Under the pieces are notes generated by a model. That model was not told where the DNA came from, did no database searches, and was given only the letters and a program-made list of their open reading frames with translations. From Salinivenus lutea (GTDB lineage Bacteria; Bacteroidota; Rhodothermia; Rhodothermales; Salinibacteraceae): a stretch of 64,000 bases of DNA. The translations under genes were made by a program, and so were the position numbers. Where the stretch lies: assembly GCA_002894685.1 (NCBI GenBank), contig NCRC01000011.1, positions 1-64,000 on the forward strand, in the 5' to 3' direction. Position 1 is the first letter of the stretch. The number at the start of each line of letters is the position of its first letter. Below are positions 1 through 64,000 of this stretch, in pieces.

Positions 1-99
1 GAGGAAGTTGGGCCCTTCGTAGAAGCAGTCGACGGGGCAGACCTCGACGCAGTCGGTGTACTTGCAGTTGATGCAGGGCTCGGTGACGACGTACGGCAT
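1..99 (-). CDS. fdxA: Ferredoxin, FdxA-like (3' end cut by window edge)
   Basis: The first 33 residues of a ferredoxin are visible; the rest lies beyond base 1. The reading begins [20 protein letters not shown] and continues with CPVDCF, giving the C-x2-C-x4-C-x3-C-P spacing of 7Fe/8Fe seven-iron ferredoxins (C9, C12, C17, C21). Such proteins are small cytoplasmic electron carriers. It points away from the SufR-like gene at 618, with a small unknown gene between them. Assignment to the FdxA type rests on the N-terminal cluster only. Confidence 0.9.
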
Positions 100-193
100 A
101 GAGAGTCGAAATGGGGAAAGGAAGGAGGAATCAGAGGCGTGCGGCCTGGAGGGGCGGCTTCGTAATGCGGGGGCACAGCGGGGCCTGTCCCCC

Positions 194-436
194 TCAGGCG
201 CCGCCCGTATCCGCCTGACATTTGCAGAGGGCCTCGAGCCCGCGAGCGTCCACCACGAGCAGGCGCCGCCGACCGCGGCCCGCATCAAGGATGACGCCCT
301 CGGCGGCTCGCTCTCGGAGGCACGAGACCACCGACGCGGGGGTCAGGCGAAACCACTCCGAGAACCGGCGGAGCGAGCCCACCGCTTCCCCGTCTTCCGC
401 AACGTGAACCGTAGGGGCAGAGGAGCGCATTGGCAT
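194..436 (-). CDS. Small putative winged-helix protein
   Basis: An 80-residue frame starting [20 protein letters not shown]. The middle part ([20 protein letters not shown]) reads like a helix-turn-helix followed by a short wing ([15 protein letters not shown]). The open frame extends upstream to 820, antisense to the next gene, but the start at 436 leaves the whole intergenic region free and has the better codon pattern. Its place beside ferredoxin and a SufR-like regulator hints at a redox or iron-sulfur context. No family was recognised, and it could be a chance frame. Confidence 0.4.
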
Positions 437-530
437 AGGGAGAAAGTTGGGAAAACCGTCCAACCGCAACAAGGGAACGCGAGCGGGGTCTTTCAAGTTT
501 TCCGTGGCGATCGCCTTTTTATTGACATCT

Positions 531-561
531 TCTACACAAACTGCTTCCTTGCGCGTGTAGA
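531..561. promoter_or_regulatory. Inverted repeat between divergent genes, operator candidate
   Basis: TCTACAC at 531-537 is mirrored by GTGTAGA at 555-561, so the centres are 24 bases apart. A TTGACA hexamer sits at 522-527 just before the left arm on the plus strand. The repeat lies about 57 bases upstream of the SufR-like start, between divergent genes. That placement suits an autoregulatory operator, but nothing here proves binding. Confidence 0.35.
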
Positions 562-617
562 CCACTACAAAAGTTCCTTTTCCGCCTGCTGTCCGTTCGC
601 CCATCCCGCCCTCCCCC

Positions 618-1253
618 ATGTCATTCCTTGAGCTCCTTTCTTCCGATACAAAACGGCGCCTGTTGGAACTGATGAACCGGCGCGGTGAGATTACCCTCGA
701 GGCCGCCTCCGAGGCGCTCGACCGGGCCCCGCCCACGCTGCGCGAGCATCTCAACCAAATGGACCAGGACGGGCTGGTGGCCCGCCGCACACAGAAGCAT
801 GGGCGTGGCCGGCCGCGCATGTGCTACCGGTTGACCCCGCGGGCCGAGCGGCTGTTTCCGCGGCACGACGGGGCCGTGTTTGCGGAGTTCCTCCAGTACC
901 TCGACGACCACGGAGAGACGGCGCTGATTGAGGGCTTCTTTGCGGACTTCTGGGAGGCGCGGCGGGACGCAGTCGAGCAGCGCCTGCCGACGTCGCTGGA
1001 GGCGGCCGACACGCAGCAGGTGGTCGATGCCGTACGCGCGGTGTTGCAGGACGACGGGTTCATGCCGCAAGTGCAGGTGGAGAAGGACCGCACCACGATT
1101 CAGGAATGCAACTGTCCCTTTGCGGACGTCGTGGAGGTGACGACGCGCCCCTGTGCCTCCGAAGGGTGTTTCTACGAATCACTCTTTGAGGAGGTCGAAC
1201 GAACCCAACACATTCCGGACGGGGACGCAGTGTGCGCCTACACAATCGGATAG
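618..1253 (+). CDS. SufR-like iron-sulfur transcriptional regulator
   Basis: A 211-residue protein with an N-terminal DNA-binding winged helix (about residues 8-75, with TLREHLNQMDQDGLVARR as the recognition region and RGRPRMCYRLT as the wing). A C-terminal cysteine cluster follows (ECNCPF, then CASEGC, then a final C near residue 206). This is the layout of COG2345/SufR regulators, which hold an iron-sulfur cluster and repress iron-sulfur assembly or stress genes. A second member lies at 17494-18132. It is convergent with the helicase gene. The target genes are not visible; an upstream inverted repeat may be its own operator. Confidence 0.8.
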   Translation: MSFLELLSSDTKRRLLELMNRRGEITLEAASEALDRAPPTLREHLNQMDQDGLVARRTQKHGRGRPRMCYRLTPRAERLFPRHDGAVFAEFLQYLDDHGETALIEGFFADFWEARRDAVEQRLPTSLEAADTQQVVDAVRAVLQDDGFMPQVQVEKDRTTIQECNCPFADVVEVTTRPCASEGCFYESLFEEVERTQHIPDGDAVCAYTIG

Positions 1254-1292
1254 GCCGTGCGGGGGCGGCAGCGCGCCCCGCCCGTCGGTCCA

Positions 1293-4200
1293 TCAGGACG
1301 ATGCGGATCTGCCCGCGGCGTCGGTCCGGGACAGCAGGGCCGTCGGCGCCGCGTCGAGGAAGGGCGAGGGGCGGCGGTCGTAGCCGCGCTCCCGACGCGG
1401 ATAGGTGAGCACGAGGGTGCGCTCGGCCCGCGTCATGCCCACGTACAGGAGGCGACGGCTTTCGCGTCGCCCCTCCGGGTCGCGGGCAAAGTAGGGCGGG
1501 AAGGCGCTGTCGTGCACGTCCATGCACACCACCCGCTCAAATTCCAGCCCTTTGGCGCTGTGGTAGGTGGAGAGCGTGACCACGTCCTCGCCCTTCGGCG
1601 TGGTGTCTTCGCCCCAGAGGGCGAGGTGGGTGAGCAGGTCGTCGAGGGCGTCGCTGTGGAGGCGGTCCTCGGCGTAGGGGACGAAGAGGGCGTCCAGGCG
1701 ACGGGCGAGGCCCGGCTGCAGGCCGGCGGAGGCGGTCAGGAGGGCCTCCTCGTCGATAAGGGTGTACAGCTCATGCTGTCGGAGGCGGTCCGGGAGGGCG
1801 CGGGGGAGGAGCGAGCGGAGGTCGTCCCCGGCGGGCGAGGCGTCGCGCAGGGCCCACGTGTGGCCGACCTGCAGGAGCACGTGCGCATCCGGGGAGAGGG
1901 CGGCCGGGTCGGGGGATTCGTAGGTCAGGGCGGCGACGAGGAGGGGGAGGAGCGGCTCGTGGGCAAAGATGCGATTCTGGCGGGCCCGTTCGGCCTGCAG
2001 GCGCTCCAGGATGCGCTGCTGGTCGCGGCAGTCGGCCAGGGCGCGGTGGGCCGTGTCCGTCTCATCATCCAGCAACTGCTCGCGGAGGGCCGCGGCGCTG
2101 TAGCGTCGCAGGTCGGGAAACAGTTCGTGTGCGGCGGGGAGCAGATCGTACGTGGCGGCCCAGGGGGCGTCCGTTCCATGCTCCCTGGCGAGGCGACGGA
2201 GCACGCGAAAGTCGTAGCGCTGCCCGTTGTGCGCGGCGAGCGGGGCGGGGCCCACGAAGTCGCAGAAGTCGGCCCACACCTCGGCCTCGGGGCGCGCGTC
2301 CGCAAAGTCGGTGTCGGGGTCGAGGCCGCAGACCTCGCGCAGGGTTTCGCGCTCGTCGTCGGTCAGGTCGTCGGGAAGCTCGACGAGCGCCTCAAACGTG
2401 TCCGTCACCGTGCCGTCCTGCACCTTGAGGGCACCGATTTCGGCGATGCGACAGTGCCGCGGGTCGAGGCTGGTGGCCTCCAGGTCCACCATCACGTATT
2501 CGGGGAAGAGCGGCTCGGCGGCGGAGGGACCGGTGGCCTGCTGCAGGAGCTTGAACAGGCGAACGGAGGGGCTGTGGAACGCGTCGTCCGGATCGACCAC
2601 GCGTACGGCGTCCGGGTCGAGGCCCATCAGGCGCTGCCGGTCGGGCGAAACGGCCGGGGCCCGATCCAGGAGCAGGATCTGCGGCCGGTCCGCGTCGGGG
2701 GGCAGGGCGCCGGTGCGCTCCGCCCAGTCGGAGAAGGCCTCCAGGTCGGTGGTGAGCACCACGTCGTCGGGGCCGAGCGGGGGAATGCCGCCCTCGGCGG
2801 GGCGGACGAACAGGGCCTCCTGGGCCTCGGGCAGCGGCGCGGGCGGGTCGGTTTCGATGCCGAGGGCGCGGCGCACGAGTTGTCGCCACAGCCGCGTGAT
2901 CTGGGGCGTGCGGTGGTGAAGCAGCAGGCGGGCATCGTCCGCGGGCGTCTCGTGCCACCGGGCCAGCAGGGCGCCGGCCGTTTGAAGCGACGCCCACTGG
3001 CTGGGGTCGCGCAGCGTGTCGGCGTGGCGGGTGAGCAGCTGGAGCGGGTCGCCGAGCTGGCGCAGGGCCTCGCGGGCGAACGGGCCGATGGTGAGGGCGT
3101 CGTCCTGGGTGGTCTGGAGAAGGTTGGTGATGGTGGCGTACGTGCGGTCGAGCCGGTCGGCGGCGGCGGTGAGCTGGGCATTCTGCCGGGCCGACGGGTT
3201 GGAGACGAGTGTCTGAAAGGCGGCCCAGGTGCTTTTGTCGTCCATGTGGCGCTGCCGGAAGTCCCGGAGCCGGGCCATGACGTCGTCCGAGAGCATGCGC
3301 TCCAGCAGGTCGGTCATGGGGCCGTCGATGGGGCGGGTGCGCCGGCGGGCGTCCACCACGCGGAGCAGGGCGTGGAGCTTGCGGGCCGGGGGCGTGTCCA
3401 GCAGGTCCTCGCTGCTGCTGGTCTCGCAGGCGATGCCGGCGGCCAGGAAGTCCCGCTCCAGGGCCGCGAGGCGCTGGTTCTGCCGGGCCAGGACGGCCAC
3501 CTCGCGTCGAGCGGCGCCGTCGTCGAGCCACGACTGGATTTGGTCGAGGGCCACTTGGCGTTCGGCTTCCGCGTCGGCACAGGCCATCAGCCGCACGGGC
3601 TCCACGCTGTCGTCCTGGGTGCGGATGTCGCCGCGCTGCTTGAGGCGGGTGCCGGTGTCGAGCACGGACTCGGCGACCGCGTAGATGGCGCGGTTCGAGC
3701 GGTAGTTGGTGGTGAGGACGTGTCGGGTGCCGTTCGCCTCCGTGCAGCCGAACGTTTCGATGTAGCGGTGGATGTTTTCGGGGCGGGCGCCGCGGAAGCG
3801 GTAGACGGACTGGTCGTCGTCGGCCACGCAGAAGAGGTGCACGTTTTCTTGGCCGAGGCGGCGGAGGAGGTCGAACTGGACCGGGTCGGTGTCCTGAAAT
3901 TCGTCGACCAGCACGGCCGCAATCGCTTCGGCCACGGTTTTCCGCACATCGTCGCGGTTGCGCAGCAGGTCGCGGGTCTTTACGAGCAGGTCGTCGAAGT
4001 CGAGGGCCCCGCGCTCCTCGAGCATGTCGCCGTAGGCGTGGAGGCCGTCGGTGAGCCGGCCGGACACCGTGTCGATGCCGAGCTTGATGCGGCTGATATG
4101 CGTTTTGACCTGGCGGTAGCTGTGGAGGTCGTGTTCCTTGCACCAGCTCTTGTGGGCGTCGAACCACCGCTGCCAGAACGCATCGGCCACGGCGTCGTCG

Positions 4201-4541
4201 ATCACGATGAAATCATCGGGCACGTCGGCGGGGGCCGTGTGCTCCCGCAGGAGGTCGTAGCAGAAGTGGTGGAGCGTACCGGCGCGGACGTGCTGGGCCT
4301 CGGGGCCCACCAGGTCGGCGAGGCGGTCCGTGAGCTGGCGGGCGGCCCGGCGGGTAAACGTGACGAGGACGAGGCGGGAGGGCGAGATGTCCTGCTTGGC
4401 GATGAGGTAGGCGGCGCGGCAGATGAGCACCCGGGTCTTGCCGGTGCCGGGGCCCGCCACCACGAGCTGGGGGTCCATCGAGGCCGCGACGGCGGCGCGC
4501 TGGGCGTCGTTCAGGTCGGGCCAGTCTGAGGAATCGGGCAT
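1293..4541 (-). CDS. UvrD/PcrA-type helicase with inserted DnaQ-like exonuclease
   Basis: A 1082-residue SF1A helicase. The Q-motif LNDAQRAAV and the Walker A GPGTGKT (residues 30-36) open the protein. The Walker B VDEFQDTD is near 212, then DDDQSVYRFRGA. Motif V (STYHSAKGLEFERVV) and motif VI (LLYVGMTRAERTL, near 1030) close it. Between them, about residues 680-850, lies a complete DEDDh exonuclease: VMVDLEATSLD, AAHNGQRYDFRVL and AHRALADCRD supply the acidic residues and the general-base histidine. The protein should unwind DNA and trim 3' ends, so a repair role is likely. UvrD and PcrA are usually 700-750 residues, so the extra length is the exonuclease plus a large middle region. Confidence 0.93.
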   Translation of the reverse strand: MPDSSDWPDLNDAQRAAVAASMDPQLVVAGPGTGKTRVLICRAAYLIAKQDISPSRLVLVTFTRRAARQLTDRLADLVGPEAQHVRAGTLHHFCYDLLREHTAPADVPDDFIVIDDAVADAFWQRWFDAHKSWCKEHDLHSYRQVKTHISRIKLGIDTVSGRLTDGLHAYGDMLEERGALDFDDLLVKTRDLLRNRDDVRKTVAEAIAAVLVDEFQDTDPVQFDLLRRLGQENVHLFCVADDDQSVYRFRGARPENIHRYIETFGCTEANGTRHVLTTNYRSNRAIYAVAESVLDTGTRLKQRGDIRTQDDSVEPVRLMACADAEAERQVALDQIQSWLDDGAARREVAVLARQNQRLAALERDFLAAGIACETSSSEDLLDTPPARKLHALLRVVDARRRTRPIDGPMTDLLERMLSDDVMARLRDFRQRHMDDKSTWAAFQTLVSNPSARQNAQLTAAADRLDRTYATITNLLQTTQDDALTIGPFAREALRQLGDPLQLLTRHADTLRDPSQWASLQTAGALLARWHETPADDARLLLHHRTPQITRLWRQLVRRALGIETDPPAPLPEAQEALFVRPAEGGIPPLGPDDVVLTTDLEAFSDWAERTGALPPDADRPQILLLDRAPAVSPDRQRLMGLDPDAVRVVDPDDAFHSPSVRLFKLLQQATGPSAAEPLFPEYVMVDLEATSLDPRHCRIAEIGALKVQDGTVTDTFEALVELPDDLTDDERETLREVCGLDPDTDFADARPEAEVWADFCDFVGPAPLAAHNGQRYDFRVLRRLAREHGTDAPWAATYDLLPAAHELFPDLRRYSAAALREQLLDDETDTAHRALADCRDQQRILERLQAERARQNRIFAHEPLLPLLVAALTYESPDPAALSPDAHVLLQVGHTWALRDASPAGDDLRSLLPRALPDRLRQHELYTLIDEEALLTASAGLQPGLARRLDALFVPYAEDRLHSDALDDLLTHLALWGEDTTPKGEDVVTLSTYHSAKGLEFERVVCMDVHDSAFPPYFARDPEGRRESRRLLYVGMTRAERTLVLTYPRRERGYDRRPSPFLDAAPTALLSRTDAAGRSASS

Positions 4542-4835
4542 CGGAGGAGGAGAGAAGGGAAAGGTCGTTGGAAGGGGCGGTATGGGGGGTCGTCAATGTG
4601 CGAACGCCCCGATTCTTCCCGGAGGCGCTGGGCCACTGGGCAGCGACCGGTGGGCTCGTTCCCGAAACGGGATCGTTTGTGCCTCAGACGCAGGCGCCCC
4701 CCGGACGGGGCGCTGCGGGCAGGGGCGTATCGAAAAGAGCGTCCCAGTTTCATTTCATCTTAGCGGGGGGCAGTTGCGGAAGACGCCGAGCACGTGTACC
4801 CTCATCGTACGTCAGGCGCCACTGTTAAGCCCATC
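4542..4835. other. Intergenic region before the riboswitch
   Basis: No gene was found in this divergent gap. It must hold the promoter of the helicase (minus strand) and that of the riboswitch transcript (plus strand). I could not pick a convincing hexamer pair for either. Short open frames here have no start context or composition typical of the neighbours. Confidence 0.5.
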
Positions 4836-4946
4836 CTCATTTCGAAGGGAGTAGGGACCAGGCCCGATGATCCCCTGGCAACCGTCTCGGCTCCGCCGGG
4901 AAACTGGTGCCCCATCCTGCCCCGCCCCCAAGCGGGGACCGATGAG
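4836..4946 (+). promoter_or_regulatory. SAM-I (S-box) riboswitch
   Basis: The order of elements is that of the S-box aptamer. The P1 left arm is CTCAT at 4836-4840, then GGGACCAGGCCCGATGA, CCTGGCAACC, GGTGCCCCATCCTGCC, a closing GC-rich stem, and the P1 right arm ATGAG at 4942-4946. This aptamer binds S-adenosylmethionine and usually turns the downstream gene off when methionine is plentiful. The downstream gene is the TonB-dependent receptor at 5360. A small stem at 4956-4975 (GCATCC/GGATGC) follows, but I see no clear U-tract, so termination or translation control is unresolved. Confidence 0.93.
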
Positions 4947-5359
4947 CGGAGGGTCGCATCCAGAACGCGGGATGCCTCTTCTGCTCGTTGCGGAAGGGGC
5001 TTTTCACTGCGCCGTCACGTGCGCGACACGCCCGCTTTTTTGCTGGAGTCCTGACATGATTGTCTCTTTGTCGTTTGCGTCGGGGACTGCCTCCGCGACG
5101 TTCCCACCCTGCCCCCTTGCCCCCGCCCCGAAACCGTGTGGCGGGGATGGTCTCTGTATGGGGGAGATCTCCTGTCGATAGGGCGACTCGGCCCCGCCGC
5201 TGCGCCCCGGTCTGTGGTTCCTGCACGACGCAGGGCCCTTGTCCGACCGGTCCGTGTGGTCGCTGGGCGCTTCGTCGCGTACGGGGCTCATGACGTCCAG
5301 GCGGACGCGTGGGCCCAGTTCTCACACGCGCATTCTCGCTGATCTGATTTCCCTATACC
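4947..5359 (+). other. Long leader between SAM riboswitch and receptor gene
   Basis: About 410 bases without a convincing gene. A short GCATCC/GGATGC hairpin lies at 4956-4975. The region is GC-rich and the frames in it are not protein-like. It may be a long 5' leader, or hold an expression platform with rho-type control. A second promoter cannot be excluded. Confidence 0.45.
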
Positions 5360-8101
5360 ATGCATACATTCGATACGTTGCTTTTTGCTTCTTCTACGTC
5401 GCGGCGTGGCGCCTTCGTGGGCCTGCTCGCCGGCCTGTTGCTTGCGATGGGCGGCCTCGGGCTTTCCACGGCGCACGCCCAGTCCACCGCCACCATTGAG
5501 GGGCGGGTCGTGGACGCCGAGACGGGCGATCCGCTCGTGGGGGCCAACCTGCAGGCGGTTGGCACCGAGCGGGGCACCGCCACGAACGCCGAGGGGCGCT
5601 ATTCGCTGTCCGTCCCGGCCGGCTCCGTGACGCTCCGCGCCAGCTTTGTCGGCTTTACGGCGCGGCAGCAGGAGCTGACCCTTGAGGCGGGCCAGACCTA
5701 CGAGGTGGACTTTTCGCTGCCGCCTGGCTCCACGCTCGAGGACGTGGTGGTCGTCGGAAGTCGAGGACAGGGGCGTTCGGCTCTGCGGTCAGCGGCGCCG
5801 GTCGATGCGCTCGGGGTTGACGAACTTGCCGCGGCATCCCCGCAGACGGACCTCAACCAGCTGCTCAACTACACCGCGCCCTCCTTTCAGGTGAACCGGC
5901 AGTCGTCGGCCGACGCGACGGAATTTGTCGACCCGGCGACCCTACGCAGTCTTCCGCCCGATCAACTCCTCGTGCTCGTCAATGGGAAGCGTCGTCACAA
6001 GAGCTCCCTCATCAACACATTGAGTACGGTGGGACGCGGCGCCGCCGGGACGGACCTGAACGCCATCCCGTCGGGGGCCGTCGATCAGATCGAGGTCCTT
6101 CGGAACGGGGCGTCGGCCCAGTACGGATCGGACGCAATCGCGGGCGTTATCAATCTGCAGATGAAGGAGGCGACGGATCAGCTGTCGGCCAGCGTCACGA
6201 CCGGAACCCGCGAGGTGCGTGGCGGCGACCTCGTGAAGGTGGAGGCGAACTACGGGTTTGGGCTCGGCGAGGACGGCTTCGTCAACGTCACCGGCATGCT
6301 GGAAGATCGGCAGCGAACGAACGTGGCGGATGGAAACAGCCTGACCATCTTCCCGAACCGGGACGACGAGGAGGTCTTGCAGGAGCGAGGGCTGGAGCGG
6401 GAGGACTTCTACTACCGCATCGGCCAGTCGGCCATCCAGCAGGGGGCCGTCTTCCTGAACTCGGAGATTGGGCTTAGTGACGATGCGACATTCTACGCCT
6501 TCGGCGGGCTCTCCTACAAGAATGGGATCGGCGCGCCGTTTCGCCGTCTTCCCTCGAGTCCGGCGGCCATGCCCTTCCGGGCCTCAAATCAAAGCCCGTC
6601 CCTGTTCCCGAACGGCTACCAGCCGGAGATGAACTCCGATGTCATCGACCAGTCCCTCACGCTCGGGGTGAAGGGCACGATCAGTGGATGGACGTGGGAC
6701 CTTAGCAACACGTTTGGCCGCAACAGCCTGGACTACCAGATGGACAACACGGTGAACGCCTCGCTGCTGCAGGCCAGCCCCACCAGCATCTACGCCGGAA
6801 AGCATGCCTTCAGTCAAAACACGGCAAACCTCGACGTGTCGCGCTTCTTCGACGAGGCGCTGGCGGGTGTCAACGTGGCCTTCGGTGGGGCCTACCGGAT
6901 CGATCACTACGAAATTATGGCCGGGGAGGAAGCGTCCTATCGCGACTACGGCCGCGTGCAGCTGATCGATAACACGGGCCCGGAGCCGACGCTGGTCACC
7001 CGGGACACGCTCGGCAAAGATCCGGGCTCTCAGGGCTTCGTGGGCTTCCGCCCCGAAAATGAGGTCGACCGCACCCGAAGTAACGCGGCCGCCTACCTCG
7101 ATACAGAGGTGAACCTCACCGAGGAGCTTCTGGTGACCGCTGCCGGACGCTATGAAAACTACAGCGACTTCGGACGCACGCTGACGGGGCGGGTCGCGGC
7201 GCGGCTCGGCCTGTTCGACGGACGCCTCAACCTGCGAGGGTCCGTAGGCAGTGGCTTCCGGGCCCCGTCCCTCCACCAGATCTACTTCAACGAGGTGCGC
7301 ACGGACCTCAACGACGACGGCGAGCTGGTGAACATCGGAACCTTCAGCAACGACAGTGAGGTGGCACGCGTGCTCGGGATTCCGGAGCTGGAAGAAGAGC
7401 GCTCCCGCAACCTGAGCGTCGGCCTTACGGCCAGCCCGCTTGAAAACCTGGACCTCACGATCGATGCCTATAACATTCACGTGGACGACCGGGTGATCCT
7501 CACCGGCACCTTTGGCAGTAGCCCCGGTATCGCGGACCTGTTGCAGGAGGTGGGGGCGCAGAACGCCCAGCTCTTCGCCAACGGGGCCGACACCGAAACC
7601 CGGGGGCTCGACGTGGTGGCGACGTACCGTCTCCGCACCGGTTTTGGCAACGCGGAGCTTTCGGCGTCGGGCAACCTCAACGACACCGACATCGAGGCAC
7701 TGAATGTCCCGCCGACCCTGCAGGGCGCGGAAGAAACGTTCTTTGGTCGCCAACAGCAGGGGTTCCTGACGGAGAGCAATCCGGAGTCGAAGGTTACCCT
7801 CTCGGCGGACCTCGAACGAGGGCCCGTCTCGCTTCTGGTGCGCACGGTACGTTTCGGGGAGCAGGTGCGCCCGGGCTTCGCCGAGGACCAGGTGCACAGT
7901 CCCGAATGGGTGGTGGACGCGACGGCCTCCTACCAGCTGACCGAGGCAGCGACCGTTAGCGTCGGGGCCAACAACCTCTTTAACAACTTCCCCGACAAGC
8001 AAATCGCGGGGAACTCCTTCTTCGGCGTGTTCGACTACGCGCCGGTGCAGCAGGGCTTTGACGGGGCGTTCTACTTCGCCCGGCTCAACGTGACGCTGTA
8101 G
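5360..8101 (+). CDS. TonB-dependent outer-membrane receptor under SAM riboswitch
   Basis: A 913-residue outer-membrane receptor. A signal peptide ends near residue 41 (GLSTAHAQS). A carboxypeptidase-regulatory-like domain follows (about 45-120: IEGRVVDAETGDPLVGANL), then the plug (QINTL-like part with IPSGAVDQIEVLRNGASAQY near 250) and a 22-strand-type barrel to the C-terminal aromatic residue region (FYFARLNVTL). Such receptors import bound ligands with TonB energy. Control by a SAM riboswitch suggests a methionine-related ligand, cobalamin or another sulfur compound; the sequence does not say which. It is transcribed alone, and a hairpin terminator follows at 8130. Confidence 0.93.
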   Translation: MHTFDTLLFASSTSRRGAFVGLLAGLLLAMGGLGLSTAHAQSTATIEGRVVDAETGDPLVGANLQAVGTERGTATNAEGRYSLSVPAGSVTLRASFVGFTARQQELTLEAGQTYEVDFSLPPGSTLEDVVVVGSRGQGRSALRSAAPVDALGVDELAAASPQTDLNQLLNYTAPSFQVNRQSSADATEFVDPATLRSLPPDQLLVLVNGKRRHKSSLINTLSTVGRGAAGTDLNAIPSGAVDQIEVLRNGASAQYGSDAIAGVINLQMKEATDQLSASVTTGTREVRGGDLVKVEANYGFGLGEDGFVNVTGMLEDRQRTNVADGNSLTIFPNRDDEEVLQERGLEREDFYYRIGQSAIQQGAVFLNSEIGLSDDATFYAFGGLSYKNGIGAPFRRLPSSPAAMPFRASNQSPSLFPNGYQPEMNSDVIDQSLTLGVKGTISGWTWDLSNTFGRNSLDYQMDNTVNASLLQASPTSIYAGKHAFSQNTANLDVSRFFDEALAGVNVAFGGAYRIDHYEIMAGEEASYRDYGRVQLIDNTGPEPTLVTRDTLGKDPGSQGFVGFRPENEVDRTRSNAAAYLDTEVNLTEELLVTAAGRYENYSDFGRTLTGRVAARLGLFDGRLNLRGSVGSGFRAPSLHQIYFNEVRTDLNDDGELVNIGTFSNDSEVARVLGIPELEEERSRNLSVGLTASPLENLDLTIDAYNIHVDDRVILTGTFGSSPGIADLLQEVGAQNAQLFANGADTETRGLDVVATYRLRTGFGNAELSASGNLNDTDIEALNVPPTLQGAEETFFGRQQQGFLTESNPESKVTLSADLERGPVSLLVRTVRFGEQVRPGFAEDQVHSPEWVVDATASYQLTEAATVSVGANNLFNNFPDKQIAGNSFFGVFDYAPVQQGFDGAFYFARLNVTL

Positions 8102-8129
8102 TCGGCCCGCGGCACATTGTAGAACCGGC

Positions 8130-8167
8130 ACCGGCCCGTGTCGTCCGTTCGGACGAGGCGGGCCGGT
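8130..8167. terminator. Bidirectional hairpin between convergent genes
   Basis: ACCGGCCCG and TCGTCCG pair with CGGACGA and CGGGCCGGT around a short loop, giving a stem of about 16 pairs with one mismatch. It lies between the receptor stop and the permease stop, so it can serve both. There is no strong T-run on either side. Confidence 0.65.
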
Positions 8168-8172
8168 CGTCG

Positions 8173-9513
8173 TTAGGGGCCGGTCGGCGTCTCGGCCTCG
8201 TCCTCTTCCAGGATGAACCAGCGGCTGCCCAGGTACAGCAGCGCGCCGACCCCAATCACGCCCAGGCCCACGAAGGACTCGACGGGGCGATCGATGAACA
8301 CGTAGAGGAGCACCCAGGTGTTGAGGCCCAGGAAGAGGAGGGGGGTGACCGGGTAGCCCCAGGTGGTGTACGGACGGTCGACCTCCGGCCGATACCAGCG
8401 CAGCACAAACACGCCCGCCACCGTGAGCATCATCGAGAGGGTGAGGGTAAAGCCGGCGTAGATGAGCACCTGCTCGAACGTGGAGGTGTAGATGAACGCG
8501 AGGGCGAGAGCCAGCTGAAACAGCACCGAGTTCACCGGCACGCCCTGGTCGTTGGTGGTGGCGAGCCAGCGGAGGGCGCGGGTGTCCTCGCCCATGGCCT
8601 GCGTGACGCGGGGGCCCAGGTACACCATCGCGCTGACGGACGAGACGAGGATGAGGGCGATGAAGATCGACATCACCTGCCCGCCCACGTCCCCAAAGAT
8701 GACGCGGCCCGACAGGTAGCCGACCTCCACCTCGCCCGCCATCTCGCCCGCGGGGACGGTGTAGAGGAAGACGAGCGTGAGCAGCACGTAGAGCACGGTG
8801 ACGAGCGCCGTGCCGCCCACGAGCGAGAGGGGCATGTTGCGCGACGGGTTGCGAATCTCCCCGACGATGTAGATGGCGCTGTTCCACCCCGCGTAGGCGT
8901 ACGTGACGAACACGAGCGACACGGCAAAGCCGGAGCTTACAACCTCCCCGAGGGCACCGGCGTCCGGGAGCACCTCGATGCTGTGCGAGGGCGTGGCCCA
9001 GAGGGCCGCGGCGATGAAAAACAGGATGATGAGCAGCTTGAGGCCCGTCACCGCATTCTGGAAGCGGCTGCCCCACGTGATGCTGGTGCCGTGGATGGCC
9101 GAGCACACCACCACGATGCCCGCGGCCAGGTGGGTGGACGACAGGCTGGGAAAGACCGCGGTCGTGTAGTCCCCGAACGCGATGGCGGAGAGGGCGATGG
9201 GCCCCGCAAACCCGAGGGTGGCGGTGATCCAGCCGACGATGAAGCCAAGCGAGGGGTGGTAGAGCTCAGAGACGAGGTGGTACTCGCCGCCGGAGCGGGG
9301 CAGGGCCGCCCCCAGCTCGCCGTACGCGAGGGCGCCACAGAGGGCCATGCCGCCCCCCACGGCCCACAGAAAGATGAGGGCAAAGGGGGAGTCGAGGTAC
9401 TGCACCTGAAACCCCACGCTCGTAAAAATGCCGGTGCCGACCATGCTGGCCACGACGAGCGAGGTGGCGGTCACGAGGCCCACCTTCACGGGCGTCTGGT
9501 CGGGGGTCGTCAT
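8173..9513 (-). CDS. APC-family amino-acid permease
   Basis: A 446-residue inner-membrane transporter with about 12 hydrophobic segments. The first helix carries the typical substrate-binding break (VVASMVGTGIFTS), and WAVGGGMALCGALAYGELGA follows in helix 2. This is the amino acid-polyamine-organocation fold, closest in style to the LAT/APA branch. The open frame runs 50 residues further upstream, but that stretch is not hydrophobic or conserved-looking. Start 9513 (MTTPDQTPVKVGL) fits the family. The gene is convergent with a SAM-regulated receptor; a methionine link is possible but unproven. Confidence 0.9.
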   Translation of the reverse strand: MTTPDQTPVKVGLVTATSLVVASMVGTGIFTSVGFQVQYLDSPFALIFLWAVGGGMALCGALAYGELGAALPRSGGEYHLVSELYHPSLGFIVGWITATLGFAGPIALSAIAFGDYTTAVFPSLSSTHLAAGIVVVCSAIHGTSITWGSRFQNAVTGLKLLIILFFIAAALWATPSHSIEVLPDAGALGEVVSSGFAVSLVFVTYAYAGWNSAIYIVGEIRNPSRNMPLSLVGGTALVTVLYVLLTLVFLYTVPAGEMAGEVEVGYLSGRVIFGDVGGQVMSIFIALILVSSVSAMVYLGPRVTQAMGEDTRALRWLATTNDQGVPVNSVLFQLALALAFIYTSTFEQVLIYAGFTLTLSMMLTVAGVFVLRWYRPEVDRPYTTWGYPVTPLLFLGLNTWVLLYVFIDRPVESFVGLGVIGVGALLYLGSRWFILEEDEAETPTGP

Positions 9514-9626
9514 GGACAGGAGGGGGGAAGTCGTGGAGCAGGGGCGGTGGAGCGTCCAGACTGGACACGCCCACACGTAAGGCTTCCGTCCGGGAAAGGT
9601 CCGGGACGGGAGCGGGCGCCCGTCCG

Positions 9627-10778
9627 TCAGGGCGTGTCCGGGGACAGGGAGCGGATGTCGCACAGCGAATGGAGGCGGGACACCGTTCGCCCAAACTTTT
9701 CGGCCACGGCCCCGGCCACGCCGTTGTGATCCTCCGGAGAAAACCAGGCCTCGGGCGGGTGCCGGGCCGTAAAGTGCAGCGTTGGGGCGTCCGCCTGCAG
9801 ATACAACGCATCGACCACGCGGAGCAGGCGGAACGCATCGTCGGTGTGCTGGATCGACACTCCCTCAATGAAGAGGTGGTCCAGCGTGGACAGGTCGTCC
9901 ATGAGGGCCTCGTGGGCGGTCTCGGTTGTGGCCGTCCGGAGGTCGTCGAAGGTCCACCAGCGCACGGGGCCGGACGCGGACGCGTGGGTCGCCCGCATGG
10001 CCTGGCGGGTGGGGGCCGGTGGGCCAATCCAGCCGGTCCCCGCTGTGGACGCGTCCGCCGGGGGGGCCTCCTGCGTGCGGCGGTAGTCCGTCCCGTCGAC
10101 GTACACGATCCGGTACTGCTCCCGAAACGACTGTTGAAGAAAGCGCTGGAAGCGACCGCCGCTGAACTCGCGGGAGAGGTGGTCGCCCGGCTCAATGTTG
10201 CTCGTGGCGAGGAGGGGGACGCCCCGCTCGGACAGGGTGTTCATCACCGCGGCGAGCCGCATTTCGTTGGCGGGATCGTCGATCTCCATCTCGTCGAGGC
10301 AGCAGACGGCCCACCGGTCGGCCAGGCGGTGGGCAAAGGCCGACGGGCGCTCGGTTTGCCGAAACAGCGTGCTGGAGTGGAGGAAGGCGCAGGGGACGTC
10401 GGTCGTGAGGGCCCGGTAGGCGGCGGCGAGCAGGTGGGTTTTTCCGGTGCCCGGCGGCCCAACCAGATAGAGCCCCTGGGCGGGGGAGGCCTCGGGCTCG
10501 GTGAACCACCGGCGCACGCTCTGCACCCATGCGGCCGCCCACGCAGAGGAACGGGTGGCGGCCCGGCGCTGCTGGTCTACAAACTGGCGGACCGCGCCAA
10601 GGGCCGTGCTCTGTCCCGACGTTTGGGGGGCGTAGCTGGCAAACGTGGCGTCCTCGAACCGCGGCGGAAGGGCAAACGAGGGGGACGAGGCCACGACGCA
10701 GGACGGCGCTGTCGATGTGGGGAGGGCGAAAGGGGGGGAGCGGCTCCGTGAGGCTGTGGATCGACCGTCGGCCCCCAT
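9627..10778 (-). CDS. zapE: AFG1/ZapE-family ATPase
   Basis: A 383-residue P-loop ATPase. Walker A GPPGTGKT lies near residue 107 and the Walker B CCLDEMEIDDP follows, then LSERGVPLLATSNIEP and FQRFLQQ, all typical of the AFG1 family. E. coli ZapE works at the division ring; the mitochondrial homologue handles damaged inner-membrane proteins. The start at 10778 was chosen because the upstream extension reads into a transcription terminator (10785-10819). The C-terminal 130 residues (WWTFDDL, FIEGVSI, RLLRVVDALY) match the family's C-terminal extension. Fairly sure of family, less of cellular role. Confidence 0.85.
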   Translation of the reverse strand: MGADGRSTASRSRSPPFALPTSTAPSCVVASSPSFALPPRFEDATFASYAPQTSGQSTALGAVRQFVDQQRRAATRSSAWAAAWVQSVRRWFTEPEASPAQGLYLVGPPGTGKTHLLAAAYRALTTDVPCAFLHSSTLFRQTERPSAFAHRLADRWAVCCLDEMEIDDPANEMRLAAVMNTLSERGVPLLATSNIEPGDHLSREFSGGRFQRFLQQSFREQYRIVYVDGTDYRRTQEAPPADASTAGTGWIGPPAPTRQAMRATHASASGPVRWWTFDDLRTATTETAHEALMDDLSTLDHLFIEGVSIQHTDDAFRLLRVVDALYLQADAPTLHFTARHPPEAWFSPEDHNGVAGAVAEKFGRTVSRLHSLCDIRSLSPDTP

Positions 10779-10784
10779 CCCAAA

Positions 10785-10948
10785 CAAAAAAGCCCGCCCG
10801 GCGGGATGCCAAGCGGGCCTGCGTGCCCGAGGAGGGATTCGTGTAGAACGCACCCTCTAGGGCGTCCCGAGAATCGTCGAAGTCTCTGTCCCTGTAGCCG
10901 TTGGGCCGAGAAGTAGCGTGTGACGTGACAAAACGGAGTGGGGCGTGG
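10785..10948 (-). ncRNA. Candidate ncRNA, copy A of a two-copy family
   Basis: On the minus strand this ends in an intrinsic terminator: GCCCGC/GCGGGC arms at 10792-10797 and 10813-10818 with a T-run at 10785-10791. Bases 10823-10905 align without gaps to 29820-29902 at about 59 of 83 positions, so the element is conserved beyond the terminator. The 5' end (about 10948) is estimated from weak hexamers TTGCTC/TACGTT. It lies between the nitronate monooxygenase-like gene and zapE, so it could be a free RNA or a zapE leader. No known RNA class was recognised, and the part with GAATCCC and CTCGGGCAC only superficially resembles a tRNA 3' end. Confidence 0.55.
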
Positions 10949-10987
10949 CAGAGAACGTATGGGGCTTCTCCGGTGAGCAAAAGACGA

Positions 10988-12481
10988 TCAGGTTCCGGTT
11001 TCGTCCTTGGTCTCCCCCATGGCGTGGGCCAGCGCAGGCGTGTCGCCGTACAAATACGCGAGAACGTCGCCGGCGTCGTAGGAGGGACTGGCAACGGACC
11101 CGAGCGGAAGGTTGAGCAGGGCGTCGCCACCGGTGTAGAGCGGCAACTCGGGGCTGCCGTCACGATATTGGGGCAGGCCAATGTTGGCCATGAGGGCGTT
11201 GCAGAGGCACCCGCGTCCTTCGGTCGCCTCTTCGTCGCCCCCCTTGCGCACGTAGTCGTCGACCGGCTCGGCGGGGCAGCGGCCCAGGAGGCGGCCCTTT
11301 TCGTCGACGTACGGCTCGCGCAGGTAGCCGAGGTCGCAGATGCGGGTGCGGCGCTGGTAGTTTTCGTCCTCGGCGTGCGTACCGGAGAGGGTCAGTACCT
11401 TGAACGGGAAGCCGGTGGGCGACACCCGACCGTCGGTGTCGACAGACACGTCGCCTGTGTGCAGTCCTCGAATCAGCCGTTTGGTCATGTTCTCGGGGTA
11501 GCCCGACTCCTCGGCAAGCGAAAAGAGGGAGCCGACCTGAATGCCCGTTGCGCCTACGTTCCTCGCGTACTGCAGCCCTTCGGGCGAGCCGTAGCCGCCC
11601 GCGAGGTAGAACGGCTTGCCGAGGTCGCGGATGCGATCCAAGTCGGCCACGTCCTTTTCGTCGTAGATGGGCGTGTCGCCGTCGTACCGCTTGTTGCGGG
11701 GCGGAGCGTTGTGCCCGCCGGCTACGGGGCCTTCGATAATCCACCCATCCACATGCTCGTCGGGCAGCTTGGCGTCCATGATGCGGGCAAGACTGTCCGA
11801 GGAGATGATGGGGAAAAAGGCGGGGCGCGCCAGGGAGGGCGGGTCGCTGAGCACGTCGGCCGGGTCAAGGTCGTAGGTGTAAGTGTCTTGGAGCACGTCG
11901 TCGGCGGCCTGCGAGGTGTCCGGTTCCAGCCGCAGGCTCGCGGGCTCCCCTTCGGCCAGCTTCGGAATCTGTTTGGCCTCCTCCATCGGGATGCCCGCGC
12001 CGATGAAGACGAAATCGACCCCCGCCAGCATCGCCCCGTAGATGCAGGGGAGGGAGTAGCGCTTCAGCTTGGCCAGCAGGTTCATCCCCACGAGGCCGTC
12101 GTGTCCCTCTTTCGCCAGCTGCACCTCGGTGTAGGTGGCGGCGGCGAGGATCCGCTGCGATTTTGCCCGGGGCGTGAACTGGTGGATGGGGAGAAGGTCG
12201 TACGGCTCGTGCTCCGATCGTCCCTCGGGGTTGTAGAACCGGTCGATCAGGTGATCGGCGATGTCCTCGTCCGGGTACGACTGAAGGACCTGCCGGCGGC
12301 CGTGGGGGTCGCCGTCCTGCAGCTCGCGCACGACCACCGAGTCGATGGAGGTGCCGGAGATCACGCCGAGTTCGCCGCGTTGGGCGACCGTCCGGGCCAG
12401 GCGCCAGCTGGAGACGCCGATGCCCATGCCGCCCTGGATGATGGAAGGGAGATCGGACTGTTTGCGGTCGTTCCGAGGCAT
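10988..12481 (-). CDS. Nitronate monooxygenase / 2-nitropropane dioxygenase-like protein
   Basis: A 497-residue FMN-dependent TIM-barrel enzyme of COG2070. The N-terminus IIQGGMGIGVSSWRLARTVA is the family hallmark, and VDGWIIEGPVAGGHNAPP, FYLAGGYGSPEGL and GATGIQVGSLFSLAEESG supply the flavin-phosphate loops. It is longer than classical nitronate monooxygenases (about 330), with a C-terminal extension containing a Cys pair (GCLCNAL). That layout resembles the larger 'enoyl reductase/PfaD-like' branch, so the substrate is open. The start at 12481 (MPRNDRKQSDLPS) is preferred over the longer frame because upstream residues are Arg/Pro-rich noise. Confidence 0.82.
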   Translation of the reverse strand: MPRNDRKQSDLPSIIQGGMGIGVSSWRLARTVAQRGELGVISGTSIDSVVVRELQDGDPHGRRQVLQSYPDEDIADHLIDRFYNPEGRSEHEPYDLLPIHQFTPRAKSQRILAAATYTEVQLAKEGHDGLVGMNLLAKLKRYSLPCIYGAMLAGVDFVFIGAGIPMEEAKQIPKLAEGEPASLRLEPDTSQAADDVLQDTYTYDLDPADVLSDPPSLARPAFFPIISSDSLARIMDAKLPDEHVDGWIIEGPVAGGHNAPPRNKRYDGDTPIYDEKDVADLDRIRDLGKPFYLAGGYGSPEGLQYARNVGATGIQVGSLFSLAEESGYPENMTKRLIRGLHTGDVSVDTDGRVSPTGFPFKVLTLSGTHAEDENYQRRTRICDLGYLREPYVDEKGRLLGRCPAEPVDDYVRKGGDEEATEGRGCLCNALMANIGLPQYRDGSPELPLYTGGDALLNLPLGSVASPSYDAGDVLAYLYGDTPALAHAMGETKDETGT

Positions 12482-12561
12482 GAAATCGTGGGGGTTTGGG
12501 GGGGCGAAGTGTGGTCTGAGGGTGGCGGGGGAGCGTCGTGAGAAGACGTTTTCAGGCAGGG

Positions 12562-13707
12562 TCAAACGGCAGCGGGCGCATCGGCAAAACGAGCGGGAAG
12601 AAACGCCTCCAGCCACTCGGAGACGGTACCGGTACGGACCAGTGTGGCGATCTCCTGGGCCGTGACGGGGGTGAGTAAAATCCCGTGACGATAGTGACCG
12701 GTGGCGTAGAGCACGCCGGGCGCCCCCGAGGGGCCGAGCAGCGGCGCATTGTCGCGGGTGCCGGGACGAAGGCCCACGTCGCTCCGGCGAACCGTAAGCT
12801 CCCGGAGGCCGGGCACGAGTTCGAGGGCGCCTTCGAGGAGGTTGTAGAGCCCGCCTGCCGTCACGGCTTTCTCGAAGCCCTTCTCCTCGCTCGTGGCCCC
12901 GACGAGCACCCGGCCGTCGGCCTTGGGCACCAGGTAGGCGTCCGGCCCGCGCACGACGTGGCGAAGGTCGAAGGTGGGGCGGCTCTCCAGTTCGAGAATC
13001 TGCCCGCGAACAGGGCGAACCGGCGGGCGGACGGCTTCGTCCAGGCCTTCGATCTGGCGCGACCAGGCCCCGGCGGCCACGATCACCTGTTGGCCCTCGA
13101 TGCGATCGCCTGCCGCCGTGACGACCGCCGGGGCGTCCGCGTCGGGGTCCACAGCCTCGACGGGGGTCTGTGAGTGAATCGATCCCTCGTAATTGTTGAT
13201 GCCGGCGACGAGGGCTCGCACGAGGGCGCGGTTGTTCACCTGCGCGTCATCGGTGTAGACGGCCCCGGCCACGTGCGGCGCAAGGAACGGCTCGTGCTCA
13301 CGGGCCTCGGCCCCCGTCAGGCGCTCCACGTCGGCCCCCACTTTTTTCTGGAACTTGTAGACCCGTTCCATCGCGGCGGCGCTGTCCTCGTCGGGGGCTA
13401 CCGTGAGCGTGCCCTCCGTTCGGAAGCCGAGGTCGATGCCCGTTTCCCGTTCGAGCGTCTCGACGAACGCGGGCCAGCGGTCCAGACTTTCATGGTTCAG
13501 GCGGTACAGCTCGGACTCTTCGAACTGAAGCTCCGCGTCGGGGGTCAGCATGCCGCCCGCTTTCCAGGTGGCGCCGCGGCCCGGCGCGTCGCGGTCAAAG
13601 ATCTGTACGGGCGTGCCGGTGCGGGCCAGTTCCCAGCCAATCGAGAGGCCGATGGTGCCCGCGCCGATGATGAGGACGGGAGGCACGGCGTTCGAGGAGG
13701 AAGTCAT
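12562..13707 (-). CDS. thiO: FAD-dependent amine/amino-acid oxidase, ThiO-like
   Basis: A 381-residue DAO-family flavoprotein. The dinucleotide fold is VLIIGAGTIGLSIGWELA at residues 11-28. PVRPVRGQILEL and LVPKADGRVLVGATSEEKGF follow, then the C-terminal signature GLRPGTRDNAPLLGPSG with YATGHYRHGILLTP. These match glycine oxidase ThiO, which makes the iminoglycine used for the thiazole of thiamine. No other thi gene is visible nearby, so a general D-amino-acid or glycine oxidase is also possible. The start at 13707 (MTSSSNAVPPV) sits right before the FAD motif; the upstream extension crosses a repetitive stretch. Confidence 0.85.
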   Translation of the reverse strand: MTSSSNAVPPVLIIGAGTIGLSIGWELARTGTPVQIFDRDAPGRGATWKAGGMLTPDAELQFEESELYRLNHESLDRWPAFVETLERETGIDLGFRTEGTLTVAPDEDSAAAMERVYKFQKKVGADVERLTGAEAREHEPFLAPHVAGAVYTDDAQVNNRALVRALVAGINNYEGSIHSQTPVEAVDPDADAPAVVTAAGDRIEGQQVIVAAGAWSRQIEGLDEAVRPPVRPVRGQILELESRPTFDLRHVVRGPDAYLVPKADGRVLVGATSEEKGFEKAVTAGGLYNLLEGALELVPGLRELTVRRSDVGLRPGTRDNAPLLGPSGAPGVLYATGHYRHGILLTPVTAQEIATLVRTGTVSEWLEAFLPARFADAPAAV

Positions 13708-13750
13708 GACAGGGGATGGCTCAGCTGCAAGGGGGAGACGGAGTAAAGTC

Positions 13751-13800
13751 CGGATTTCGGATTTCGTATTCGTATTTCGTACTCCGTATTGCGTATTTTG
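13751..13800. repeat. Low-complexity TTTCGTATT-type repeat
   Basis: Imperfect repeats of GGATTTCG / GTATTTCG / CGTATT run across this short intergenic segment between hemN and thiO. Similar CGTATT blocks continue to about 13845. It looks like slipped-strand expansion; no function is evident. Confidence 0.4.
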
Positions 13801-13844
13801 TGTATCGCAGACGGAGTTGTGCTGCAATACGACATACGCAATAG

Positions 13845-15221
13845 TCAGACGGTTTGGGCGTGGACGGGCTGTTCGTTCTCTGCCGTCCAGTACGCATCGA
13901 AGGCCATGGCCACGTTGCGGATGAGGAGGCGGCCCGGCGGGCAGACGTGCACGGCCTCGGGGGTGAGCGTGACGAGCCCGTCGGCCTCCATCGGGCGGAG
14001 CCATTCCAGGGCCGTCTCGAAGGTCGTGTCGAAGTCGATCCCGAAGCGCTCCTCGACGGGGGCCTTGTCGAGGTGAAAGTGGCACATGAGCTGCATGATT
14101 ACGTGTCGGCGCAATCGGTCGTCGGCCGTGAGGCGGTAGCCGCGGTAGGTGGGGAGGCGGTTCTCGTCGAGCCGGTCGTAGTAGGCCGGCAGCGCCTTTA
14201 CGTTTTGGGCATAGGCCCCGTCGAGTTGACTGATGCCCGACACCCCAAACGCGACGACCTCGGCGTTGGCCCGGGTGGAATAGCCCTGGAAGTTGCGGTG
14301 CAGGTCGCCCCGGTCCTGGGCGCGGGCGAGCTCATCGTCGGGCCGGGCGAAGTGGTCCATGCCGATGAAGCGATAGCCGGCCGGTCCGGTGAGTCGCTCC
14401 AGCGCCCGCCCGAAAAGACGCATCTTCTCGTCCGGAGAGGGCAGCGCCTCCTCGTCAATCACCCGCTGATGCTTCTTAATTTCGGGCACGTGGGCGTAGC
14501 TGTAGAGTGCGATGCGATCGGGGGCCAGCCGGCAGGCAGTGTCGAGCGTGTGTGTGAATCGTTCGGGCGTCTGGTGGGGGAGGCCGTAGACGAGGTCGAA
14601 GTTGACGCTCTCGAATGCATGGTCGCGGGCCCACCGAACGACATTTTCAATCTGCTCCGTCGCTTGGACCCTGTTGATGGCCTCCTGCACTTTTCGGTTT
14701 ACGTCCTGCACGCCAATGCTCATGCGGTTGAAGCCGACCTCGGCCGCCGCCGCGACGCGCTCCTCGGTGAGGGTGCGCGGGTCGGCCTCCAGGCTGACTT
14801 CTGCCTCCGCCGCAAACGTGAAGCGATCCCGGAGGTGCGTGCCGAGGTCCCGAATCTGTTCGGGGGACAGGTAGGTGGGGGTTCCGCCGCCCCAGTGCAC
14901 CTGTACGACGGGTCGGTTGGGATCGAGGCGGGCGGCCGTCTGGTCGATCTCTCGCTTGAGGGCCTCCAGGTACCGCTCGATGCGATCCGGGTCGCGCGTG
15001 ATCACCATGTGGCATCCACAGTAGTAGCAGAGCGACCGGCAGAAGGGGAGGTGGAGGTACAGAGACAGCGGCGTATTCGTCGATCCCGCGGTAAGGTCCT
15101 CTGCAAAGTCGTCCGGTCCGTACGCCTCCGTGAAGTGCGGGGCCGTGGGGTAGCTGGTGTACCGCGGGCCCGGCTGGTTGTAGCGGCGGATCAGGTCGTG
15201 ATCAAGGTGCAGATCGGTCAT
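13845..15221 (-). CDS. hemN: Oxygen-independent coproporphyrinogen III oxidase
   Basis: A 458-residue radical-SAM enzyme that decarboxylates coproporphyrinogen III to protoporphyrinogen IX without oxygen in haem synthesis. The cluster motif is FCRSLCYYCGC (C61, C65, C68, plus the extra C70 typical of HemN). VQVHWGGGTPTYLSPEQI and SLEADPRTLTEERV follow. HFARPDDELA and FQGYSTRANAEVVAFGVSGI are the HemN C-terminal signatures that separate it from HemW. The start is clean, 70 bases from the RIC gene stop, so the two may be cotranscribed. Confidence 0.95.
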   Translation of the reverse strand: MTDLHLDHDLIRRYNQPGPRYTSYPTAPHFTEAYGPDDFAEDLTAGSTNTPLSLYLHLPFCRSLCYYCGCHMVITRDPDRIERYLEALKREIDQTAARLDPNRPVVQVHWGGGTPTYLSPEQIRDLGTHLRDRFTFAAEAEVSLEADPRTLTEERVAAAAEVGFNRMSIGVQDVNRKVQEAINRVQATEQIENVVRWARDHAFESVNFDLVYGLPHQTPERFTHTLDTACRLAPDRIALYSYAHVPEIKKHQRVIDEEALPSPDEKMRLFGRALERLTGPAGYRFIGMDHFARPDDELARAQDRGDLHRNFQGYSTRANAEVVAFGVSGISQLDGAYAQNVKALPAYYDRLDENRLPTYRGYRLTADDRLRRHVIMQLMCHFHLDKAPVEERFGIDFDTTFETALEWLRPMEADGLVTLTPEAVHVCPPGRLLIRNVAMAFDAYWTAENEQPVHAQTV

Positions 15222-15291
15222 TGCTTACAGCGGATGGCTCGACGGACAGAGAGAACGAACCCCAGGCCTCCCTCCCTGTACAGCTCCCTTC

Positions 15292-15993
15292 TTACTCGGC
15301 AAGAGAGCGGGCACGGGGAAAGAGGATGTTGTTTTCTTTGTGGATGTGTTGGTGCGTGTCTTTTTCGAGCTCTTCGAGTCCATCCATCGCGGCCTGAAAC
15401 TTGGGGCACGCCCCCTCTGGGGGAGTATACTCGCCAGTTATGTCACGGAGGCGCTCGAAGGCCGCGCCGGAGTCATCGTGTTCTTTGATCATCTGCTCAA
15501 CGCCGGATTGGTCGAGGGACGAAGACCCAGGCGACGGGGGAGCCTGCTCCAGCGTTCGGATTGAGGGGAAGACCCGCTCCTCCTCGGTCATCATGTGTGT
15601 CTGGAGGTCCAGCTTGAGCGTTTGGAAGACCTCCAGCGTCGGATCTAGCCAGGGCACGTCCTCGCCATGGGCATCCGTGACGGTCATCAGCAGGTTCTCC
15701 ATCCGGGGAAGCTCGCGGCGGAGGTAGGCATGATGGGTATCAACGATGTGGTCGATGAGGTCGCCGAGTGACGCGTCGGACCAGTCCATCGTGTTGGAAG
15801 ACCTAGTCGCGTCGGCCGCTACGTCGAGAAGCTGGGCGACCGTGTTTGGATCGAGGTCGTTCTTCCGGCAGGCTTCAGCCAGCGAGCGGTCCCCATTGCA
15901 ACAGTAGTCGATGCCGAGACGCTCGAAGATGCGCGCCCGGTCGGGCTGTTCTGTGACCAGTTGGGCGACAGGAGTGTACGTCGGGACGGACAT
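15292..15993 (-). CDS. ric: RIC-family iron-sulfur cluster repair protein (YtfE/ScdA)
   Basis: A 233-residue cytoplasmic di-iron protein. The N-terminal ScdA domain carries FERLGIDYCCNGDRSLAEAC, and a hemerythrin-like four-helix bundle follows with HIVDTHHAYLRREL, LQTHMMTEEERVFP, IKEHDDSG and HQHIHKENNILFPRA giving the iron-binding His and Glu residues. RIC proteins restore iron-sulfur clusters after nitric oxide or peroxide damage. A broken Rrf2/NsrR-type gene lies just upstream on the same strand, the usual regulator of ric genes. Confidence 0.93.
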   Translation of the reverse strand: MSVPTYTPVAQLVTEQPDRARIFERLGIDYCCNGDRSLAEACRKNDLDPNTVAQLLDVAADATRSSNTMDWSDASLGDLIDHIVDTHHAYLRRELPRMENLLMTVTDAHGEDVPWLDPTLEVFQTLKLDLQTHMMTEEERVFPSIRTLEQAPPSPGSSSLDQSGVEQMIKEHDDSGAAFERLRDITGEYTPPEGACPKFQAAMDGLEELEKDTHQHIHKENNILFPRARSLAE

Positions 15994-16053
15994 GGAAGAG
16001 AAAATCGGTTCTCAATGAAGGAGCACTTTTAAGTTGCTACGGCGAGGCGCGCG

Positions 16054-16442
16054 TCAGGAGGGTCGGATAGTGTGCTGTTCGGAAGGGGGCTCTGCGCGCT
16101 TTTTTCTTTCGACCATCTGGTTATGCAAGGGACAGGGCTCAGCCTCTCCACACCCCGGCAGTCCCGGGACCCACTCGTCAAGTACGTCTCGTCTGTCGAT
16201 GGCCACGATGGCGTCGGAAATAGTGATCGCCTTGGGAGATTTCGCAAGGGCCACGCTCCCTCTGGGACCTCGGTGGGAAGGACGTCGGCCGGCCTCGTTG
16301 ACCTGCTGAACGATCGTCGTTACAAAGGGGCGGAGATAGTCAACGCCTTACTGCTTGTGCGGAGGGGCACGGATTCCTCCTCGTCGAGCGATGCCAAGCA
16401 GAGCAGTACGCGAAGGCCATCCTCACAACTTGAGGAGCGCAT
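16054..16442 (-). pseudogene. Rrf2-family regulator, frameshifted
   Basis: Reading from 16442, one frame gives MRSSSCEDGLRVLLCLASLD, the start of Rrf2 proteins, then ALTISAPL and a stop. A second frame continues VTTIVQQVNEAG, and a third gives HRGPRGSVALAKSPKAITIS and then WVPGLPGCGEAEPCPLHNQM with the family's cysteine motif. The pieces are in order and nearly full length, so at least two indels broke a real gene. Rrf2 members such as NsrR and IscR sense NO or iron-sulfur status. Its place directly upstream of ric fits an NsrR-like role before decay. Confidence 0.75.
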
Positions 16443-16999
16443 GACGCGTCCGTCTGGCAAGGGGATTCTGGAAGGACATCGCAAAAGAGAGGAGTGGTCT
16501 CGCCGCCTGCTTAATTTCGGACCTATTTGTCTTAATTAAGGGAGGCGTCGTGGTTCCGAGGGGAAGCGCTGGGGGGGGGCGCTAGCGACCGCGCAGTTTT
16601 CACCGTTGGTCGGTGAAGCCCCAACCCGACCCTCCGCGTCGGAGCCATAGTCATTCTGAGGGCGCCAAAGCGTAGAGCAGTCCGTGGGGTCTCGGGCAGA
16701 GGAGGGGTGCGTTGGGAAAAACCGCGAGTGATGATGTCCACGCACGCCCTCCAAGCGAGGACGGGCGAGGCGTCCCTGCCTCGACGCTTAACGGCGCGAA
16801 GGCTGGAACGCGGGCCGGGCTCTCTGATTAGTTAAATTAGCCAATAGGCGTTTTAATTATCGGGGGAATCCTCCATCCCTCGTGCTTCTTGAGTGAACGG
16901 CGATGACGTCCGGACGACACGGTTGTGCACTACGCCTTCCGAACGGGGAAGGAGTCCCTGACGGGTCCGTGTCGCTTTCTTCCTGAACATGCCGCTTCT
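16443..16999. other. Non-coding stretch between two pseudogenes
   Basis: No intact gene. It includes AT-rich patches around 16515-16535 (CTTAATTAAG) and 16830-16860 (TTAGTTAAATTAGCC), which may be remains of the Rrf2 promoter or operator. A GATTAGCC-containing patch also occurs at 18305-18325, near the second SufR-like gene. Confidence 0.4.
16640..16695. repeat. Possible dispersed repeat (ATTCTGAGG type)
   Basis: The run GTCATTCTGAGGGCGCC followed by AAAGCGTAGAGCAG and GGGGTCTCGG resembles the widespread 'GTCATTCTGAGCG...GAAGAATCT' intergenic repeat of Bacteroidota and other phyla. Only one copy is seen here, so the call depends on memory of the type. Confidence 0.3.
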
Positions 17000-17400
17000 A
17001 TGATTTCGACTCGTCGACTCAACACCCTTTCCCGTTTTGGGCTCATGGCGATGGGCATGCCTGCCCTGCTCAGTGGCCTCTGGGCCGGGCTGCTCCGCCT
17101 CGGCTGGTGCGGTCCCCTCTTGCAGGCGACCCTCCCGTCCGCGCACGGCCCGCTGATGGTTTGCGGCTTCCTCGGCACGCTGATCAGCCTGGGGCGGGCG
17201 GTGGCGCTGGACCGGACGTGGACGTTTCTCGCCCCCGCCGCGACGGGAATCGGCGGAATGCTGACGCTGGCAGGCGGAGGGCGCGTTCGGGCCCCTTTTG
17301 ATTGCGGCGGGGAGCGTCGGACTCGTCGCGATCTTCGGGGTTGTGCTGTCGACTCAGGCCGTGCCCTTCGCGAGCAGGGCGTTGAGGAGGGGCGCATCCT
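17000..17400 (+). pseudogene. Membrane protein (NnrS-like style), frameshifted and truncated
   Basis: From 17000 the frame MISTRRLNTLSRFGLMAMGM continues with about three hydrophobic segments, including HGPLMVCGFLGTLISLGRAV and FLAPAATGIGGMLTLAGG. Near 17285 the frame breaks; the +1 frame resumes the membrane helix as IAAGSVGLVAIFGVVLSTQA from 17301. After 17400 nothing membrane-like remains. Conserved membrane proteins of this type, related to NnrS, often sit with denitrification or NO-response genes, which fits the neighbouring ric and Rrf2 relic. The family name is tentative; the frameshift is clear. Confidence 0.6.
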
Positions 17401-17493
17401 TACGGAAGGGTGGGAGCAGGACGCGGTGTGACGTCCCGCAACGACATGCCGAAGAGGGCCTCCCAGTTTCCACGGAGGAGGGCAGAAACGGAC

Positions 17494-18132
17494 CTACTTC
17501 GTTCCAATGACGAACTTGCACTCCGGACACTCCCCGTCGGCGTCGCACTGGCGCTCGACGGGGAGTTCTGTTAGTTCCGCAATGAGGGCCCGCGCAAGGT
17601 CGCACGCCGCTTCGCCGTGGACGCGGACGCTGGCGGCGATAGGGCAGCTTGCCCCTTCCAGGCGACACGAAGTGTCGTCTTCAACGACAGTTGGAAGGCC
17701 GCCAATCTCTTCAAGCACGTCTCGGGCCCGGGCCACTCGAACGGCAGGGTCGGACTCCAACTCGCTCGGTTTGTGAGCCTGGGCCACGCGTGCTCCCACG
17801 TCTTGGAGAATCTGCTCGGCGTTCACCCACTCTGTCTCGATGAGAACCGAGAGCACGGCGTTGAACAACGAGTCATAGGACTTTGGAAAGAGCTGTTCTG
17901 CCTTTCGGGTGAGGCCGTAGACGTCCTCCGGCTTTCGTCGGGTGGGGCGCCGGTCGGTAATCTCGACGAGTTGATTCGACTTCAGCTTCGAGAGTTGAGC
18001 CCGAACGGCGTTTCGTGTAAGATCCAGCTCATCAGCCAGTTCACGGACCGTCTGGTCCTGCGACCGAAGCAGAAGAACAATTCGGCGGCGCGTATCCCCG
18101 AGATGCGCGAGTAAAACGTTGTCTTCGCTCAT
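17494..18132 (-). CDS. Second SufR-like iron-sulfur regulator
   Basis: A 212-residue paralogue of the protein at 618. The winged helix spans about 5-75 (LGDTRRRIVLLLRSQ, DQTVRELADELDLTRNAVRA). The C-terminus has the cysteine cluster CRLEGASCPIAAS, then AACDLARALI, then CDADGECPECKF. It likely binds an iron-sulfur cluster and represses stress or repair genes. The start at 18132 (MSEDNVLLAHLGD) is preferred over 18147. Divergent from decayed genes; a strong inverted repeat at 18183-18216 is the probable operator. It is the only intact regulator in this decayed NO/iron-sulfur locus. Confidence 0.8.
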   Translation of the reverse strand: MSEDNVLLAHLGDTRRRIVLLLRSQDQTVRELADELDLTRNAVRAQLSKLKSNQLVEITDRRPTRRKPEDVYGLTRKAEQLFPKSYDSLFNAVLSVLIETEWVNAEQILQDVGARVAQAHKPSELESDPAVRVARARDVLEEIGGLPTVVEDDTSCRLEGASCPIAASVRVHGEAACDLARALIAELTELPVERQCDADGECPECKFVIGTK

Positions 18133-18182
18133 GGATGGAGGGCGCAATAGAGATTGGTAAGCTGCTAATCCGCTGGGTTAAC

Positions 18183-18216
18183 GGGATAAACAAAGGATAT
18201 GTTTTGTTTTTATCCC
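18183..18216. promoter_or_regulatory. Inverted repeat upstream of SufR-like gene
   Basis: GGGATAAA at 18183-18190 pairs perfectly with TTTATCCC at 18209-18216, with an AT-rich middle. It is 51 bases upstream of the regulator's start codon, where a promoter and autoregulatory operator would lie. Confidence 0.5.
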
Positions 18217-18396
18217 CATGGAGGTTCCGACCGACAACCGGCCCGTGCCATGTGCAGCCGCTGTGCAGGGAGAAGGAAGAAGCCCCAAATCTATATTTGT
18301 TTGATTAGCCAAGAAACTAATTAAACGGACAGAGCATAGCGTTCTCCGCACGATGAGGAAGAAATATTCGCTCTTCCAGCGAAGAGTTGATTATGA

Positions 18397-18830
18397 CATC
18401 CAGCAGCTTGCCAATTCGTCCTCGAAGCCTCGTACGGGGATCTTTCTGAAGAGGCTGAACCGCAGTTCAAGGCCCGTGGCCCGGCCCTCCTCACGATGCT
18501 GGTGACCATCATCGGCACGCTCCTCGCTGCGCAGAACATTGCCCGGGAAAAAGAAATCGGGACGCTCGAACAGCTCAATGTCACTCCCCTTACCCGAGGG
18601 CAGTTCATCGCCGGCAAGCTGCTCCCCTTTTTGGGCTCGGGCTGTTGGAGTTCGCGGGGCTGGGTCGGGCGCCTCTGGATTACGGGTCGGCTGACTCGTC
18701 CGGACGGACCTCGCGGATCTCATTCACCTCCCGCGGTACCTCGTCCTCTACACGTCCTGGAACGTGGGAGGGACGTCCTCTCTGTTCCGGGTCGGTTTGG
18801 GCTCTGTCGTGAGCTCATCCCATCGTCAGA
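18397..18830 (+). pseudogene. ABC-2 type permease fragment
   Basis: From about 18397 the frame reads ...LEASYGDLSEEAEPQF, then LLTMLVTIIGTLLAAQNIAR and EKEIGTLEQLNVTPLTRGQF, a clear ABC-2 permease segment ('REKEIGTLEQL'). Near 18630 the frame must shift to continue as GLLEFAGLG. Upstream stop codons and the absence of the ATPase or the N-terminal helices show it is a remnant. ABC-2 permeases export drugs or polysaccharides; the original substrate is unknown. Confidence 0.7.
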
Positions 18831-18876
18831 GATCAGGGGGGAACAGAAATATTCGAGGATAAAGTGGTTCGGCGGT

Positions 18877-19024
18877 TCAGGTGGAGCCCTTCACTTTCAG
18901 AGGAATCCGAGGTTGTCGGTCTGCTTCCATGAGAAGTAAGAGCATTTCGGCCTTTTTTCCTGCTCGGCATCGGAATTGGATCGACATGCTCGGGCAAAAT
19001 GTCTGGGCAACTGGGGACATGCAT
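18877..19024 (-). pseudogene. Small 'DPIP' family protein, copy a, frameshifted
   Basis: From 19024 the frame reads MHVPSCPDILPEHVDPIPMP and then loses similarity. One base away, the reading AGKKAEMLLLLMEADRQPRI resumes the family's second half and ends at 18877. The first half matches the intact copy at 43985 (MHVPEHADVLPEHIDPIPMP). This copy lies about 20 kb from the others. A single indel near 18962, in a run of A residues, explains the break. Confidence 0.65.
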
Positions 19025-19111
19025 GGGCTACATCCTTCTGGACGAGGACCGATAGCAAACTGCGTGAAGTCCGGGGGGCGCAGGAACGACACGTCGGGGG
19101 ATAAATTTACG

Positions 19112-19127
19112 GAATGAACGTTCATTC
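19112..19127. promoter_or_regulatory. 16-bp perfect palindrome, TetR operator candidate (site 1)
   Basis: GAATGAACGTTCATTC is perfectly self-complementary. The identical 16 bases recur at 20229-20244 on the start of the TetR gene. It lies about 240 bases upstream of the beta-barrel gene at 19368. Two identical 16-bp palindromes about 1.1 kb apart around a TetR locus are very unlikely by chance. Confidence 0.7.
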
Positions 19128-19367
19128 AAAGCCAAGCACATTAATCGGCGACACGAAAATCCAGGGCATCGCCTTCTCGAAGGGCGGTGTCCGCTCCGCG
19201 ACGTAGGCGGGGCTGTTCGCCGTCTGCTCCCGCGTTGGGGGTCGCTCCGACGCGCAGCAGACAAAATCAAAAAGACACAGGCAGCGCTGCGACCGACGGC
19301 ACCACCCTATCCGTCGCAGCACCCCTGTGCCACACGATCTATAGCACAACCATCTCCTGTCTAGACC

Positions 19368-20009
19368 ATGCGAATTGTAACATCGAAATTCACAGCCGCG
19401 ATCGCAACCCTCGCCCTTCTGCTGGGCCTTGCCCTGCCGATGACCAGCCAGGCCCAATCGCCCGTTGACCTTGGGGTCCGGGGCGGCGTCACGCAGGCCA
19501 CCTTCTACGGCGACGACGTGGCCTCCAATGACTTCCGGCCGGGCTTTACTGGTGGGGTATTCCTGAACTACCAGGTCAACGAAGCCTTCGCCGTGCAGCC
19601 GGAGGTACTCTACTCCGTGCGGGGCGCGAAGAATCACTTCAACGAAGCCGGAACCGTGCAGGACGTGCGCGTCCGTCAGGACGTGATCGAGATTCCGGTG
19701 CTGCTGAAGCTCAGCGCCCCGACGGCGCCGGTGACCCCGCGCCTGTACGTGGGCCCGGCTCTCGGCTTCATCACTAACAGTGAGATCGACGGGGCAGACG
19801 CCGACGATAGCTTCGCCGATGTCGACTTCAGCGGGGTTGTAGGCGGCGAGATTGCCTACGCTCTGAACAAGGGCCCGCTGAGCGAGATTGCGATCGATGG
19901 GCGCTACAACCTTGGATTGGCCAAGCTGGGGGATCTTCCGAGCGCCGAGTTCGAGGATGTCTCGACCAGCTCGTTTACCGGCACGTTGAGTCTTCGCTTC
20001 AACCTCTAA
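19368..20009 (+). CDS. Outer-membrane beta-barrel protein (PorT/OmpW-like size)
   Basis: A 213-residue exported protein. The signal peptide ends near residue 30 (ALPMTSQAQS). The mature part alternates in the manner of an 8-10 strand barrel (VDLGVRGGVTQATFYGDD, FAVQPEVLYSVRGAKNHF, LYVGPALGFIT) and ends with a strand closing in F-N-L, the outer-membrane insertion signal. This is the 'outer membrane beta-barrel protein' type common in Bacteroidota; no specific cargo is evident. A TetR-type palindrome lies upstream and an intrinsic terminator follows, so it is probably a single gene controlled by the regulator at 20231. Confidence 0.85.
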   Translation: MRIVTSKFTAAIATLALLLGLALPMTSQAQSPVDLGVRGGVTQATFYGDDVASNDFRPGFTGGVFLNYQVNEAFAVQPEVLYSVRGAKNHFNEAGTVQDVRVRQDVIEIPVLLKLSAPTAPVTPRLYVGPALGFITNSEIDGADADDSFADVDFSGVVGGEIAYALNKGPLSEIAIDGRYNLGLAKLGDLPSAEFEDVSTSSFTGTLSLRFNL

Positions 20010-20033
20010 CGACCACATCCAGAAGAAGAGTCG

Positions 20034-20067
20034 AAGGGCCGTCCCGCTTTCGGGGCGGCCCTTTTGC
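20034..20067 (+). terminator. Intrinsic terminator after the beta-barrel gene
   Basis: AAGGGCCGTCCCG pairs with CGGGGCGGCCCTT around a CTTT loop, followed by TTTTGCTTT. It ends the transcript from 19368. Confidence 0.85.
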
Positions 20068-20228
20068 TTTGGCGAAAATGTATTTTGGGCCGGCCCGGAA
20101 CGAAAACACACAGCCTTCCGGCCGGGCGCTGCGCAACGACGGGGCCGATTGAGATGAGATAAAGGAGGGGCGAGCCCCACATGAATAGGGGAGCGCAGCG
20201 AAACGCGCTGGGTGATGCTGGGTTCTTG

Positions 20229-20244
20229 GAATGAACGTTCATTC
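20229..20244. promoter_or_regulatory. 16-bp perfect palindrome, TetR operator candidate (site 2)
   Basis: GAATGAACGTTCATTC again, identical to site 1 and overlapping the start codon of tetR (ATG at 20231). Binding here would block its own transcription or translation. Flanking bases differ from site 1, so the conserved unit is the 16-mer itself. Confidence 0.7.
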
Positions 20245-20860
20245 GAAAACACCAAATGAATCTATCGAAAACGTACAGGGCAAACGAGGCGACATTCTCA
20301 GGGCGGGCCTGTGCCTGTTCGACGAGCAGGGATTCCACGGCACTTCTATGTCGGAGATTGCCGAGACGGCGGGGGTGGGCGCCGGAACGATCTACCAGTA
20401 CTTCGACGGCAAGGACGATCTCGTCGACCAGCTGTACGCGGAGGCGCGTGCTGAAGCCCACCAGTCGATCCTGGACATGGGATTCGATGAAGACGCCTCG
20501 GTCCGGGACCGCCTCCGGATGACCTGGCGGGCCATTATCCACAACTACATGGCCTGCCCTCGGCTCTACCGCTTCATCTTGCAGTATGAGTCGTCCGCCT
20601 ACCTCCGACGGACCCAACGAGCCCAGCCCGAAGACCTACAGCCTCCGTTTCGGAAGATTTATCGGGATGGGATAGAGCAGGGGCTCTTTCCCGACGTGCC
20701 CCAGTCGGTGTACGTATCGTTCTTTGTCGGAACGGTCACAAATCTAGTCCAAGAGCATCTCAACCGGGGGCCGGAACTGGACGAGGAGTTGATCGACCAG
20801 TCCTTCGAGATGCTCTGGGCCGCCTATACGAAAGCGTCGGTGGACCCTGAGACCACATAG
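20231..20860 (+). CDS. TetR-family repressor of the RND efflux locus
   Basis: A 209-residue TetR regulator. The helix-turn-helix is at about 22-66 (RGDILRAGLCLFDEQGFHGT, MSEIAETAGVGAGTIYQYFD, GKDDLVDQLY). The remaining helices form the ligand-binding and dimer domain (MACPRLYRFILQYESSAY, VYVSFFVGTVTNLVQEHL). The efflux genes follow on the same strand after 130 bases. The annotated ATG lies inside the palindrome; a later start is possible because residues 1-15 are not conserved in style. It probably represses itself, the pump and the beta-barrel gene at 19368. Confidence 0.92.
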   Translation: MNVHSKTPNESIENVQGKRGDILRAGLCLFDEQGFHGTSMSEIAETAGVGAGTIYQYFDGKDDLVDQLYAEARAEAHQSILDMGFDEDASVRDRLRMTWRAIIHNYMACPRLYRFILQYESSAYLRRTQRAQPEDLQPPFRKIYRDGIEQGLFPDVPQSVYVSFFVGTVTNLVQEHLNRGPELDEELIDQSFEMLWAAYTKASVDPETT

Positions 20861-20990
20861 GAGGATCCCCGCCGCTTCCCCCGTCCCCACCCGACGACAT
20901 GGAGGGAGTTCTCCATCGTGGGGGCCCTCTCGATGTGGCATCCCGGCCCGGAGGCCAACCTTCGTTATCGCCAACGCCTATTCCTTCTCC

Positions 20991-23453
20991 ATGGACTCCT
21001 TGGCTTTTGCGACTCGCCTGTGCGTCCCTCGTTGCGTTGCCGGCGCGACCCATCGGGTGCTTTCGGTAGTGTTTTTAACGGGTCTCTTGGTAGGGCTGGG
21101 CGGGTCCCTCCAGCAGACTGGGGCGCAGCCTACCCCCGATGAAGCAACAGAAATCGGGGTTGTGCTCAGCGACTCCTCTCAGACCCATCGGCGCGCCGCG
21201 GACGCCATTCGGCGGGAATTGCAATCGCTCATGAGGGGAAAACGACACGTGCGGTTTCCGGAGAAGTATCGGTGGGTGCTGGGGGCGGGTGAACAGGTGG
21301 GGAGGGAGCGCCTGGGCGACGGCGAGGCGGGCCCTGCGATCGTCATTGCCGTGGGACTCTCGGCCTCTCATCGACTCGCCACGAAGTCCGAGCGGAGCGT
21401 GCCGGTAGTGGCGGCCCATATCCTGGATTCGGACCTACAGGGACTTCCGAAAGCAGGCGGCACCAGTGGCGCGACGAACCTAACGTACGTGTCCGAACCG
21501 GGGCTTGTGCGTAAAAACATGGATCTGCTACGGTCGCTGACGCCGGCATCGGCCCCGGCGCTCCTGGTGCCGGCCCGTGTGCTGGAGGAGCCCGCGCTCG
21601 CCGACCGGATGCGCCGCCGGCTCAGTCAGGGAGACTCGTTGAGTGCCGACTGGCGCGTGGTGCCGGTGCGGTCTACGGCCGAGGCCACGCTAGAGGCCCT
21701 GCCCTCCGGCACGGACGCGGCCTACCTGGCGACGCCCCTGCCGCTCTCTTCCGTGGAGCGAGACCGTTTGATTTCGGGCCTGCGTACGCGGCAAATTCCG
21801 ACGGCCGTCCACCGGGGGCGTGAACTCGTGGACCGGGGGGCGTTGGTGACGGCGTCCGCGCCCGCCGCCGATCCGATTCCCCGCCGCGCGGCCCTCCACG
21901 CCGCGGACCTCCTTCGGGGGGAGGTCGCCGAGTCGCTTTCCGTGGAGCTTCCGTCCCCGCGGACGCCCTACGTCAACGAGTCGACGGCCCGTCGGCTCGG
22001 CCTCTCCATCCCGAGCGACCTGCGTCTGCGGGTGACCCTGACCGGCACGCCTCCCTCGCCCGCGGCGGACTCCATCACGTACGCGCAGGCGGTGCGCCGG
22101 GGCGTGCGGGCCAACGACGGACTGGACGCCCAGCGGTCGGGGCTGGAGGCGGAGCGCCAGAACGTGCGGGTCGAGCGGGGCGATCTGCTCCCCCAAGTGC
22201 AGGCCGGGGCGCGGGCGCTTCAGGTGGATTCCGACCAGGCCGCCGCCAGCTTTGGGGCGCAACCCGAGCGGGCACTGAGCGGGTCGGTGTCGTTCTCGCA
22301 GACCCTGTTCTCCCCCCAAGAGTGGGGCGACCTGGAGATCGCGAAGCGCCAACGGGCGGCCGGCGCGGCCAACGTGGACGCCGCCGAGCAGGACCTTGCC
22401 CTTCAGGTGTCGAGCGCGTACGTCTCGGTCCTACAGGCCCGCGCCCTCGCTCAAGTGCGCCGAAGCAACCTCGCCCTCAGCCGAGAGAACCTGTCGATCG
22501 CTCGGTCGCGCCGGGCGTCCGGGCAGGGGGGGCGCCAGCAGGTGCTCCGCTTCAAGACGCAGGTGGCTCAGGCGCGGCGCACGGTTCTCGACGCGAGGTC
22601 TCGGGTCGACGTGGCCCGGTCCCGCCTCGCGCAGGTCCTGGCTCGATCGCCCGACGAGCTTATGGGGGTGGCCGGGCTGTCGCCATCCGACTCCATTCTG
22701 ACGCTTCCGGAATCGGTCTTCGCAGAGTACGGTCACACCTCGTCCTCCCGCCAGCGACTCACTGACTTTTTGCTGGAGGAGGGGCTGTCGAATGCCCCTG
22801 CACTGCAGGCGCTCGACGAACAGATTGCGGCGGCCCGTCGGGGTGTGGAGGCGGGGCGGCAATCGTACTGGGCGCCCACCGTGGCCCTGGAGGGACAGCT
22901 TAACAGCCGCGTGCTGGAGGGCGGGGCGGGCACCGAGTCGCTCTCCCTGCCGGGAGGGCCGCCGGGCGGGGCCGCCCTTCCGCAGGCGCCCAATACCACC
23001 TGGAACGTGGGCCTCTCCCTCAGCCTGCCGCTCTTTACGGGACTCAAGCGCGACGGCCAGATTGAGCGAGGGCAGGCCCGGCTCAGCCAGCTGAAGGCCC
23101 AGCGCCGGGAGGTGCGCTCCAGCCTGGAGGAGCGCATCCGTTCGCGCACCGGGCAGGCCACGTCCGGCTACCTCAGCCTGCGGGAGGCGGAGGCGGGTCG
23201 GCGCACGGCTCAGGAGACGATCGAGCTGGTGCAGGATTCCTACACCGCCGGAGCAGCCGACGTGCTCGACCTGCTCGACGCCCAGGAGGCGGTCCTGAAC
23301 GCCCGGCTGGCCGAGGTGGACGCCCGCTACTCGTTCCTGCTCCGCCTCCTCCAAACCGAGCGGGCCATCTCGCGCACCGGACCGTTGCAGACGGCCGACG
23401 AGCGGGCGGCCGTCCGGACCCGCCTTCGTGCCTTCATGAAGGAAGAGCGGTAG
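20991..23453 (+). CDS. Fusion: substrate-binding-like domain + TolC-type outer-membrane channel
   Basis: An 820-residue exported protein. A hydrophobic signal is at about 20-45. Residues about 50-345 look like a periplasmic ABC substrate-binding fold of the PF04392 type (TEIGVVLSDSSQTHRRAADA, VIAVGLSASHRLA, VPVVAAHILDSDL). From about 360 the two OEP repeats of TolC follow (SITYAQAVRRGVRANDGLDA, LALQVSSAYVSVLQARALAQ, then TTWNVGLSLSLPLFTGLKRD and YTAGAADVLDLLDAQEAVLN). TolC family proteins are usually 420-500 residues, so the N-terminal 300 are extra. It starts the pump operon (adaptor at 23503, pump at 24669). Confidence 0.88.
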   Translation: MDSLAFATRLCVPRCVAGATHRVLSVVFLTGLLVGLGGSLQQTGAQPTPDEATEIGVVLSDSSQTHRRAADAIRRELQSLMRGKRHVRFPEKYRWVLGAGEQVGRERLGDGEAGPAIVIAVGLSASHRLATKSERSVPVVAAHILDSDLQGLPKAGGTSGATNLTYVSEPGLVRKNMDLLRSLTPASAPALLVPARVLEEPALADRMRRRLSQGDSLSADWRVVPVRSTAEATLEALPSGTDAAYLATPLPLSSVERDRLISGLRTRQIPTAVHRGRELVDRGALVTASAPAADPIPRRAALHAADLLRGEVAESLSVELPSPRTPYVNESTARRLGLSIPSDLRLRVTLTGTPPSPAADSITYAQAVRRGVRANDGLDAQRSGLEAERQNVRVERGDLLPQVQAGARALQVDSDQAAASFGAQPERALSGSVSFSQTLFSPQEWGDLEIAKRQRAAGAANVDAAEQDLALQVSSAYVSVLQARALAQVRRSNLALSRENLSIARSRRASGQGGRQQVLRFKTQVAQARRTVLDARSRVDVARSRLAQVLARSPDELMGVAGLSPSDSILTLPESVFAEYGHTSSSRQRLTDFLLEEGLSNAPALQALDEQIAAARRGVEAGRQSYWAPTVALEGQLNSRVLEGGAGTESLSLPGGPPGGAALPQAPNTTWNVGLSLSLPLFTGLKRDGQIERGQARLSQLKAQRREVRSSLEERIRSRTGQATSGYLSLREAEAGRRTAQETIELVQDSYTAGAADVLDLLDAQEAVLNARLAEVDARYSFLLRLLQTERAISRTGPLQTADERAAVRTRLRAFMKEER

Positions 23454-23502
23454 AGCGCTCGTCTATTTCTGCTGTTTTCTTTACCGACGCCCCTCTCCAT
23501 CG

Positions 23503-24606
23503 ATGACTACGTCTGCTTTTTCGGTTTCGCGCGCCCCGGTGCCGTCGTGGCTTGTGCTCGCGCTGGTGAGTGGCGCGGCCGCGCTCGTGCTGACCGCCTG
23601 TGGCGCCGAGAGCACGTCCGCCCCGCCGCTGGAGCCCCCGGTGCGTCCGGTCAAGATGCACACTGTGCAGGGGGAGCATTCTACGCCGGTGCGGGAGTAC
23701 CCGGGATCCATCTCGGCGGGCGAGACCGCTACCCTCTCGTTCGAGGTGCCGGGCACGGTCGTCGAGTTGCCCGTCGAAGAGGGAGAGCGGGTTAGAGCGG
23801 GCGACCTCCTTGCCCGTATTGAGAGCGACAATGCTCGCTCGCAGCTGAGGTCCGCCCGTGCGACCCGGAACGCGGCCCGGTCGGCGTACGAGCGGGCCAA
23901 GTCCCTGTACGCGCAGGGCATCGTGTCGCAGCAGCAGTTGGAGGCGCGGCAACGAGAGTACGAGGTGGCCCAGTCGCAGCTTGAGCAGGCCCAAACCCAG
24001 GTGGGGGAGACGCGCATCACAGCCCCCTTCGACGGGCGCGTGGCCCAGAAGATGGTCGAACTCAACGAAACCGTAGGGCCGCAGCAGGCCGTCGTGACCG
24101 TGCAGGACCTTTCCCGCATGGAGGTGGTGATCGATGTGCCGGAGCAGAGCCGGATGCGCCGCGCCCTGGAGTCGGAGTCGCTCGCCGTCACCGTCTCGAT
24201 GCGCCCGGATCTCCGGGTCCCCGCTACGCTCAAAGAGATCACGACGACGGCGGATCCGCGCACCCGCACGTACGAAGCGACGCTCACATTTCGGCCGCCC
24301 GCCGACGCCGGCCTCCTGCCGGGCATGACCGCTCGGGTCCTTGTAGGGGGCGCTCCGGCGTCCCGCTCCGGGGCATCAGGGACGGTTTCGATTCCGACCA
24401 GTGCTGTCTTCTCGAGGTCGGACGGGAGCGCCTCCGTCTGGGCGGTGGACGACTCGTCGATGACCGTGACCCGTCAATCCGTGTCGCTGGGAACGATGCG
24501 CGACAGCACAGTCGTCGTCACCTCGGGCCTCCGGGCGGGCACCCGCATCGTCGCGACCGGGGTGCACCAGCTCACCGACGGCCAATCCGTTCGCCCCCTG
24601 CAGTAG
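23503..24606 (+). CDS. RND periplasmic adaptor lipoprotein (AcrA/MexA type)
   Basis: A 367-residue membrane-fusion protein. The lipobox LVLTACG is near residue 36. The lipoyl halves are EVPGTVVELPVEEGERVRAG and ETRITAPFDGRVAQKMVELN, separated by a coiled-coil hairpin (about 100-155, with ARSAYERAKSLYAQGIVSQQ). The beta-barrel and membrane-proximal domains follow (VVIDVPEQSRMRRAL, GLLPGMTARVLVGG). It links the inner-membrane pump to the TolC-like channel. It is spaced 49 bases after the fusion gene and 62 before the pump, consistent with one operon. Confidence 0.93.
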   Translation: MTTSAFSVSRAPVPSWLVLALVSGAAALVLTACGAESTSAPPLEPPVRPVKMHTVQGEHSTPVREYPGSISAGETATLSFEVPGTVVELPVEEGERVRAGDLLARIESDNARSQLRSARATRNAARSAYERAKSLYAQGIVSQQQLEARQREYEVAQSQLEQAQTQVGETRITAPFDGRVAQKMVELNETVGPQQAVVTVQDLSRMEVVIDVPEQSRMRRALESESLAVTVSMRPDLRVPATLKEITTTADPRTRTYEATLTFRPPADAGLLPGMTARVLVGGAPASRSGASGTVSIPTSAVFSRSDGSASVWAVDDSSMTVTRQSVSLGTMRDSTVVVTSGLRAGTRIVATGVHQLTDGQSVRPLQ

Positions 24607-24668
24607 CTCGGGCAGGCGTCCCCCTGCGGTCGACCGCTCTCTTTTCACGTGTTTCGCTGTGATCCACC

Positions 24669-27600
24669 ATGGACATTGCCAAGGCAGCCATTGAGAACCG
24701 GACGCTGACGTACGTCACCACGTTGCTCGTGGTGGTGGGGGGCGTCATCGCGTTCCTGAACCTGGGGCGCCTGGAAGACCCGCAGTTCACCATCAAGCGG
24801 GCCCTCGTGGTGACCCAGTATCCCGGGGCGACAGCCCACGAGGTGGAGGAGGAGGTGTCCGACCCCCTCGAAGAGGCCGTCCAAGAAATGGGAAAGGTCA
24901 AGGAGATCAAGTCTCGCTCCAGTCGCGGGCGCTCTACGCTGGAGGTCGAGATGAAGAGCACCATCATCGGGGACGCGGTGACGCAGGCGTTCGACGACCT
25001 GCGCGACAAGGTCAACGACGCTCAGCGACGGCTGCCGCCCGGAGCGGGCCCGTCCGCCGTGGAGGACGACTTCGGGGACGTATACGGCATCTTCATGGCC
25101 ATTACTGGGGAGGGCTACAGCAAGCAGGAGTTAGAAGACCATGCGGAAGACCTGAAGCGGGAGCTGGTACAGGTTCAAAACGTCGCAAAAGTCCGGATTT
25201 TTGCGGACCGGCAGGAGGTCATCTACGTCGAGCCGAACCGCGACCGGCTGTCGAACCTGGGGATTCCCGTCGACCGGATCGCGGGGAAACTGCGCACGCA
25301 GAACATCGTCGTCGATGCCGGGCGTGTGCGGGTGGGGGACAGCCACATTTCCGTGCGTCCGTCGGGGGCGACGGCGTCCGTGGACGACTTGCGGTCGATC
25401 TTGATCGCGAGCCAGGGGGGGCGTCAAATCTTTCTGGAAGACATCGCCACGGTGCGCCGCGGCTACGCCGATCCCCCGAGCGCACTCATGCGGTACGACG
25501 GGCAGCCGGCGATCGGCCTCGGCGTGTCGACCGTCGACGGGGGCAACGTCGTCACGATGGGGCGAGCCGTGCAGGATCGGCTCGACGACCTGAAGGCCGA
25601 TCGTCCCCTGGGCATCGAGTACAACTACATCAACTTCCAGGCCGACGACGTGAGCGAGGCGGTCAGCGGCTTTGTCTGGAATCTGATCACCGCCATCGCG
25701 ATCGTCATTGTCGTGCTGTTGCTGGCGATGGGGTGGCGCAGCGGGCTCCTGATGGGGTTTGTGCTGGCCGTCACCGTCCTCGGCACCTTCATCCTGATGT
25801 ACGCGACGGACGTGGTGCTGCAGCGGATCTCGCTGGGCGCGCTGATCATCGCGCTTGGCATGCTCGTCGACAACGCCGTGGTCATCGTGGACGGCATCCT
25901 GACGCGCCTCAAAGAGGGCCGCGGGCGGGTGGAGGCCGCGTCGGAGATTGTGGAGCAGACGAAGTGGCCGCTCTTCGGGGCGACGGCCGTGGCCATCCTG
26001 GGCTTTGCGGCCATCGGCACCTCCTCCGACAGCAGCGGGGAGTTTCTGGGGTCGCTGTTCCTCGTGATCCTCTACTCGCTGTCGCTGAGCTGGGTGTTCT
26101 CCATCACGCTCGCGCCGCTCCTGGGGGTCGACTTTCTGCAAAAGCCCGACCCGGACGAGGAAGTCGAGAGCGCCCACGACGGGCCGGTCTACACCGTATA
26201 CCGCCGCCTGCTCCAGGGCGCGATCAACTACCGGTGGGCGACGGTGGCGATCATCACGGTGCTTATGGGCGTGTCGCTGTGGGGCGCCGGGTCCGTCAAG
26301 CAGAGCTTCTTCCCCGACTCCACGCGCCCGCAGTTCCTTGTGGACGTGTGGATGCCGCAGGGCACGCACATCCGCACGACCGAGGCCGCGGTGAAGGAAG
26401 CGGAGCAGTACGTGCAGGAGCTCGACGCCGTCACCCACGTCAGCTCGGTTGTGGGGCAGGGCGCCCTTCGGTTTGTGCTGCCCTACAGCCCGGAACGGCA
26501 AAACGCGTCCTACGGGCAGCTCATCGTGGATGTCGACGACTGGCGGAAGATCGCCGGCCTCAAAGACTCGGTGGACGCCCGTCTCTCGGAGATGCTTCCG
26601 CGGGCCAACGTGTACGCCTTTCCGTTCGTCTTTGGCCCAGGGGGCGGCACCGGACGCATTCAGGCGCGCATCAGCGGCCCCAACCCTGACACGCTGCGCG
26701 CCATTGCCCAGCGCGTGGAGGGCATCTTCCGGTCGGACGACAACACCAAGGCCGTGCGCAACAACTGGCGAAACCGCGTGGAAGTGATGCAGCCGCAGGT
26801 GGCCGAGGACGCGGCGAGCGCTCTTGGAGTGACGCGTCCCGATGTGGCCCGGGCCGTCCAGCGCACCTTTGAGGGCACCCGGATGGGCGTGTACCGCGAA
26901 GGAACCGATCTGCTGCCCGTCACGATGCGGGCCCCGTCCGAGGAGCGGGCCCAGGCCAGCAACATAAAGAATACCCAGGTGTGGAGCCCCGTGGCGAGCG
27001 AGTACGTCCCGATTCGGCAGGTCGTCTCCACGTTCGAGACCGGCTTTGAGGACGGCATTGTGTGGCGGTACAAGCGGTCCCCGACCGTGAGTGTGTACGC
27101 CGACCCGATTTCGGGAACGGCGACCTCGGTCTTCCAGCGAGTGCGGCCGTCGGTGGAGGAGCTCTCTTTGCCCCGAGGGTACGAGATCGAGTGGGGCGGG
27201 CAGTACGAGAACTCGAACGAGGCCAATGCCTCGCTCTTTTCGGCCGTCCCGATCTTCTTCGTGCTGATGGTGCTGATTACGGTGGCGCTCTTCAACGCCC
27301 TCCGACAGCCGTTCATCATTTGGCTCACCGTGCCCCTGGCCCTAATCGGCGTCGTGGCGGGCCTGCTTGCCACGGGGGCGGCCTTCGGGTTTACCGCGCT
27401 GCTGGGCTTTCTGAGTCTGTCGGGCTTGCTCATCAAAAACGCCGTGGTCGTGATCGACGAAATTGAGATCTGGAAGCAAGAGGCCCCGCTTTATCAGGCC
27501 ATTGTGGGGGCGAGCGTCGTGCGGCTGCGCCCGGTCATGATGGCGTCAATTACGACGGCCCTGGGCATGATTCCGCTCTTCACCGACGCGTTCTTCGTGG

Positions 27601-27719
27601 CCATGGCCGTGACCATCACGTCCGGGCTTCTCTTTGCCACGGTGCTTACGATGATTGTGGTGCCGGTCCTTTATGCCATTCTCTTCGGCGTCGAGCGCCT
27701 GCCGTATTCGGAGGGCTAG
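24669..27719 (+). CDS. RND efflux pump, HAE1-like
   Basis: A 1016-residue inner-membrane pump with 12 predicted helices and two large periplasmic loops. The N-terminus (MDIAKAAIENRTLTYVTTLL) and EEEVSDPLEEAVQEMGKVKE are typical. The helix-4 proton-relay motif reads GMLVDNAVVIVDG, so the usual Asp-Asp pair is Asp-Asn. The FFVLMVLITVALFNALRQPF and SGLLIKNAVVVIDEIE segments match helices 9-11 with the relay region. Such pumps export hydrophobic drugs, bile salts or lipids. It belongs to the branch near VexF/MdtB-like 'efflux RND permease' proteins rather than AcrB itself. Confidence 0.93.
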   Translation: MDIAKAAIENRTLTYVTTLLVVVGGVIAFLNLGRLEDPQFTIKRALVVTQYPGATAHEVEEEVSDPLEEAVQEMGKVKEIKSRSSRGRSTLEVEMKSTIIGDAVTQAFDDLRDKVNDAQRRLPPGAGPSAVEDDFGDVYGIFMAITGEGYSKQELEDHAEDLKRELVQVQNVAKVRIFADRQEVIYVEPNRDRLSNLGIPVDRIAGKLRTQNIVVDAGRVRVGDSHISVRPSGATASVDDLRSILIASQGGRQIFLEDIATVRRGYADPPSALMRYDGQPAIGLGVSTVDGGNVVTMGRAVQDRLDDLKADRPLGIEYNYINFQADDVSEAVSGFVWNLITAIAIVIVVLLLAMGWRSGLLMGFVLAVTVLGTFILMYATDVVLQRISLGALIIALGMLVDNAVVIVDGILTRLKEGRGRVEAASEIVEQTKWPLFGATAVAILGFAAIGTSSDSSGEFLGSLFLVILYSLSLSWVFSITLAPLLGVDFLQKPDPDEEVESAHDGPVYTVYRRLLQGAINYRWATVAIITVLMGVSLWGAGSVKQSFFPDSTRPQFLVDVWMPQGTHIRTTEAAVKEAEQYVQELDAVTHVSSVVGQGALRFVLPYSPERQNASYGQLIVDVDDWRKIAGLKDSVDARLSEMLPRANVYAFPFVFGPGGGTGRIQARISGPNPDTLRAIAQRVEGIFRSDDNTKAVRNNWRNRVEVMQPQVAEDAASALGVTRPDVARAVQRTFEGTRMGVYREGTDLLPVTMRAPSEERAQASNIKNTQVWSPVASEYVPIRQVVSTFETGFEDGIVWRYKRSPTVSVYADPISGTATSVFQRVRPSVEELSLPRGYEIEWGGQYENSNEANASLFSAVPIFFVLMVLITVALFNALRQPFIIWLTVPLALIGVVAGLLATGAAFGFTALLGFLSLSGLLIKNAVVVIDEIEIWKQEAPLYQAIVGASVVRLRPVMMASITTALGMIPLFTDAFFVAMAVTITSGLLFATVLTMIVVPVLYAILFGVERLPYSEG

Positions 27720-28126
27720 CCGGGAACGCATGGGGCGCTGGGCGCGGTCACCTTCTTTGTCCTCACGCGCCCCCTTGGCCTCCTGCTCGGTGGGGTCGTC
27801 GCCGGGATATTCGCCACGAGCGGACGAGGGCGTGCGGGAAGCAGGTCCAAACGCTGGCGGAATGCTCCACGGGAGGGGGAGCTCTGCCCATCCGACGCAG
27901 CGTCGTTGGACGTGTATTGCTGTTCAGGAGGCGCTCCCGAAAGTGCCGAGTAGTCACCGGGATTTCGGTCTCGTGGTTCTTGCAGGTGAGGGATGAAGAA
28001 GTATGAGAATTGGTGTCTCTTCGGTATCGGCGCTATGTTAGGAACCCGTCGATTGGGAGTCTTCGTCAGCGAGGAATCGCATACCCTTCAACTGAATCTG
28101 AATGCATGTCCGTGTGCTGAATAGAG
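27720..28126. other. Intergenic region with a membrane-helix relic
   Basis: Immediately after the pump stop, the same frame reads GALGAVTFFVLTRPLGLLLG and GVVAGIFATSGRGRAG (27732-27830), a convincing membrane helix without a start codon. It is probably the remnant of a small membrane protein. The rest, up to the low-GC gene at 28127, shows falling GC content and no gene. Confidence 0.4.
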
Positions 28127-29254
28127 ATGGATGAATTAGGAGTTGTAAAGCATGTCCATCGTTTCCTCGAAAACACCGATTTCCAGAACCAGCGTGTAGC
28201 ACAGCTCTACACGGATGCCCACCACACGCTTCTCGGTGAAAAGGAGCTACGTCCGTACCAACGTTTTACGCTAGAACTAGGAGATCGCGTAGCCCATCCT
28301 GATCTTGTGGCTCAACTTGATGATGGGGAAACTCTGCTCGCGGTGGAAGCGAAGGGGACCAGTGGAATTACGAGAGGTTTAGCTCAAGCGCAGCAGTATC
28401 AAGAGGGCTTCCATCTCAGTTTTTTGGCGACCGACGCGTCAGCCCTGGGCTCCTCAACCGAGCGCTTCGCGCGCCGGGAAAATGTCGGATTGATTACTGT
28501 TCAGGAAGACGTTCGGGTAGTGCACTGGCCACTGCCTAAGCAACCCTGGCGCGATCCGGCACGTGCCATCCTCAGACAGATGGAAGCCGCTGGGGAGGTT
28601 TCTAGTCAGAACACGTTTCTGTATAATCTCCCCACCCACTATTTGGCTTGGGCTATCGCCTTGGAACCAGATAAATGGTACGATCAGAAGGACCTCCCGG
28701 ACGAGATTGAAAGGTACCCAATGCCGGCGGAGTGGATGGGTGCACTCAGGGGAGCACGTAAACTCGGATTAATCGAAGAGGGTGGGAACAGGGTTCGACT
28801 CACTCCTACTGGAGAGGCTGTTCAGGATATCTTGGGTACGTCGGTAGAAGAGTGGGCTGAGGTGCACGAGAGAGCGAAGCATAAACCTCTTGTTGATTTC
28901 AAGCCACAGGCCGCTGCTGCTCTCCGATTGCTGATTATGCAGGACTCCATGACTCGACTGATTATCAAGGGGCTTCGCCAGTTCTCTGACCAGCGTGCTT
29001 CGTTTGATGAATTAGCGCGGAAATGTAGCGAAATAGATTACGATCGTAGTTCGGTTCTATTCTTTGTTCCAGAAAAAATAGAGGATATAACAAATAGAAA
29101 AGCAGAAATAGAGCGGGAAAAAGTATCGGATAATCATCTCAGGTCAACCACATCGTATCAGTTCAAGAGCGTACTTAAGCACACAGGAGTGATTGAGGAT
29201 ACGGGGCTTGGGAAAGGTAAAAAGCCGGAAGATGACATTTGGGTGCTTCGATAA
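28127..29254 (+). CDS. PD-(D/E)XK nuclease-like protein, probably acquired
   Basis: A 375-residue protein. Residues 58-76 carry the restriction-endonuclease-like core: PDLVAQLDDGETLLAVEAKG, giving D59 and E74-x-K76, with a preceding Gln-rich helix. The rest has a winged-helix-like middle (EWMGALRGARKLGLIEEGGN, VRLTPTGEAVQDILG) and a C-terminal lysine-rich part. Codon use and base content are AT-richer than the efflux genes before it, a sign of transfer. No partner gene adjoins it. Candidate defence or mobile-element nuclease; alternatively a DNA-binding protein with a non-catalytic fold. Confidence 0.65.
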   Translation: MDELGVVKHVHRFLENTDFQNQRVAQLYTDAHHTLLGEKELRPYQRFTLELGDRVAHPDLVAQLDDGETLLAVEAKGTSGITRGLAQAQQYQEGFHLSFLATDASALGSSTERFARRENVGLITVQEDVRVVHWPLPKQPWRDPARAILRQMEAAGEVSSQNTFLYNLPTHYLAWAIALEPDKWYDQKDLPDEIERYPMPAEWMGALRGARKLGLIEEGGNRVRLTPTGEAVQDILGTSVEEWAEVHERAKHKPLVDFKPQAAAALRLLIMQDSMTRLIIKGLRQFSDQRASFDELARKCSEIDYDRSSVLFFVPEKIEDITNRKAEIEREKVSDNHLRSTTSYQFKSVLKHTGVIEDTGLGKGKKPEDDIWVLR

Positions 29255-29561
29255 AATGAAGGTTCTCTGTATCGAGCAGATTAGTAAATGAATTTCTTCC
29301 TGTCATCGCCCCTCCCCGACAATCTTCAAGATCGAAAGATTCCCTCCATCTTGTGTGAGCAGTTGAACTGGGATCCATCGTCCCTTCTCTACGGGATGAT
29401 TCGACGCGCTTCCACCCCGAGGTCTAAGCGTGCCGAGGCAGTGATACTAAGCGTGCCGAGGCAGTGATAAAAGACTCCTCGCTGATGGGCGTGATACAGG
29501 ACAGCTTATCCTCCTCCACTCTTGGCCGATGGCAATACTCTTGCTAGCAGGAGATAGGGCC
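29255..29561. other. Gene-poor spacer
   Basis: No gene was identified between the nuclease-like gene and the small frame at 29562. It contains the 23-base tandem duplication at 29424-29469. Confidence 0.5.
29424..29469. repeat. Two perfect tandem copies of a 23-base unit
   Basis: The unit begins CTAAGCGTGCCGAGG and ends CAGTGATA; copy 1 is 29424-29446 and copy 2 is 29447-29469. Only two copies exist, so a recent duplication is the simplest reading. It is far too short and unspaced for CRISPR. Confidence 0.8.
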
Positions 29562-29678
29562 ATGTTTCTCGAACTACAGGCTGCTACGCCCGAAGCGTTT
29601 GTGCTTCGGTTCGTCGTGCTTGGAATGACGGTTGGCTGGATCGTCCGTATTTTGCAAGATAAGGACCAAGTCCTGTGA
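29562..29678 (+). CDS. Small membrane peptide, 38 residues
   Basis: The frame reads MFLELQAATPEAFVLRFVVL then GMTVGWIVRILQDKDQVL. One hydrophobic helix is followed by a charged tail. An AGGAG box lies 9-13 bases before the ATG, unusual for this window and a point in favour of translation. No homologue was recognised. It could be a membrane toxin-like or regulatory peptide, but the length gives little power. Confidence 0.4.
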   Translation: MFLELQAATPEAFVLRFVVLGMTVGWIVRILQDKDQVL

Positions 29679-29777
29679 TCTGTTTACTACCAGATGTCGA
29701 TGGGCGGGGACAGAAGGTTGATCCGCATCAAGGGATTTGCGAAAAAGGGGCAAGTCAGCTCTCAGCGGTAGACGTAG

Positions 29778-29932
29778 AAAAAGCCCGCCTGAGAGCTGAT
29801 CTCAAGCGGGCTGTGAATGGTGCCCGAGATGGGATTCGTGCAAAACGCAACCTGCGAGAAGTCCCGGGAATTGTCGAGATATCGGCCTTAATAGCCGTTG
29901 AAGGCGAAAATACTGTGTTGCGCGTCGGAGCT
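29778..29932 (-). ncRNA. Candidate ncRNA, copy B of a two-copy family
   Basis: On the minus strand a strong promoter (TTGAGT at 29962-29967, 17-base spacer, TATAAC at 29939-29944) predicts a start near 29932. The RNA would end about 155 bases later at a perfect hairpin (AGCCCGC 29782-29788 with GCGGGCT 29806-29812, inner TGAGA/TCTCA) followed by TTTTT. Bases 29820-29902 match copy A at 10823-10905 at about 59 of 83 positions. No minus-strand gene follows, so here it must act as a free RNA if transcribed. A plus-strand frame of 139 codons overlaps it but does not look like a protein. Confidence 0.62.
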
Positions 29933-30102
29933 GGTTGGGTTATAGAGGAAAACTTATGGGAACTCAAAGCTGACAGTAACCCTGACAGCTGGGCTGTCGT
30001 CAATCGGGAGGTTAAAACTCTCGTATGGAGTTCTAAGAGACTGTTTGGTAACTACCGAACTGGCCAAATCAGCATACTGAATGCGGCAATCTGAACCATT
30101 GC

Positions 30103-30365
30103 TCAGCTGACCTCCGGTAGTTGTTTATAGTCTTTGCTGAGACGACGGGAACCCCGAACCACGCGAAGGTTCGCTCGATGATCCAGCGTTTCGAGAGCAC
30201 AGCAAAGCCGTGAGCAGAAGAATCCCGCCGCACAAACTTGCAGGCCCATCCGAACACTTGGCTCAAGAGTCCAGAGGGTTCGGTTGCCAGAGAAAGACGT
30301 GTAGAGGATAGCGAGGCCTGAGAGAAGCTACGCTCTGGATAGATATTCGGTGGGAGAGTCCCCAC
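30103..30365 (-). pseudogene. IS5-type transposase C-terminal relic
   Basis: The frame ending here contains FAVLSKRWIIERTFAWFG, the C-terminal signature of IS5-group DDE transposases (usual form LPKRWVVERTFAWLG). After AWFG the correct continuation SRRLSKDYKQLPEVS is found one base away, ending at a TGA at 30103-30105. The N-terminal two thirds and the catalytic Asp residues are missing. No terminal inverted repeats were found. Confidence 0.75.
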
Positions 30366-30467
30366 TTGTCTTGAAAACTATATACCTAGTCGTCTTATTA
30401 TAGGATATAAGACTTCTTGCTAAGCACTCTCAGGGCTTGGCTTCTTGGATCACTTCAGGCTTGACCC

Positions 30468-31064
30468 ATGACCAAGACCGAAGAAGTTCTCCGGCTTGCC
30501 CGCCAGAAAGGTGTGGTCCAGGCAAGCGATCTGAAAGAAAAGGGACTGCCCCCACGCTACCTCTCTCGGCTCGCCAACCGTGGAAAGCTTCAGCGGGAGG
30601 GGAGGGGCCTGTATCGCCATCCGGAGGCCCCCCTGACCGAGCACCACAGCCTGGCCCTGGTCGCTGCACGGTATTCGAGCGTCGTTATCTGTCTTCTTTC
30701 TGCGCTCCAGTTCCACGAGTTGACCACTCAGATGCCCCGCAGAGTCTGGGTGGCGCGGGAGAAGGGAGACTGGGACCCGGAAGCGAGCCCGACGAACATT
30801 GAGGTTGTTCACATGTCGGATCTGAGTTTCACGGAGGGGGCTGAAGCTCACGACGTGGAAGGGATCCCCGTGCGGGTCTTCAGCCCAGCCAAGACCGTAG
30901 CCGATTGCTTCAAGTTTCGAGGGAAGGTCGGCCTATCGGTTGCCATCGAGGCCCTTAGGGACTACGTGCGGTCCGGCGCGGGTCCAATCGAGGAGCTGTA
31001 TCACTTTGCGGAGATCTGTCGGGTGCGGTCGGTGATGCGCCCATACATCGAGGCGACCGTGTAG
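30468..31064 (+). CDS. AbiEi-type antitoxin
   Basis: A 198-residue protein. The N-terminal winged helix (EVLRLARQKGVVQASDLKEK, GLPPRYLSRLANRGKLQREG, RGLYRHPEAP) and the C-terminal domain with HHSLALVAARYSSVVICLLS and VRVFSPAKTVADCFKFRGKV match AbiEi/COG5340. In type IV systems this protein represses the operon and counteracts the nucleotidyltransferase toxin. The toxin gene follows after 44 bases on the same strand. It starts a GC-rich block directly after the IS relic. Confidence 0.9.
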   Translation: MTKTEEVLRLARQKGVVQASDLKEKGLPPRYLSRLANRGKLQREGRGLYRHPEAPLTEHHSLALVAARYSSVVICLLSALQFHELTTQMPRRVWVAREKGDWDPEASPTNIEVVHMSDLSFTEGAEAHDVEGIPVRVFSPAKTVADCFKFRGKVGLSVAIEALRDYVRSGAGPIEELYHFAEICRVRSVMRPYIEATV

Positions 31065-31108
31065 CATTCCGGTCTCTTTTCCATTCAGACGATTTCCAGT
31101 TCTCTCGA

Positions 31109-32029
31109 ATGAGCTCCCCCGTCGCACAATCAGTTCGGGATCGTCTCCTCAACCGCAAGAGGGAAACGGGAGAGGAATATCAGGTGCTTCTTACTCGATT
31201 TGCGCTGGAACGGCTACTGTACCGACTTTCTCAACTTCCAGAGGCAGACGACTTTGTGCTCAAGGGGGCATTTGCCTTCCTTGTCTGGGAGGGAACGCTT
31301 GGGCGTCAAACTCGAGATATTGATCTCTTAGGAAGCGGGCCTCCTGAGGCCGACCGCCTTAAGGAGATCCTACTCCGGGCTTGTCGTGTAGAGGTGCCAG
31401 ACGACGGCGTCGAATATGAGAACGAGAGCCTCGAAGTTCAGCGTATTCGCGAGGGAGTTGAATACGAGGGGCTAAGGGCGAACCTGTATGCTCGCATCGG
31501 ATCTGCGCGTCTTCGGCTCCAGGTAGATGTTGGGTTCGGAGACGCCGTCCAGCCGCCACCTAAGCGAGAAGTGTTTCCGGGACTTCTAGACTTCCCAGAG
31601 CCTGAAATAAAGACCTACAGTCCAGAACCCGTGGTTGCGGAGAAGCTGCACGCGATGGTGCGGTATGGCCGGGCCAACACGAGAATGAAGGATTTCTACG
31701 ACATCTGGCGCATCAGTAAAACAGCTGATCTCGACGGGCCTCTCCTCACTTCTGCAGTGCAGGCCACCTTTCGCCGGCGAGAGACAGCGATTCCTCAAGA
31801 GGTGCCGGTTGCCCTCACGGAGAAGTTTGCAGAGGAGCCTGGCAAAGAGCGTCAATGGGAGGCCTTTTCGGGCCAAGTGGGAGGGGAGAGGGGAAGCTTA
31901 GAATCTGAGACCTTGCGAACCGTGATTTCGGACCTCCGAAAATTTCTCCTTCCCGTCCTCCGTGCCGCAAAAGGGGAAGCACCTCCACCCGGCATATGGC
32001 TCAGAGGAGGTCTCTGGGAATCGAGTTAG
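31109..32029 (+). CDS. AbiEii-type nucleotidyltransferase toxin
   Basis: A 306-residue DUF1814/AbiEii protein. FVLKGAFAFLVWEGTLGRQT followed by RDIDLLG gives the polymerase-beta-like motif with D70 and D72. PEPVVAEKLHAMVRYGRANT and RMKDFYDIW are the family's C-terminal signatures. AbiEii-type toxins transfer nucleotides to RNA (tRNA in studied cases) and give abortive infection or maintenance of mobile DNA. All key residues are present, so the pair is probably functional. The C-terminus after 240 is acidic and less conserved. Confidence 0.92.
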   Translation: MSSPVAQSVRDRLLNRKRETGEEYQVLLTRFALERLLYRLSQLPEADDFVLKGAFAFLVWEGTLGRQTRDIDLLGSGPPEADRLKEILLRACRVEVPDDGVEYENESLEVQRIREGVEYEGLRANLYARIGSARLRLQVDVGFGDAVQPPPKREVFPGLLDFPEPEIKTYSPEPVVAEKLHAMVRYGRANTRMKDFYDIWRISKTADLDGPLLTSAVQATFRRRETAIPQEVPVALTEKFAEEPGKERQWEAFSGQVGGERGSLESETLRTVISDLRKFLLPVLRAAKGEAPPPGIWLRGGLWESS

Positions 32030-32407
32030 TGTAGGGGCGAACTTCTAGGAGACTGTTTTCAAGGGGGCTCATTAGAATACTCCTTCAGAAGACACGCCTC
32101 CTGAGTTGCACGTTGCTTCTCGTCGGATGCAGGGAAATGCAGGGATCAGTCGCACGTGGAAGGCTTTCGCTCACTCTCCACAGCAGTGCTCACTGGGTTA
32201 TTGCAGTAGAATGACGAGAGATGTGTAGTCTACTCCAAGGAAGCCTGGAACGCTCGAAGAGAACGACTTCGAGGAGCTGTCCTCGAACTATACGCTGTAC
32301 GGGGTCATTTAGAGTATAAACGGTCCCTACAAGGAAAAGCTGTGTTAGGGGCGTTGCGTCAGGAGCCGAGCTCAGCCCGATCCAGTGACAAACTCGCACC
32401 CAACGAC
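32030..32407. other. Intergenic spacer upstream of the core-binding protein
   Basis: About 380 bases with no gene recognised. No terminator hairpin after the AbiE pair was found by eye. A promoter for the gene at 32408 is expected in the AT-richer part (32290-32340), where I see TATACG and TATAAA but cannot place a matching -35. Confidence 0.4.
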
Positions 32408-33769
32408 ATGAGCAGGACTGAACCTGGCCCTGCCGGTCCGGACGCGAAGGGCTCTTCTGATTCGAAGGGCTCCCCCGATCCGAAGGGCTCTCCCGACTCA
32501 AAAGGCTCTGACAAGGACCCGATGGGCAGAGACGGCTCAGACGAAGAGCGGGGGCTTATTGGCCAGTTTCTGCATCAGTACGAGAATAAAAATACGAGAC
32601 GCCTCTACAGAATCGACCTTGAGAAATTCGAGCGCTTTCTGGCGGAGAGCCGCGGGACTGGGGTACATGGGGCGGGCGAGTCCGTGGAAGCGAGGAAACC
32701 GGTTGAGGCCCGACGCAAGGAAGTTTTCCAGTTTCTCCGCCGAGAGAGCACGTCCGTAGGCCGATCGACGCTTCGGCGCCGAGCGACGGCCCTAAAGCTT
32801 TTCTTCGATTGGCTCGAAGCCGAGGGGCACGCGGACAGCCGGCCAATCGGGAGCGACGAAAGCGTTAGCTCTCTAGTCGACACCGTTCTGGAAGAGAACC
32901 CCGGCAGGGAGGAGAGCCCCGGCAGGGAGGAGAGCCCCGGCAGGGAGGAGAGCCCCGGCAGGGAGGAGAGCCCCGGCAGGAAGGAGAGCCCCGGCAGGAA
33001 GGAGAGCCCCGGCAGGAAGGGGAACGCCAACAAGGAGGAAAGCTCCAACAGGGAAGAAGAACCGGGCGGGGAAGAAGACCCCAAGGAAGAGGACGGTCCA
33101 AGCAAGGAGGAGAATCCAAGCAAGGAGGAGAATCCAAGCAAGGAGGAGAATCCAAGCGGAACGGGAGGGCAGAGGGAAGAAAGCGGCAAGAAAAGGGCCC
33201 GCGCGTCGTCGGAAGGCCCATTGGACATTCCCCACTGGGTCCGCGCCGCGGCAGAAGAGAACGCCGAGGAAATCATCCTGGGCCTTGATGGCAAGTTCGC
33301 GCCTCTCGCCAAGGTGCCCGGCGCTGTCCTCCAGGGTTTATCAGAGCTTACGAAATGGACGGGCAACCCCTACTGGTACAATTACATCCGTTTGACTTCC
33401 GGGGACGAAGACCTCACGGTACAGATCGAACAAAGCCAGGACCCTCTCCGAATTGAGGTCCGGATTGAGCACGACGTGATCCAGCGCATCGCCAGGCGCG
33501 GGCCTGATTCGCTCCGCTCCTACCACACAGTTCCTAAGCGGGCCCTTTGGTACTTTCGGGGTCGGGGATGGAGCATGCCCCGTGCGCCATACAAGCTGGT
33601 GGGGTTTTCCCACGCGGGAGGAGTGTCGGAGACCGATCCGACCTGGACGAGCACATCTTCCGACTTGACCGGTGCTCAATTCCAGGCGGCGATCGAAGTG
33701 ACGAGCGCCCTCACGAAGGCGTTCGGAATAGAAAAAGAGGAGAAGGTGCTCATCAGCCTCGGCCCGTGA
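32408..33769 (+). CDS. Recombinase core-binding domain joined to acidic repeats and an unknown C-terminal domain
   Basis: A 453-residue acidic protein, start MSRTEPGPAGPD. Residues 10-32 are a short S-D-x-K-G repeat. Residues about 45-140 match the SAM-like core-binding domain of tyrosine recombinases (GLIGQFLHQYENKNTRRLYR, IDLEKFERFLAES, STLRRRATALKLFFDWLEAE). No catalytic R-H-R-Y domain follows. Instead there are tandem E-S-P-G-R-E and N-P-S-K-E-E repeats (about 162-252) and a 170-residue C-terminal domain (IPHWVRAAAEENAEEIILGL, FGIEKEEKVLISLGP) that I do not recognise. It may bind specific DNA, for instance the repeats at 34.1-34.3 kb. Confidence 0.7.
   Translation: MSRTEPGPAGPDAKGSSDSKGSPDPKGSPDSKGSDKDPMGRDGSDEERGLIGQFLHQYENKNTRRLYRIDLEKFERFLAESRGTGVHGAGESVEARKPVEARRKEVFQFLRRESTSVGRSTLRRRATALKLFFDWLEAEGHADSRPIGSDESVSSLVDTVLEENPGREESPGREESPGREESPGREESPGRKESPGRKESPGRKGNANKEESSNREEEPGGEEDPKEEDGPSKEENPSKEENPSKEENPSGTGGQREESGKKRARASSEGPLDIPHWVRAAAEENAEEIILGLDGKFAPLAKVPGAVLQGLSELTKWTGNPYWYNYIRLTSGDEDLTVQIEQSQDPLRIEVRIEHDVIQRIARRGPDSLRSYHTVPKRALWYFRGRGWSMPRAPYKLVGFSHAGGVSETDPTWTSTSSDLTGAQFQAAIEVTSALTKAFGIEKEEKVLISLGP
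32898..33164 (+). repeat. In-frame tandem repeats in the linker
   Basis: About seven 18-base units of the form AGCCCCGGCAGGGAGGAG (encoding S-P-G-R-E-E or S-P-G-R-K-E) occupy 32898-33010. Three 18-base units encoding N-P-S-K-E-E follow at about 33106-33160. Several units are identical at DNA level, pointing to recent expansion. Confidence 0.85.
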
Positions 33770-33974
33770 AAGTCGGGCTGAAGCTAGGGACTGAGCGCTG
33801 GGATGCCCCTGATGAGCATCTTTGGTTTCCAGATGCCCCTGAGCCCCTCGGGCCGCAGAGCTCCTCAGAAATGCTCAAAACCGTTCAAGTGCAGGGGTGG
33901 TAGGGGTAAGTGAGGTCACCCCTGATCACCCGTCGCTGTCAATTTATGGCGATACATGGTGGTGAACATCGGTG

Positions 33975-34060
33975 TGTCCCGGTATGCGTATATATGAATA
34001 GGATTATGCATAATATTGCATACGAGTATGCATACGGAGGGCTGTCCCGGGTGCATACTG
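33975..34060. other. AT-rich block with TATGCATA-type palindromes
   Basis: A low-GC stretch with GTATGCGTATATATG, TTATGCATAATATTGCATAC and GTATGCATAC, rich in GTATGC/GCATAC inverted pairs. It is bracketed by two copies of TGTCCCGG (near 33975 and 34052). In a GC-rich genome this looks like a DNA-unwinding element next to the iterons. Confidence 0.5.
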
Positions 34061-34093
34061 GGGTGAGCCATTATGAGTACGGGAGCCCCACTC

Positions 34094-34319
34094 TGTTATC
34101 AGCGTCGTGACTCGGCCTTTTGCCCCGCTTTGTTATCAGTTTTGTTATCAGTTCTTGGGCACAAGGCCCCCCGTCGTAGCCACGAGGCCCCCACCAATCT
34201 CCCGTCTATCGCCTCTAGGGGGGGAGCCCCTCCCCCTGAAATGAGAAGGCCCCCTTGGCGACGGGGGATACCAGTGATAACAAAGCCGGGTGATAACAAA
34301 GCCGGGTGAGGTGATAACA
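34094..34319. repeat. Iteron-like array of TGTTATCA in opposed orientation
   Basis: TGTTATCA occurs at 34094-34101, 34131-34138 and 34143-34150. Its complement TGATAACA occurs at 34275-34282, 34291-34298 and 34312-34319. The two inner right-hand copies lie in a 16-base direct repeat (GTGATAACAAAGCCGG). The cluster sits about 280 bases before the D5-type helicase gene. Arrays of this kind are typical of replication origins and of RepA-type binding sites. Confidence 0.65.
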
Positions 34320-34461
34320 CTTTCCCGTGATGAACTTAGCCTGTGACGAAAGCCAGTGCGTTACGCCTGAGGATTACGGTGGAGGTGGTCGGCTATTACA
34401 CCGTGGGGCGGTTATTCAAGTTGCTCCTCGCAAAACCAGACCTCTACGGAGCGTTTTGCTT

Positions 34462-34490
34462 TTCTTCTTAGACATTAAAGGCGGTATAAT
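34462..34490 (+). promoter_or_regulatory. Promoter candidate for the D5-type helicase gene
   Basis: A perfect -10 TATAAT at 34485-34490 is preceded by TTCTTC at 34462-34467 with a 17-base spacer. It leaves a leader of about 105 bases before the start at 34603. Confidence 0.5.
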
Positions 34491-34602
34491 ATGTACTGTA
34501 TAAGCGTAATATGATGCCGAAACTTTCTCGGCAAGAATAGATGTATTTTGGGCGTATATTGTATGTCGTTCCGTCCACCCCAAAGTTGTTTTGTCGTGTG
34601 CC

Positions 34603-36315
34603 ATGAGCGACCCGCCCCCACCCGAAGAGAAGTTTAAGGGGTACCGAGACACCTCCCAACCGGACACCTCGTGGAGAGGCCCCTTTCGCCCAGACCCGCC
34701 TAGAGAGAGGCGCGTCGCTGGCGGGAGAGGTCCAGCTCCCGACCTGGTAGGAGCAGACACGGAGGGCACTTGGGAGAAAAGAAGCACTCGTGAGCAGGAA
34801 CGGGCCCAGGGGCAGGAGGGATCTTCTGAAGAAGGCTCCGCGGAGGAGGGTACTGAAGAAAAAGACACTGAAGAAGAGGATGCTGAAGAGGAGGGGAGTT
34901 CCTGGGAGAAGGTCCGCCAACTGTACAACGACGGAGACCGAGGAGAGGCTCGCCTGCTGGCCGCCCGGCGGGCACGATCTGAACGCACGTTTGCGACCCC
35001 GCGCCATTCGGAGCAGCTTCACGTGCTTGATCCGAAGACGATGACGTACGGCCCCGGCGGTAAGCAAGCACTCAAGGAGCTACTCGTCTCCAGGCTGGGT
35101 CCTCATTACTCCCGACGGGAGGCCCGGGAGATCGTGGCCCGGATTCGGGCCGAGACGTATGTCGAGGGACTCGGTTCGCCCGAGGCCATTCCGCTCCAGA
35201 ACGGGGATCTGACGCTTCAAGGCGTCCTATCGCTTGGAGATAACCTATCGGCTAGAGATAGTCAGCCGTCCCGGAACGGCCTGCTCTCGGGGCTTCTACA
35301 CATGGCCAAGCCCAGCGCCGAGCGGCGCTTCCTGGCGCGCTCCGGCGCCCGGTGGGACCCGAAGGCACAGTGCCCTGCTCTTGAGGATTTTCTCTGCGAG
35401 GCCGTTCCAGTCGAGGCCGACCGGCGAGTCCTGCAGGAGTACCTTGGCTACTGTCTAATGCACTGGGCTCGGCCTTACCCCAAGGTTCTGCTCCTCGCCG
35501 GACCGGAGGGCAGCGGGCGGGCGCTGTTCCTGCGGGCCGTCTCTGCGGTAATCCCATGGGTTTCGTCATTACCGCCCAAGCGTCTCGCCCGGAAGAAGAC
35601 CCAGTCCGTAGGGGATCCTGCAGCTCCTGGGCCGTGGGTGAATGCCAAAATGGGCGTTTCCGCCGAGGCTCTAACTGAACTACCTGTCCTGAACGGGCGC
35701 GCCGGCGGAGTACCGGCCGGGGGAGCCGGGCAGGCGCCTGCGCCTCATCGGGTAACCAACGCCTCGGCTGCTAGGGGTCGGGCCCCTAAGCACATCTACG
35801 CTACGTCGGGCCTTTCGCCTCTCGCCGCCGGGGACCGTTTCTTCCGGCGGGTCCTGCTGGTTTCCTTTCCGGAGACGCTTTCGCCAAAAGAGCTTTCTGG
35901 AAAGGAGCTTCCGGGAAAGAGCGCCCCAGCACTTGCGGGGCGCTTCGAGGCCGAGCGGGACGGGATCCTCCAGTGGGCCGCCAAGGGCCTGCGGCGCCTG
36001 CTCCGCGGCGGAGGGTTTTCTTCCAGCCGATCGGCAGAGGCGACCCGTGAGCGGTGGGAGTCCCTGTCCGGACCCATCGGCCGTTTTAAGGCAGCTCTCC
36101 TGGAGGTGACCGGCCAGCCGGACGACGTGGTCGTAAAAGAAGAGCTGTACTCGCGCTACCGGGAGTTCTGCCGGAAGGAGGGCGTCCAGGCCGAGACCAA
36201 AGGCGCGCTGACGCGGATCCTCACGGAGGATCCGATGATCACAGATGCGAAGCGCGTTCCCGAGCCGGGCGGAAGCCAGGTCCGCTGCTACGTCGGCGTG
36301 GGGCTAAAACACTAA
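34603..36315 (+). CDS. D5-type (phage/plasmid primase-associated) helicase with degenerate Walker A
   Basis: A 570-residue protein. Residues 1-110 are an acidic, repetitive tail (E-E-G-S/T-E-E-K-D). A D5_N-like domain follows (EAIPLQNGDLTLQGVLSL, CPALEDFLCEAVPVEADRRV), then the SF3-helicase region KVLLLAGPEGSGRALFLRAV, where the usual GxxGxGK[ST] has become GPEGSGRA. Sensor and arginine-finger parts are kept (KHIYATSGLSPL, DRFFRRVLLVSFP). The C-terminal winged helix is VKEELYSRYREFCRKEGVQA. No AEP primase domain is present. Plasmid or virus replication is the likely role, with the ATPase weakened or lost. Confidence 0.75.
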   Translation: MSDPPPPEEKFKGYRDTSQPDTSWRGPFRPDPPRERRVAGGRGPAPDLVGADTEGTWEKRSTREQERAQGQEGSSEEGSAEEGTEEKDTEEEDAEEEGSSWEKVRQLYNDGDRGEARLLAARRARSERTFATPRHSEQLHVLDPKTMTYGPGGKQALKELLVSRLGPHYSRREAREIVARIRAETYVEGLGSPEAIPLQNGDLTLQGVLSLGDNLSARDSQPSRNGLLSGLLHMAKPSAERRFLARSGARWDPKAQCPALEDFLCEAVPVEADRRVLQEYLGYCLMHWARPYPKVLLLAGPEGSGRALFLRAVSAVIPWVSSLPPKRLARKKTQSVGDPAAPGPWVNAKMGVSAEALTELPVLNGRAGGVPAGGAGQAPAPHRVTNASAARGRAPKHIYATSGLSPLAAGDRFFRRVLLVSFPETLSPKELSGKELPGKSAPALAGRFEAERDGILQWAAKGLRRLLRGGGFSSSRSAEATRERWESLSGPIGRFKAALLEVTGQPDDVVVKEELYSRYREFCRKEGVQAETKGALTRILTEDPMITDAKRVPEPGGSQVRCYVGVGLKH

Positions 36316-36677
36316 AAGTGCCTGACCCCAAGAAAGCTGAGCATCAGGAAAGCGGATCCACGAGGCCCCCCCCCGAGGGACCGACTCCACGAGGGAGACA
36401 AGAGCTTTCTACTTGGACAAGCTGAACGCTGGAAGGTCTCAAGCCAGACTCTAATGCTGTCGCTACGGCCAACTGCCGCTCCTTGCGACTACGCAGACAG
36501 CTATCCCAACTATCCGGGGGGCTCCCGGGCGCGCCGCACGTTCACTCCATCCTGAGCGCCTACTGTACGGCCATGAAGGACTAAGTGGAGCCACTACTAA
36601 AAACGTTAGACTCCAGGGCAGCGCGTGTCTACGAGACGCACGTCTGCGAGAGACCTTCCCACATCTTTTCTCTCCCG
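36316..36677. other. Spacer holding the upstream motif of the next gene
   Basis: No gene was found. CGTTAGACT at 36604-36612 is the motif shared by the 'DPIP' family, 66-74 bases before the start at 36678. Confidence 0.45.
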
Positions 36678-37214
36678 ATGTATGTCCCCGACCACGACTT
36701 TGTCGATCGTCCCATCCCAATTCCAGAGACTCGCGAAGAGGCCCGTGTGCTGCTCCTCATGATACGCTTTGGGTCGGCGCCGGAGGTGCCGGACAACCCC
36801 GCGCCCGTCCGCTTGAAGGCGCCACAGGAGGAGTTCACTACAGGTCCCGGGAAGGCGGTGAAGGACAAGCCTTCTTCAAGCCACAGGGCGACTGTCCCTA
36901 ACAAGCCCATGCTGAACGACAAAGAGGCTTCTCCAAGAGACGAGGGCCCGGAGGTGTCTCTCCTCCAGGTCGTCGGTGCGGTCCGCAACGAGCTCGAAAA
37001 GCGCATCGCCAGTCTGAAGGCTCTTCAGGCTCGTCTCCAGCATCGGGGTCCGCTTGAGGGGAGTACTTCAGCGGGGTCCAATAAAGCAACTGAAGAGCCG
37101 ATTGAGGAGAGGTCGCTTTCACCAACCGCACATGCCCGAAAGGTCGCCGCTGACCTTGAGACGTACGCCACCGCGCTACGGAACTTGAGCGAACAGGAGG
37201 CTCTCGGCTCTTAA
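36678..37214 (+). CDS. 'DPIP' family protein, copy b (long form)
   Basis: A 178-residue protein starting MYVPDHDFVDRPIPIPETRE. The first 35 residues match the short family members at 38616 and 43985 (M-x-V-P-[DE]-H ... I-P-[IM]-P ... R-V-L-L-L). The last 70 residues (EVSLLQVVGAVRNELEKRIA, HARKVAADLETYATALRNLS) match the C-terminus of the protein at 40509-40847 (HVRKIAADLEMCATALRETA). It therefore joins the two modules. The start at 36678 is chosen by that similarity, not the upstream ATG at 36585. Function unknown; the tail looks helical or coiled-coil. Confidence 0.6.
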   Translation: MYVPDHDFVDRPIPIPETREEARVLLLMIRFGSAPEVPDNPAPVRLKAPQEEFTTGPGKAVKDKPSSSHRATVPNKPMLNDKEASPRDEGPEVSLLQVVGAVRNELEKRIASLKALQARLQHRGPLEGSTSAGSNKATEEPIEERSLSPTAHARKVAADLETYATALRNLSEQEALGS

Positions 37215-37313
37215 TATAGATCATTCGAGTGCCCCACCCCTAAACCGTGTAGGAAGCCGCCTGAGGTGATTTTCAAATACCCAACTCACCCTCTCAGCGT
37301 AGACCTTATGACT

Positions 37314-37553
37314 ATGACAAACCTGACCGTCAAGGACCTGCCAGACGCCCTCCACGAAAAGCTGAAATCCCGGGCGCACGCCAATCGTCGCTTGTTCGCT
37401 TCGGAGGTGACGATTCTTTTGGAGCGGACCCTCGGGGAGCGCGCCACTTCTGAGGAGGATCTGCTCGAACGGGCCAATCGGCTCCGAGAGCAGACCCCGA
37501 CCCGCCTTACTGAGGGAAAGCGTCAAGAGGCCGTCTGGCGAGGCCCTGCATAA
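37314..37553 (+). CDS. FitA-like ribbon-helix-helix antitoxin, no visible toxin
   Basis: A 79-residue protein. MTNLTVKDLPDALHEKLKSR and AHANRRLFASEVTILLERTL match the Arc/RHH fold of FitA-type antitoxins (usual form 'ANRRSLNSEVxxLLERAL'). FitA pairs with a PIN-domain toxin in the next gene, but downstream only an integrase tail is found. It may be an orphan that protects against a toxin elsewhere, or a lone repressor. The start at 37314 was chosen to match the family; 37308 is equally possible. Confidence 0.75.
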   Translation: MTNLTVKDLPDALHEKLKSRAHANRRLFASEVTILLERTLGERATSEEDLLERANRLREQTPTRLTEGKRQEAVWRGPA

Positions 37554-37676
37554 CAGGCTACTCGTGGCTTTCTCTGCTCACGGCCTCACGGAAGACTTGG
37601 TCAAGGTCGAAGCCATGACGTGGCTCCGATAGATCGCCGGGTCTACCTTACACAGGGCGCCTTTAACGGCGTATAG

Positions 37677-37787
37677 CTCAGCGGGCTCATGAAGCAGGCC
37701 GGACACGCCGATCCCAGGACCACGGCCAGCTACGTCGAGGACGCGAAACGCATGGAGACGAACACGAGCTGGGATCTGGGTCTGTAG
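37677..37787 (+). pseudogene. Tyrosine recombinase C-terminal relic
   Basis: After a stop codon at 37674-37676 the frame reads LSGLMKQAGHADPRTTASYV and EDAKRMETNTSWDLGL. G-H-A-D-x-R-T-T-x-x-Y is the C-terminal active-site box of phage-type integrases, with the nucleophile Tyr in SYVE. Nothing upstream resembles the rest of the enzyme, so only about 36 residues remain. It marks an old site-specific integration event in the island. Confidence 0.65.
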
Positions 37788-37898
37788 CAGAGAAGAACCA
37801 CCCCATCGCAAACGGACCGTGTAGACATAGAATAAGTCCGGTGGGAAGCCGACCCTTCTAAATCGCTCAGCCGCAAGGACTAGGAGTTCCGTAAAGCC

Positions 37899-38165
37899 CT
37901 AAGTTACGAGCTCTATCCCGTCAACCATCACCGCGCTGAAGGAGGCGATGTAGCCGCAGTTTTCGCATGCGGCCTGAATTAATGGTGCTCCTTTACTATC
38001 GAGCGGCCTTCCATTGCGGGAGATCGCTGGCGTGATTGTCAGCGTCTTGTTAACCGTGAAATCAGTACTGCGACATGCGGGGCACCCTTTGTACAAAAAG
38101 TCCGTGTTCTCACGAAAGTGGCGTTCCGCCGCAGCCTGCTCGGCATCCGTGAGCTCTTCATTCAT
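37899..38165 (-). CDS. Small zinc-ribbon protein
   Basis: An 88-residue protein starting MNEELTDAEQAAAERHFREN. Two Cys pairs (CPAC near residue 29 and CENC near 69) can form a zinc ribbon. The C-terminus (GYIASFSAVMVDGIELV) is beta-rich. The small-RNA element at 38214 lies directly upstream on the same strand, so the gene may be read from that promoter when the hairpin is bypassed. Reminiscent of phage or plasmid zinc-finger proteins; function unknown. Confidence 0.65.
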   Translation of the reverse strand: MNEELTDAEQAAAERHFRENTDFLYKGCPACRSTDFTVNKTLTITPAISRNGRPLDSKGAPLIQAACENCGYIASFSAVMVDGIELVT

Positions 38166-38213
38166 ACGTCTGAAGATCCAGGTGGGGATGGAATTGCCAG
38201 GTGGGGTACAAAT

Positions 38214-38289
38214 ACAAAGAGCCCGCCGGCAGCGCTGTGGACCCTGGACGGGCGCTGAGGCGAGCTCAAAACTCCTCTTTGATACTGGA
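38214..38289 (-). ncRNA. Small terminator-ended RNA, copy 1
   Basis: A minus-strand promoter (TTGACA at 38321-38326, 19-base spacer, TATATT at 38296-38301) would start an RNA near 38289. Its 3' end is a two-part hairpin: GCTCGCC/GGCGGGC arms at 38259-38265 and 38221-38227 and an inner CAGCGC/GCGCTG pair, then TCTTTGTATTT. Copy 2 at 43776 has the same promoter spacing and stem with changed loop bases. It could be a free small RNA, or a leader with an attenuator for the zinc-ribbon gene 50 bases downstream. Confidence 0.6.
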
Positions 38290-38295
38290 CTTACT

Positions 38296-38326
38296 AATAT
38301 AGCAAAATTGCCCCCCGGGTTGTCAA
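38296..38326 (-). promoter_or_regulatory. Promoter of small RNA copy 1
   Basis: TTGACA is a perfect -35 and TATATT a good -10. The 19-base spacer is long but identical in copy 2, which argues that it is used. Confidence 0.6.
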
Positions 38327-38422
38327 GAAGTGGGCGTAAAGAACCTGCGACGAAAGGGTTAGATTGGGACGGCCAGCTGTGTCTGTCCAGCCCACTTCGA
38401 CCACGGGGCTCCATCTGGACCC

Positions 38423-38550
38423 ATGCACGTCCCTGAGCACGCCGACATTCTCCCCGACGGTGTTGCCCCCACATGCCGGATTCGCGTAAGGAGGCCAGAA
38501 TCTTGGCGCCACTCTTAGGCGCTGGCATTTATCCAAGGCTGAAGGGGTGA
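38423..38550 (+). pseudogene. 'DPIP' family protein, copy c, frameshifted
   Basis: The frame reads MHVPEHADILPDGVAP, then departs. The next frame gives HMPDSRKEARILAPLLGAGI and stops at 38550, restoring the family's second half (compare MPDSERERVILLLRLGAD in copy e). One lost base in the CCCCC run near 38465 explains it. It faces away from small-RNA copy 1, exactly as copy e faces away from small-RNA copy 2. Confidence 0.7.
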
Positions 38551-38615
38551 GGGGCAGACCTGGGAGGCCCCTCGGTCCACTCATTGATCCAGCGGTTTCG
38601 AATGGGCATCTGATG

Positions 38616-38786
38616 CTATGCGCCTTCGTGATTGGACCCTTGGTGGGGAGGAGGCACGTCTCCGTGTTTGCGCTCGTCCTTCAACAGCATTCGGACCAGC
38701 AGTTCGAATGCCTCAAGGTTGGTTTCAGGCAGAGGGATAGGATCAACGCCCCCGGGAAGAAGCTCCTTGTGATCGGGTCGCCTCAC
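38616..38786 (-). CDS. 'DPIP' family protein, copy d
   Basis: A 56-residue protein if the GTG at 38786 is used: RRPDHKELLPGGVDPIPLPE, then TNLEAFELLVRMLLKDERKH. It shares P-D-H-x-x-L-L-P-x-x-V-D-P-I-P with the other copies. The ATG of the longer frame (38831) is less likely because similarity begins only after the GTG. A CGTTAGACT motif lies about 65 bases upstream, as in copies b and e. Confidence 0.55.
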   Translation of the reverse strand: MRRPDHKELLPGGVDPIPLPETNLEAFELLVRMLLKDERKHGDVPPPHQGSNHEGA

Positions 38787-38831
38787 GGCGCAAGCTGAGA
38801 CAATTCGCCTGGAAATGCACCCGGTGGACAA

Positions 38832-39008
38832 CTGAGAGGAAAAAGTCTAACGTTACGATCGGTCAACGCAACTGTCACGACGTACCGGGCGCGTACTGAC
38901 TGTCCTTGGCGGAAAGAGCCGACGACCCCCGTTCCAATATCTCACGACGTGTGGAGCTCACCGTGAAGGAGTTCACCCCGGAGAGTGTCAGCAAACGTGT
39001 CATATAAA
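38832..39008. other. Spacer with the conserved upstream motif of copy d
   Basis: Contains AGTCTAACG (38845-38853), the complement of the family's CGTTAGACT motif, on the minus strand upstream of the gene at 38616. No gene was found. Confidence 0.4.
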
Positions 39009-39050
39009 AGACCGCCGAGCGGGATTTGTCCGCTCGGCGGTCTGATTTTT
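39009..39050. terminator. Strong hairpin terminator after the fasciclin gene
   Basis: AGACCGCCGAGCGG pairs perfectly with CCGCTCGGCGGTCT around a 7-base loop. On the minus strand it is followed by TTTTATATG and on the plus strand by GATTTTT, so it can act in both directions. Confidence 0.85.
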
Positions 39051-39115
39051 GGAAGCTACTACGGCCGGCGTACCGACCGTTGAGCCCCTTGCTTCTTTCT
39101 TCTACGGACGGATTT

Positions 39116-39544
39116 CTATGGGAAGAGGACACGGTCGATCACGTGAACGACCCCGTTCTCCGCTTCCAGGTCCGTCTGTCGGATCGTGGCATTGCCGATC
39201 CGAACCTGATCGCCCTTCGCCCGAATCTGCACCGTCGTGCCGCTCATCGGTCTGATTTTGGTTTTCCTTGCTACCTCCGATGACGTCTCCCGACCCTTTA
39301 CTACGTGGCGCTTCAGAAGCGCCTGTAGCTTCTCCTTGTTCTCGGGCTTCAGAAGATCCTCAAGGTTGCCTTTCGGCAGTTTCTCAAAGGCATCGTTCGT
39401 GGGGGCAAACACTGTGAACGGTCCTTTTCCCTTCAGCGTGTCGACGAGATCGCTAACCTTGAGGGCACGGACGAGCGTCGAGAAGTTCTTGTCGTTTGCG
39501 GCGACGTCAACGATGGTCGTCGCTTTTGTGGTTTGGGTAGACAT
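39116..39544 (-). CDS. Fasciclin (FAS1) domain protein
   Basis: A 142-residue single FAS1 domain. TTIVDVAANDKNFSTLVRAL, GPFTVFAPTNDAFEKLPKGN, LLKRHVVKGR and VIDRVLFP are the H1 and H2 conserved boxes in order. No signal peptide is visible with the chosen start (39544, MSTQTTKATT); the longer frame upstream is basic but not a good signal either. FAS1 proteins mediate adhesion or stress responses and are common in halophiles. It is followed by a strong terminator, so it is monocistronic. Confidence 0.93.
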   Translation of the reverse strand: MSTQTTKATTIVDVAANDKNFSTLVRALKVSDLVDTLKGKGPFTVFAPTNDAFEKLPKGNLEDLLKPENKEKLQALLKRHVVKGRETSSEVARKTKIRPMSGTTVQIRAKGDQVRIGNATIRQTDLEAENGVVHVIDRVLFP

Positions 39545-40091
39545 GAGTCTTTTAGGTGCTGCTATGGGAATTGAATGAGACCGGCGATTCGCCAGCAAGG
39601 GCGGGTTCTCCCGGTGGGTCCAAGGTACAATCAGGCCCGCCGAGCCCGTGATCTTTAGCGAGGAGTCGCCACAGCACCAGAAGTGAAGTCACTCCCCTTC
39701 CAACAGAGCCTCTCCTCGTGCCTGTCCCCGTCTGACGATTTCTTCGAGGAGGAAGAGTAAGAAGCCTCCCTCAGAACGCATAGATTGCGTAAGGGAGGAG
39801 GCAGTGATGTTCGTCCGACCCTAATTCCTCCTCATGGTGCGGGTGGTAGCCCCCTGTTAAGCACCAGAGAACAATCTCGGCGTCCTGTCTGGGTGTGGTC
39901 ATCAGGGGCATAGCGAGGAACATTGTGACATTGACTTTCTTTCGACCTTTCGTATTTTTAGGTGTATTAGTCCTTCAGACATAAGAGTAAACTTCATTTT
40001 TTCGGTAGGAGTACGATGTGGGAGCCCATTCTTTCACTTCTGGGCTTCCCCATATTCCCGTCAGATCCGTTAGATTGATGTCTCGACACCC
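39545..40091. other. Non-coding region with a hairpin
   Basis: About 550 bases with no gene. CTCCCT at 39766-39771 pairs with AGGGAG at 39792-39797, with an inner CGCA/TGCG pair. No T-run follows. The last 130 bases before 40092 are AT-rich and probably carry the promoter of the receiver gene. Confidence 0.45.
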
Positions 40092-40496
40092 ATGACCACA
40101 TCCAATCGGCCCCGTCTCCTCTCGGTTGAAGACAATCCGGAAACGGTAATTTTACTCAAACACCTCTTGCATGACTCCTACGAGACGCACTTCGCACGTA
40201 GCGCAGAGGAAGGCCTCAAAGCAATCGAGGAGAAAAACTTCGACGTGCTCTTACTGGATATAAACCTCAGAGCTAAGAACGGTGGCATTGAGTTGCTTCA
40301 CCGGATCCGTGAGGGAAGAAAAGCAGGTGGCGCTCCGGCTATTGCGCTCACGGCCTACGCGATGCCAGGCGACCGGAAGAAACTGCTTCAAGCGGGCTTC
40401 GATGGATACGTTGGCAAGCCCTTTACTGAAGCCGAACTGAAAGAGGCCCTGCGCCAGGCCCTATCAAACGAGGAGGGGCAGAAGAAGCGCTCCTAG
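40092..40496 (+). CDS. Single-domain response regulator (CheY-like)
   Basis: A 134-residue receiver domain. The acidic pair E13-D14, the phospho-acceptor D56 (FDVLLLDINL), T87 (ALTAYAM) and K109 (YVGKPF) are all present. There is no output domain, so it works by protein-protein contact, as CheY or as a phosphorelay intermediate. No histidine kinase is nearby. The kinase-less setting inside the island is notable. Confidence 0.93.
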   Translation: MTTSNRPRLLSVEDNPETVILLKHLLHDSYETHFARSAEEGLKAIEEKNFDVLLLDINLRAKNGGIELLHRIREGRKAGGAPAIALTAYAMPGDRKKLLQAGFDGYVGKPFTEAELKEALRQALSNEEGQKKRS

Positions 40497-40508
40497 TACA
40501 GCTGCCCA

Positions 40509-40847
40509 TCACTGCTCCGGCTTCTCGGGAAAACCCGTCTCACCCGCCTCCCCAGCCGTCTCCCGAAGCGCCGTCGCGCACATCTCCAGGTCGGCGGCAA
40601 TCTTCCGCACGTGCTGCCGCGGGGACTTCATCTCTGCCTCCGCCACGTCCAGCCCCTCGGGCAGCTCCTGCTGGCGAAGCTGCAGACAGATCGCCTGCAG
40701 GTCCGATGTCGTTGTGTCGAGCTCAGAGACGACGGCGGCGATCACGTCGGAGAGGGGAGGAGAGGCCGCGCCGTCACCCTGGCCAGCATTGAGACCCTGG
40801 CCGGCACTGAGGTCGTCAGGCATGGGTCTGTGGTCTTTTGCATGCAA
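40509..40847 (-). CDS. Small unknown protein sharing a module with the gene at 36678
   Basis: A 112-residue protein. Its last 60 residues contain SPRQHVRKIAADLEMCATAL, matching the tail of the long 'DPIP' protein at 36678 (AHARKVAADLETYATALRNL), including the K-x-A-A-D-L-E core. The middle (SDVIAAVVSELDTTTSDLQA, ICLQLRQQEL) matches in pattern and is probably an antiparallel helical hairpin. The start may be 40847 or 40823. It converges with the receiver gene at 12 bases. No function was recognised. Confidence 0.6.
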   Translation of the reverse strand: MHAKDHRPMPDDLSAGQGLNAGQGDGAASPPLSDVIAAVVSELDTTTSDLQAICLQLRQQELPEGLDVAEAEMKSPRQHVRKIAADLEMCATALRETAGEAGETGFPEKPEQ

Positions 40848-40924
40848 AGGTCAGTCTTACAGCCACTGAGGAGGGGCCATCGGAATCCTGTACCCTGTCG
40901 TCGAAGTTTTGAAGTGCTGCTTCT

Positions 40925-41191
40925 CTATTCTTCTGACGAGCGCTTCTCTCGATCGAGCTTGTCATCAATGGCGGACTGCAAACGGGCCTCCATGTCTTCG
41001 TCGCGGCCTTTTCCCTCTATGATGATCGTCTCCGCGGCATAAGTACCATCGTTGTAGAGCACAACCCGAATGTGATGGCTTTCAGGGCCAGCTGTTAATA
41101 ATGCCTCAACCTCGTCGGCGTCGTGCCGGGCCTGTCGGAGCGTTTCGTCGGGTGTGAGGATGATGCCGAAATTGCTGAGCGCGATCTGCAT
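40925..41191 (-). CDS. Hypothetical acidic protein, 88 residues
   Basis: MQIALSNFGIILTPDETLRQ opens the frame; HHIRVVLYNDGTYAAETIII is beta-rich and DMEARLQSAIDDKLDREKRS is a charged helix. Composition is acidic like its neighbours. No family was recognised. It is the middle one of a run of small minus-strand genes (40509-41856) and may be cotranscribed with them. Confidence 0.5.
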   Translation of the reverse strand: MQIALSNFGIILTPDETLRQARHDADEVEALLTAGPESHHIRVVLYNDGTYAAETIIIEGKGRDEDMEARLQSAIDDKLDREKRSSEE

Positions 41192-41290
41192 GAGTCTGCG
41201 GTGGGTTGGACGAGGAGTCGCTCAGGCTCACCTCGCTCCTCACTCTTCAGATTTATTCAAAACGGCGATTCCTGTACAAACGAATAGCTA

Positions 41291-41509
41291 CTACTCCAGC
41301 CACGCCGGGTCGAAGTCCCGGGCCATGAGAATCCGTGCGGCCCCTACGCTTCCGAGGTGGTTCTTTGGCCCGAGGCTTCCTTCATAGGCGTGCACCGTAA
41401 TGTCGGCGACAGTGCCGGACCGGCGAAGCTCCCGCAGACGATCAACGAGACTGCTGGTGCCGCGGACGTAGTCTTCGTTCTTGAGGGAGATACGGAAGAG
41501 GTATTCCAC
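41291..41509 (-). CDS. Hypothetical protein, 72 residues
   Basis: MEYLFRISLKNEDYVRGTSS, then LVDRLRELRRSGTVADITVH, ending MARDFDPAWLE. The amphipathic pattern is protein-like and codon use is normal. No match to a known family. The stop lies 99 bases before the next gene downstream. Confidence 0.5.
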   Translation of the reverse strand: MEYLFRISLKNEDYVRGTSSLVDRLRELRRSGTVADITVHAYEGSLGPKNHLGSVGAARILMARDFDPAWLE

Positions 41510-41544
41510 GTCTGAAAGTGATCTGTTTGTTCGCTGAGCTTTCG

Positions 41545-41578
41545 GTGGGGAAGTCTACTGGGTGGGGAAGTCTACTGG
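41545..41578. repeat. Two tandem copies of a 17-base unit
   Basis: GTGGGGAAGTCTACTGG occurs at 41545-41561 and again at 41562-41578. The second copy overlaps the stop codon of the gene at 41572, so the duplication may have set that protein's C-terminus. Confidence 0.8.
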
Positions 41579-41856
41579 GTGGGAGCCGGCTCCGACCGTG
41601 CGATGCTGTCCGGAGGGGCGGCCTCAACGGTAGCCTGACGATCCATTTCCTTGAGGGTTTCCTCCGGAATAAAGATCGACGAAAGGGCAAGAATCACGAG
41701 CGCTGCCACAATGAGGGCAGCTACGATTTGAACCCACGATCGTCGATAAATGGGCTCGGCAGCCCCTGCTGTCTTGTCTCTGACCGTATGCCCGCACACC
41801 GGGCACTTCTCATCTGAGGGATTTACGGCAATGCTGCAGTTTGGACAATCTGCCAT
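41572..41856 (-). CDS. Zinc-ribbon protein with one membrane helix
   Basis: A 94-residue protein. An N-terminal zinc ribbon (C4PNC7 and C18PVC21 in MADCPNCSIAVNPSDEKCPV) is followed by a single hydrophobic helix (WVQIVAALIVAALVILALSS, about 42-63) and a short acidic tail. It would face the cytoplasm with the ribbon. The layout is common among small bacterial 'zinc-ribbon membrane' proteins of unknown function. Confidence 0.7.
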   Translation of the reverse strand: MADCPNCSIAVNPSDEKCPVCGHTVRDKTAGAAEPIYRRSWVQIVAALIVAALVILALSSIFIPEETLKEMDRQATVEAAPPDSIARSEPAPTQ

Positions 41857-42295
41857 CGGATGGCGGTTTTGCGTGCAAATGAGCTACTGAGAGGCAGTCT
41901 CTTCACAGTTGCGATCCGGCCCTCCAGCGTCGGGGGCTCGTACGCATCTATGTTTTTGGCTGGTTCGATGGAGAGGTGCTCAGCGAATGTAGTGGGTCCT
42001 AGATGCGAATCGCCATCATCACATCTTCCCGAAATCCGACCCCATGTATAGCGAGTTCGGGAGAGTACGATCGGGGTTTCCTGCTCCCTCTCCTCCACGT
42101 GGAAGTCAACGCACGTCGAAGTCAAGGTCGGCGTGACGCTCTTCTACTCTCTTTCGGGCTTCCCGTCTGATGGAAACGATCTTGAGCAATTATGCTTCTT
42201 CGTTTCCGCCCCCGTCTGGAATCAAAGCCTGAAAGATCCACATCCCTTGGCGGATCGTTCCCAAACGGTCTTCTAAGTCAAATTGCCCCTTAGGA
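41857..42295. other. Gene-free spacer
   Basis: About 440 bases; the frames are short and not protein-like. No terminator or repeat stood out. Confidence 0.4.
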
Positions 42296-42451
42296 CTACG
42301 CCGTGGGCACAAAGGCTCTCTGGCGCAGGGCTCGCTTGATTTGCTTCGCTTCCACCTTTCGGCGCTCCTGGAAGTTCTGGAGGGGCTTGTTGGGGCGCCG
42401 CCGGTAGGTTTTGCGGAATAGACTAGTATAAATCTTCTTGTGTGATTTCAT
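42296..42451 (-). CDS. Small strongly basic protein, 51 residues
   Basis: MKSHKKIYTSLFRKTYRRRP then NKPLQNFQERRKVEAKQIKR. It is rich in Lys and Arg, unlike the acidic proteins around it, which suggests nucleic-acid binding. The open frame extends upstream but only this part has a normal composition. It could also be a chance frame. Confidence 0.35.
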   Translation of the reverse strand: MKSHKKIYTSLFRKTYRRRPNKPLQNFQERRKVEAKQIKRALRQRAFVPTA

Positions 42452-42699
42452 TGCAGTAAACATCCCCACGGTGGGGGACTCCCGTGGCGAGAGGAGTGGA
42501 AGACGCTTGTCTGTTTTTGGAGCAGCCCTGAGGGCAGCCCGGATCAAGCTAGCCCCCTTCGACCCTCCAGGTGAAGAAAAGATCCTGGCAGACGAGGAGC
42601 TAGCTGGGTCTATTTCGGCCAGTCGGCCGGCTGAGCACGGAAAAGTCGTTCCCTCTGGAAAAGTCGTTTTCCTTGTTAGGCCGGGGCTCGACTTGAGTC

Positions 42700-43593
42700 C
42701 TAGCGAGCAGCGAGCACGTCCCGCACAGGAGTCCATTCGATATCCGGGTACCGTTCGTTGTCGAGCGAGTCCAGCTTCGCCTCCCCGCTGAACATATCCC
42801 GCAGATACTGCATCCCTTGCCACGGCGGGAAAACCTCGCCCCGACTGGGGACGAGCGTGCGCGTGAGCTTGATGAGCAGATTGAGCCGGCTGATGCCCCC
42901 AGCACGGAATGTTTTGAAGGACTTTCCGGTCGCCTCGCTTGCGGCGTCAGCCAGCCTGCGTGACGAGAGCACGTCCCCGGCGACCTGAAGGTCACGTGGG
43001 GCGCCCTCGTCGAGCGCGGCGGCGGCCGTGACAGCAGCCGTGTCGTCCTGAGTTGTGAAGTCGAGCGGCTGGTCGGCGTCCCCCCAGCAGACGACGCGCC
43101 GGAGGGGGAAGAGGACGACGGGGGCCGGTCCGATCAGGAGGTCGGCAAACATCCCGTTGAACACAGATGTGGCTGCGATTGGGGCTTGGTCGAGCCGTTC
43201 TCGGAAGGTGCGGCGAAGATCGAGGTTTCGGTTCGTGCCGGGCGTAAGCCCCCTGTAATCGATGCAGTAGTCGGAGGGGATGAACCGGGGGACGTCGGCC
43301 TCGACGGCTGCGTCGAGGAGCGACGTTTGCGCCTCCACGATCACGTCTCGAAGTCCGGAAAGCGCCGAGACGACACAACTTGCCCCTTCGCACGCCTCAG
43401 CTAAAGCAGAGGCGTCGTCGTATGCTGCCTCTGCGATCTCGACGCCCTGTCGTCGGAGCGCTTTTACATCGATTGCGTCGCTGGCGGGGCGTGCAATAGC
43501 CCGTACCGAAGCGCCTCGGCTCAGAAGCTCCCGGGCAATCCGGCCGCCGAGGTCACCAGTAGCGCCGGCTGATACGATCAGAGGGCTGTCCAT
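42700..43593 (-). CDS. NmrA-family NAD(P)-binding protein
   Basis: A 297-residue Rossmann protein of the NmrA/isoflavone-reductase type. LIVSAGATGDLGGRIARELL gives the G-x-x-G-x-x-G nucleotide loop near residue 8, and ASVRAIARPASDAI, CVVSALSGLRDVI, FIPSDYCIDYRGL and NRNLDLRRTFRERL follow the family order. The last third (FTTQDDTAAVTAAAALDEGA) covers the substrate domain. It may be an atypical reductase or a redox sensor. The start at 43593 matches the family; the upstream extension is not conserved. Confidence 0.88.
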   Translation of the reverse strand: MDSPLIVSAGATGDLGGRIARELLSRGASVRAIARPASDAIDVKALRRQGVEIAEAAYDDASALAEACEGASCVVSALSGLRDVIVEAQTSLLDAAVEADVPRFIPSDYCIDYRGLTPGTNRNLDLRRTFRERLDQAPIAATSVFNGMFADLLIGPAPVVLFPLRRVVCWGDADQPLDFTTQDDTAAVTAAAALDEGAPRDLQVAGDVLSSRRLADAASEATGKSFKTFRAGGISRLNLLIKLTRTLVPSRGEVFPPWQGMQYLRDMFSGEAKLDSLDNERYPDIEWTPVRDVLAAR

Positions 43594-43775
43594 GGGAGGC
43601 TTGAGGGGTCGTGAGAAGAGCGTCGGTGCAGCCCCCCAGTCCTGAATCGTCCGGGTTGCCGCAGACAGCAACTCGAAATGCAACGAAGATAGCGCCCCAA
43701 AAAGGGCGCGAGGGGAGATATGCCCTTGGCAGCGGGGGGTCGACCTGGCCAGTAGGAGCGCCCTGGCCAGAAATA

Positions 43776-43851
43776 GAAAAAGCCCGCCGACAGCGCCGTA
43801 TACTCCCGGCGGAGCGCTGGGGCGAGCTCAAAACTCTGTTCTCAAATAGTA
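43776..43851 (-). ncRNA. Small terminator-ended RNA, copy 2
   Basis: TTGACA (43883-43888), a 19-base spacer and TATACT (43858-43863) on the minus strand predict a start near 43851. The RNA ends in the same two-part hairpin as copy 1 (GCTCGCC/GGCGGGC, inner CAGCGC/GCGCTG) with TTTTTC. The TTTTGAGCTCGCC segment before the stem is nearly identical in the two copies. The NmrA-like gene begins about 180 bases downstream, so a free RNA is likelier here than a leader. Confidence 0.62.
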
Positions 43852-43857
43852 TTTACC

Positions 43858-43888
43858 AGTATATTAAAATCGACCCCCGGGGTGTCAA
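43858..43888 (-). promoter_or_regulatory. Promoter of small RNA copy 2
   Basis: Near-consensus hexamers TTGACA and TATACT with the same 19-base spacer as copy 1. Confidence 0.6.
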
Positions 43889-43984
43889 GGGGTGGCGGTG
43901 AAGAATCAGCAACGAAGTCGTTAGAATGCCGGCCTGGTCGTGTCTGTCGATTCCAATTCGTCTTAAGAGCCCCCATTTCTGTCC

Positions 43985-44161
43985 ATGCATGTCCCTGAGC
44001 ACGCCGACGTTCTTCCCGAGCACATCGATCCCATTCCCATGCCCGATTCGGAGCGGGAACGGGTGATTCTGTTACTCCGGTTAGGGGCCGATCTCTCCCT
44101 GGAGTTGACCGATGAACCGGACACGCTCCGTCAGTTGCTCCACCCGACGGTTGCGATGTAG
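43985..44161 (+). CDS. 'DPIP' family protein, copy e (intact short form)
   Basis: A 58-residue protein: MHVPEHADVLPEHIDPIPMP, then DSERERVILLLRLGADLSLE, ending HPTVAM. It is the best-preserved short member and the reference for the family. It is divergent from small-RNA copy 2, with 134 bases between the RNA start and the ATG. CGTTAGAAT lies about 66 bases upstream. The acidic, helix-rich makeup gives no functional hint; the conserved D-P-I-P turn may be a docking motif. Confidence 0.6.
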   Translation: MHVPEHADVLPEHIDPIPMPDSERERVILLLRLGADLSLELTDEPDTLRQLLHPTVAM

Positions 44162-44244
44162 GTAACACGGGTGCCACTCTCGCTCCGACGAAAGCCCGTA
44201 ACAAGCGGCCCCAGGTTGGTTTTTCTTGTCCAGTTGGGACGTAG

Positions 44245-44550
44245 CTACTTTGTCGGCTTGGGGATCGGCCCCGCCCACTTTGGGTTGTCATAGTCCTTGA
44301 AGCTCCGAAGCACCTCTGGCGGGTCTAACGGGTCGACTACCTTGAACTGAGCATCCTCAAACTGAGCATCCTCATCTTCTCCACCTTCTTCACTTTCCTC
44401 ACCTTCCAAATCTTCAGGTGCCGAGCGGACCTGTACCATTCGTGGCGAAAACGACGGTTCTTCACCATCGTCAATCCAGTACCACCCAGGCTCTGACGGT
44501 AGCTCTTCTCGCCACTGCTGCCAGTCGGTTTGTTTATCAGTTTCGGTCAT
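44245..44550 (-). CDS. Hypothetical acidic protein with W-x-W motif
   Basis: A 101-residue protein. LPSEPGWYWIDDGEEPSFSP resembles the opening of DUF551-like or 'PGWYW' phage proteins. A run of acidic residues with an in-frame duplication (DAQFEDAQFK) follows, and WAGPIPKPTK closes it. It likely belongs to the island. No function assigned. Confidence 0.6.
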   Translation of the reverse strand: MTETDKQTDWQQWREELPSEPGWYWIDDGEEPSFSPRMVQVRSAPEDLEGEESEEGGEDEDAQFEDAQFKVVDPLDPPEVLRSFKDYDNPKWAGPIPKPTK

Positions 44551-44792
44551 ATCTGGTACACTAGCAGTATTGCGTATAATAGGCGATACTCAAGATTACC
44601 GACGCGTTGAATCCTGGAATTCAACTTCAGCCTCACTTCCCAGGTTCGCAAGCGTGCCGCAGAGCTCTTGGCGGCGCTATAGCTATTATTCCTGCCAGGG
44701 GACCGTAACGCTGACACGAGGGGTCCGTGTGTCAGCCGCGCTCCGTTTTACACAGGGACTCATCGACTGGTTGTCGGGATGACAGCCGGGGT

Positions 44793-45464
44793 TTACGAAG
44801 TTGAGGCATTGGCCATCTCCGTCACCTCGTCGAGCATTTCGTCCGTTCCCGCCAGGATGAGGGTGTCAGTTTGCTGCAGGGGCTCGTCCGGGTCGGGCGG
44901 TACAATCATCTGGTCCGCCGCCGTGTCGTGGATGCCGACGACCGACACGCCGTATTTCGACCGCACCGAGAGCTCGCGCAGCGTGTGGCCCCGCCAGGTT
45001 TCGGGCACCACGAGTTCTTCGACGCTCAGGTTGCGGGCCATTTTTACGTAGTTGAGCACGCCCTTTTCCGAAATGCGGCTTGCGAGGTTGATGCCAGACT
45101 CCCGCTCCGGGAAAATTGTCTCGGTCACCCCCAGCTTTTGCATGATGCGCGCGTGGTTGTCGGAGATCACCTTGACGTAGACCTTCTCGACCCCGAGGTC
45201 CGTCAGGGCCATGGTTGCCAGAATACTGGCCGTGATATCGCCGCCGGTGCTTACCACGGCCGCATCCCCCTCACTGGCCCCCACCTCTTTCAGCGTATCC
45301 GTATCGCGTCCATCCCCTACGGCGGCCCGTGAGCAGTGGGGAGCGATATCGTCCACCGCCTGCTCATCCACGTCGAGCGCAATGACGTCGTGCCCGCGGC
45401 TGTAGAGGGCCTCGGCCACACTGGATCCAAAGTTGCCGAGGCCGACGATGACAAAACGGTTCAT
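44793..45464 (-). CDS. ktrA: KtrA/TrkA-type K+ uptake regulatory subunit
   Basis: A 223-residue RCK protein. FVIVGLGNFGSSVAEALYSR is the nucleotide-binding G-x-G-x-x-G, and VIALDVDEQAVDDIAPHCSR and AVGDGRDTDTL follow in the N-domain. The C-domain (LSVRSKYGVSVVGIHDTAAD, TLILAGTDEMLDEV) is the TrkA_C ligand site. It binds nucleotides and gates the KtrB channel-like subunit, whose gene lies 29 bases upstream, so the two form an operon. Confidence 0.93.
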   Translation of the reverse strand: MNRFVIVGLGNFGSSVAEALYSRGHDVIALDVDEQAVDDIAPHCSRAAVGDGRDTDTLKEVGASEGDAAVVSTGGDITASILATMALTDLGVEKVYVKVISDNHARIMQKLGVTETIFPERESGINLASRISEKGVLNYVKMARNLSVEELVVPETWRGHTLRELSVRSKYGVSVVGIHDTAADQMIVPPDPDEPLQQTDTLILAGTDEMLDEVTEMANASTS

Positions 45465-45493
45465 AAGATGGTTGCACGAAGGTTGAAAGAGAG

Positions 45494-46909
45494 TTATCCG
45501 ATCGAAACGTCCTCGTAGGCGTAGCGGAAGTCGCCGGACAGCCGCTTCGGGCTGCGGGCCATGGCCGCCGCGAACGTGAGCGTGCCTACCCGGCCGATGA
45601 ACATGAGCACGACGGTGACGAGGCGGCCGGGGTCCGACAGATTACCGGTGGCGCCCATCGAAAGGCCAACGGTGTTGAAGGCGCTTACGGCCTCGAACAT
45701 GTACGTGAGAAATGCGGGGACACCTCCCGCCGCCGGGACCTCCAACCAGCTGAACACGAAGATGCCGGCCGTAACGATGCCAAACGCGACGATAAAAAGG
45801 CCCATGGCCTTCTGAAGGGTCGACTCCGGAATGGTGCGGTTCGAAATGCTGGTGGTCCGCTTTCCCCGAAGGCGCGACCAGGCCAAGAGGCCGAGCAGGG
45901 CAAAGGTCGTCGTTTTAAGCCCCCCTGCCGTTGAGCCGGGCGAGCCGCCGATCATCATGTAGATGATGGTCAGAAAGTTGGTGCCGGAGGTCGTTTCCCC
46001 GTACGGAATGGTGTTGAAGCCGGCGGTGCGGGGCGTAATGCTGGCGAACAGCCCGTTGACGAGGCGTTCGGTCAGGGACATTCCGGCGAGCGTGTTGTGC
46101 CATTCGAACGCCGTGAAGGCCACCCATCCCGCTACGATGAGGAACGCGGTGGTACCGAGCACAATCTGGGAGTGGATGGACAGGCGAAACCGATCCTCTT
46201 TTCGGCGCTTTCGCCCCCACAGGTTGATCTCCTCCAGCGTCAGAAAGCCGAGGCCGCCCAGCACGATGAGCAACATCACCACTATCAGCAGCGGCAGATT
46301 TCCCTGAAAGGCCTCTAGGGAGGTCGTAAACGTTGAGAAGCCGGCGTTGCAGAAGGCGCTCACGGTGTGGAAAATCGAGTGCCACACGGCCCCCGTCCAT
46401 CCGAAGCGTGGGACCCAAAAGATGTAGAGCAACACGGCCCCAATGAACTCGGCGGCGAAGGTAAAGCGGAAGATGGCCCAGGTGAGGGATTTGTAGTCAA
46501 TCTTTCCTACCACCTCGGCTGGCCCGCCGGCCAGCGTCTCGTGTCGGAGAGACAGGCGCTGCCCGAGCGCCACGATGATCACGGAAGTAAACGAAATGAA
46601 CCCCAGCCCGCCGAGTTGGATGAGAAGGAGGATGTACGCCTGACCCCACGTCGTAAAATACTCGGCAGTGTCCACGACGATGAGGCCGGTCACGCAGACG
46701 GCGCTGGTGGCGGTGAAGAGGGCATCCACCCAGTTCAGGGGCGGTCCGGTGTAAAGGCCGGGCAGCACCATGAACCCAACGGTGCCCAATGCAATGAGGA
46801 GCAGAAACGACCCGACGAAGAGTTGCGACGGGCTCAACGCCCGCCACCACGAGTGGAGAAATGAACGCGGGGGGGTGAGAAAGTCATCGATCGTGGAAGA
46901 GTCCATCAA
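45494..46909 (-). CDS. ktrB: KtrB/TrkH-type K+ transporter subunit
   Basis: A 471-residue membrane protein with four M1-P-M2 repeats. Selectivity-filter segments are visible as ATSAVCVTGLIVVDT (first), TVSAFCNAGFSTF (second), SITPRTAGFNTIPY (third) and AVSAFNTVGLSMG (fourth), each with the central Gly. It imports K+ with KtrA control, and Na+ may be cotransported. High K+ supports a salt-in strategy. No signal peptide; the start MMDSSTIDDFLTPPRSFLHS is plausible. Confidence 0.94.
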   Translation of the reverse strand: MMDSSTIDDFLTPPRSFLHSWWRALSPSQLFVGSFLLLIALGTVGFMVLPGLYTGPPLNWVDALFTATSAVCVTGLIVVDTAEYFTTWGQAYILLLIQLGGLGFISFTSVIIVALGQRLSLRHETLAGGPAEVVGKIDYKSLTWAIFRFTFAAEFIGAVLLYIFWVPRFGWTGAVWHSIFHTVSAFCNAGFSTFTTSLEAFQGNLPLLIVVMLLIVLGGLGFLTLEEINLWGRKRRKEDRFRLSIHSQIVLGTTAFLIVAGWVAFTAFEWHNTLAGMSLTERLVNGLFASITPRTAGFNTIPYGETTSGTNFLTIIYMMIGGSPGSTAGGLKTTTFALLGLLAWSRLRGKRTTSISNRTIPESTLQKAMGLFIVAFGIVTAGIFVFSWLEVPAAGGVPAFLTYMFEAVSAFNTVGLSMGATGNLSDPGRLVTVVLMFIGRVGTLTFAAAMARSPKRLSGDFRYAYEDVSIG

Positions 46910-47164
46910 TCGCGAGGCGGCATTGCGGGGCGGTCGTGTGGAAAACCCTCAGGGGACCACGCCTTAGGACCGCCGTGCGGGAAGAGTAGTTCGGGTCCTA
47001 CGACAGAATATACGTTCTCTTTCAGCTCTCTACTACCACTACAATCACTGGAAAAAGTCGCCACCAAAAGAATGATCCTAGGGAAGGGGAAGGCACCCGA
47101 TGGCTAGCCGACCGTGCGTAAGAGCCAGCCGCACGCAGATCCTCCCAGCCGGTGCGCTTGGATC
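46910..47164. other. Upstream region of ktrBA
   Basis: About 250 bases with no gene. ktr genes are sometimes preceded by a c-di-AMP riboswitch; I looked for its conserved parts on the minus strand and did not find them. The promoter should lie near 46980-47060, where AGTATATTCTGTC-like sequence (complement strand) occurs. Confidence 0.4.
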
Positions 47165-47436
47165 TTAGATCAAGCGCTGGACCAGCTTGATGTTGCCCTC
47201 CTCCAGGGTCGGTAGTCGCCCACTGGTCTTTTTCTGCTCACAGACCGCCCAGAATCCTGCCTTCTGACCGCGTCTGGGACCCTGCGCCTAGTAAAAACCT
47301 CTCGGTCATTTTCGCCTATCGCCTGAAAGAGGTATTTCGCTTCAAAAGCGGTGGTTTCTGGAGCGCTGACCGAAAGCTGCTCCTCCTCTGTAGGCCCTAA
47401 AGAAGGAACAGGTGGTTCCAGGAGTTGAACTGACAC
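47165..47436 (-). pseudogene. Unknown protein with a frameshift
   Basis: From 47436 one frame reads MSVQLLEPPVPSLGPTEEEQ and AFEAKYLFQAIGENDREVFT. Another frame then gives GPRRGQKAGFWAVCEQKKTS and GRLPTLEEGNIKLVQRLI up to a stop at 47165-47167. Both halves are protein-like and the change-over near 47290 needs one indel. The family was not recognised; it could be a mobile-element remnant. Confidence 0.45.
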
Positions 47437-47593
47437 TGATCGTCAGAACTTGGCCTCAGAGACAGCCCCGCTTTCCAACTGTCCTGAGAATCACTTTCGA
47501 TCAAGAGAGTACATGCAGAGATAGGAGCCGGTGGAAACGTCGGCTCCAAAAGTCGTTGAAAGGGGTGTCCTATTTGCTTAGCAGCAACCTCCC

Positions 47594-47989
47594 ATGCGTC
47601 CCTCTCGCTTCCTTATCGTTTGCCTCGGGGCCTTTGTCCTGGGGGCGATAGTGCGAGGGGGCAGCGTGCAGGAAGCCGCCTCGCCGGCTGCTACGCTCAG
47701 TTCTCCAGGTCTAGAGGCGAAGGTGCCCCATAGCACCTTTTCCAATAGAACTTCCTCTCATAATACCTCTTCCGTCTCTGCGGACCTAATTCCTTGGGGA
47801 CGCCTCCCTGCCGCTGAAAACAGCCGGTCGTTCGGAGATGCCGAAGAAGAGGATTCGACCGATGGCTCGCCGACCCTGATCGCCTCGACCCATCGTTCGG
47901 GGCCGATTTTCCCGAAGGTCCAGAGCCCTGGGGAGGTCGTCGTCCCCGTCGCCCGGACGTGCGCCATGCTTTGCGTCTTTCTCTGCTGA
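47594..47989 (+). CDS. Putative small exported protein
   Basis: A 131-residue frame. MRPSRFLIVCLGAFVLGAIV is a good signal peptide or anchor. The rest is Ser/Thr-rich and acidic, ending with an odd hydrophobic tail (VVVPVARTCAMLCVFLC). Antisense frames of similar length exist, so confidence is limited. No relatives were recognised. Confidence 0.4.
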   Translation: MRPSRFLIVCLGAFVLGAIVRGGSVQEAASPAATLSSPGLEAKVPHSTFSNRTSSHNTSSVSADLIPWGRLPAAENSRSFGDAEEEDSTDGSPTLIASTHRSGPIFPKVQSPGEVVVPVARTCAMLCVFLC

Positions 47990-48201
47990 TCCTCGTCCGG
48001 GTGCGCCGCGCGCTCCTGTCGTTTCTTCGAGGGGAGCTTCTTTTCCGTGTCCTTCGGGGGGAGCGTAGACCGCCGGAGGAGAGGTGCACCCGATCCGTCG
48101 CTTCCGCCGCCCTTTCTCGGTGGCGGGGTTCCCGCTTCCTTGCGCGACGGGACCGTACCCACACGGCCCGTATCCTGACGGACATTTACGAGGCATCAGC
48201 C

Positions 48202-48345
48202 ATGACTACCGACGCTCAATCCTCCCACGACGACGCAAATAGCGAAGACAAGACAACCCGTCTCGCTTTCAATTTCTTCATGGGAGCCCTCCTGCTGGCC
48301 GTGCTATCGGCCTTCTGGGTGCTCTTTCAAATGGCGTTTCTGTAG
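48202..48345 (+). CDS. Small membrane protein, 47 residues
   Basis: MTTDAQSSHDDANSEDKTTR is a soluble acidic head, then LAFNFFMGALLLAVLSAFWV LFQMAFL a single membrane helix. The start at 48202 is chosen because the upstream extension is Arg-rich noise. A hairpin follows at 48358. Similar small proteins often accompany ion transporters; a specific role cannot be given. Confidence 0.55.
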   Translation: MTTDAQSSHDDANSEDKTTRLAFNFFMGALLLAVLSAFWVLFQMAFL

Positions 48346-48357
48346 CAACCGGGCAGA

Positions 48358-48394
48358 CTTCGGCCGGGAGCCGTTTGGTCTATCCCGGCCGAAG
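48358..48394 (+). terminator. Hairpin after the small membrane protein
   Basis: CTTCGGCCGGG (48358-48368) pairs perfectly with CCCGGCCGAAG (48384-48394). The T-tract is weak, so it may be a rho-aided or processing hairpin. Confidence 0.55.
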
Positions 48395-48458
48395 CTGTTC
48401 CCGATAGCAGGCGTTTTGACCTCCTGGTCCTTCCCACACGCTAGAACCCACCTGTACG

Positions 48459-48626
48459 ATGACACGACAAAAGATCACCCGATCACAAAAGACGAAACTG
48501 CTCGCTTTTCTCGGGGTCGCGGACCTTACCTGTTTTGCCCTCGGGAGCATGCAGTACGGAGAAATCTGGAGCGGGCTCGGGGTCGCCGGCCTCCTCCTTT
48601 TGCTTGGGCTCTTTGAGTTTCTGTAG
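48459..48626 (+). CDS. Small membrane protein, 55 residues
   Basis: MTRQKITRSQKTKLLAFLGV, then ADLTCFALGSMQYGEIWSGL and GVAGLLLLLGLFEFL. A basic head and two hydrophobic segments suggest a two-helix hairpin with both ends in the cytoplasm. It lies just before the convergent antiporter gene. Too short for the usual gene callers at high thresholds, but its composition is convincingly membrane-like. Confidence 0.5.
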   Translation: MTRQKITRSQKTKLLAFLGVADLTCFALGSMQYGEIWSGLGVAGLLLLLGLFEFL

Positions 48627-48708
48627 CAGGGAGTGGCCCTAGTCCGGTCGGAGCCTTCGGGGCTGCATCCGGGATTCCACTCGATGGAAGCGAGCCCGAG
48701 AGCGCCCA

Positions 48709-49929
48709 CTACGAGGAGAGCGTGGGCGTATCCGTGCTGCTTCCATCGGAAAGCAGAAACAGAAGCAGGAGCGGGACTCCAACCATCGTTACCACGACGA
48801 CGAGGACGACCGATGTGAAGGCGCTTTGGGATACAGCTTCGAGGTCCAAGCCCCGCTGCATGATGACGAGCGTGATCTCTGAGCGGGGGAGCAGACTGAT
48901 CGCCATGAGCCCCGCGTTTTCGGTCGTCATCGTTGCGCGAGCCGGGAGAAAGCTCCCGACTCCTTTTCCGACAACGGCCGCCGCCAGCAGCAGGAGAGCC
49001 GGCCCGAGGGTCGGGGCCAGGCGCCACAGGTCCAGTTCGAAGCCGACGCCAACGAAGAAAAACGGGACGAACAGATGATACAACGAGTCGAACGAGTCCC
49101 CGATCATCACCGAGTGCTTGTCATCGCTAAACAGCAGTCCCGCGAAGAACCCGCCGATGGCTACTGGAAAGCCCAGGAGGGCCGTCAATCCGGCGACGGA
49201 CAGGGCAATACCAAGCATGATGAGCATGGTGCTGGGACGGAGCTGCACCGTGCGGAGAAGGCGCATCATGGGGCGCTCCAGATACCGAGTGAAGAGCAGG
49301 CCGGCAACCAGGAGCGCGGCGAGCTTGAGGAGCACGAGGCCGAAGGTCCAGAGGGTCGGCCACAGGAGCGACGTGCTGATCCCCTTTTGGAGGTAAGGAA
49401 GCAGCGCCGTGAGGAGTGCCAGAAAGACAACCCCGCTCAGGTCGTCAATCTCGGCCACATCCAGCATCATTTCGCCTTCGCGGGAGCTGAGGGAGCGGCG
49501 CTGCCCCCAGACGCGAGTCGAGACGCCGATGCTTGTGGTCGTGAGCGCGACCGCGACGAAGAGACTCGGCACAAGCGACCACCCGAGCAGGGCGTAGGTC
49601 GCGACGAAGCCGAGCCCGCCCGTGGCGACGATGTTGCTCCCGGCAATCAGGGTGGCCCCCGGAAGCCGGGTGAAAAGGGTCCGGGCGTTGCACTCCAGGC
49701 CGATGCGGAAGAGCAGAACGATTATCCCGAACTCCGACAGGAACGACAGTACGTGGAGGCTGGGGGCTGACACGACGCCCCAGAAGTGGTCCAGTCCTCG
49801 AAGGGCCACCCCGAGCGCAAGGTAGCCGAGAAGGTCCGGAAAGCCGAGCCGCTCCAGCCCGGCCTCCGACAGGATGGCGAGTACGAGAATGGACCCGACC
49901 AGTAGCGCGTATATCGCCGAGGTTTCCAT
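48709..49929 (-). CDS. CPA2-family cation:proton antiporter
   Basis: A 406-residue inner-membrane protein with about 12 helices. FPDLLGYLALGVALRG, LSFLSEFGIIVLLFRIGLEC, and especially LDVAEIDDLSGVVFLALLTA carry the antiporter core with the Asp pair. FPVAIGGFFAGLLFSDDKHS closes helix 9. No TrkA/RCK domain follows, unlike KefB or KefC. It probably exchanges Na+ or K+ for H+ and complements the neighbouring Ktr system. Confidence 0.92.
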   Translation of the reverse strand: METSAIYALLVGSILVLAILSEAGLERLGFPDLLGYLALGVALRGLDHFWGVVSAPSLHVLSFLSEFGIIVLLFRIGLECNARTLFTRLPGATLIAGSNIVATGGLGFVATYALLGWSLVPSLFVAVALTTTSIGVSTRVWGQRRSLSSREGEMMLDVAEIDDLSGVVFLALLTALLPYLQKGISTSLLWPTLWTFGLVLLKLAALLVAGLLFTRYLERPMMRLLRTVQLRPSTMLIMLGIALSVAGLTALLGFPVAIGGFFAGLLFSDDKHSVMIGDSFDSLYHLFVPFFFVGVGFELDLWRLAPTLGPALLLLAAAVVGKGVGSFLPARATMTTENAGLMAISLLPRSEITLVIMQRGLDLEAVSQSAFTSVVLVVVVTMVGVPLLLLFLLSDGSSTDTPTLSS

Positions 49930-50267
49930 GTCACCCTGAGGGCTCCTCGGGGAAACGATCAGTGGAGGGCGCGTCGCCCCTCATAGGTTGCCTTGGTCTC
50001 ATGCGCCGGCCTTGCGGCGTGTTCAGCTTCCGCGGGTGACCTCGGCCAGTGGCGTATGCATGTCGTAGAAACCTCAATAGCCGGCCCTGCGGATCGCTGC
50101 TGTCTTCCAGAGACGCGTTGGGATCATGGCAAGTCTAAGTGCGAGTTAGATAGATCAAACGGGACGAATTGACCTCTTCAAGGAGTTGACTTCTTAAACC
50201 TAAGGACCCTGAAGGGACTTCCCTCGAGGTCCGACCCCGCGTCCTCTGAAGAAATCAATCCCACTCG
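49930..50267. other. Divergent intergenic region
   Basis: About 340 bases between the antiporter and permease starts. No gene was seen. It should contain the promoters for both; TAGATAGATC near 50148 is the only AT-rich candidate I noticed. Confidence 0.4.
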
Positions 50268-51497
50268 ATGAGCACTTCGATTTGGGCTTGGTACGGGGAG
50301 GCGGCGAAAATGGCCGTCGGCTTCTTCTGGAAAAGCGGCTGGGCGTTCGTGCTCGGCTACACCATCAGCGCGATGATTCAATCGTTCGTTCCGAAGGCCC
50401 GGCTCACGAAGTACATGGGGGATCCAGACGCAAAGAGCGTGGGTCTGTCTACGATCTTCGGCGCGGCGTCCTCCTCCTGTTCGTTTGCGGCCCTGGCGGC
50501 GGCCCGGTCCTTAATGGCAAAAGGGGCGCATTTCATCACGGCGGTCGCCTTCATGTTTGCCTCGACGAACCTCGTGATTGAACTCGGTATTCTCATTCTC
50601 ATCTTTCTCGGGCCGCAGTACCTCGCCGCCGAGATTGTGGGAGGATTGGTGCTCATCGCCATTTCCAGCCTGCTGATCCGGTGGACCTATCCGTCCGACT
50701 GGATCGAGGCTGCCCGGGAGAAAGCCGAGCAGGAAGCCCCGGAGATGGAGGACGACTTCGACTGGAAAGAGCGGATCCGAAGCAGGATGGGCTGGCACAT
50801 GGTGGGTAAATCGTTTGTCGACGAGTGGAAGATGGTGTGGGAAGAGATCCTGATCGGCTTCACCGTAGCAGGTTTTGTGGCCGTACTGGTGCCGCAGGCG
50901 TTCTGGGAAGCCCTCTTCCTTACCAACTTCCAGGGGCAGCTGCCAGCGTGGCTGATTGCGGTTGAGAATGCCCTTGTTGCGCCATTTGTGGCGGCGGCCA
51001 CCTTTATCGGCTCGATGGGGAATATTCCGCTCGCTACCGTGCTGGCGTCGAACGGCGTTCTCTTCGCCGGCATCATGGGCTTTATCTACTCCGACCTGAT
51101 GGTGCCCCCGCTCGTCGCGGCCAACGCAAAATACTACGGTTGGCGCGTGGCACTCTACATCGCCGGCATCATGTACGTGAGCATCGTGGCTACGGCCTTA
51201 ATCTTGGACGGAGCCTTCACCCTGCTCGGGATTGTCCCTGAGGGGGCCCGCCAGATTACTGAGCTCACACAGTTCAAAATTGACTATACGTTCTGGATGA
51301 ACGTCGTCGCGGTCGCGGTGGTAGGGGGACACATCTACTTGCGGCGTCAGCACCGGCGGATGCATGAGGCCAGCGGCGGTCACGACCACAACCACGGCGA
51401 CGACGGCGTATCGGTGAAGCGCGTCGTCGTATATCTCTTCATTGCGATTCTCCTTAGTGGACTCGTCGCCTTTGCTGTAACCGGTCCTGCGGCGTAG
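50268..51497 (+). CDS. YraQ/ArsP-type permease (DUF318)
   Basis: A 409-residue protein with about 10 membrane helices in two halves. GLSTIFGAASSSCSFAALAA, ARSLMAKGAHFITAVAFMFA and SMGNIPLATVLASNGVLFAG contain the paired conserved boxes of the permease family, including the Cys in SSSCSF. A His/Asp-rich loop (HEASGGHDHNHGDDG) near residue 375 could bind metal. Family members export organoarsenicals or unknown solutes. The neighbouring metal genes suggest metal or metalloid export, but the substrate is open. Confidence 0.88.
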   Translation: MSTSIWAWYGEAAKMAVGFFWKSGWAFVLGYTISAMIQSFVPKARLTKYMGDPDAKSVGLSTIFGAASSSCSFAALAAARSLMAKGAHFITAVAFMFASTNLVIELGILILIFLGPQYLAAEIVGGLVLIAISSLLIRWTYPSDWIEAAREKAEQEAPEMEDDFDWKERIRSRMGWHMVGKSFVDEWKMVWEEILIGFTVAGFVAVLVPQAFWEALFLTNFQGQLPAWLIAVENALVAPFVAAATFIGSMGNIPLATVLASNGVLFAGIMGFIYSDLMVPPLVAANAKYYGWRVALYIAGIMYVSIVATALILDGAFTLLGIVPEGARQITELTQFKIDYTFWMNVVAVAVVGGHIYLRRQHRRMHEASGGHDHNHGDDGVSVKRVVVYLFIAILLSGLVAFAVTGPAA

Positions 51498-51520
51498 CTT
51501 CGGATATATCCTCCCCTCTC

Positions 51521-51701
51521 ATGGAGATTCTTGCTGGACTGAGTGCGACAATAGCCATCATTGAGCTTGGGGTACGGCACCCGACAGGAACGATCCCTGG
51601 CGTTTTACAGCACCGTGCTCATCGTCATTGCGCTCGTATATGTGTTATTTGCATCAATGACGGGCGTCACGCGAACCCGGTCATCGAGTCAGTCGCTTTA
51701 G
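51521..51701 (+). pseudogene. Small two-helix membrane protein, frameshifted
   Basis: MEILAGLSATIAIIELGVRH PTG opens in one frame; SLAFYSTVLIVIALVYVLFA SMTG follows in another and ends at 51701. Together they resemble the short conserved membrane proteins with 'GVRHPDRSFYxTVLIVIAxYYVLFA'. One indel near 51590 breaks the gene. Confidence 0.6.
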
Positions 51702-51952
51702 TGGCGAATCGCTCCGGACTGTTTACTGCCTAACATGCTATGGGAGTTTGGTCAGTTTCAAAAACGGTCATAATCGAAACGAAACCTTCCTAAGCACCGC
51801 TCAGTGGGCAGTGCTCGGTATGGTCAACCGCATCGGGAAATTCTCTCCTGCGGACAATGTATTAGTACATGATCATGTTTTCACAGAACAGCTCCCGCCC
51901 ACGAGCGAATAACGCGCTGAGTGCTGTCCTTCTTCTCTGAATTGACCACGAC
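51702..51952. other. Spacer before the metal efflux operon
   Basis: About 250 bases with no gene; fairly AT-rich near 51860-51885 (ATTAGTACATGATCATG), which probably contains the promoter of the operon beginning at 51953. Confidence 0.4.
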
Positions 51953-52474
51953 GTGAGACCGACGGTTCAGCACATACGAGATCGGTGGGCACCGATCCTC
52001 AGCCTGCTCTTCGGGCTGCTGTTGGTGCTTCCGATGAGCCGGCATGGCACGTCCGGCCTTGTTCTCTGCGTGGAGTCGAGCGGGGTGGTAAACGTGGAGC
52101 AGGCCCGCGGGGACGAATGCGGCCCGTCTGAGGTTGAGAAGCGAAAACATTCTACGTCGTGGTCGGCTGTTGCTCAGGAAAGTAATGAGCACTGCGTGGA
52201 CTGCACCGATGTGCCACTGTCTCTGTCGAGCACCACGGAGCCGTGCGAGTCGGCCGTGCTCCCGGCGCCGCCCTCCGAGGTCCTGGCATCCATCGACATC
52301 GCATCCACTACCCGGGATCTGGGGAAGGCCTACCGCCACGCGGCTCGCACACACGATACCTCCCCGGTCCGTCGGGCAAAAACTTCGCCTGCGTCTTTTC
52401 GCCGGCAGGAAGCTCATCTCTTTTCGGACACGTCCATTGTCCGTGCCAAAAGCAGTGTCGAGCTGCTGATTTAG
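51953..52474 (+). CDS. Exported Cys-containing protein of a metal efflux operon
   Basis: A 173-residue protein using a GTG start. A signal segment (PILSLLFGLLLVLPMSRH) is followed by GLVLCVESSGVVNVEQARGD ECGPSE and later EHCVDCTDVPLSLSS. The pattern L-C-x4-G-x-V-x-x-E ... C ... H-C-x-x-C-x-D-x-P-L is a recurrent layout in proteins upstream of heavy-metal RND operons in Bacteroidota and Rhodothermota (recalled, not checked). It may bind Cu or Zn in the periplasm. The basic C-terminal half is unusual. Confidence 0.65.
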   Translation: MRPTVQHIRDRWAPILSLLFGLLLVLPMSRHGTSGLVLCVESSGVVNVEQARGDECGPSEVEKRKHSTSWSAVAQESNEHCVDCTDVPLSLSSTTEPCESAVLPAPPSEVLASIDIASTTRDLGKAYRHAARTHDTSPVRRAKTSPASFRRQEAHLFSDTSIVRAKSSVELLI

Positions 52475-52702
52475 GGGTCATCGGGGCCTGCACGACGTCT
52501 TTGTGCAGGATCCATCCTCTGTGCAGTCCATCCCCTGTGCAGGACCTTCTGTGACGGGTCGACAGCCTTTCCCCTGGAGCTAAGGAAAAGGCTACGCCGA
52601 TCCTATCTGTATCTACGCGTTCCCGATGCCGCTATGGGAGTGCCGCGTCTGTGCGTTCCCGTTGCCCCGTGCATGGGGAGCTGACTTCTTTGCTCTACCC
52701 CG
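52475..52702. other. Spacer with short repeats of TGTGCAG
   Basis: TGTGCAGGATCCATCC, TGTGCAGTCCATCC and TGTGCAGGACC occur in a row (about 52502-52551). They may be transcription-factor half-sites or simple duplication. No terminator is evident between the Cys protein and cusC. Confidence 0.45.
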
Positions 52703-54133
52703 ATGCCTCGACGCCACATGTACGTTCGATTTCGCCTAAGCTCTGTTGCCGCTCTTTTTCTCACCGGCGCCTTGCTCTTTGTTGGATGTAGGTCTACCCG
52801 GCCAGGAACCCCGCCTGAGCCGCGCCCCTTAGGCGACACGCTCGCGGCGTATGACGCCCCTCGCGACGGTCCAAAGACGCAACCAACTCGGCCTCGCCAC
52901 TCCGAGCTTCGCCGCCCTGAGGGCTGGGACACTGCACCCGGTGACACGCTCACGCTTCAGGAAAGTCTTGCTCTGGCCCTTGCCAATAACGCGCACTTGC
53001 AGTCTTTTAGCTGGGAGGTGCGCGCCCGAGAGGCGCAGGCGCTGCAAACCGGTCTGTGGCCGAATCCCACGATCACGGGCGAGACCGAAGACTTGTCGAC
53101 AGAGGGGCCGGTCGACGATTTCGTTGATTCGGAGCAGATGGTGCAGGTGAGCCAGCCGATCGAGCTTTGGGGCCGTCCGGGTAAGCGTCGGGACATGGCG
53201 GAGCAGGAGCGCGACCTCGCGGGCTGGGACTACGAAGCCGCCCGGCTTGACGTGGTGACCCAGACGACCGAGGCATTCGTCGGATTGGTAACCGCCGAAG
53301 AGCGGGTCCAACTCGCCCGGCAGCTCGTGCGTCTCTCGGAGGAGGTTTTCGAGACGGTGTCCCGTCAGGTCGAGACCGGGGAGGTGAGCCCCGTCGAGAA
53401 AGAGCGAGCGCGAGTGCCGCTTTCGCAGGCGCGGATTCGTCTTCGTCGAGCGGAAGAGGCACGTAAGGCGGCCCGGAAGACCTTGTCCGGGCAGTGGGGT
53501 CGTTCCGACACCACTGCCTTTACGGAAGTCGATGGCACGTTCGGGGCTGTTGAGCCGGTACCGCCGCTCCGTTCGGTGAAGTCGGCACTTGACCGGAATC
53601 CCGCCCTTGCCCGTCAGGAAGATGAGATTGAACGTGCACGGGCCGTCCTTGGACTGGAAAAGAGCGACCGGTTTCCGGTGCCGTCACTGACGGTCGGCTG
53701 GCAACGGTTTGGCGGACGCACCGGAAGCGACCGGACTGCTCTGAAGGCTGGCATGGCCCTACCGCTCCCGATCTATGATCGAAACCAGGGCGCCGTACAG
53801 CGGGCCCGGTACCGCCTCGAACAGGCACGCCGCCAGCGCGAGGCCGCCCGCGTCCGGCTCGACACGACGCTGTCGAGCGCCTATCGGTCCCTCGTCTCCG
53901 CGCAAAATGAGGCACAGACGATTGCCGAAGAGACCCTACCGGCGGCGCGGTCGGCGTTTACGTCGGTTCGAGAAGGCTACCGGCAGGGCAAGTTCGACTA
54001 CCTGGAGGTACTGGACGCTCAGCGCACCCTCTTCGGCGTTCGCCGCCAGCAGATCCAGGCCCTTAGCCGCTACTACCGCGCCCGGATTCGGGTTGAGCGC
54101 CTCATTGCCACGCCCCTCGAATCGCTCCAGTAA
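52703..54133 (+). CDS. cusC: CusC/TolC-type outer-membrane lipoprotein
   Basis: A 476-residue OEP protein with a lipobox (ALLFVGCRS) near residue 27. LTLQESLALALANNAHLQSF, QALQTGLWPNPTITGETEDL and LEVLDAQRTLFGVRRQQIQA are the hallmarks of the two repeats. It forms the trimeric channel of a metal CBA system. The inner adaptor and pump genes follow in order with 82- and 79-base gaps. The start could also be the Met at 52718. Confidence 0.92.
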   Translation: MPRRHMYVRFRLSSVAALFLTGALLFVGCRSTRPGTPPEPRPLGDTLAAYDAPRDGPKTQPTRPRHSELRRPEGWDTAPGDTLTLQESLALALANNAHLQSFSWEVRAREAQALQTGLWPNPTITGETEDLSTEGPVDDFVDSEQMVQVSQPIELWGRPGKRRDMAEQERDLAGWDYEAARLDVVTQTTEAFVGLVTAEERVQLARQLVRLSEEVFETVSRQVETGEVSPVEKERARVPLSQARIRLRRAEEARKAARKTLSGQWGRSDTTAFTEVDGTFGAVEPVPPLRSVKSALDRNPALARQEDEIERARAVLGLEKSDRFPVPSLTVGWQRFGGRTGSDRTALKAGMALPLPIYDRNQGAVQRARYRLEQARRQREAARVRLDTTLSSAYRSLVSAQNEAQTIAEETLPAARSAFTSVREGYRQGKFDYLEVLDAQRTLFGVRRQQIQALSRYYRARIRVERLIATPLESLQ

Positions 54134-54215
54134 GCCCCCGATGAGCCTCTCGTCCATCTTTTTTGGCCCTCCCGGCCCTGCTCCAACGCTCGCGAACTCA
54201 AAAGGCCCGATTGAT

Positions 54216-55505
54216 ATGTACTATCTGTTTCAACGACGTTCTTCTGCACTTTCGCTTTCTACTCGTCGGCCAGCGGTCCTCCTCGGTGCCGTTCTCGCCG
54301 CAGCCGTTTTCACGGCCGGTTGTGGTGGGGGGCAGGCTGAACCGACGACCGAAGCCACCTCTGCCCCGCAGGCACAGTCCGACACCTCGCAGGGCGAACA
54401 TAGCGGCGAACACGAAGGCCAGCATGACGGCGGACACCGGGCCGTCGCGATCGGACCTGAGAAGGCCGAGGCCGTTGGCATCGAGGTCGATACGCTGGCT
54501 GCCGGGAGCGCCACTTCCACGGTAAGCCGCCCTGCCACAGTGAAGTTCGATCCGAATCGAGTGGCGAGAGTCGGTCCCCGGATTGAGGGGAAGATCGTTC
54601 GCGTGACGAAAGACCTTGGGGACCAGGTTCGGGAAGGCGAGGCCGTGGCCGTCCTGTCGAGCGTCGAGCTGGGGAGGGCGAAGTCGCAGTACCTCACGGC
54701 TCAGGCCCGCCTCAAGACGCACCGGCGCGAGTACGAGCGAGAGCAGGCCCTGCGGGCCGACAGCATTAGCAGTGAGGCAGACCTTTTGGAGGCACAGGCG
54801 AAGTTCGAGCAGGCGCAAGCGGAGTTCCAGGCGGCAAAGGAGAAGCTTCGGCTCTACGGGCTTTCGACGGACGACGTGGCCCCGGCCGGGGAGCGGGAGG
54901 TGCCCCTTTCGCACTTCCGTATCACCAGTCCCGTCACCGGCACGCTCCAGAGACGGGACGTGGAGGTGGGGCAGACGGTCCAAGCGCAGGAGACGCCCTT
55001 CCATGTCGCGAACAGCTCTCAGATGTGGATTATGATCGACGGCTACGAGCGGGACATTGCCGCCGTTGAAGAGGGGCAGCGCGTGCGCTTCACGGTGAGC
55101 AGCCTGCCGGACGCGAGCGTTGAGGGCCAAATCGACTTTATTTCCCAGACGCTGGAGGAGGAGACGCGCACGCTCCGTATGCGGGCCGTCATGCCCAATG
55201 CGGACAATCTTCTGCGCGACGGCATGTACGGCCGCGCTCACATTTCAACCGAAGCCACGGTTGAGCGGGCGCTCATTTCGACCGATGCCGTGCAGACCAT
55301 CGACGGCAACTCGATGGTGTTCGTACCGGGCCACGAGGATGGTCACTTCCGGGCCGTCTCCGTCCGCCTCGGGCAGGAGTCGCAGAGTGGGATGGTTGAG
55401 CTGATTTCCGGCCTCCAGCCCGGGGACGCAGCCGTCACGCAGGGAGCCTTCGAGCTGAAAGCTACACTGACCTCCGGCTCCCGCAGCGCCGCACACAGCC
55501 ACTGA
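54216..55505 (+). CDS. cusB: CusB-type periplasmic adaptor lipoprotein
   Basis: A 429-residue membrane-fusion protein. Lipobox FTAGCGGG near residue 30. A His-rich segment (GEHSGEHEGQHDGGHRAVAI) at about 57-76 may bind metal and is a sign of a heavy-metal adaptor. The lipoyl and hairpin parts are visible (RIEGKIVRVTKDLGDQVREG, REYEREQALRADSISSEADL, FRITSPVTGTLQRRDVEVGQ), then GMYGRAHISTEATVERALIS. The start at 54216 is taken from the lipoprotein signal; the open frame begins much earlier inside cusC. Confidence 0.92.
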   Translation: MYYLFQRRSSALSLSTRRPAVLLGAVLAAAVFTAGCGGGQAEPTTEATSAPQAQSDTSQGEHSGEHEGQHDGGHRAVAIGPEKAEAVGIEVDTLAAGSATSTVSRPATVKFDPNRVARVGPRIEGKIVRVTKDLGDQVREGEAVAVLSSVELGRAKSQYLTAQARLKTHRREYEREQALRADSISSEADLLEAQAKFEQAQAEFQAAKEKLRLYGLSTDDVAPAGEREVPLSHFRITSPVTGTLQRRDVEVGQTVQAQETPFHVANSSQMWIMIDGYERDIAAVEEGQRVRFTVSSLPDASVEGQIDFISQTLEEETRTLRMRAVMPNADNLLRDGMYGRAHISTEATVERALISTDAVQTIDGNSMVFVPGHEDGHFRAVSVRLGQESQSGMVELISGLQPGDAAVTQGAFELKATLTSGSRSAAHSH

Positions 55506-55584
55506 CGCCCTCCAGCACGTTTCTTGACCGTTTTGCCCCAGCGCATCGGGCGGGGAGCGGACCCGCCAAAAAGATCCGAAATCT

Positions 55585-58500
55585 ATGATTGATCGTCTCG
55601 TCAACGCTTCGCTTCGCAACTGGCTTCTCACGCTCGTCGCGGTGATTGGACTGGCCGGAGGTGGGTACTGGGCCGTCACCACATTGGCCGTTGATGCCTA
55701 TCCGGACGTGAGCCCGCCTCTGGTGCGTGTCTTCACGGAGAGCCCAGGCCTCTCGCCGGTCGATGTGGAGAAGCAGGTCAGCTATCCGATCGAGATTTCG
55801 ATGTACGGGCTCCCGAACCTGGAGCGCGTGCAGAGCAAATCAATCTTCGGCCTCTCCCGAGTAACCATCTACTTTGAGGAAGGCACCGATATCTACTTTG
55901 CCCGGCGCTTGGTAATGGAGCGTCTGCAGAAGGCGCGCGACCGCATTCCCGAGGGCCTTGGCCAGCCGCAACTCGGGCCCATCACGACGGCCCTTGGCAA
56001 CGTCATGATGTACGAGGTTAAAAACGAGGAGGGAGCCGATCACTCCCTGACCGAGCTTCGGTCGGCGCAGGACTGGCTTGTAAAGCCGCGGCTGCGCACC
56101 GTGAAGAACGTGACGGGAGTGCTGTCCCTCGGCGGCTACGTCAAGCAGTATCAAGTCCAGCTCGACATGGACAAGCTGTTGGCGCGGGACCTAACGGTAG
56201 GCGACGTACAGTCGGCGGTGGGGGCCAACAATCGCAACGTCGGCGGCTCGTTCGTCGAACGGGGAGGGGAGGAGTACATCGTGCGCGGGTACGGGTGGAT
56301 TCAGGCTGGGGAGGAGGGCCTTGATGACATTCGCAATATCGAGGTGGGCAGCTACGACGGGACGCCTGTCCACATCGGCGATGTCGGGACCGTCACCTTC
56401 GGGCCAGAGATCCGTCGGGGTGCCTTGTTTACAAGCACCGACTCTACGGCGGCTCAAGAGTCGGTCGGCGGCTTCGTGCAGAAGCTTATCAACACGAACA
56501 CGCAGGCAGTCCTTGAGGACGTGGAGCAACAGGTCGCCTCCATCAACGAGTCGCTACCGGAGGGAATGGTTGTCGAGCCCTTTTACTCCCAGGGCAACAT
56601 GGTGGACAAGGCCGTCGGGACGGTCACAAATGCTCTGATGTTCGGCGCCGTGCTCGTGCTTCTTGTTCTCTACTTCCTGATGGGCGATGTGCGGTCGACG
56701 CTCATCATCATGACGACGATTCCGATCGCCTTCCTCGTCGCATTTATCGGAATGAAGCTGACTGGACTCTCGGCCAACCTCATGACGCTGGGGGCACTGG
56801 CGATCTCCATCGGCATGATTGGAGACGGGACGACCGTGGTGGTCGAGAATGTGTACAGGATGCTACAGGAGCGGGACGACTTGGAGAACGTGTCGATGAT
56901 GCGGCTAGTGGGAGAAGCGACGCGAGAGGTGAGTCGGCCGGTCGTCTTCTCTACGAGCATAATCATCATCGTCTTTCTGCCGCTCTTTTCACTGCAGGGA
57001 GTGGAGGGGAAACTTTTCTCGCCGATGGCCTACACGATTACATTCGCGCTCATCGGCGCCGTCGTGCTCGCCGTGACATTTGCCCCTGTCGTGACGTCGC
57101 TCCTTCTATCGTCCGACAGCGCGCCGGAAGAGCCCCGGCTCGTCAAGTGGTTGAAGGCGCGGTACCGCCCGATTGTAGAGTGGGCCTACGAGCGCCCGAA
57201 GGCCATTCTGGGAGCTGTCCTCGTGCTTCTGGTTGGCGCGGTGGCCCTGTTTCCATTTCTGGGGGCGGAGTTCAAGCCGACGCTGCGGGAAGGCACTTAC
57301 GCCGTGCGGGCCGTGCTGCCGCCGGGGGCCAATCTGGAGACGACCAACGAATACACCAGGCGAATGCAGGAGAGCTTCCGGCAGTTTCCGGAGGTGAACG
57401 GCGTCTACTCGCGGGTCGGGCGGGCGGAGGTCGGTGGCGACCCGGAGCCGGTCAACGTGGTGTTCAACGTGATCAACCTGAAACCCCTGCCCGAGTGGGA
57501 CGCCGGCCGTGACTACGAGGAGCTGCAGTCGGCCATGGCCGACAGTCTTGCCGAAGACGTGCCCGGTGTTGCTGCCAACTTCACCCAGCCGATTCAGCTT
57601 CGGACCGACGAGCTGCTCAGCGGCGTCCGCTCGCAGGTGGTGGCCAGCCTTTACGGGGAGAACCTGGATACTCTCGCGACTAAGGCCCGAGAGATGGCGG
57701 AGGTCATCCGCACCGTCGATGGGGCGGTGGATGTGCGGGCCCAGCAGCAGGGGGGGAAGCCGCAGGTGCTCGTGCGCCCGAACCGGGACGAGTTGGCCCG
57801 CCTCGGCATCTCCATCGACGATTTTCTGGAGACGGTCGAGACGGGCATCGGGGGCGCCACGGCCGGGAAGGTCTTCGAGGGAATTCGACGCTACGATGCC
57901 TTCGTGCGCCTGAAGGAGGCTGAGCGGAACAAAATTGAGCAGATCCGCCAGCTGCCCATCCGCACAGAGAAGGGGGCCGTCGTCCCCCTGGAGCAGGTGG
58001 CCACGGTCGACGTCTTTACCGGGCCGAAGCAGATTTCCCGTAACAAGGCCAGCCGCCGTACCTACGTGCAGCTCAACGTGCGAGGGCGGGACATGGGCTC
58101 GGTGGTGCAGGAGATCCAGCGCAAGATCGAGGCGCAGGTGGACTTTCCGCCCGGCTATTTCACCGAGTACGGCGGGCAATTTGAAAACCAGCGCCGGGCG
58201 ATGAACCGGCTCTATGTCGTGGTGCCCATTACGTTGGCGCTGATCTTTCTCATGCTGTTCATCACGTTTGGAAGCGTGCGCTACGCCTCGCTGATTTTCC
58301 TGAACGTGCCGTTTGCTGTTATCGGTGGCATCGCCGCACTCTGGCTCGGCGGGCTCTACGTGTCGGTGCCGGCGGCGGTCGGGTTTATCGCTGTCTTCGG
58401 GGTCGCGGTGCTTAACGGGGTCGTCCTCGTCAGCTACATCAACGACCTTCGAGCCGAGGGGCAATCGGTGAAAGAGGCGGCGATCGAAGGGGCGGAACTG

Positions 58501-58707
58501 CGTCTGCGTCCGGTGCTCATGACGGCGCTTACCACGTCGCTTGGACTACTCCCCCTACTTCTGGCCAGCGACGTGGGATCGAACGTCCAGCGGCCCCTCG
58601 CGGCGGTCGTTATTGGGGGACTCGTCACGTCGACGCTGCTAACGCTGCTGGTACTTCCAACCATCTACCGGTGGTTTGCAGAGGACACCGACACGGCGTC
58701 GATGTAG
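55585..58707 (+). CDS. cusA: CusA/CzcA-type heavy-metal RND pump
   Basis: A 1040-residue HME-family pump. The opening (NWLLTLVAVIGLAGGGYWAV, TTLAVDAYPDVSPPLVRVFT) and SPGLSPVDVEKQVSYPIEIS are typical of the CzcA/CusA class, as is GMIGDGTTVVVENVYRML in helix 4 (proton relay). The last part (VAVLNGVVLVSYINDLRAEG, LRLRPVLMTALTTSLGLLPL) is equally characteristic. Such pumps expel Cu+/Ag+ or Zn2+/Co2+/Cd2+. The methionine and acidic residues that separate CusA from CzcA could not be read out with confidence. Confidence 0.93.
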   Translation: MIDRLVNASLRNWLLTLVAVIGLAGGGYWAVTTLAVDAYPDVSPPLVRVFTESPGLSPVDVEKQVSYPIEISMYGLPNLERVQSKSIFGLSRVTIYFEEGTDIYFARRLVMERLQKARDRIPEGLGQPQLGPITTALGNVMMYEVKNEEGADHSLTELRSAQDWLVKPRLRTVKNVTGVLSLGGYVKQYQVQLDMDKLLARDLTVGDVQSAVGANNRNVGGSFVERGGEEYIVRGYGWIQAGEEGLDDIRNIEVGSYDGTPVHIGDVGTVTFGPEIRRGALFTSTDSTAAQESVGGFVQKLINTNTQAVLEDVEQQVASINESLPEGMVVEPFYSQGNMVDKAVGTVTNALMFGAVLVLLVLYFLMGDVRSTLIIMTTIPIAFLVAFIGMKLTGLSANLMTLGALAISIGMIGDGTTVVVENVYRMLQERDDLENVSMMRLVGEATREVSRPVVFSTSIIIIVFLPLFSLQGVEGKLFSPMAYTITFALIGAVVLAVTFAPVVTSLLLSSDSAPEEPRLVKWLKARYRPIVEWAYERPKAILGAVLVLLVGAVALFPFLGAEFKPTLREGTYAVRAVLPPGANLETTNEYTRRMQESFRQFPEVNGVYSRVGRAEVGGDPEPVNVVFNVINLKPLPEWDAGRDYEELQSAMADSLAEDVPGVAANFTQPIQLRTDELLSGVRSQVVASLYGENLDTLATKAREMAEVIRTVDGAVDVRAQQQGGKPQVLVRPNRDELARLGISIDDFLETVETGIGGATAGKVFEGIRRYDAFVRLKEAERNKIEQIRQLPIRTEKGAVVPLEQVATVDVFTGPKQISRNKASRRTYVQLNVRGRDMGSVVQEIQRKIEAQVDFPPGYFTEYGGQFENQRRAMNRLYVVVPITLALIFLMLFITFGSVRYASLIFLNVPFAVIGGIAALWLGGLYVSVPAAVGFIAVFGVAVLNGVVLVSYINDLRAEGQSVKEAAIEGAELRLRPVLMTALTTSLGLLPLLLASDVGSNVQRPLAAVVIGGLVTSTLLTLLVLPTIYRWFAEDTDTASM

Positions 58708-58832
58708 AGGAGAAGGCATTCCTCGCTCCACATTCGCCCCGTAGACCTTTTCTTCAGGCGGCGTTTCTTCCGTTGCCGTTTGAGAGGCAATGGGAGAACG
58801 TCCCGTTATTCCAGTCAACACCGTGATTCCCT

Positions 58833-59183
58833 ATGAAACAGATCAAAGCCTACGTCCGCCCAGCCTTGGCCGACCATGTCGTCGACAAGATTGAGCACCA
58901 ATCGGTGGATATGCCCGGCATCGCAGCCTCCGAGGTGAGGATCTTTGGGCATCCGGAGGATACCGATCCCTTGGAGCGCACCCACCTTGCTAAGCTGGAG
59001 ATCGTTGTCCGCGATGAGGACGTTGACGGGGTCGTCGACATTATCCTCGAACATGCCCAGACCGGCCACTCTGGGGATGGTGCAATCTACGTGACTGAGG
59101 TGACCAAAGCGATCCGCATCCGGAATGGACAGCGGGACCGAAAGGCCGTCCACTCGGTCTTTGAGGAGCCGGAGGCCGATTGA
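58833..59183 (+). CDS. P-II-like signalling protein in the metal operon
   Basis: A 116-residue member of the GlnB superfamily. MKQIKAYVRPALADHVVDKI starts like P-II, and TGHSGDGAIYVTEVTKAIRI R matches the P-II B-loop signature (T-G-x-x-G-D-G-x-I-x-V ... R-I-R). The T-loop (about 37-55: EVRIFGHPEDTDPLERTHLA) lacks the uridylylated Tyr and is short. P-II-like proteins are known beside CBA metal pumps in other bacteria, so it probably responds to metal or nucleotide. It sits 125 bases behind cusA. Confidence 0.85.
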   Translation: MKQIKAYVRPALADHVVDKIEHQSVDMPGIAASEVRIFGHPEDTDPLERTHLAKLEIVVRDEDVDGVVDIILEHAQTGHSGDGAIYVTEVTKAIRIRNGQRDRKAVHSVFEEPEAD

Positions 59184-59216
59184 GTCCAGAGTGCTCCTTA
59201 AAATAAAAATTCCAGC

Positions 59217-59666
59217 ATGCCTTCTATTGTGCAAATAGCTCTTCCAGACGTGCTTCCTGACGTGCCAAACACAGAAGACCCTTGCGTTCGTCGTCTCCTG
59301 GCAAGTGTCGGGGAGCGGGATGGAGTGCTACGGGCGCACCTGATCGCGGAGGCATTTGGAGAACCCGCGACGCTGTGTGTCCACTTTGATCCGGAAGAGA
59401 CTGATCAATCCCACCTGCATGAGGTGATCCTGACCACGGGCGCTCGATTGTGCGAGCAATTCGGTCACGAGACATGGACCACCCCCTCGATCCCAGACTC
59501 TCACAAAGTAGAAACAACCTCTGATAAACTCCGCCAGGTGAGGGGCGTCATTGCGGCAGAGGTCGAGCCGGATAGTCGGATCCGCGTCGAGTACGACCGG
59601 GAGCGGATCGAGGAGAACGAGCTTCGAGGCGTTTTAGCGCTCATGGGCGTTCAGACGGACCAGTAG
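59217..59666 (+). CDS. Free-standing paralogue of the P-type ATPase N-terminal metal domain
   Basis: A 149-residue protein matching the first 150 residues of the ATPase at 60439 segment by segment: PNTEDPCVRRLLASVGERDG against PDAKDACVERLTRSLRGQKG, and RQVRGVIAAEVEPDSRIRVE against RQIEGVIEAEASAAERIRVE. Two ferredoxin-like (HMA-style) halves are inferred. The usual C-x-x-C is replaced by a single Cys (C23). It may carry metal to the ATPase or act as a regulatory decoy. Confidence 0.7.
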   Translation: MPSIVQIALPDVLPDVPNTEDPCVRRLLASVGERDGVLRAHLIAEAFGEPATLCVHFDPEETDQSHLHEVILTTGARLCEQFGHETWTTPSIPDSHKVETTSDKLRQVRGVIAAEVEPDSRIRVEYDRERIEENELRGVLALMGVQTDQ

Positions 59667-59785
59667 ACCGGACCGGCGCCTACAGTGAAACTGTGGGGAT
59701 TAGCGGTCTAGAATGAAACTCCAGCGACGCCACTACTTATGAATTTATGCTCATGTAAGCATAAATCATCAAGCTACTCGGCGCA

Positions 59786-60355
59786 GTGGACTGGACCGAG
59801 GTTGTTTTCTGGGCGACGATGGGTGCGACAGCGTGTCTCGACCTGTCGCTCCTCGCGACCCTTATCGCTCCCCCGCTGCGGGCGTGGCCGCCGCCCGGGC
59901 GTCACTCGTGGCAGTACCGACTTGTTTGGGCGCTCTTTCTGTTATCTACGATTGGGCTTCTCATCGTGGGCGGCCTGGATGCGGGGAGTCTTGGCCTCCA
60001 GCAATGGATTGGGGAGACCGGATCGCTCATCGTGGGTACGGCCCTCTTCGGACTCGGCACAGCGATCGCCAGCTACGCAATGGGATTTCTCGGTCGCCGC
60101 GCAGCCCTGGGGCTCGAAGATGAGTTAGTCACGAGCGGTCCGTACACCTGGTCCCGCAACCCGGGCTACGTCGGGGACCTCATACTGCTGCTTGGATTCA
60201 CCATTTTAACGGATTCCCGGCTGGCCGGAATCCTCGCTCTGACGGTTGGACTCTGGTTCGCGCTCGCCCCTCTCGCTGAGGAGCCCTGGTTGGAAAAGTC
60301 TTATGGTAGGGCTTACCTGCGCTACAAGGCGAAACGTCCGCGCTGGCTCCTGTAA
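59786..60355 (+). CDS. PEMT/ICMT-family membrane methyltransferase
   Basis: A 189-residue protein with about five membrane helices. ELVTSGPYTWSRNPGYVGDL followed by LAEEPWLEKSYGRAYLRYKA is the SAM-binding signature shared by isoprenylcysteine and phospholipid methyltransferases (R-N-P-x-Y ... E-E-x-x-L). Members near metal ATPases are often labelled 'isoprenylcysteine carboxyl methyltransferase family', with unknown substrate. It lies between the metal-domain gene and the ATPase, all on one strand. Confidence 0.85.
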   Translation: MDWTEVVFWATMGATACLDLSLLATLIAPPLRAWPPPGRHSWQYRLVWALFLLSTIGLLIVGGLDAGSLGLQQWIGETGSLIVGTALFGLGTAIASYAMGFLGRRAALGLEDELVTSGPYTWSRNPGYVGDLILLLGFTILTDSRLAGILALTVGLWFALAPLAEEPWLEKSYGRAYLRYKAKRPRWLL

Positions 60356-60438
60356 GGTGCGCCTATGAGGATTCAGGCTTCAACCGGAAGGCAAATTTAT
60401 CATGCTTCGCGTTTGCATTGGTCTCACCACCGTTCCCA

Positions 60439-62898
60439 ATGTCTGATCAGGTCCGCCTTGACCTTCCGATCATTCTCCCGGGTGTCCCTGACGCGAAGGA
60501 CGCATGCGTCGAGCGTCTAACGAGGAGTCTTCGGGGGCAAAAGGGTATCAGCAAAGCACATGTAGTGGCCGCCGTAAACGGCGAGCCGGACCGGCTCTGC
60601 ATTCACTACGACCCGGACACGATCTCGCTGCCCCGTATTCGGCAGCGGGCGAAAAGCTTAGGTACTGAGCTTACGGACCAGTACAGGCATCTCTCCTGGA
60701 GCGTTGAGGGCATTTCGCGCCCCCGTCGCGCCAGAGCAATCGCTCGGCGACTCCGGCAGATCGAGGGCGTCATAGAGGCAGAGGCGAGCGCGGCTGAACG
60801 CATTCGAGTCGAATACAACCGTTCTGCGACGGGAGAGGAAGAAATTCAGGATGTTCTTCTGTCGATGGGTGTCCAGCCGCTGAGAGGGGTGCTCGATGCT
60901 CGTGATCTATCAAGAGAAGAGGCGGATGAAAGTCCTTCAGATCACGAGGAGGAAGGGCACGACCACGGCGGCATCTTTGGTGAAAAGTCGGAGCTGATCT
61001 ATTCACTTCTTGCGGGCGTCTGTGTGGCCGCGGGATTTGGGCTTTCCTTCGTCTCTGGGATCTCGTTCTGGATTCCCTGGGGATGCTACGCCGGGGGATA
61101 CATATTTGGGGGGTACTACACCGTGTTGGAGGCCCTGGACACGCTCCGAGAAGGAGAGTTTGAGGTGGATTTCCTCATGCTGGTGGCTGCAGCCGGGGCG
61201 GCCGCCTTGGGGAAGTGGCTAGAAGGGGCGTTTCTGCTTTTTCTCTTCTCACTGGGCCACTCGCTGGAGCACTACGCAATGGAGCGGGCCCGGCAGGCCA
61301 TCGAGTCGCTCGCGGAGCTGGCACCGGACACCGCGCTCGTCCGCCGCGACGGAGAGGTGCGAGAAGTGTCTGTTGATGAGCTCGCGGCAGGCGACACGGT
61401 TCTGGTAAAACCTAACGAGCGCATCCCGGCTGACGGATTCGTCACGGACGGCGAAAGCGCCGTCAATCAGGCCCCGGTCACTGGCGAGAGCGTGCCCGTC
61501 GATAAGATGCCGGTAAACGATCCCGACGCGGCCTTGAAGACACCCGACGACCTTGGCGCGGCCCATCGATTGTTCGCGGGGACGATCAACGGCAGCGGCG
61601 CCCTGGAGATGCGCGTGACGCGGCGATCCGACGAGACGACGATCTCACGGGTGGTGCAGATGGTGACGGAGGCGGAAGCGGAAAAATCTCCCACAGAACG
61701 CTTTACTGACCGCTTCGAGCGCTACTTCGTCCCGGCGGTACTGGGCCTCGTCGTGCTACTGCTGTTTGCATGGATTCCGCTCGATGAACCCTTCGCCGAC
61801 AGTTTCTACCGGGCCATGGCCGTGCTGGTGGCGGCCAGCCCCTGCGCCCTGGCCATCGCTACGCCGAGTGCCGTGCTGAGTGCCGTCGGGCGGGCCGGGC
61901 AGGGCGGCGTGCTCGTGAAGGGGGGCGGTCCCCTCGAACAACTCGGGCGGCTCGGCGCCGTGGCGTTCGACAAAACCGGTACGCTCACGGAGGGCAAGCC
62001 GCGCGTGACGGATGTGCTCCCCTGCGATGGGGTCACCGAAGAGGATGTGCTCCGCACTGCCGTTCCTGTCGAGAACCTCAGTGACCATCCTCTCGCAAGG
62101 GCGGTCGTGGAATTTGGGAAGGAGAAGCTCGGAAGCAAAGCTTTTGACGACGCCCATGATCTCGAAAGTATCACCGGTCGGGGAGTTAAGGCTTCGATGG
62201 GCAGAGAGCCGGTCTACATCGGCAAAGAAGCGCTATTCGGTGAGATCGGCGGCCCGGCCGTCCCGGATGCCCTTCGAGAGACAGTTCAGGAGATGCAGTC
62301 CGATGGCCAAACGACGATGATCGTTCGGAGAGGCAAAGAATACCTCGGTGTGATCGGGCTCGCGGATACCCCCCGCAAGGAGGCCGCAGAGGTGGTACAG
62401 AAGCTACGAGAGATTGGGATCGAGCATCAGGTTGTGATTTCTGGGGACAACCAGCGGGTCGTCGACGCCGTCGCCAAGAAGCTCGGAATCGACGAGGCCC
62501 GAGGAGATCTCCTCCCTGACGACAAAGTCGAGGCGATCCGGCAGCTCAGCGAAGAGGAGCGCGTAGCCATGGTCGGCGACGGTGTGAACGATGCACCTGC
62601 AATGGCCAACGCGACCGTGGGCATCGCCATGGGCGCTGCCGGGTCGGACGTGGCGCTGGAGACGGCCGACGTGGCCCTCATGGCCGACGACCTCTCCCAC
62701 CTTCCCTTCGCGGTGGGCCTTAGTCGGCAGACGAGTCGCATTATCCGCCAAAACCTCTGGGTCGCTCTCGGCATGGTGTTGATCCTAATTCCGGCTACCA
62801 TCGCCGGACTTAACATCGGGCTTGCCGTCGTGCTCCATGAAGGATCGACGCTGGTCGTGGTGGGAAATGCGCTTCGTCTTCTGGGATACTCGTCGTAA
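60439..62898 (+). CDS. P1B-4-type heavy-metal ATPase
   Basis: An 819-residue P-type ATPase. Two HMA-like domains fill residues 1-150 with single Cys residues, then an acidic His loop (SDHEEEGHDHGG, about 170-181). APVTGESVPVDK is the actuator loop, AASPCALAIATPSAV (near 465) the SPC motif of helix 6, FDKTGTLTEG (D511) the phosphorylation site, GDGVNDAPAM (near 713) the hinge, and LHEGSTLVVVGNALRLLG (near 800) the helix-8 HEGST motif. SPC plus HEGST marks the P1B-4 group (Co2+, Zn2+, Cd2+ or Fe2+ export). The start at 60439 (MSDQVRLDL) matches the paralogue. Confidence 0.93.
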   Translation: MSDQVRLDLPIILPGVPDAKDACVERLTRSLRGQKGISKAHVVAAVNGEPDRLCIHYDPDTISLPRIRQRAKSLGTELTDQYRHLSWSVEGISRPRRARAIARRLRQIEGVIEAEASAAERIRVEYNRSATGEEEIQDVLLSMGVQPLRGVLDARDLSREEADESPSDHEEEGHDHGGIFGEKSELIYSLLAGVCVAAGFGLSFVSGISFWIPWGCYAGGYIFGGYYTVLEALDTLREGEFEVDFLMLVAAAGAAALGKWLEGAFLLFLFSLGHSLEHYAMERARQAIESLAELAPDTALVRRDGEVREVSVDELAAGDTVLVKPNERIPADGFVTDGESAVNQAPVTGESVPVDKMPVNDPDAALKTPDDLGAAHRLFAGTINGSGALEMRVTRRSDETTISRVVQMVTEAEAEKSPTERFTDRFERYFVPAVLGLVVLLLFAWIPLDEPFADSFYRAMAVLVAASPCALAIATPSAVLSAVGRAGQGGVLVKGGGPLEQLGRLGAVAFDKTGTLTEGKPRVTDVLPCDGVTEEDVLRTAVPVENLSDHPLARAVVEFGKEKLGSKAFDDAHDLESITGRGVKASMGREPVYIGKEALFGEIGGPAVPDALRETVQEMQSDGQTTMIVRRGKEYLGVIGLADTPRKEAAEVVQKLREIGIEHQVVISGDNQRVVDAVAKKLGIDEARGDLLPDDKVEAIRQLSEEERVAMVGDGVNDAPAMANATVGIAMGAAGSDVALETADVALMADDLSHLPFAVGLSRQTSRIIRQNLWVALGMVLILIPATIAGLNIGLAVVLHEGSTLVVVGNALRLLGYSS

Positions 62899-62968
62899 TG
62901 GGCTCCCTAAAGATGGAGCAACTGAAGGAGGGGTCTTGTATTGAGAAAGGCTTGTAGCCCTTCGAGCA

Positions 62969-63352
62969 GTGCAACGTCTTCTTATGGATTCCGACCTGGC
63001 CGAAGACCCCTCCGACTCACTCGAAACCACCTGTGGTGCCGAGGGGACGCTTTCTCAGACGCTGCCGGCGGAAGCAGTAACCGAGGAGACGGCCCGTCTC
63101 CTCAAGGGATTTGCCAATGAGACCCGGCTTCGAATCCTATGTCTTCTCCGGGGCCGAGAGGTCTGCGTGCACGACATCGTGGAAGCTCTCGGCATGAGCC
63201 AGTCGGCCATTAGTCACCAACTACGGACGCTCCGCGATGCCCGGCTCGTCTCCCACCGTCGCGAGGGACGACACGTCTACTATCGCCTTTCAGATGACCA
63301 TGTCCGTGAGATGCTGGAAAATGCCCTAACTCATGGGGCTGAGGAGCAATAG
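62969..63352 (+). CDS. ArsR/SmtB-family metal sensor
   Basis: A 127-residue winged-helix repressor. VTEETARLLKGFANETRLRI, LCLLRGREVCVHDIVEALGM, SQSAISHQLRTLRDARLVSH and RREGRHVYYRLSDDH follow the family. The last helix DDHVREMLENALTHGAEE fits the alpha-5 metal motif D-x-H-x10-H-x2-E of SmtB/CzrA zinc sensors, and the alpha-3 region has a Cys in EVCVHD. It probably senses Zn2+ or Co2+ and represses the efflux genes. The start may be 62984. It follows the ATPase by 70 bases. Confidence 0.93.
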   Translation: MQRLLMDSDLAEDPSDSLETTCGAEGTLSQTLPAEAVTEETARLLKGFANETRLRILCLLRGREVCVHDIVEALGMSQSAISHQLRTLRDARLVSHRREGRHVYYRLSDDHVREMLENALTHGAEEQ

Positions 63353-63805
63353 AGAAGTCGACACGAAGTGGGCTGGGGAGGCAATTCGTCCAACGGGTAT
63401 CTGTGGCTGATCCGGTCTGGCGTTCGTCCCTCTCGAATTTCAACAAGTGGGCGGTCGTTTCAGAAACAGCGGTTTCTGAAGCGGCCCTTTTGGATGACGC
63501 CGGGGATGGCTCCACACGACGTTGCAAATCCGAGTTATCGGCAGCCTGGAAAAGAAGTGTCTACACCCACCGTTTCAAAACCCGATAGGCCGACCATGAT
63601 TTGATACAATCGGTTTTGAAGCAACTTATGAAACGTGGCCGCCGTCCCTGAGAGCCGTTCAGGCGGGGTGGGAGGGAGGCGGTCACGTCGTTTCAAAAAC
63701 CCTGGTTTTTGAAACATGTGATGCGATGTGGTAGAGAACGCCTGGGAAAAGATCCAGTCGAACGGGAAAACTGTAGCAACGGGGGCCACATACGAGTTTG
63801 GGATC
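63353..63805. other. Intergenic region between arsR and the fluoride riboswitch
   Basis: No gene was found in 450 bases apart from the inverted repeats. It probably holds the crcB promoter, for which no clear hexamers were chosen. Confidence 0.45.
63457..63715. repeat. Three related inverted repeats (GTTTCA-RAAAC type)
   Basis: IR1: GTTTCAGAAAC 63457-63467 with GTTTCTGAAGC 63472-63482. IR2: GTTTCAAAACC 63572-63582 with GGTTTTGAAGC 63612-63622. IR3: GTTTCAAAAACC 63690-63701 with GGTTTTTGAAAC 63704-63715, perfect with a 2-base loop. The shared half-site GTTTCA suggests a common binding protein or a decayed small mobile repeat. Confidence 0.6.
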
Positions 63806-63909
63806 GATGGCGATGGGGTCCGCCGATAACCGCCCTTTCCTTTAGGTCAGAGGGTTCTTGTCTGCTTGACTGTGGGCTGATGACTCCTATTGAATCTCAC
63901 TGATAGGAG
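63806..63909 (+). promoter_or_regulatory. Fluoride (crcB) riboswitch
   Basis: The aptamer reads GGCGATGGGGTCCGCC (63809-63824), GATAACCGCC, a variable arm and GCTGATGACTCCTAT (63876-63890), matching the crcB-motif order. CTCCTAT then pairs with ATAGGAG (63903-63909), a hairpin that would hide a Shine-Dalgarno-like AGGAG about 20 bases before the start. The first codons of crcB follow at 63929, which supports the call. Fluoride binding should allow expression. Confidence 0.93.
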
Positions 63910-63928
63910 CATATAATCCCGCACACCT

Positions 63929-64000
63929 ATGCAAAATTTTCTCTGGGTCGCTTTAGGTGGAGGTCTCGGAGCCGCCCTACGGCATAGCTTCTCCAAAGCT
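63929..64000 (+). CDS. crcB: Fluoride channel CrcB/FluC (cut by window end)
   Basis: The first 24 residues, MQNFLWVALGGGLGAALRHS FSKA, are visible. G-G-x-x-G-A-x-x-R-[HY] is the N-terminal signature of the CrcB/FluC fluoride exporter. The riboswitch just upstream confirms the assignment. The protein would normally be about 125 residues. Confidence 0.9.
   Translation, partial: MQNFLWVALGGGLGAALRHSFSKA

Follow-up and report, generated by a model that had tools for sequence, protein, structure and literature searches.

A predicted family of short, terminated RNAs with a stereotyped promoter in Salinibacter and Salinivenus, linked on plasmids to a small acidic protein family

Our analysis of a divergent RNA/protein locus, here called copy 2, in a window of 64,000 nucleotides (the whole stretch of DNA analysed) leads us to propose, with a probability of about one half, that its minus-strand part (43777-43913) belongs to a multi-copy family of short terminated RNAs that share one stereotyped promoter, work as sibling trans-acting sRNAs and are activated by a response regulator, and that the protein encoded opposite represents a separate family found in the same plasmid neighbourhoods. 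Comparative sequence analysis delineates the predicted RNA family, its promoter, terminators and distribution, the protein family, and the linkage between the two. A first-pass annotation had taken RNA and protein for a single mobile module; what it observed was mostly right and its interpretation half right, RNA and protein being separable parts. The features of copy 2, with the equivalent RNA of copy 1 and the gene downstream, are as follows.

43858-43888, minus strand: small-RNA promoter core, an exact match to the family motif
43889-43913, minus strand: upstream element with direct repeats about 11 bp apart, from column information over 33 loci
43777-43852, minus strand: predicted short RNA of ~75 nt, from its position relative to the promoter and from homologous predicted transcripts at contig C53 of the same genome, at copy 1 and at G012:C112
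43777-43829, minus strand: intrinsic terminator by computed fold, a long hairpin AGCTCGCC...GGCGGGCT followed by TTTTT
43985-44161, plus strand: gene for a 58-aa acidic protein of a new family, from family alignment and purifying selection
42700-43593, minus strand: NmrA-family gene (Pfam NmrA, E=1.4e-25)
38216-38326, minus strand: copy 1, the same promoter and short RNA

Promoter and upstream element

On the minus strand of copy 2, the hexamers TTGACA (-35, 43888-43883) and TATACT (-10, 43863-43858) form a sigma-70-type promoter with a 19-nt spacer that holds the CCCCGGGGG box and ATTTT. The arrangement in copy 1 is equal to this, and the 19-base spacer that had been reported for both copies is indeed common to them (43888-43858 and 38326-38296). 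An alternative -10, TAATAT at 16-nt spacing, occurs in copy 2 alone; the family consensus retains the -10 at 19 nt. Spacers of 19-20 bp are characteristic of MerR-type promoters, and the likeness extends to a symmetric, GC-rich box within the spacer; the Salinibacter box, however, lies directly against the -35 and not in the middle of the spacer, and there is no linked MerR gene.

Alignment of 33 promoters showed TTGAC, CCC.GGGG, TTT and TA...T to be invariant or nearly so. Upstream, a TCAC element occupies -13 to -10, a second lies 11 bp farther up, and a few loci carry additional repeats that keep the 11-bp spacing. The family consensus of this element is TTCAC-N6-GTCAC, at -25 and -14 from the -35; in copy 2 the -35-proximal TTCAC (43902-43898) is good and the distal repeat is degenerate. 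Direct repeats spaced by 11 bp 5′ of a promoter, the layout expected of OmpR/PhoB-type sites, are thus found over the 33 loci, and are weak in copy 2. The PHO box has a comparable layout of two 11-nt repeat units, with GTTCACC as its most conserved motif in S. coelicolor (PMC4415409), and the TTCAC/GTCAC half-site resembles this Streptomyces motif. The Salinibacter repeats differ in lying ~10 bp 5′ of an intact -35 and in showing no tie to phosphate genes. PhoB was considered as the activator and rejected: pstS of the same genome, which lies directly behind a PhoB-like gene, has no such repeats upstream, and the triple-repeat pattern gave three matches, none tied to phosphate genes. Taken together, the 11-bp repeats in OmpR/PhoB layout, the PHO-box-like half-site and the over-long spacer suggest an activator-dependent promoter.

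The short RNA and its terminator

With the start of the copy 2 RNA placed 6-8 nt past the -10, the predicted transcript runs into a strong intrinsic terminator. Terminators of ≤ -15 kcal/mol within 100 nt of the promoter are present at 29 of 33 family loci, as against 18 of 600 random windows (3%), and strong terminators occurred in only 3 of 32 control windows taken upstream. An arrangement typical of sRNA genes, in which a promoter of its own and an intrinsic terminator enclose a short transcript, can therefore be read from the sequence at these 29 loci. Family members across the Salinibacter/Salinivenus genus are predicted to be short (about 60-155 nt) and intrinsically terminated.

Base-paired changes in the hairpin had been claimed for the two copies. 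In the four RNAs most similar to copy 2, three of the 15 pairs are variable, always through a change in one partner; no pair is broken, and none of the 15 is compensated on both sides. Local support for covariation is therefore weak, and that claim did not survive. The long members, most of which are on plasmids, have a conserved fold, with 90% of cells paired versus 30-41% in slid controls and four pairs altered on both sides. Short members show little conservation in their 5′ parts, where 19 of 33 have an A/T-rich core in common. Searched against 4227 Rfam covariance models, copy 2 gave no gathering-level match; at lax thresholds only chance-level matches appeared, and the long plasmid members gave none.

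Distribution of the RNA family

A pattern for the promoter matched seven places in the same genome with at most one mismatch and an eighth, weaker one with two. In the genus it gave 35 matches in 11 of 13 genomes; since a reversed control pattern gave none, the motif is not a product of chance. The full unit of promoter plus terminated RNA was recognised at about 45 loci in 13 of 13 genus genomes. A sequence model built from 32 promoters likewise matched all 13 at E<1e-5, with up to 10 matches in the genome under study, and a sister genus of the same family has one solid match (1.8e-11) whose RNA is also recognisable. A strict version of the pattern, scanned over 84,980 species, was confined to Salinivenus and uncultured Bacteroidetes contigs. 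The genus-wide matches and the spread in the strict scan therefore mark the promoter-RNA feature as lineage-specific and widespread. DNA-query matches in three other genomes (G028, G047, G048) were dismissed as chance. A phage origin was also considered and rejected, as viral contigs yielded no match to the strict promoter pattern, and neither viral contigs nor phage records yielded the protein.

Several paralogous copies under one promoter type are thus carried per genome, as expected of sibling sRNAs. The RNA on C53, 82% identical to copy 2 and closer to it than copy 1 is, has no protein gene beside it. Sequence comparison places predicted members on plasmids, in plasmid-derived islands and at conserved chromosomal sites. 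The promoter is present on nine of ten protein-bearing S. ruber plasmids, on pSR35 and on others; by blastn against plasmids, one short-type RNA found no match and the other queries did.

The small acidic protein family

The 58-aa ORF starts 96 nt from the -35 and is divergent from the RNA; as first reported, the gene is intact (58 codons, 43985-44161). The family motif is MHxPxHxSxLPxxVxPIPxPDSxREAExLLxLL. Among relatives the median dN/dS over the N-terminal 39 codons is 0.29, and differences fall mainly at third codon positions (1662, against 835 and 705), so the ORF represents a real protein family. Neither RNA nor protein matches Rfam, Pfam, NCBIfam, PHROGs or PADLOC, the protein having been compared with the profiles of the last four; both families are real, the protein family new and the RNA family apparently undescribed. 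The protein is acidic and not membrane-spanning (charge -8, maximum KD19 0.79). AlphaFold models of three paralogues from the window have a mean pLDDT of 66, and only a helix at residues 23-43 is fairly confident.

Five of the 13 genus genomes carry the gene, as do 10 S. ruber plasmids; at nine of its ten best plasmid places the PLSDB gene table has no entry. A profile search of the rest of the order found nothing convincing; one match outside the genus (G089) was dismissed as chance. The window itself holds the remnant in copy 1 and, none of them with an RNA, three further relatives at 18.9, 36.6 and 38.7 kb.

38423-38547, plus strand: frameshifted remnant of the small protein gene in copy 1, two blocks in different frames
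38619-38831, minus strand: small-protein paralogue with no small RNA attached
36585-37214, plus strand: gene for a 209-aa protein with a diverged small-protein domain (36678-36830)
18938-19024, minus strand: truncated or frameshifted paralogue, first 25-29 residues

A small coiled protein (40509-40823, minus strand) is similar in sequence to the 209-aa protein over the latter's C-terminal half, and relatives of it are found next to two other copies of the small RNA (L051 and L058).

Linkage of RNA and protein on plasmids

Thirteen copies of the protein gene are found on the ten S. ruber plasmids, and eight of these have an RNA promoter within 1.6 kb, where 1.05 are expected and none of 100,000 simulations did as well. 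The geometry varies: the RNA may be convergent with the protein gene or in tandem with it, or a nuclease gene may lie between. An SNase-family nuclease (thermonuclease) carrying an Excalibur domain is divergent from the protein gene at eight of its ten best plasmid places, and dinB is beside the protein gene at three of the ten. In one genome (G009) the RNA, the protein gene, dinB and a umuC-like gene fall within about 4.5 kb. The association of small RNA and small protein that the first-pass annotation had noticed thus holds on plasmids, without the fixed 380-base module. The RNA, present in all 13 genus genomes, cannot depend on the protein, because in eight of them no protein gene is detectable; a functional tie between the two is suggested by their linkage.

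RNA copies also flank or adjoin dinB at three loci (L074, L125, L120) in at least three genomes, a hint of a link to DNA damage.

Duplication, mobile module or joint locus

Copy 1 (38216-38547) repeats the layout of copy 2, as had been noted, with its ORF frameshifted. The two can be aligned over their full length and across the intergenic part, with 73% identity over 242 bp, and therefore stem from one old duplication; they are homologues rather than the two independent copies, or insertions, that had been supposed. A genome-wide search, proposed as a check on the module, found the exact divergent geometry in the two window copies alone: no third composite exists in 60 genomes, and the parts recur separately. 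Target-site duplications and inverted ends, likewise proposed as a check, were not convincingly present, a single 7-mer in copy 1 being the closest. Movement of some 380 bases as a unit is hard to sustain with no third composite, no ends and an RNA on C53 that has no protein. The deflating possibility raised at the outset, one recent duplication with no other copies, does not apply either, the duplication being old and its parts recurrent. What was put forward as an undescribed system stands as regards two unlisted families, of RNA and of protein, and falls as regards one mobile module. A small non-autonomous element of MITE type, transposing as a 380-bp unit, would account for a pair of copies separated by 5.5 kb within one island; it is extremely improbable given two composites that differ at more than a quarter of positions, other RNA copies that lack the ORF, and the absence of target-site duplications and terminal inverted repeats. 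Co-movement with plasmids fits the association better than such transposition, since no module ends were found.

It is also conceivable that RNA, small protein and SNase-family nuclease constitute one plasmid-borne locus for maintenance, stress or DNA damage, of which the window holds a reduced form without the nuclease. The plasmid linkage, the nuclease divergent from the protein gene on most plasmids with dinB nearby, and the G009 cluster all favour this; we nonetheless consider it improbable, because the RNA exists in 8 of 13 genus genomes without the protein, geometry varies among plasmids, no nuclease gene was identified beside the window copies, and plasmid backbones bring together many co-inherited, unrelated genes. 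A more elaborate version, in which a stress-switched RNA, the acidic PIPxPDS protein and the divergent nuclease near a translesion polymerase would jointly control plasmid persistence or damage response, the window being a chromosomal relic, is a speculation that we hold to be slightly less probable again. The adjacency of a small RNA and a small ORF, in more than one copy and on plasmids, also recalls type I toxin-antitoxin loci, in which the RNA would repress a small toxic peptide. This is very unlikely here: RNA and ORF neither overlap nor show complementarity, pairing of the copy 2 RNA with the small ORF mRNA ranks at 0.78 and is no better than in shuffled sequences, the peptide is acidic and not membrane-spanning, and the RNA occurs without it.

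Leader or free-standing RNA

The RNAs may instead be cis-acting attenuators, terminated leaders of a downstream co-directional gene that is switched on by read-through past the terminator; the genes concerned would be NmrA at copy 2, which is co-directional about 180 nt beyond the terminator and a possible read-through target, and a zinc-ribbon protein at copy 1. We regard this as possible, although on balance unlikely. At 34 independent loci, a co-directional gene lies within 400 nt at 12, a convergent gene at 4, and none in range at 18; the two window copies, whose genes are just out of range or were missed, would raise the 12 to 14. Genes around the loci were called with a simple codon-usage finder, which missed the zinc-ribbon gene. 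The downstream genes include dinB, an FAD oxidoreductase, a 68-aa membrane protein (in seven genomes) and, three times, a small HTH gene, and one locus (L048) has retained the promoter and lost the T-run, all of which would suit attenuation. A riboswitch or attenuator should, however, always lie 5′ of a co-directional gene, as is the case at 12 of 34 loci; the 4 convergent and 18 gene-free loci still retain the terminator, the RNA is preserved in another species at two of the convergent sites, one next to dinB and one next to a transporter gene, and no common alternative antiterminator fold was seen. Their own promoter and terminator, their multiplicity and the lack of a consistent downstream gene favour stand-alone trans-acting RNAs over leaders, with a leader role possibly remaining at a third of loci, the NmrA gene behind copy 2 included. 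Pairing of the copy 2 RNA with the NmrA mRNA ranked at 0.013 of 300 shuffles, as one of five uncorrected tests that covered few neighbouring mRNAs and brought no target to light.

At three loci in as many genomes (L032, L110, L123) the RNA immediately precedes the gene for one and the same helix-turn-helix protein of 81-87 aa, and in two of them a short hairpin stands ahead of its start codon.

A model for the RNA family

Transcription of the RNAs, their activator, their action in trans and a functional tie to the protein are what we infer from these patterns. We propose that an OmpR/PhoB-type response regulator would bind the 11-bp-spaced repeats TTCAC-N6-GTCAC 5′ of TTGACA and, under a stress, switch on together promoters that are non-optimally spaced, with their CCCGGGGG box and 19-nt spacer. 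The RNAs may then act in trans as sibling regulators, using 5′ parts that are unpaired and differ between members. The 58-aa ORF opposite would belong to a separate protein family that co-travels in plasmid neighbourhoods with the SNase-family nuclease and dinB.

Sibling multi-copy sRNAs under a single regulator are known in bacteria from OmrA/OmrB, which are controlled by OmpR. The Salinibacter RNAs are similar in that each genome carries a number of related short RNAs which end in a terminator and have in common a promoter with probable response-regulator sites. They differ in being lineage-specific and plasmid-borne, in having variable 5′ parts and no Rfam match, and in the 19-nt spacer and conserved CCCGGGGG box of their promoter. 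If expressed, they would amount to a genus-wide RNA regulon absent from the gene tables searched, in a host that is a dominant bacterium of salt-saturated brines, a setting in which small-RNA regulation is probably little known. With one stereotyped promoter serving RNAs of chromosome and plasmid alike, plasmids would be exploiting a single host signal. The small-protein family, without library match, extends over ten sequenced S. ruber plasmids, nine of them unannotated for it in the PLSDB table, and the recurrent nuclease neighbour makes its function testable.

Genomic context of the two copies

Beyond 28 kb of the window the GC content drops from about 66% to 51-61%, and the low-GC part contains a trace of an integrase.

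37635-37786, plus strand: decayed tyrosine recombinase fragment, 78-81% identical to the integrases of pSR31 and pSR61

Both of these S. ruber plasmids carry the RNA and the protein. S. ruber plasmids and low-GC genomic islands exchange DNA (PMC6060240), and the region resembles this gene pool of low-GC islands in exchange with pSR plasmids; the integrase fragment, the GC drop and the known exchange therefore place both copies in a plasmid-derived island. A word search of that paper found sRNA, non-coding, thermonuclease and DNA polymerase IV all absent.

Other features of the window include an ORF pair that by eye resembles AbiEi/AbiEii toxin-antitoxin genes (30468-32029, plus strand), a homologue of whose first member lies near another small-RNA copy (L119), and a FitA-like ribbon-helix-helix antitoxin (37314-37553, plus strand; Pfam 9.5e-8). 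An 18-bp tandem repeat (32840-33163, plus strand) within an integrase-like ORF (32342-33769) encodes ESPGRE repeats. A SAM riboswitch (4834-4948) and a fluoride riboswitch (63800-63896), both on the plus strand, score above Rfam thresholds.
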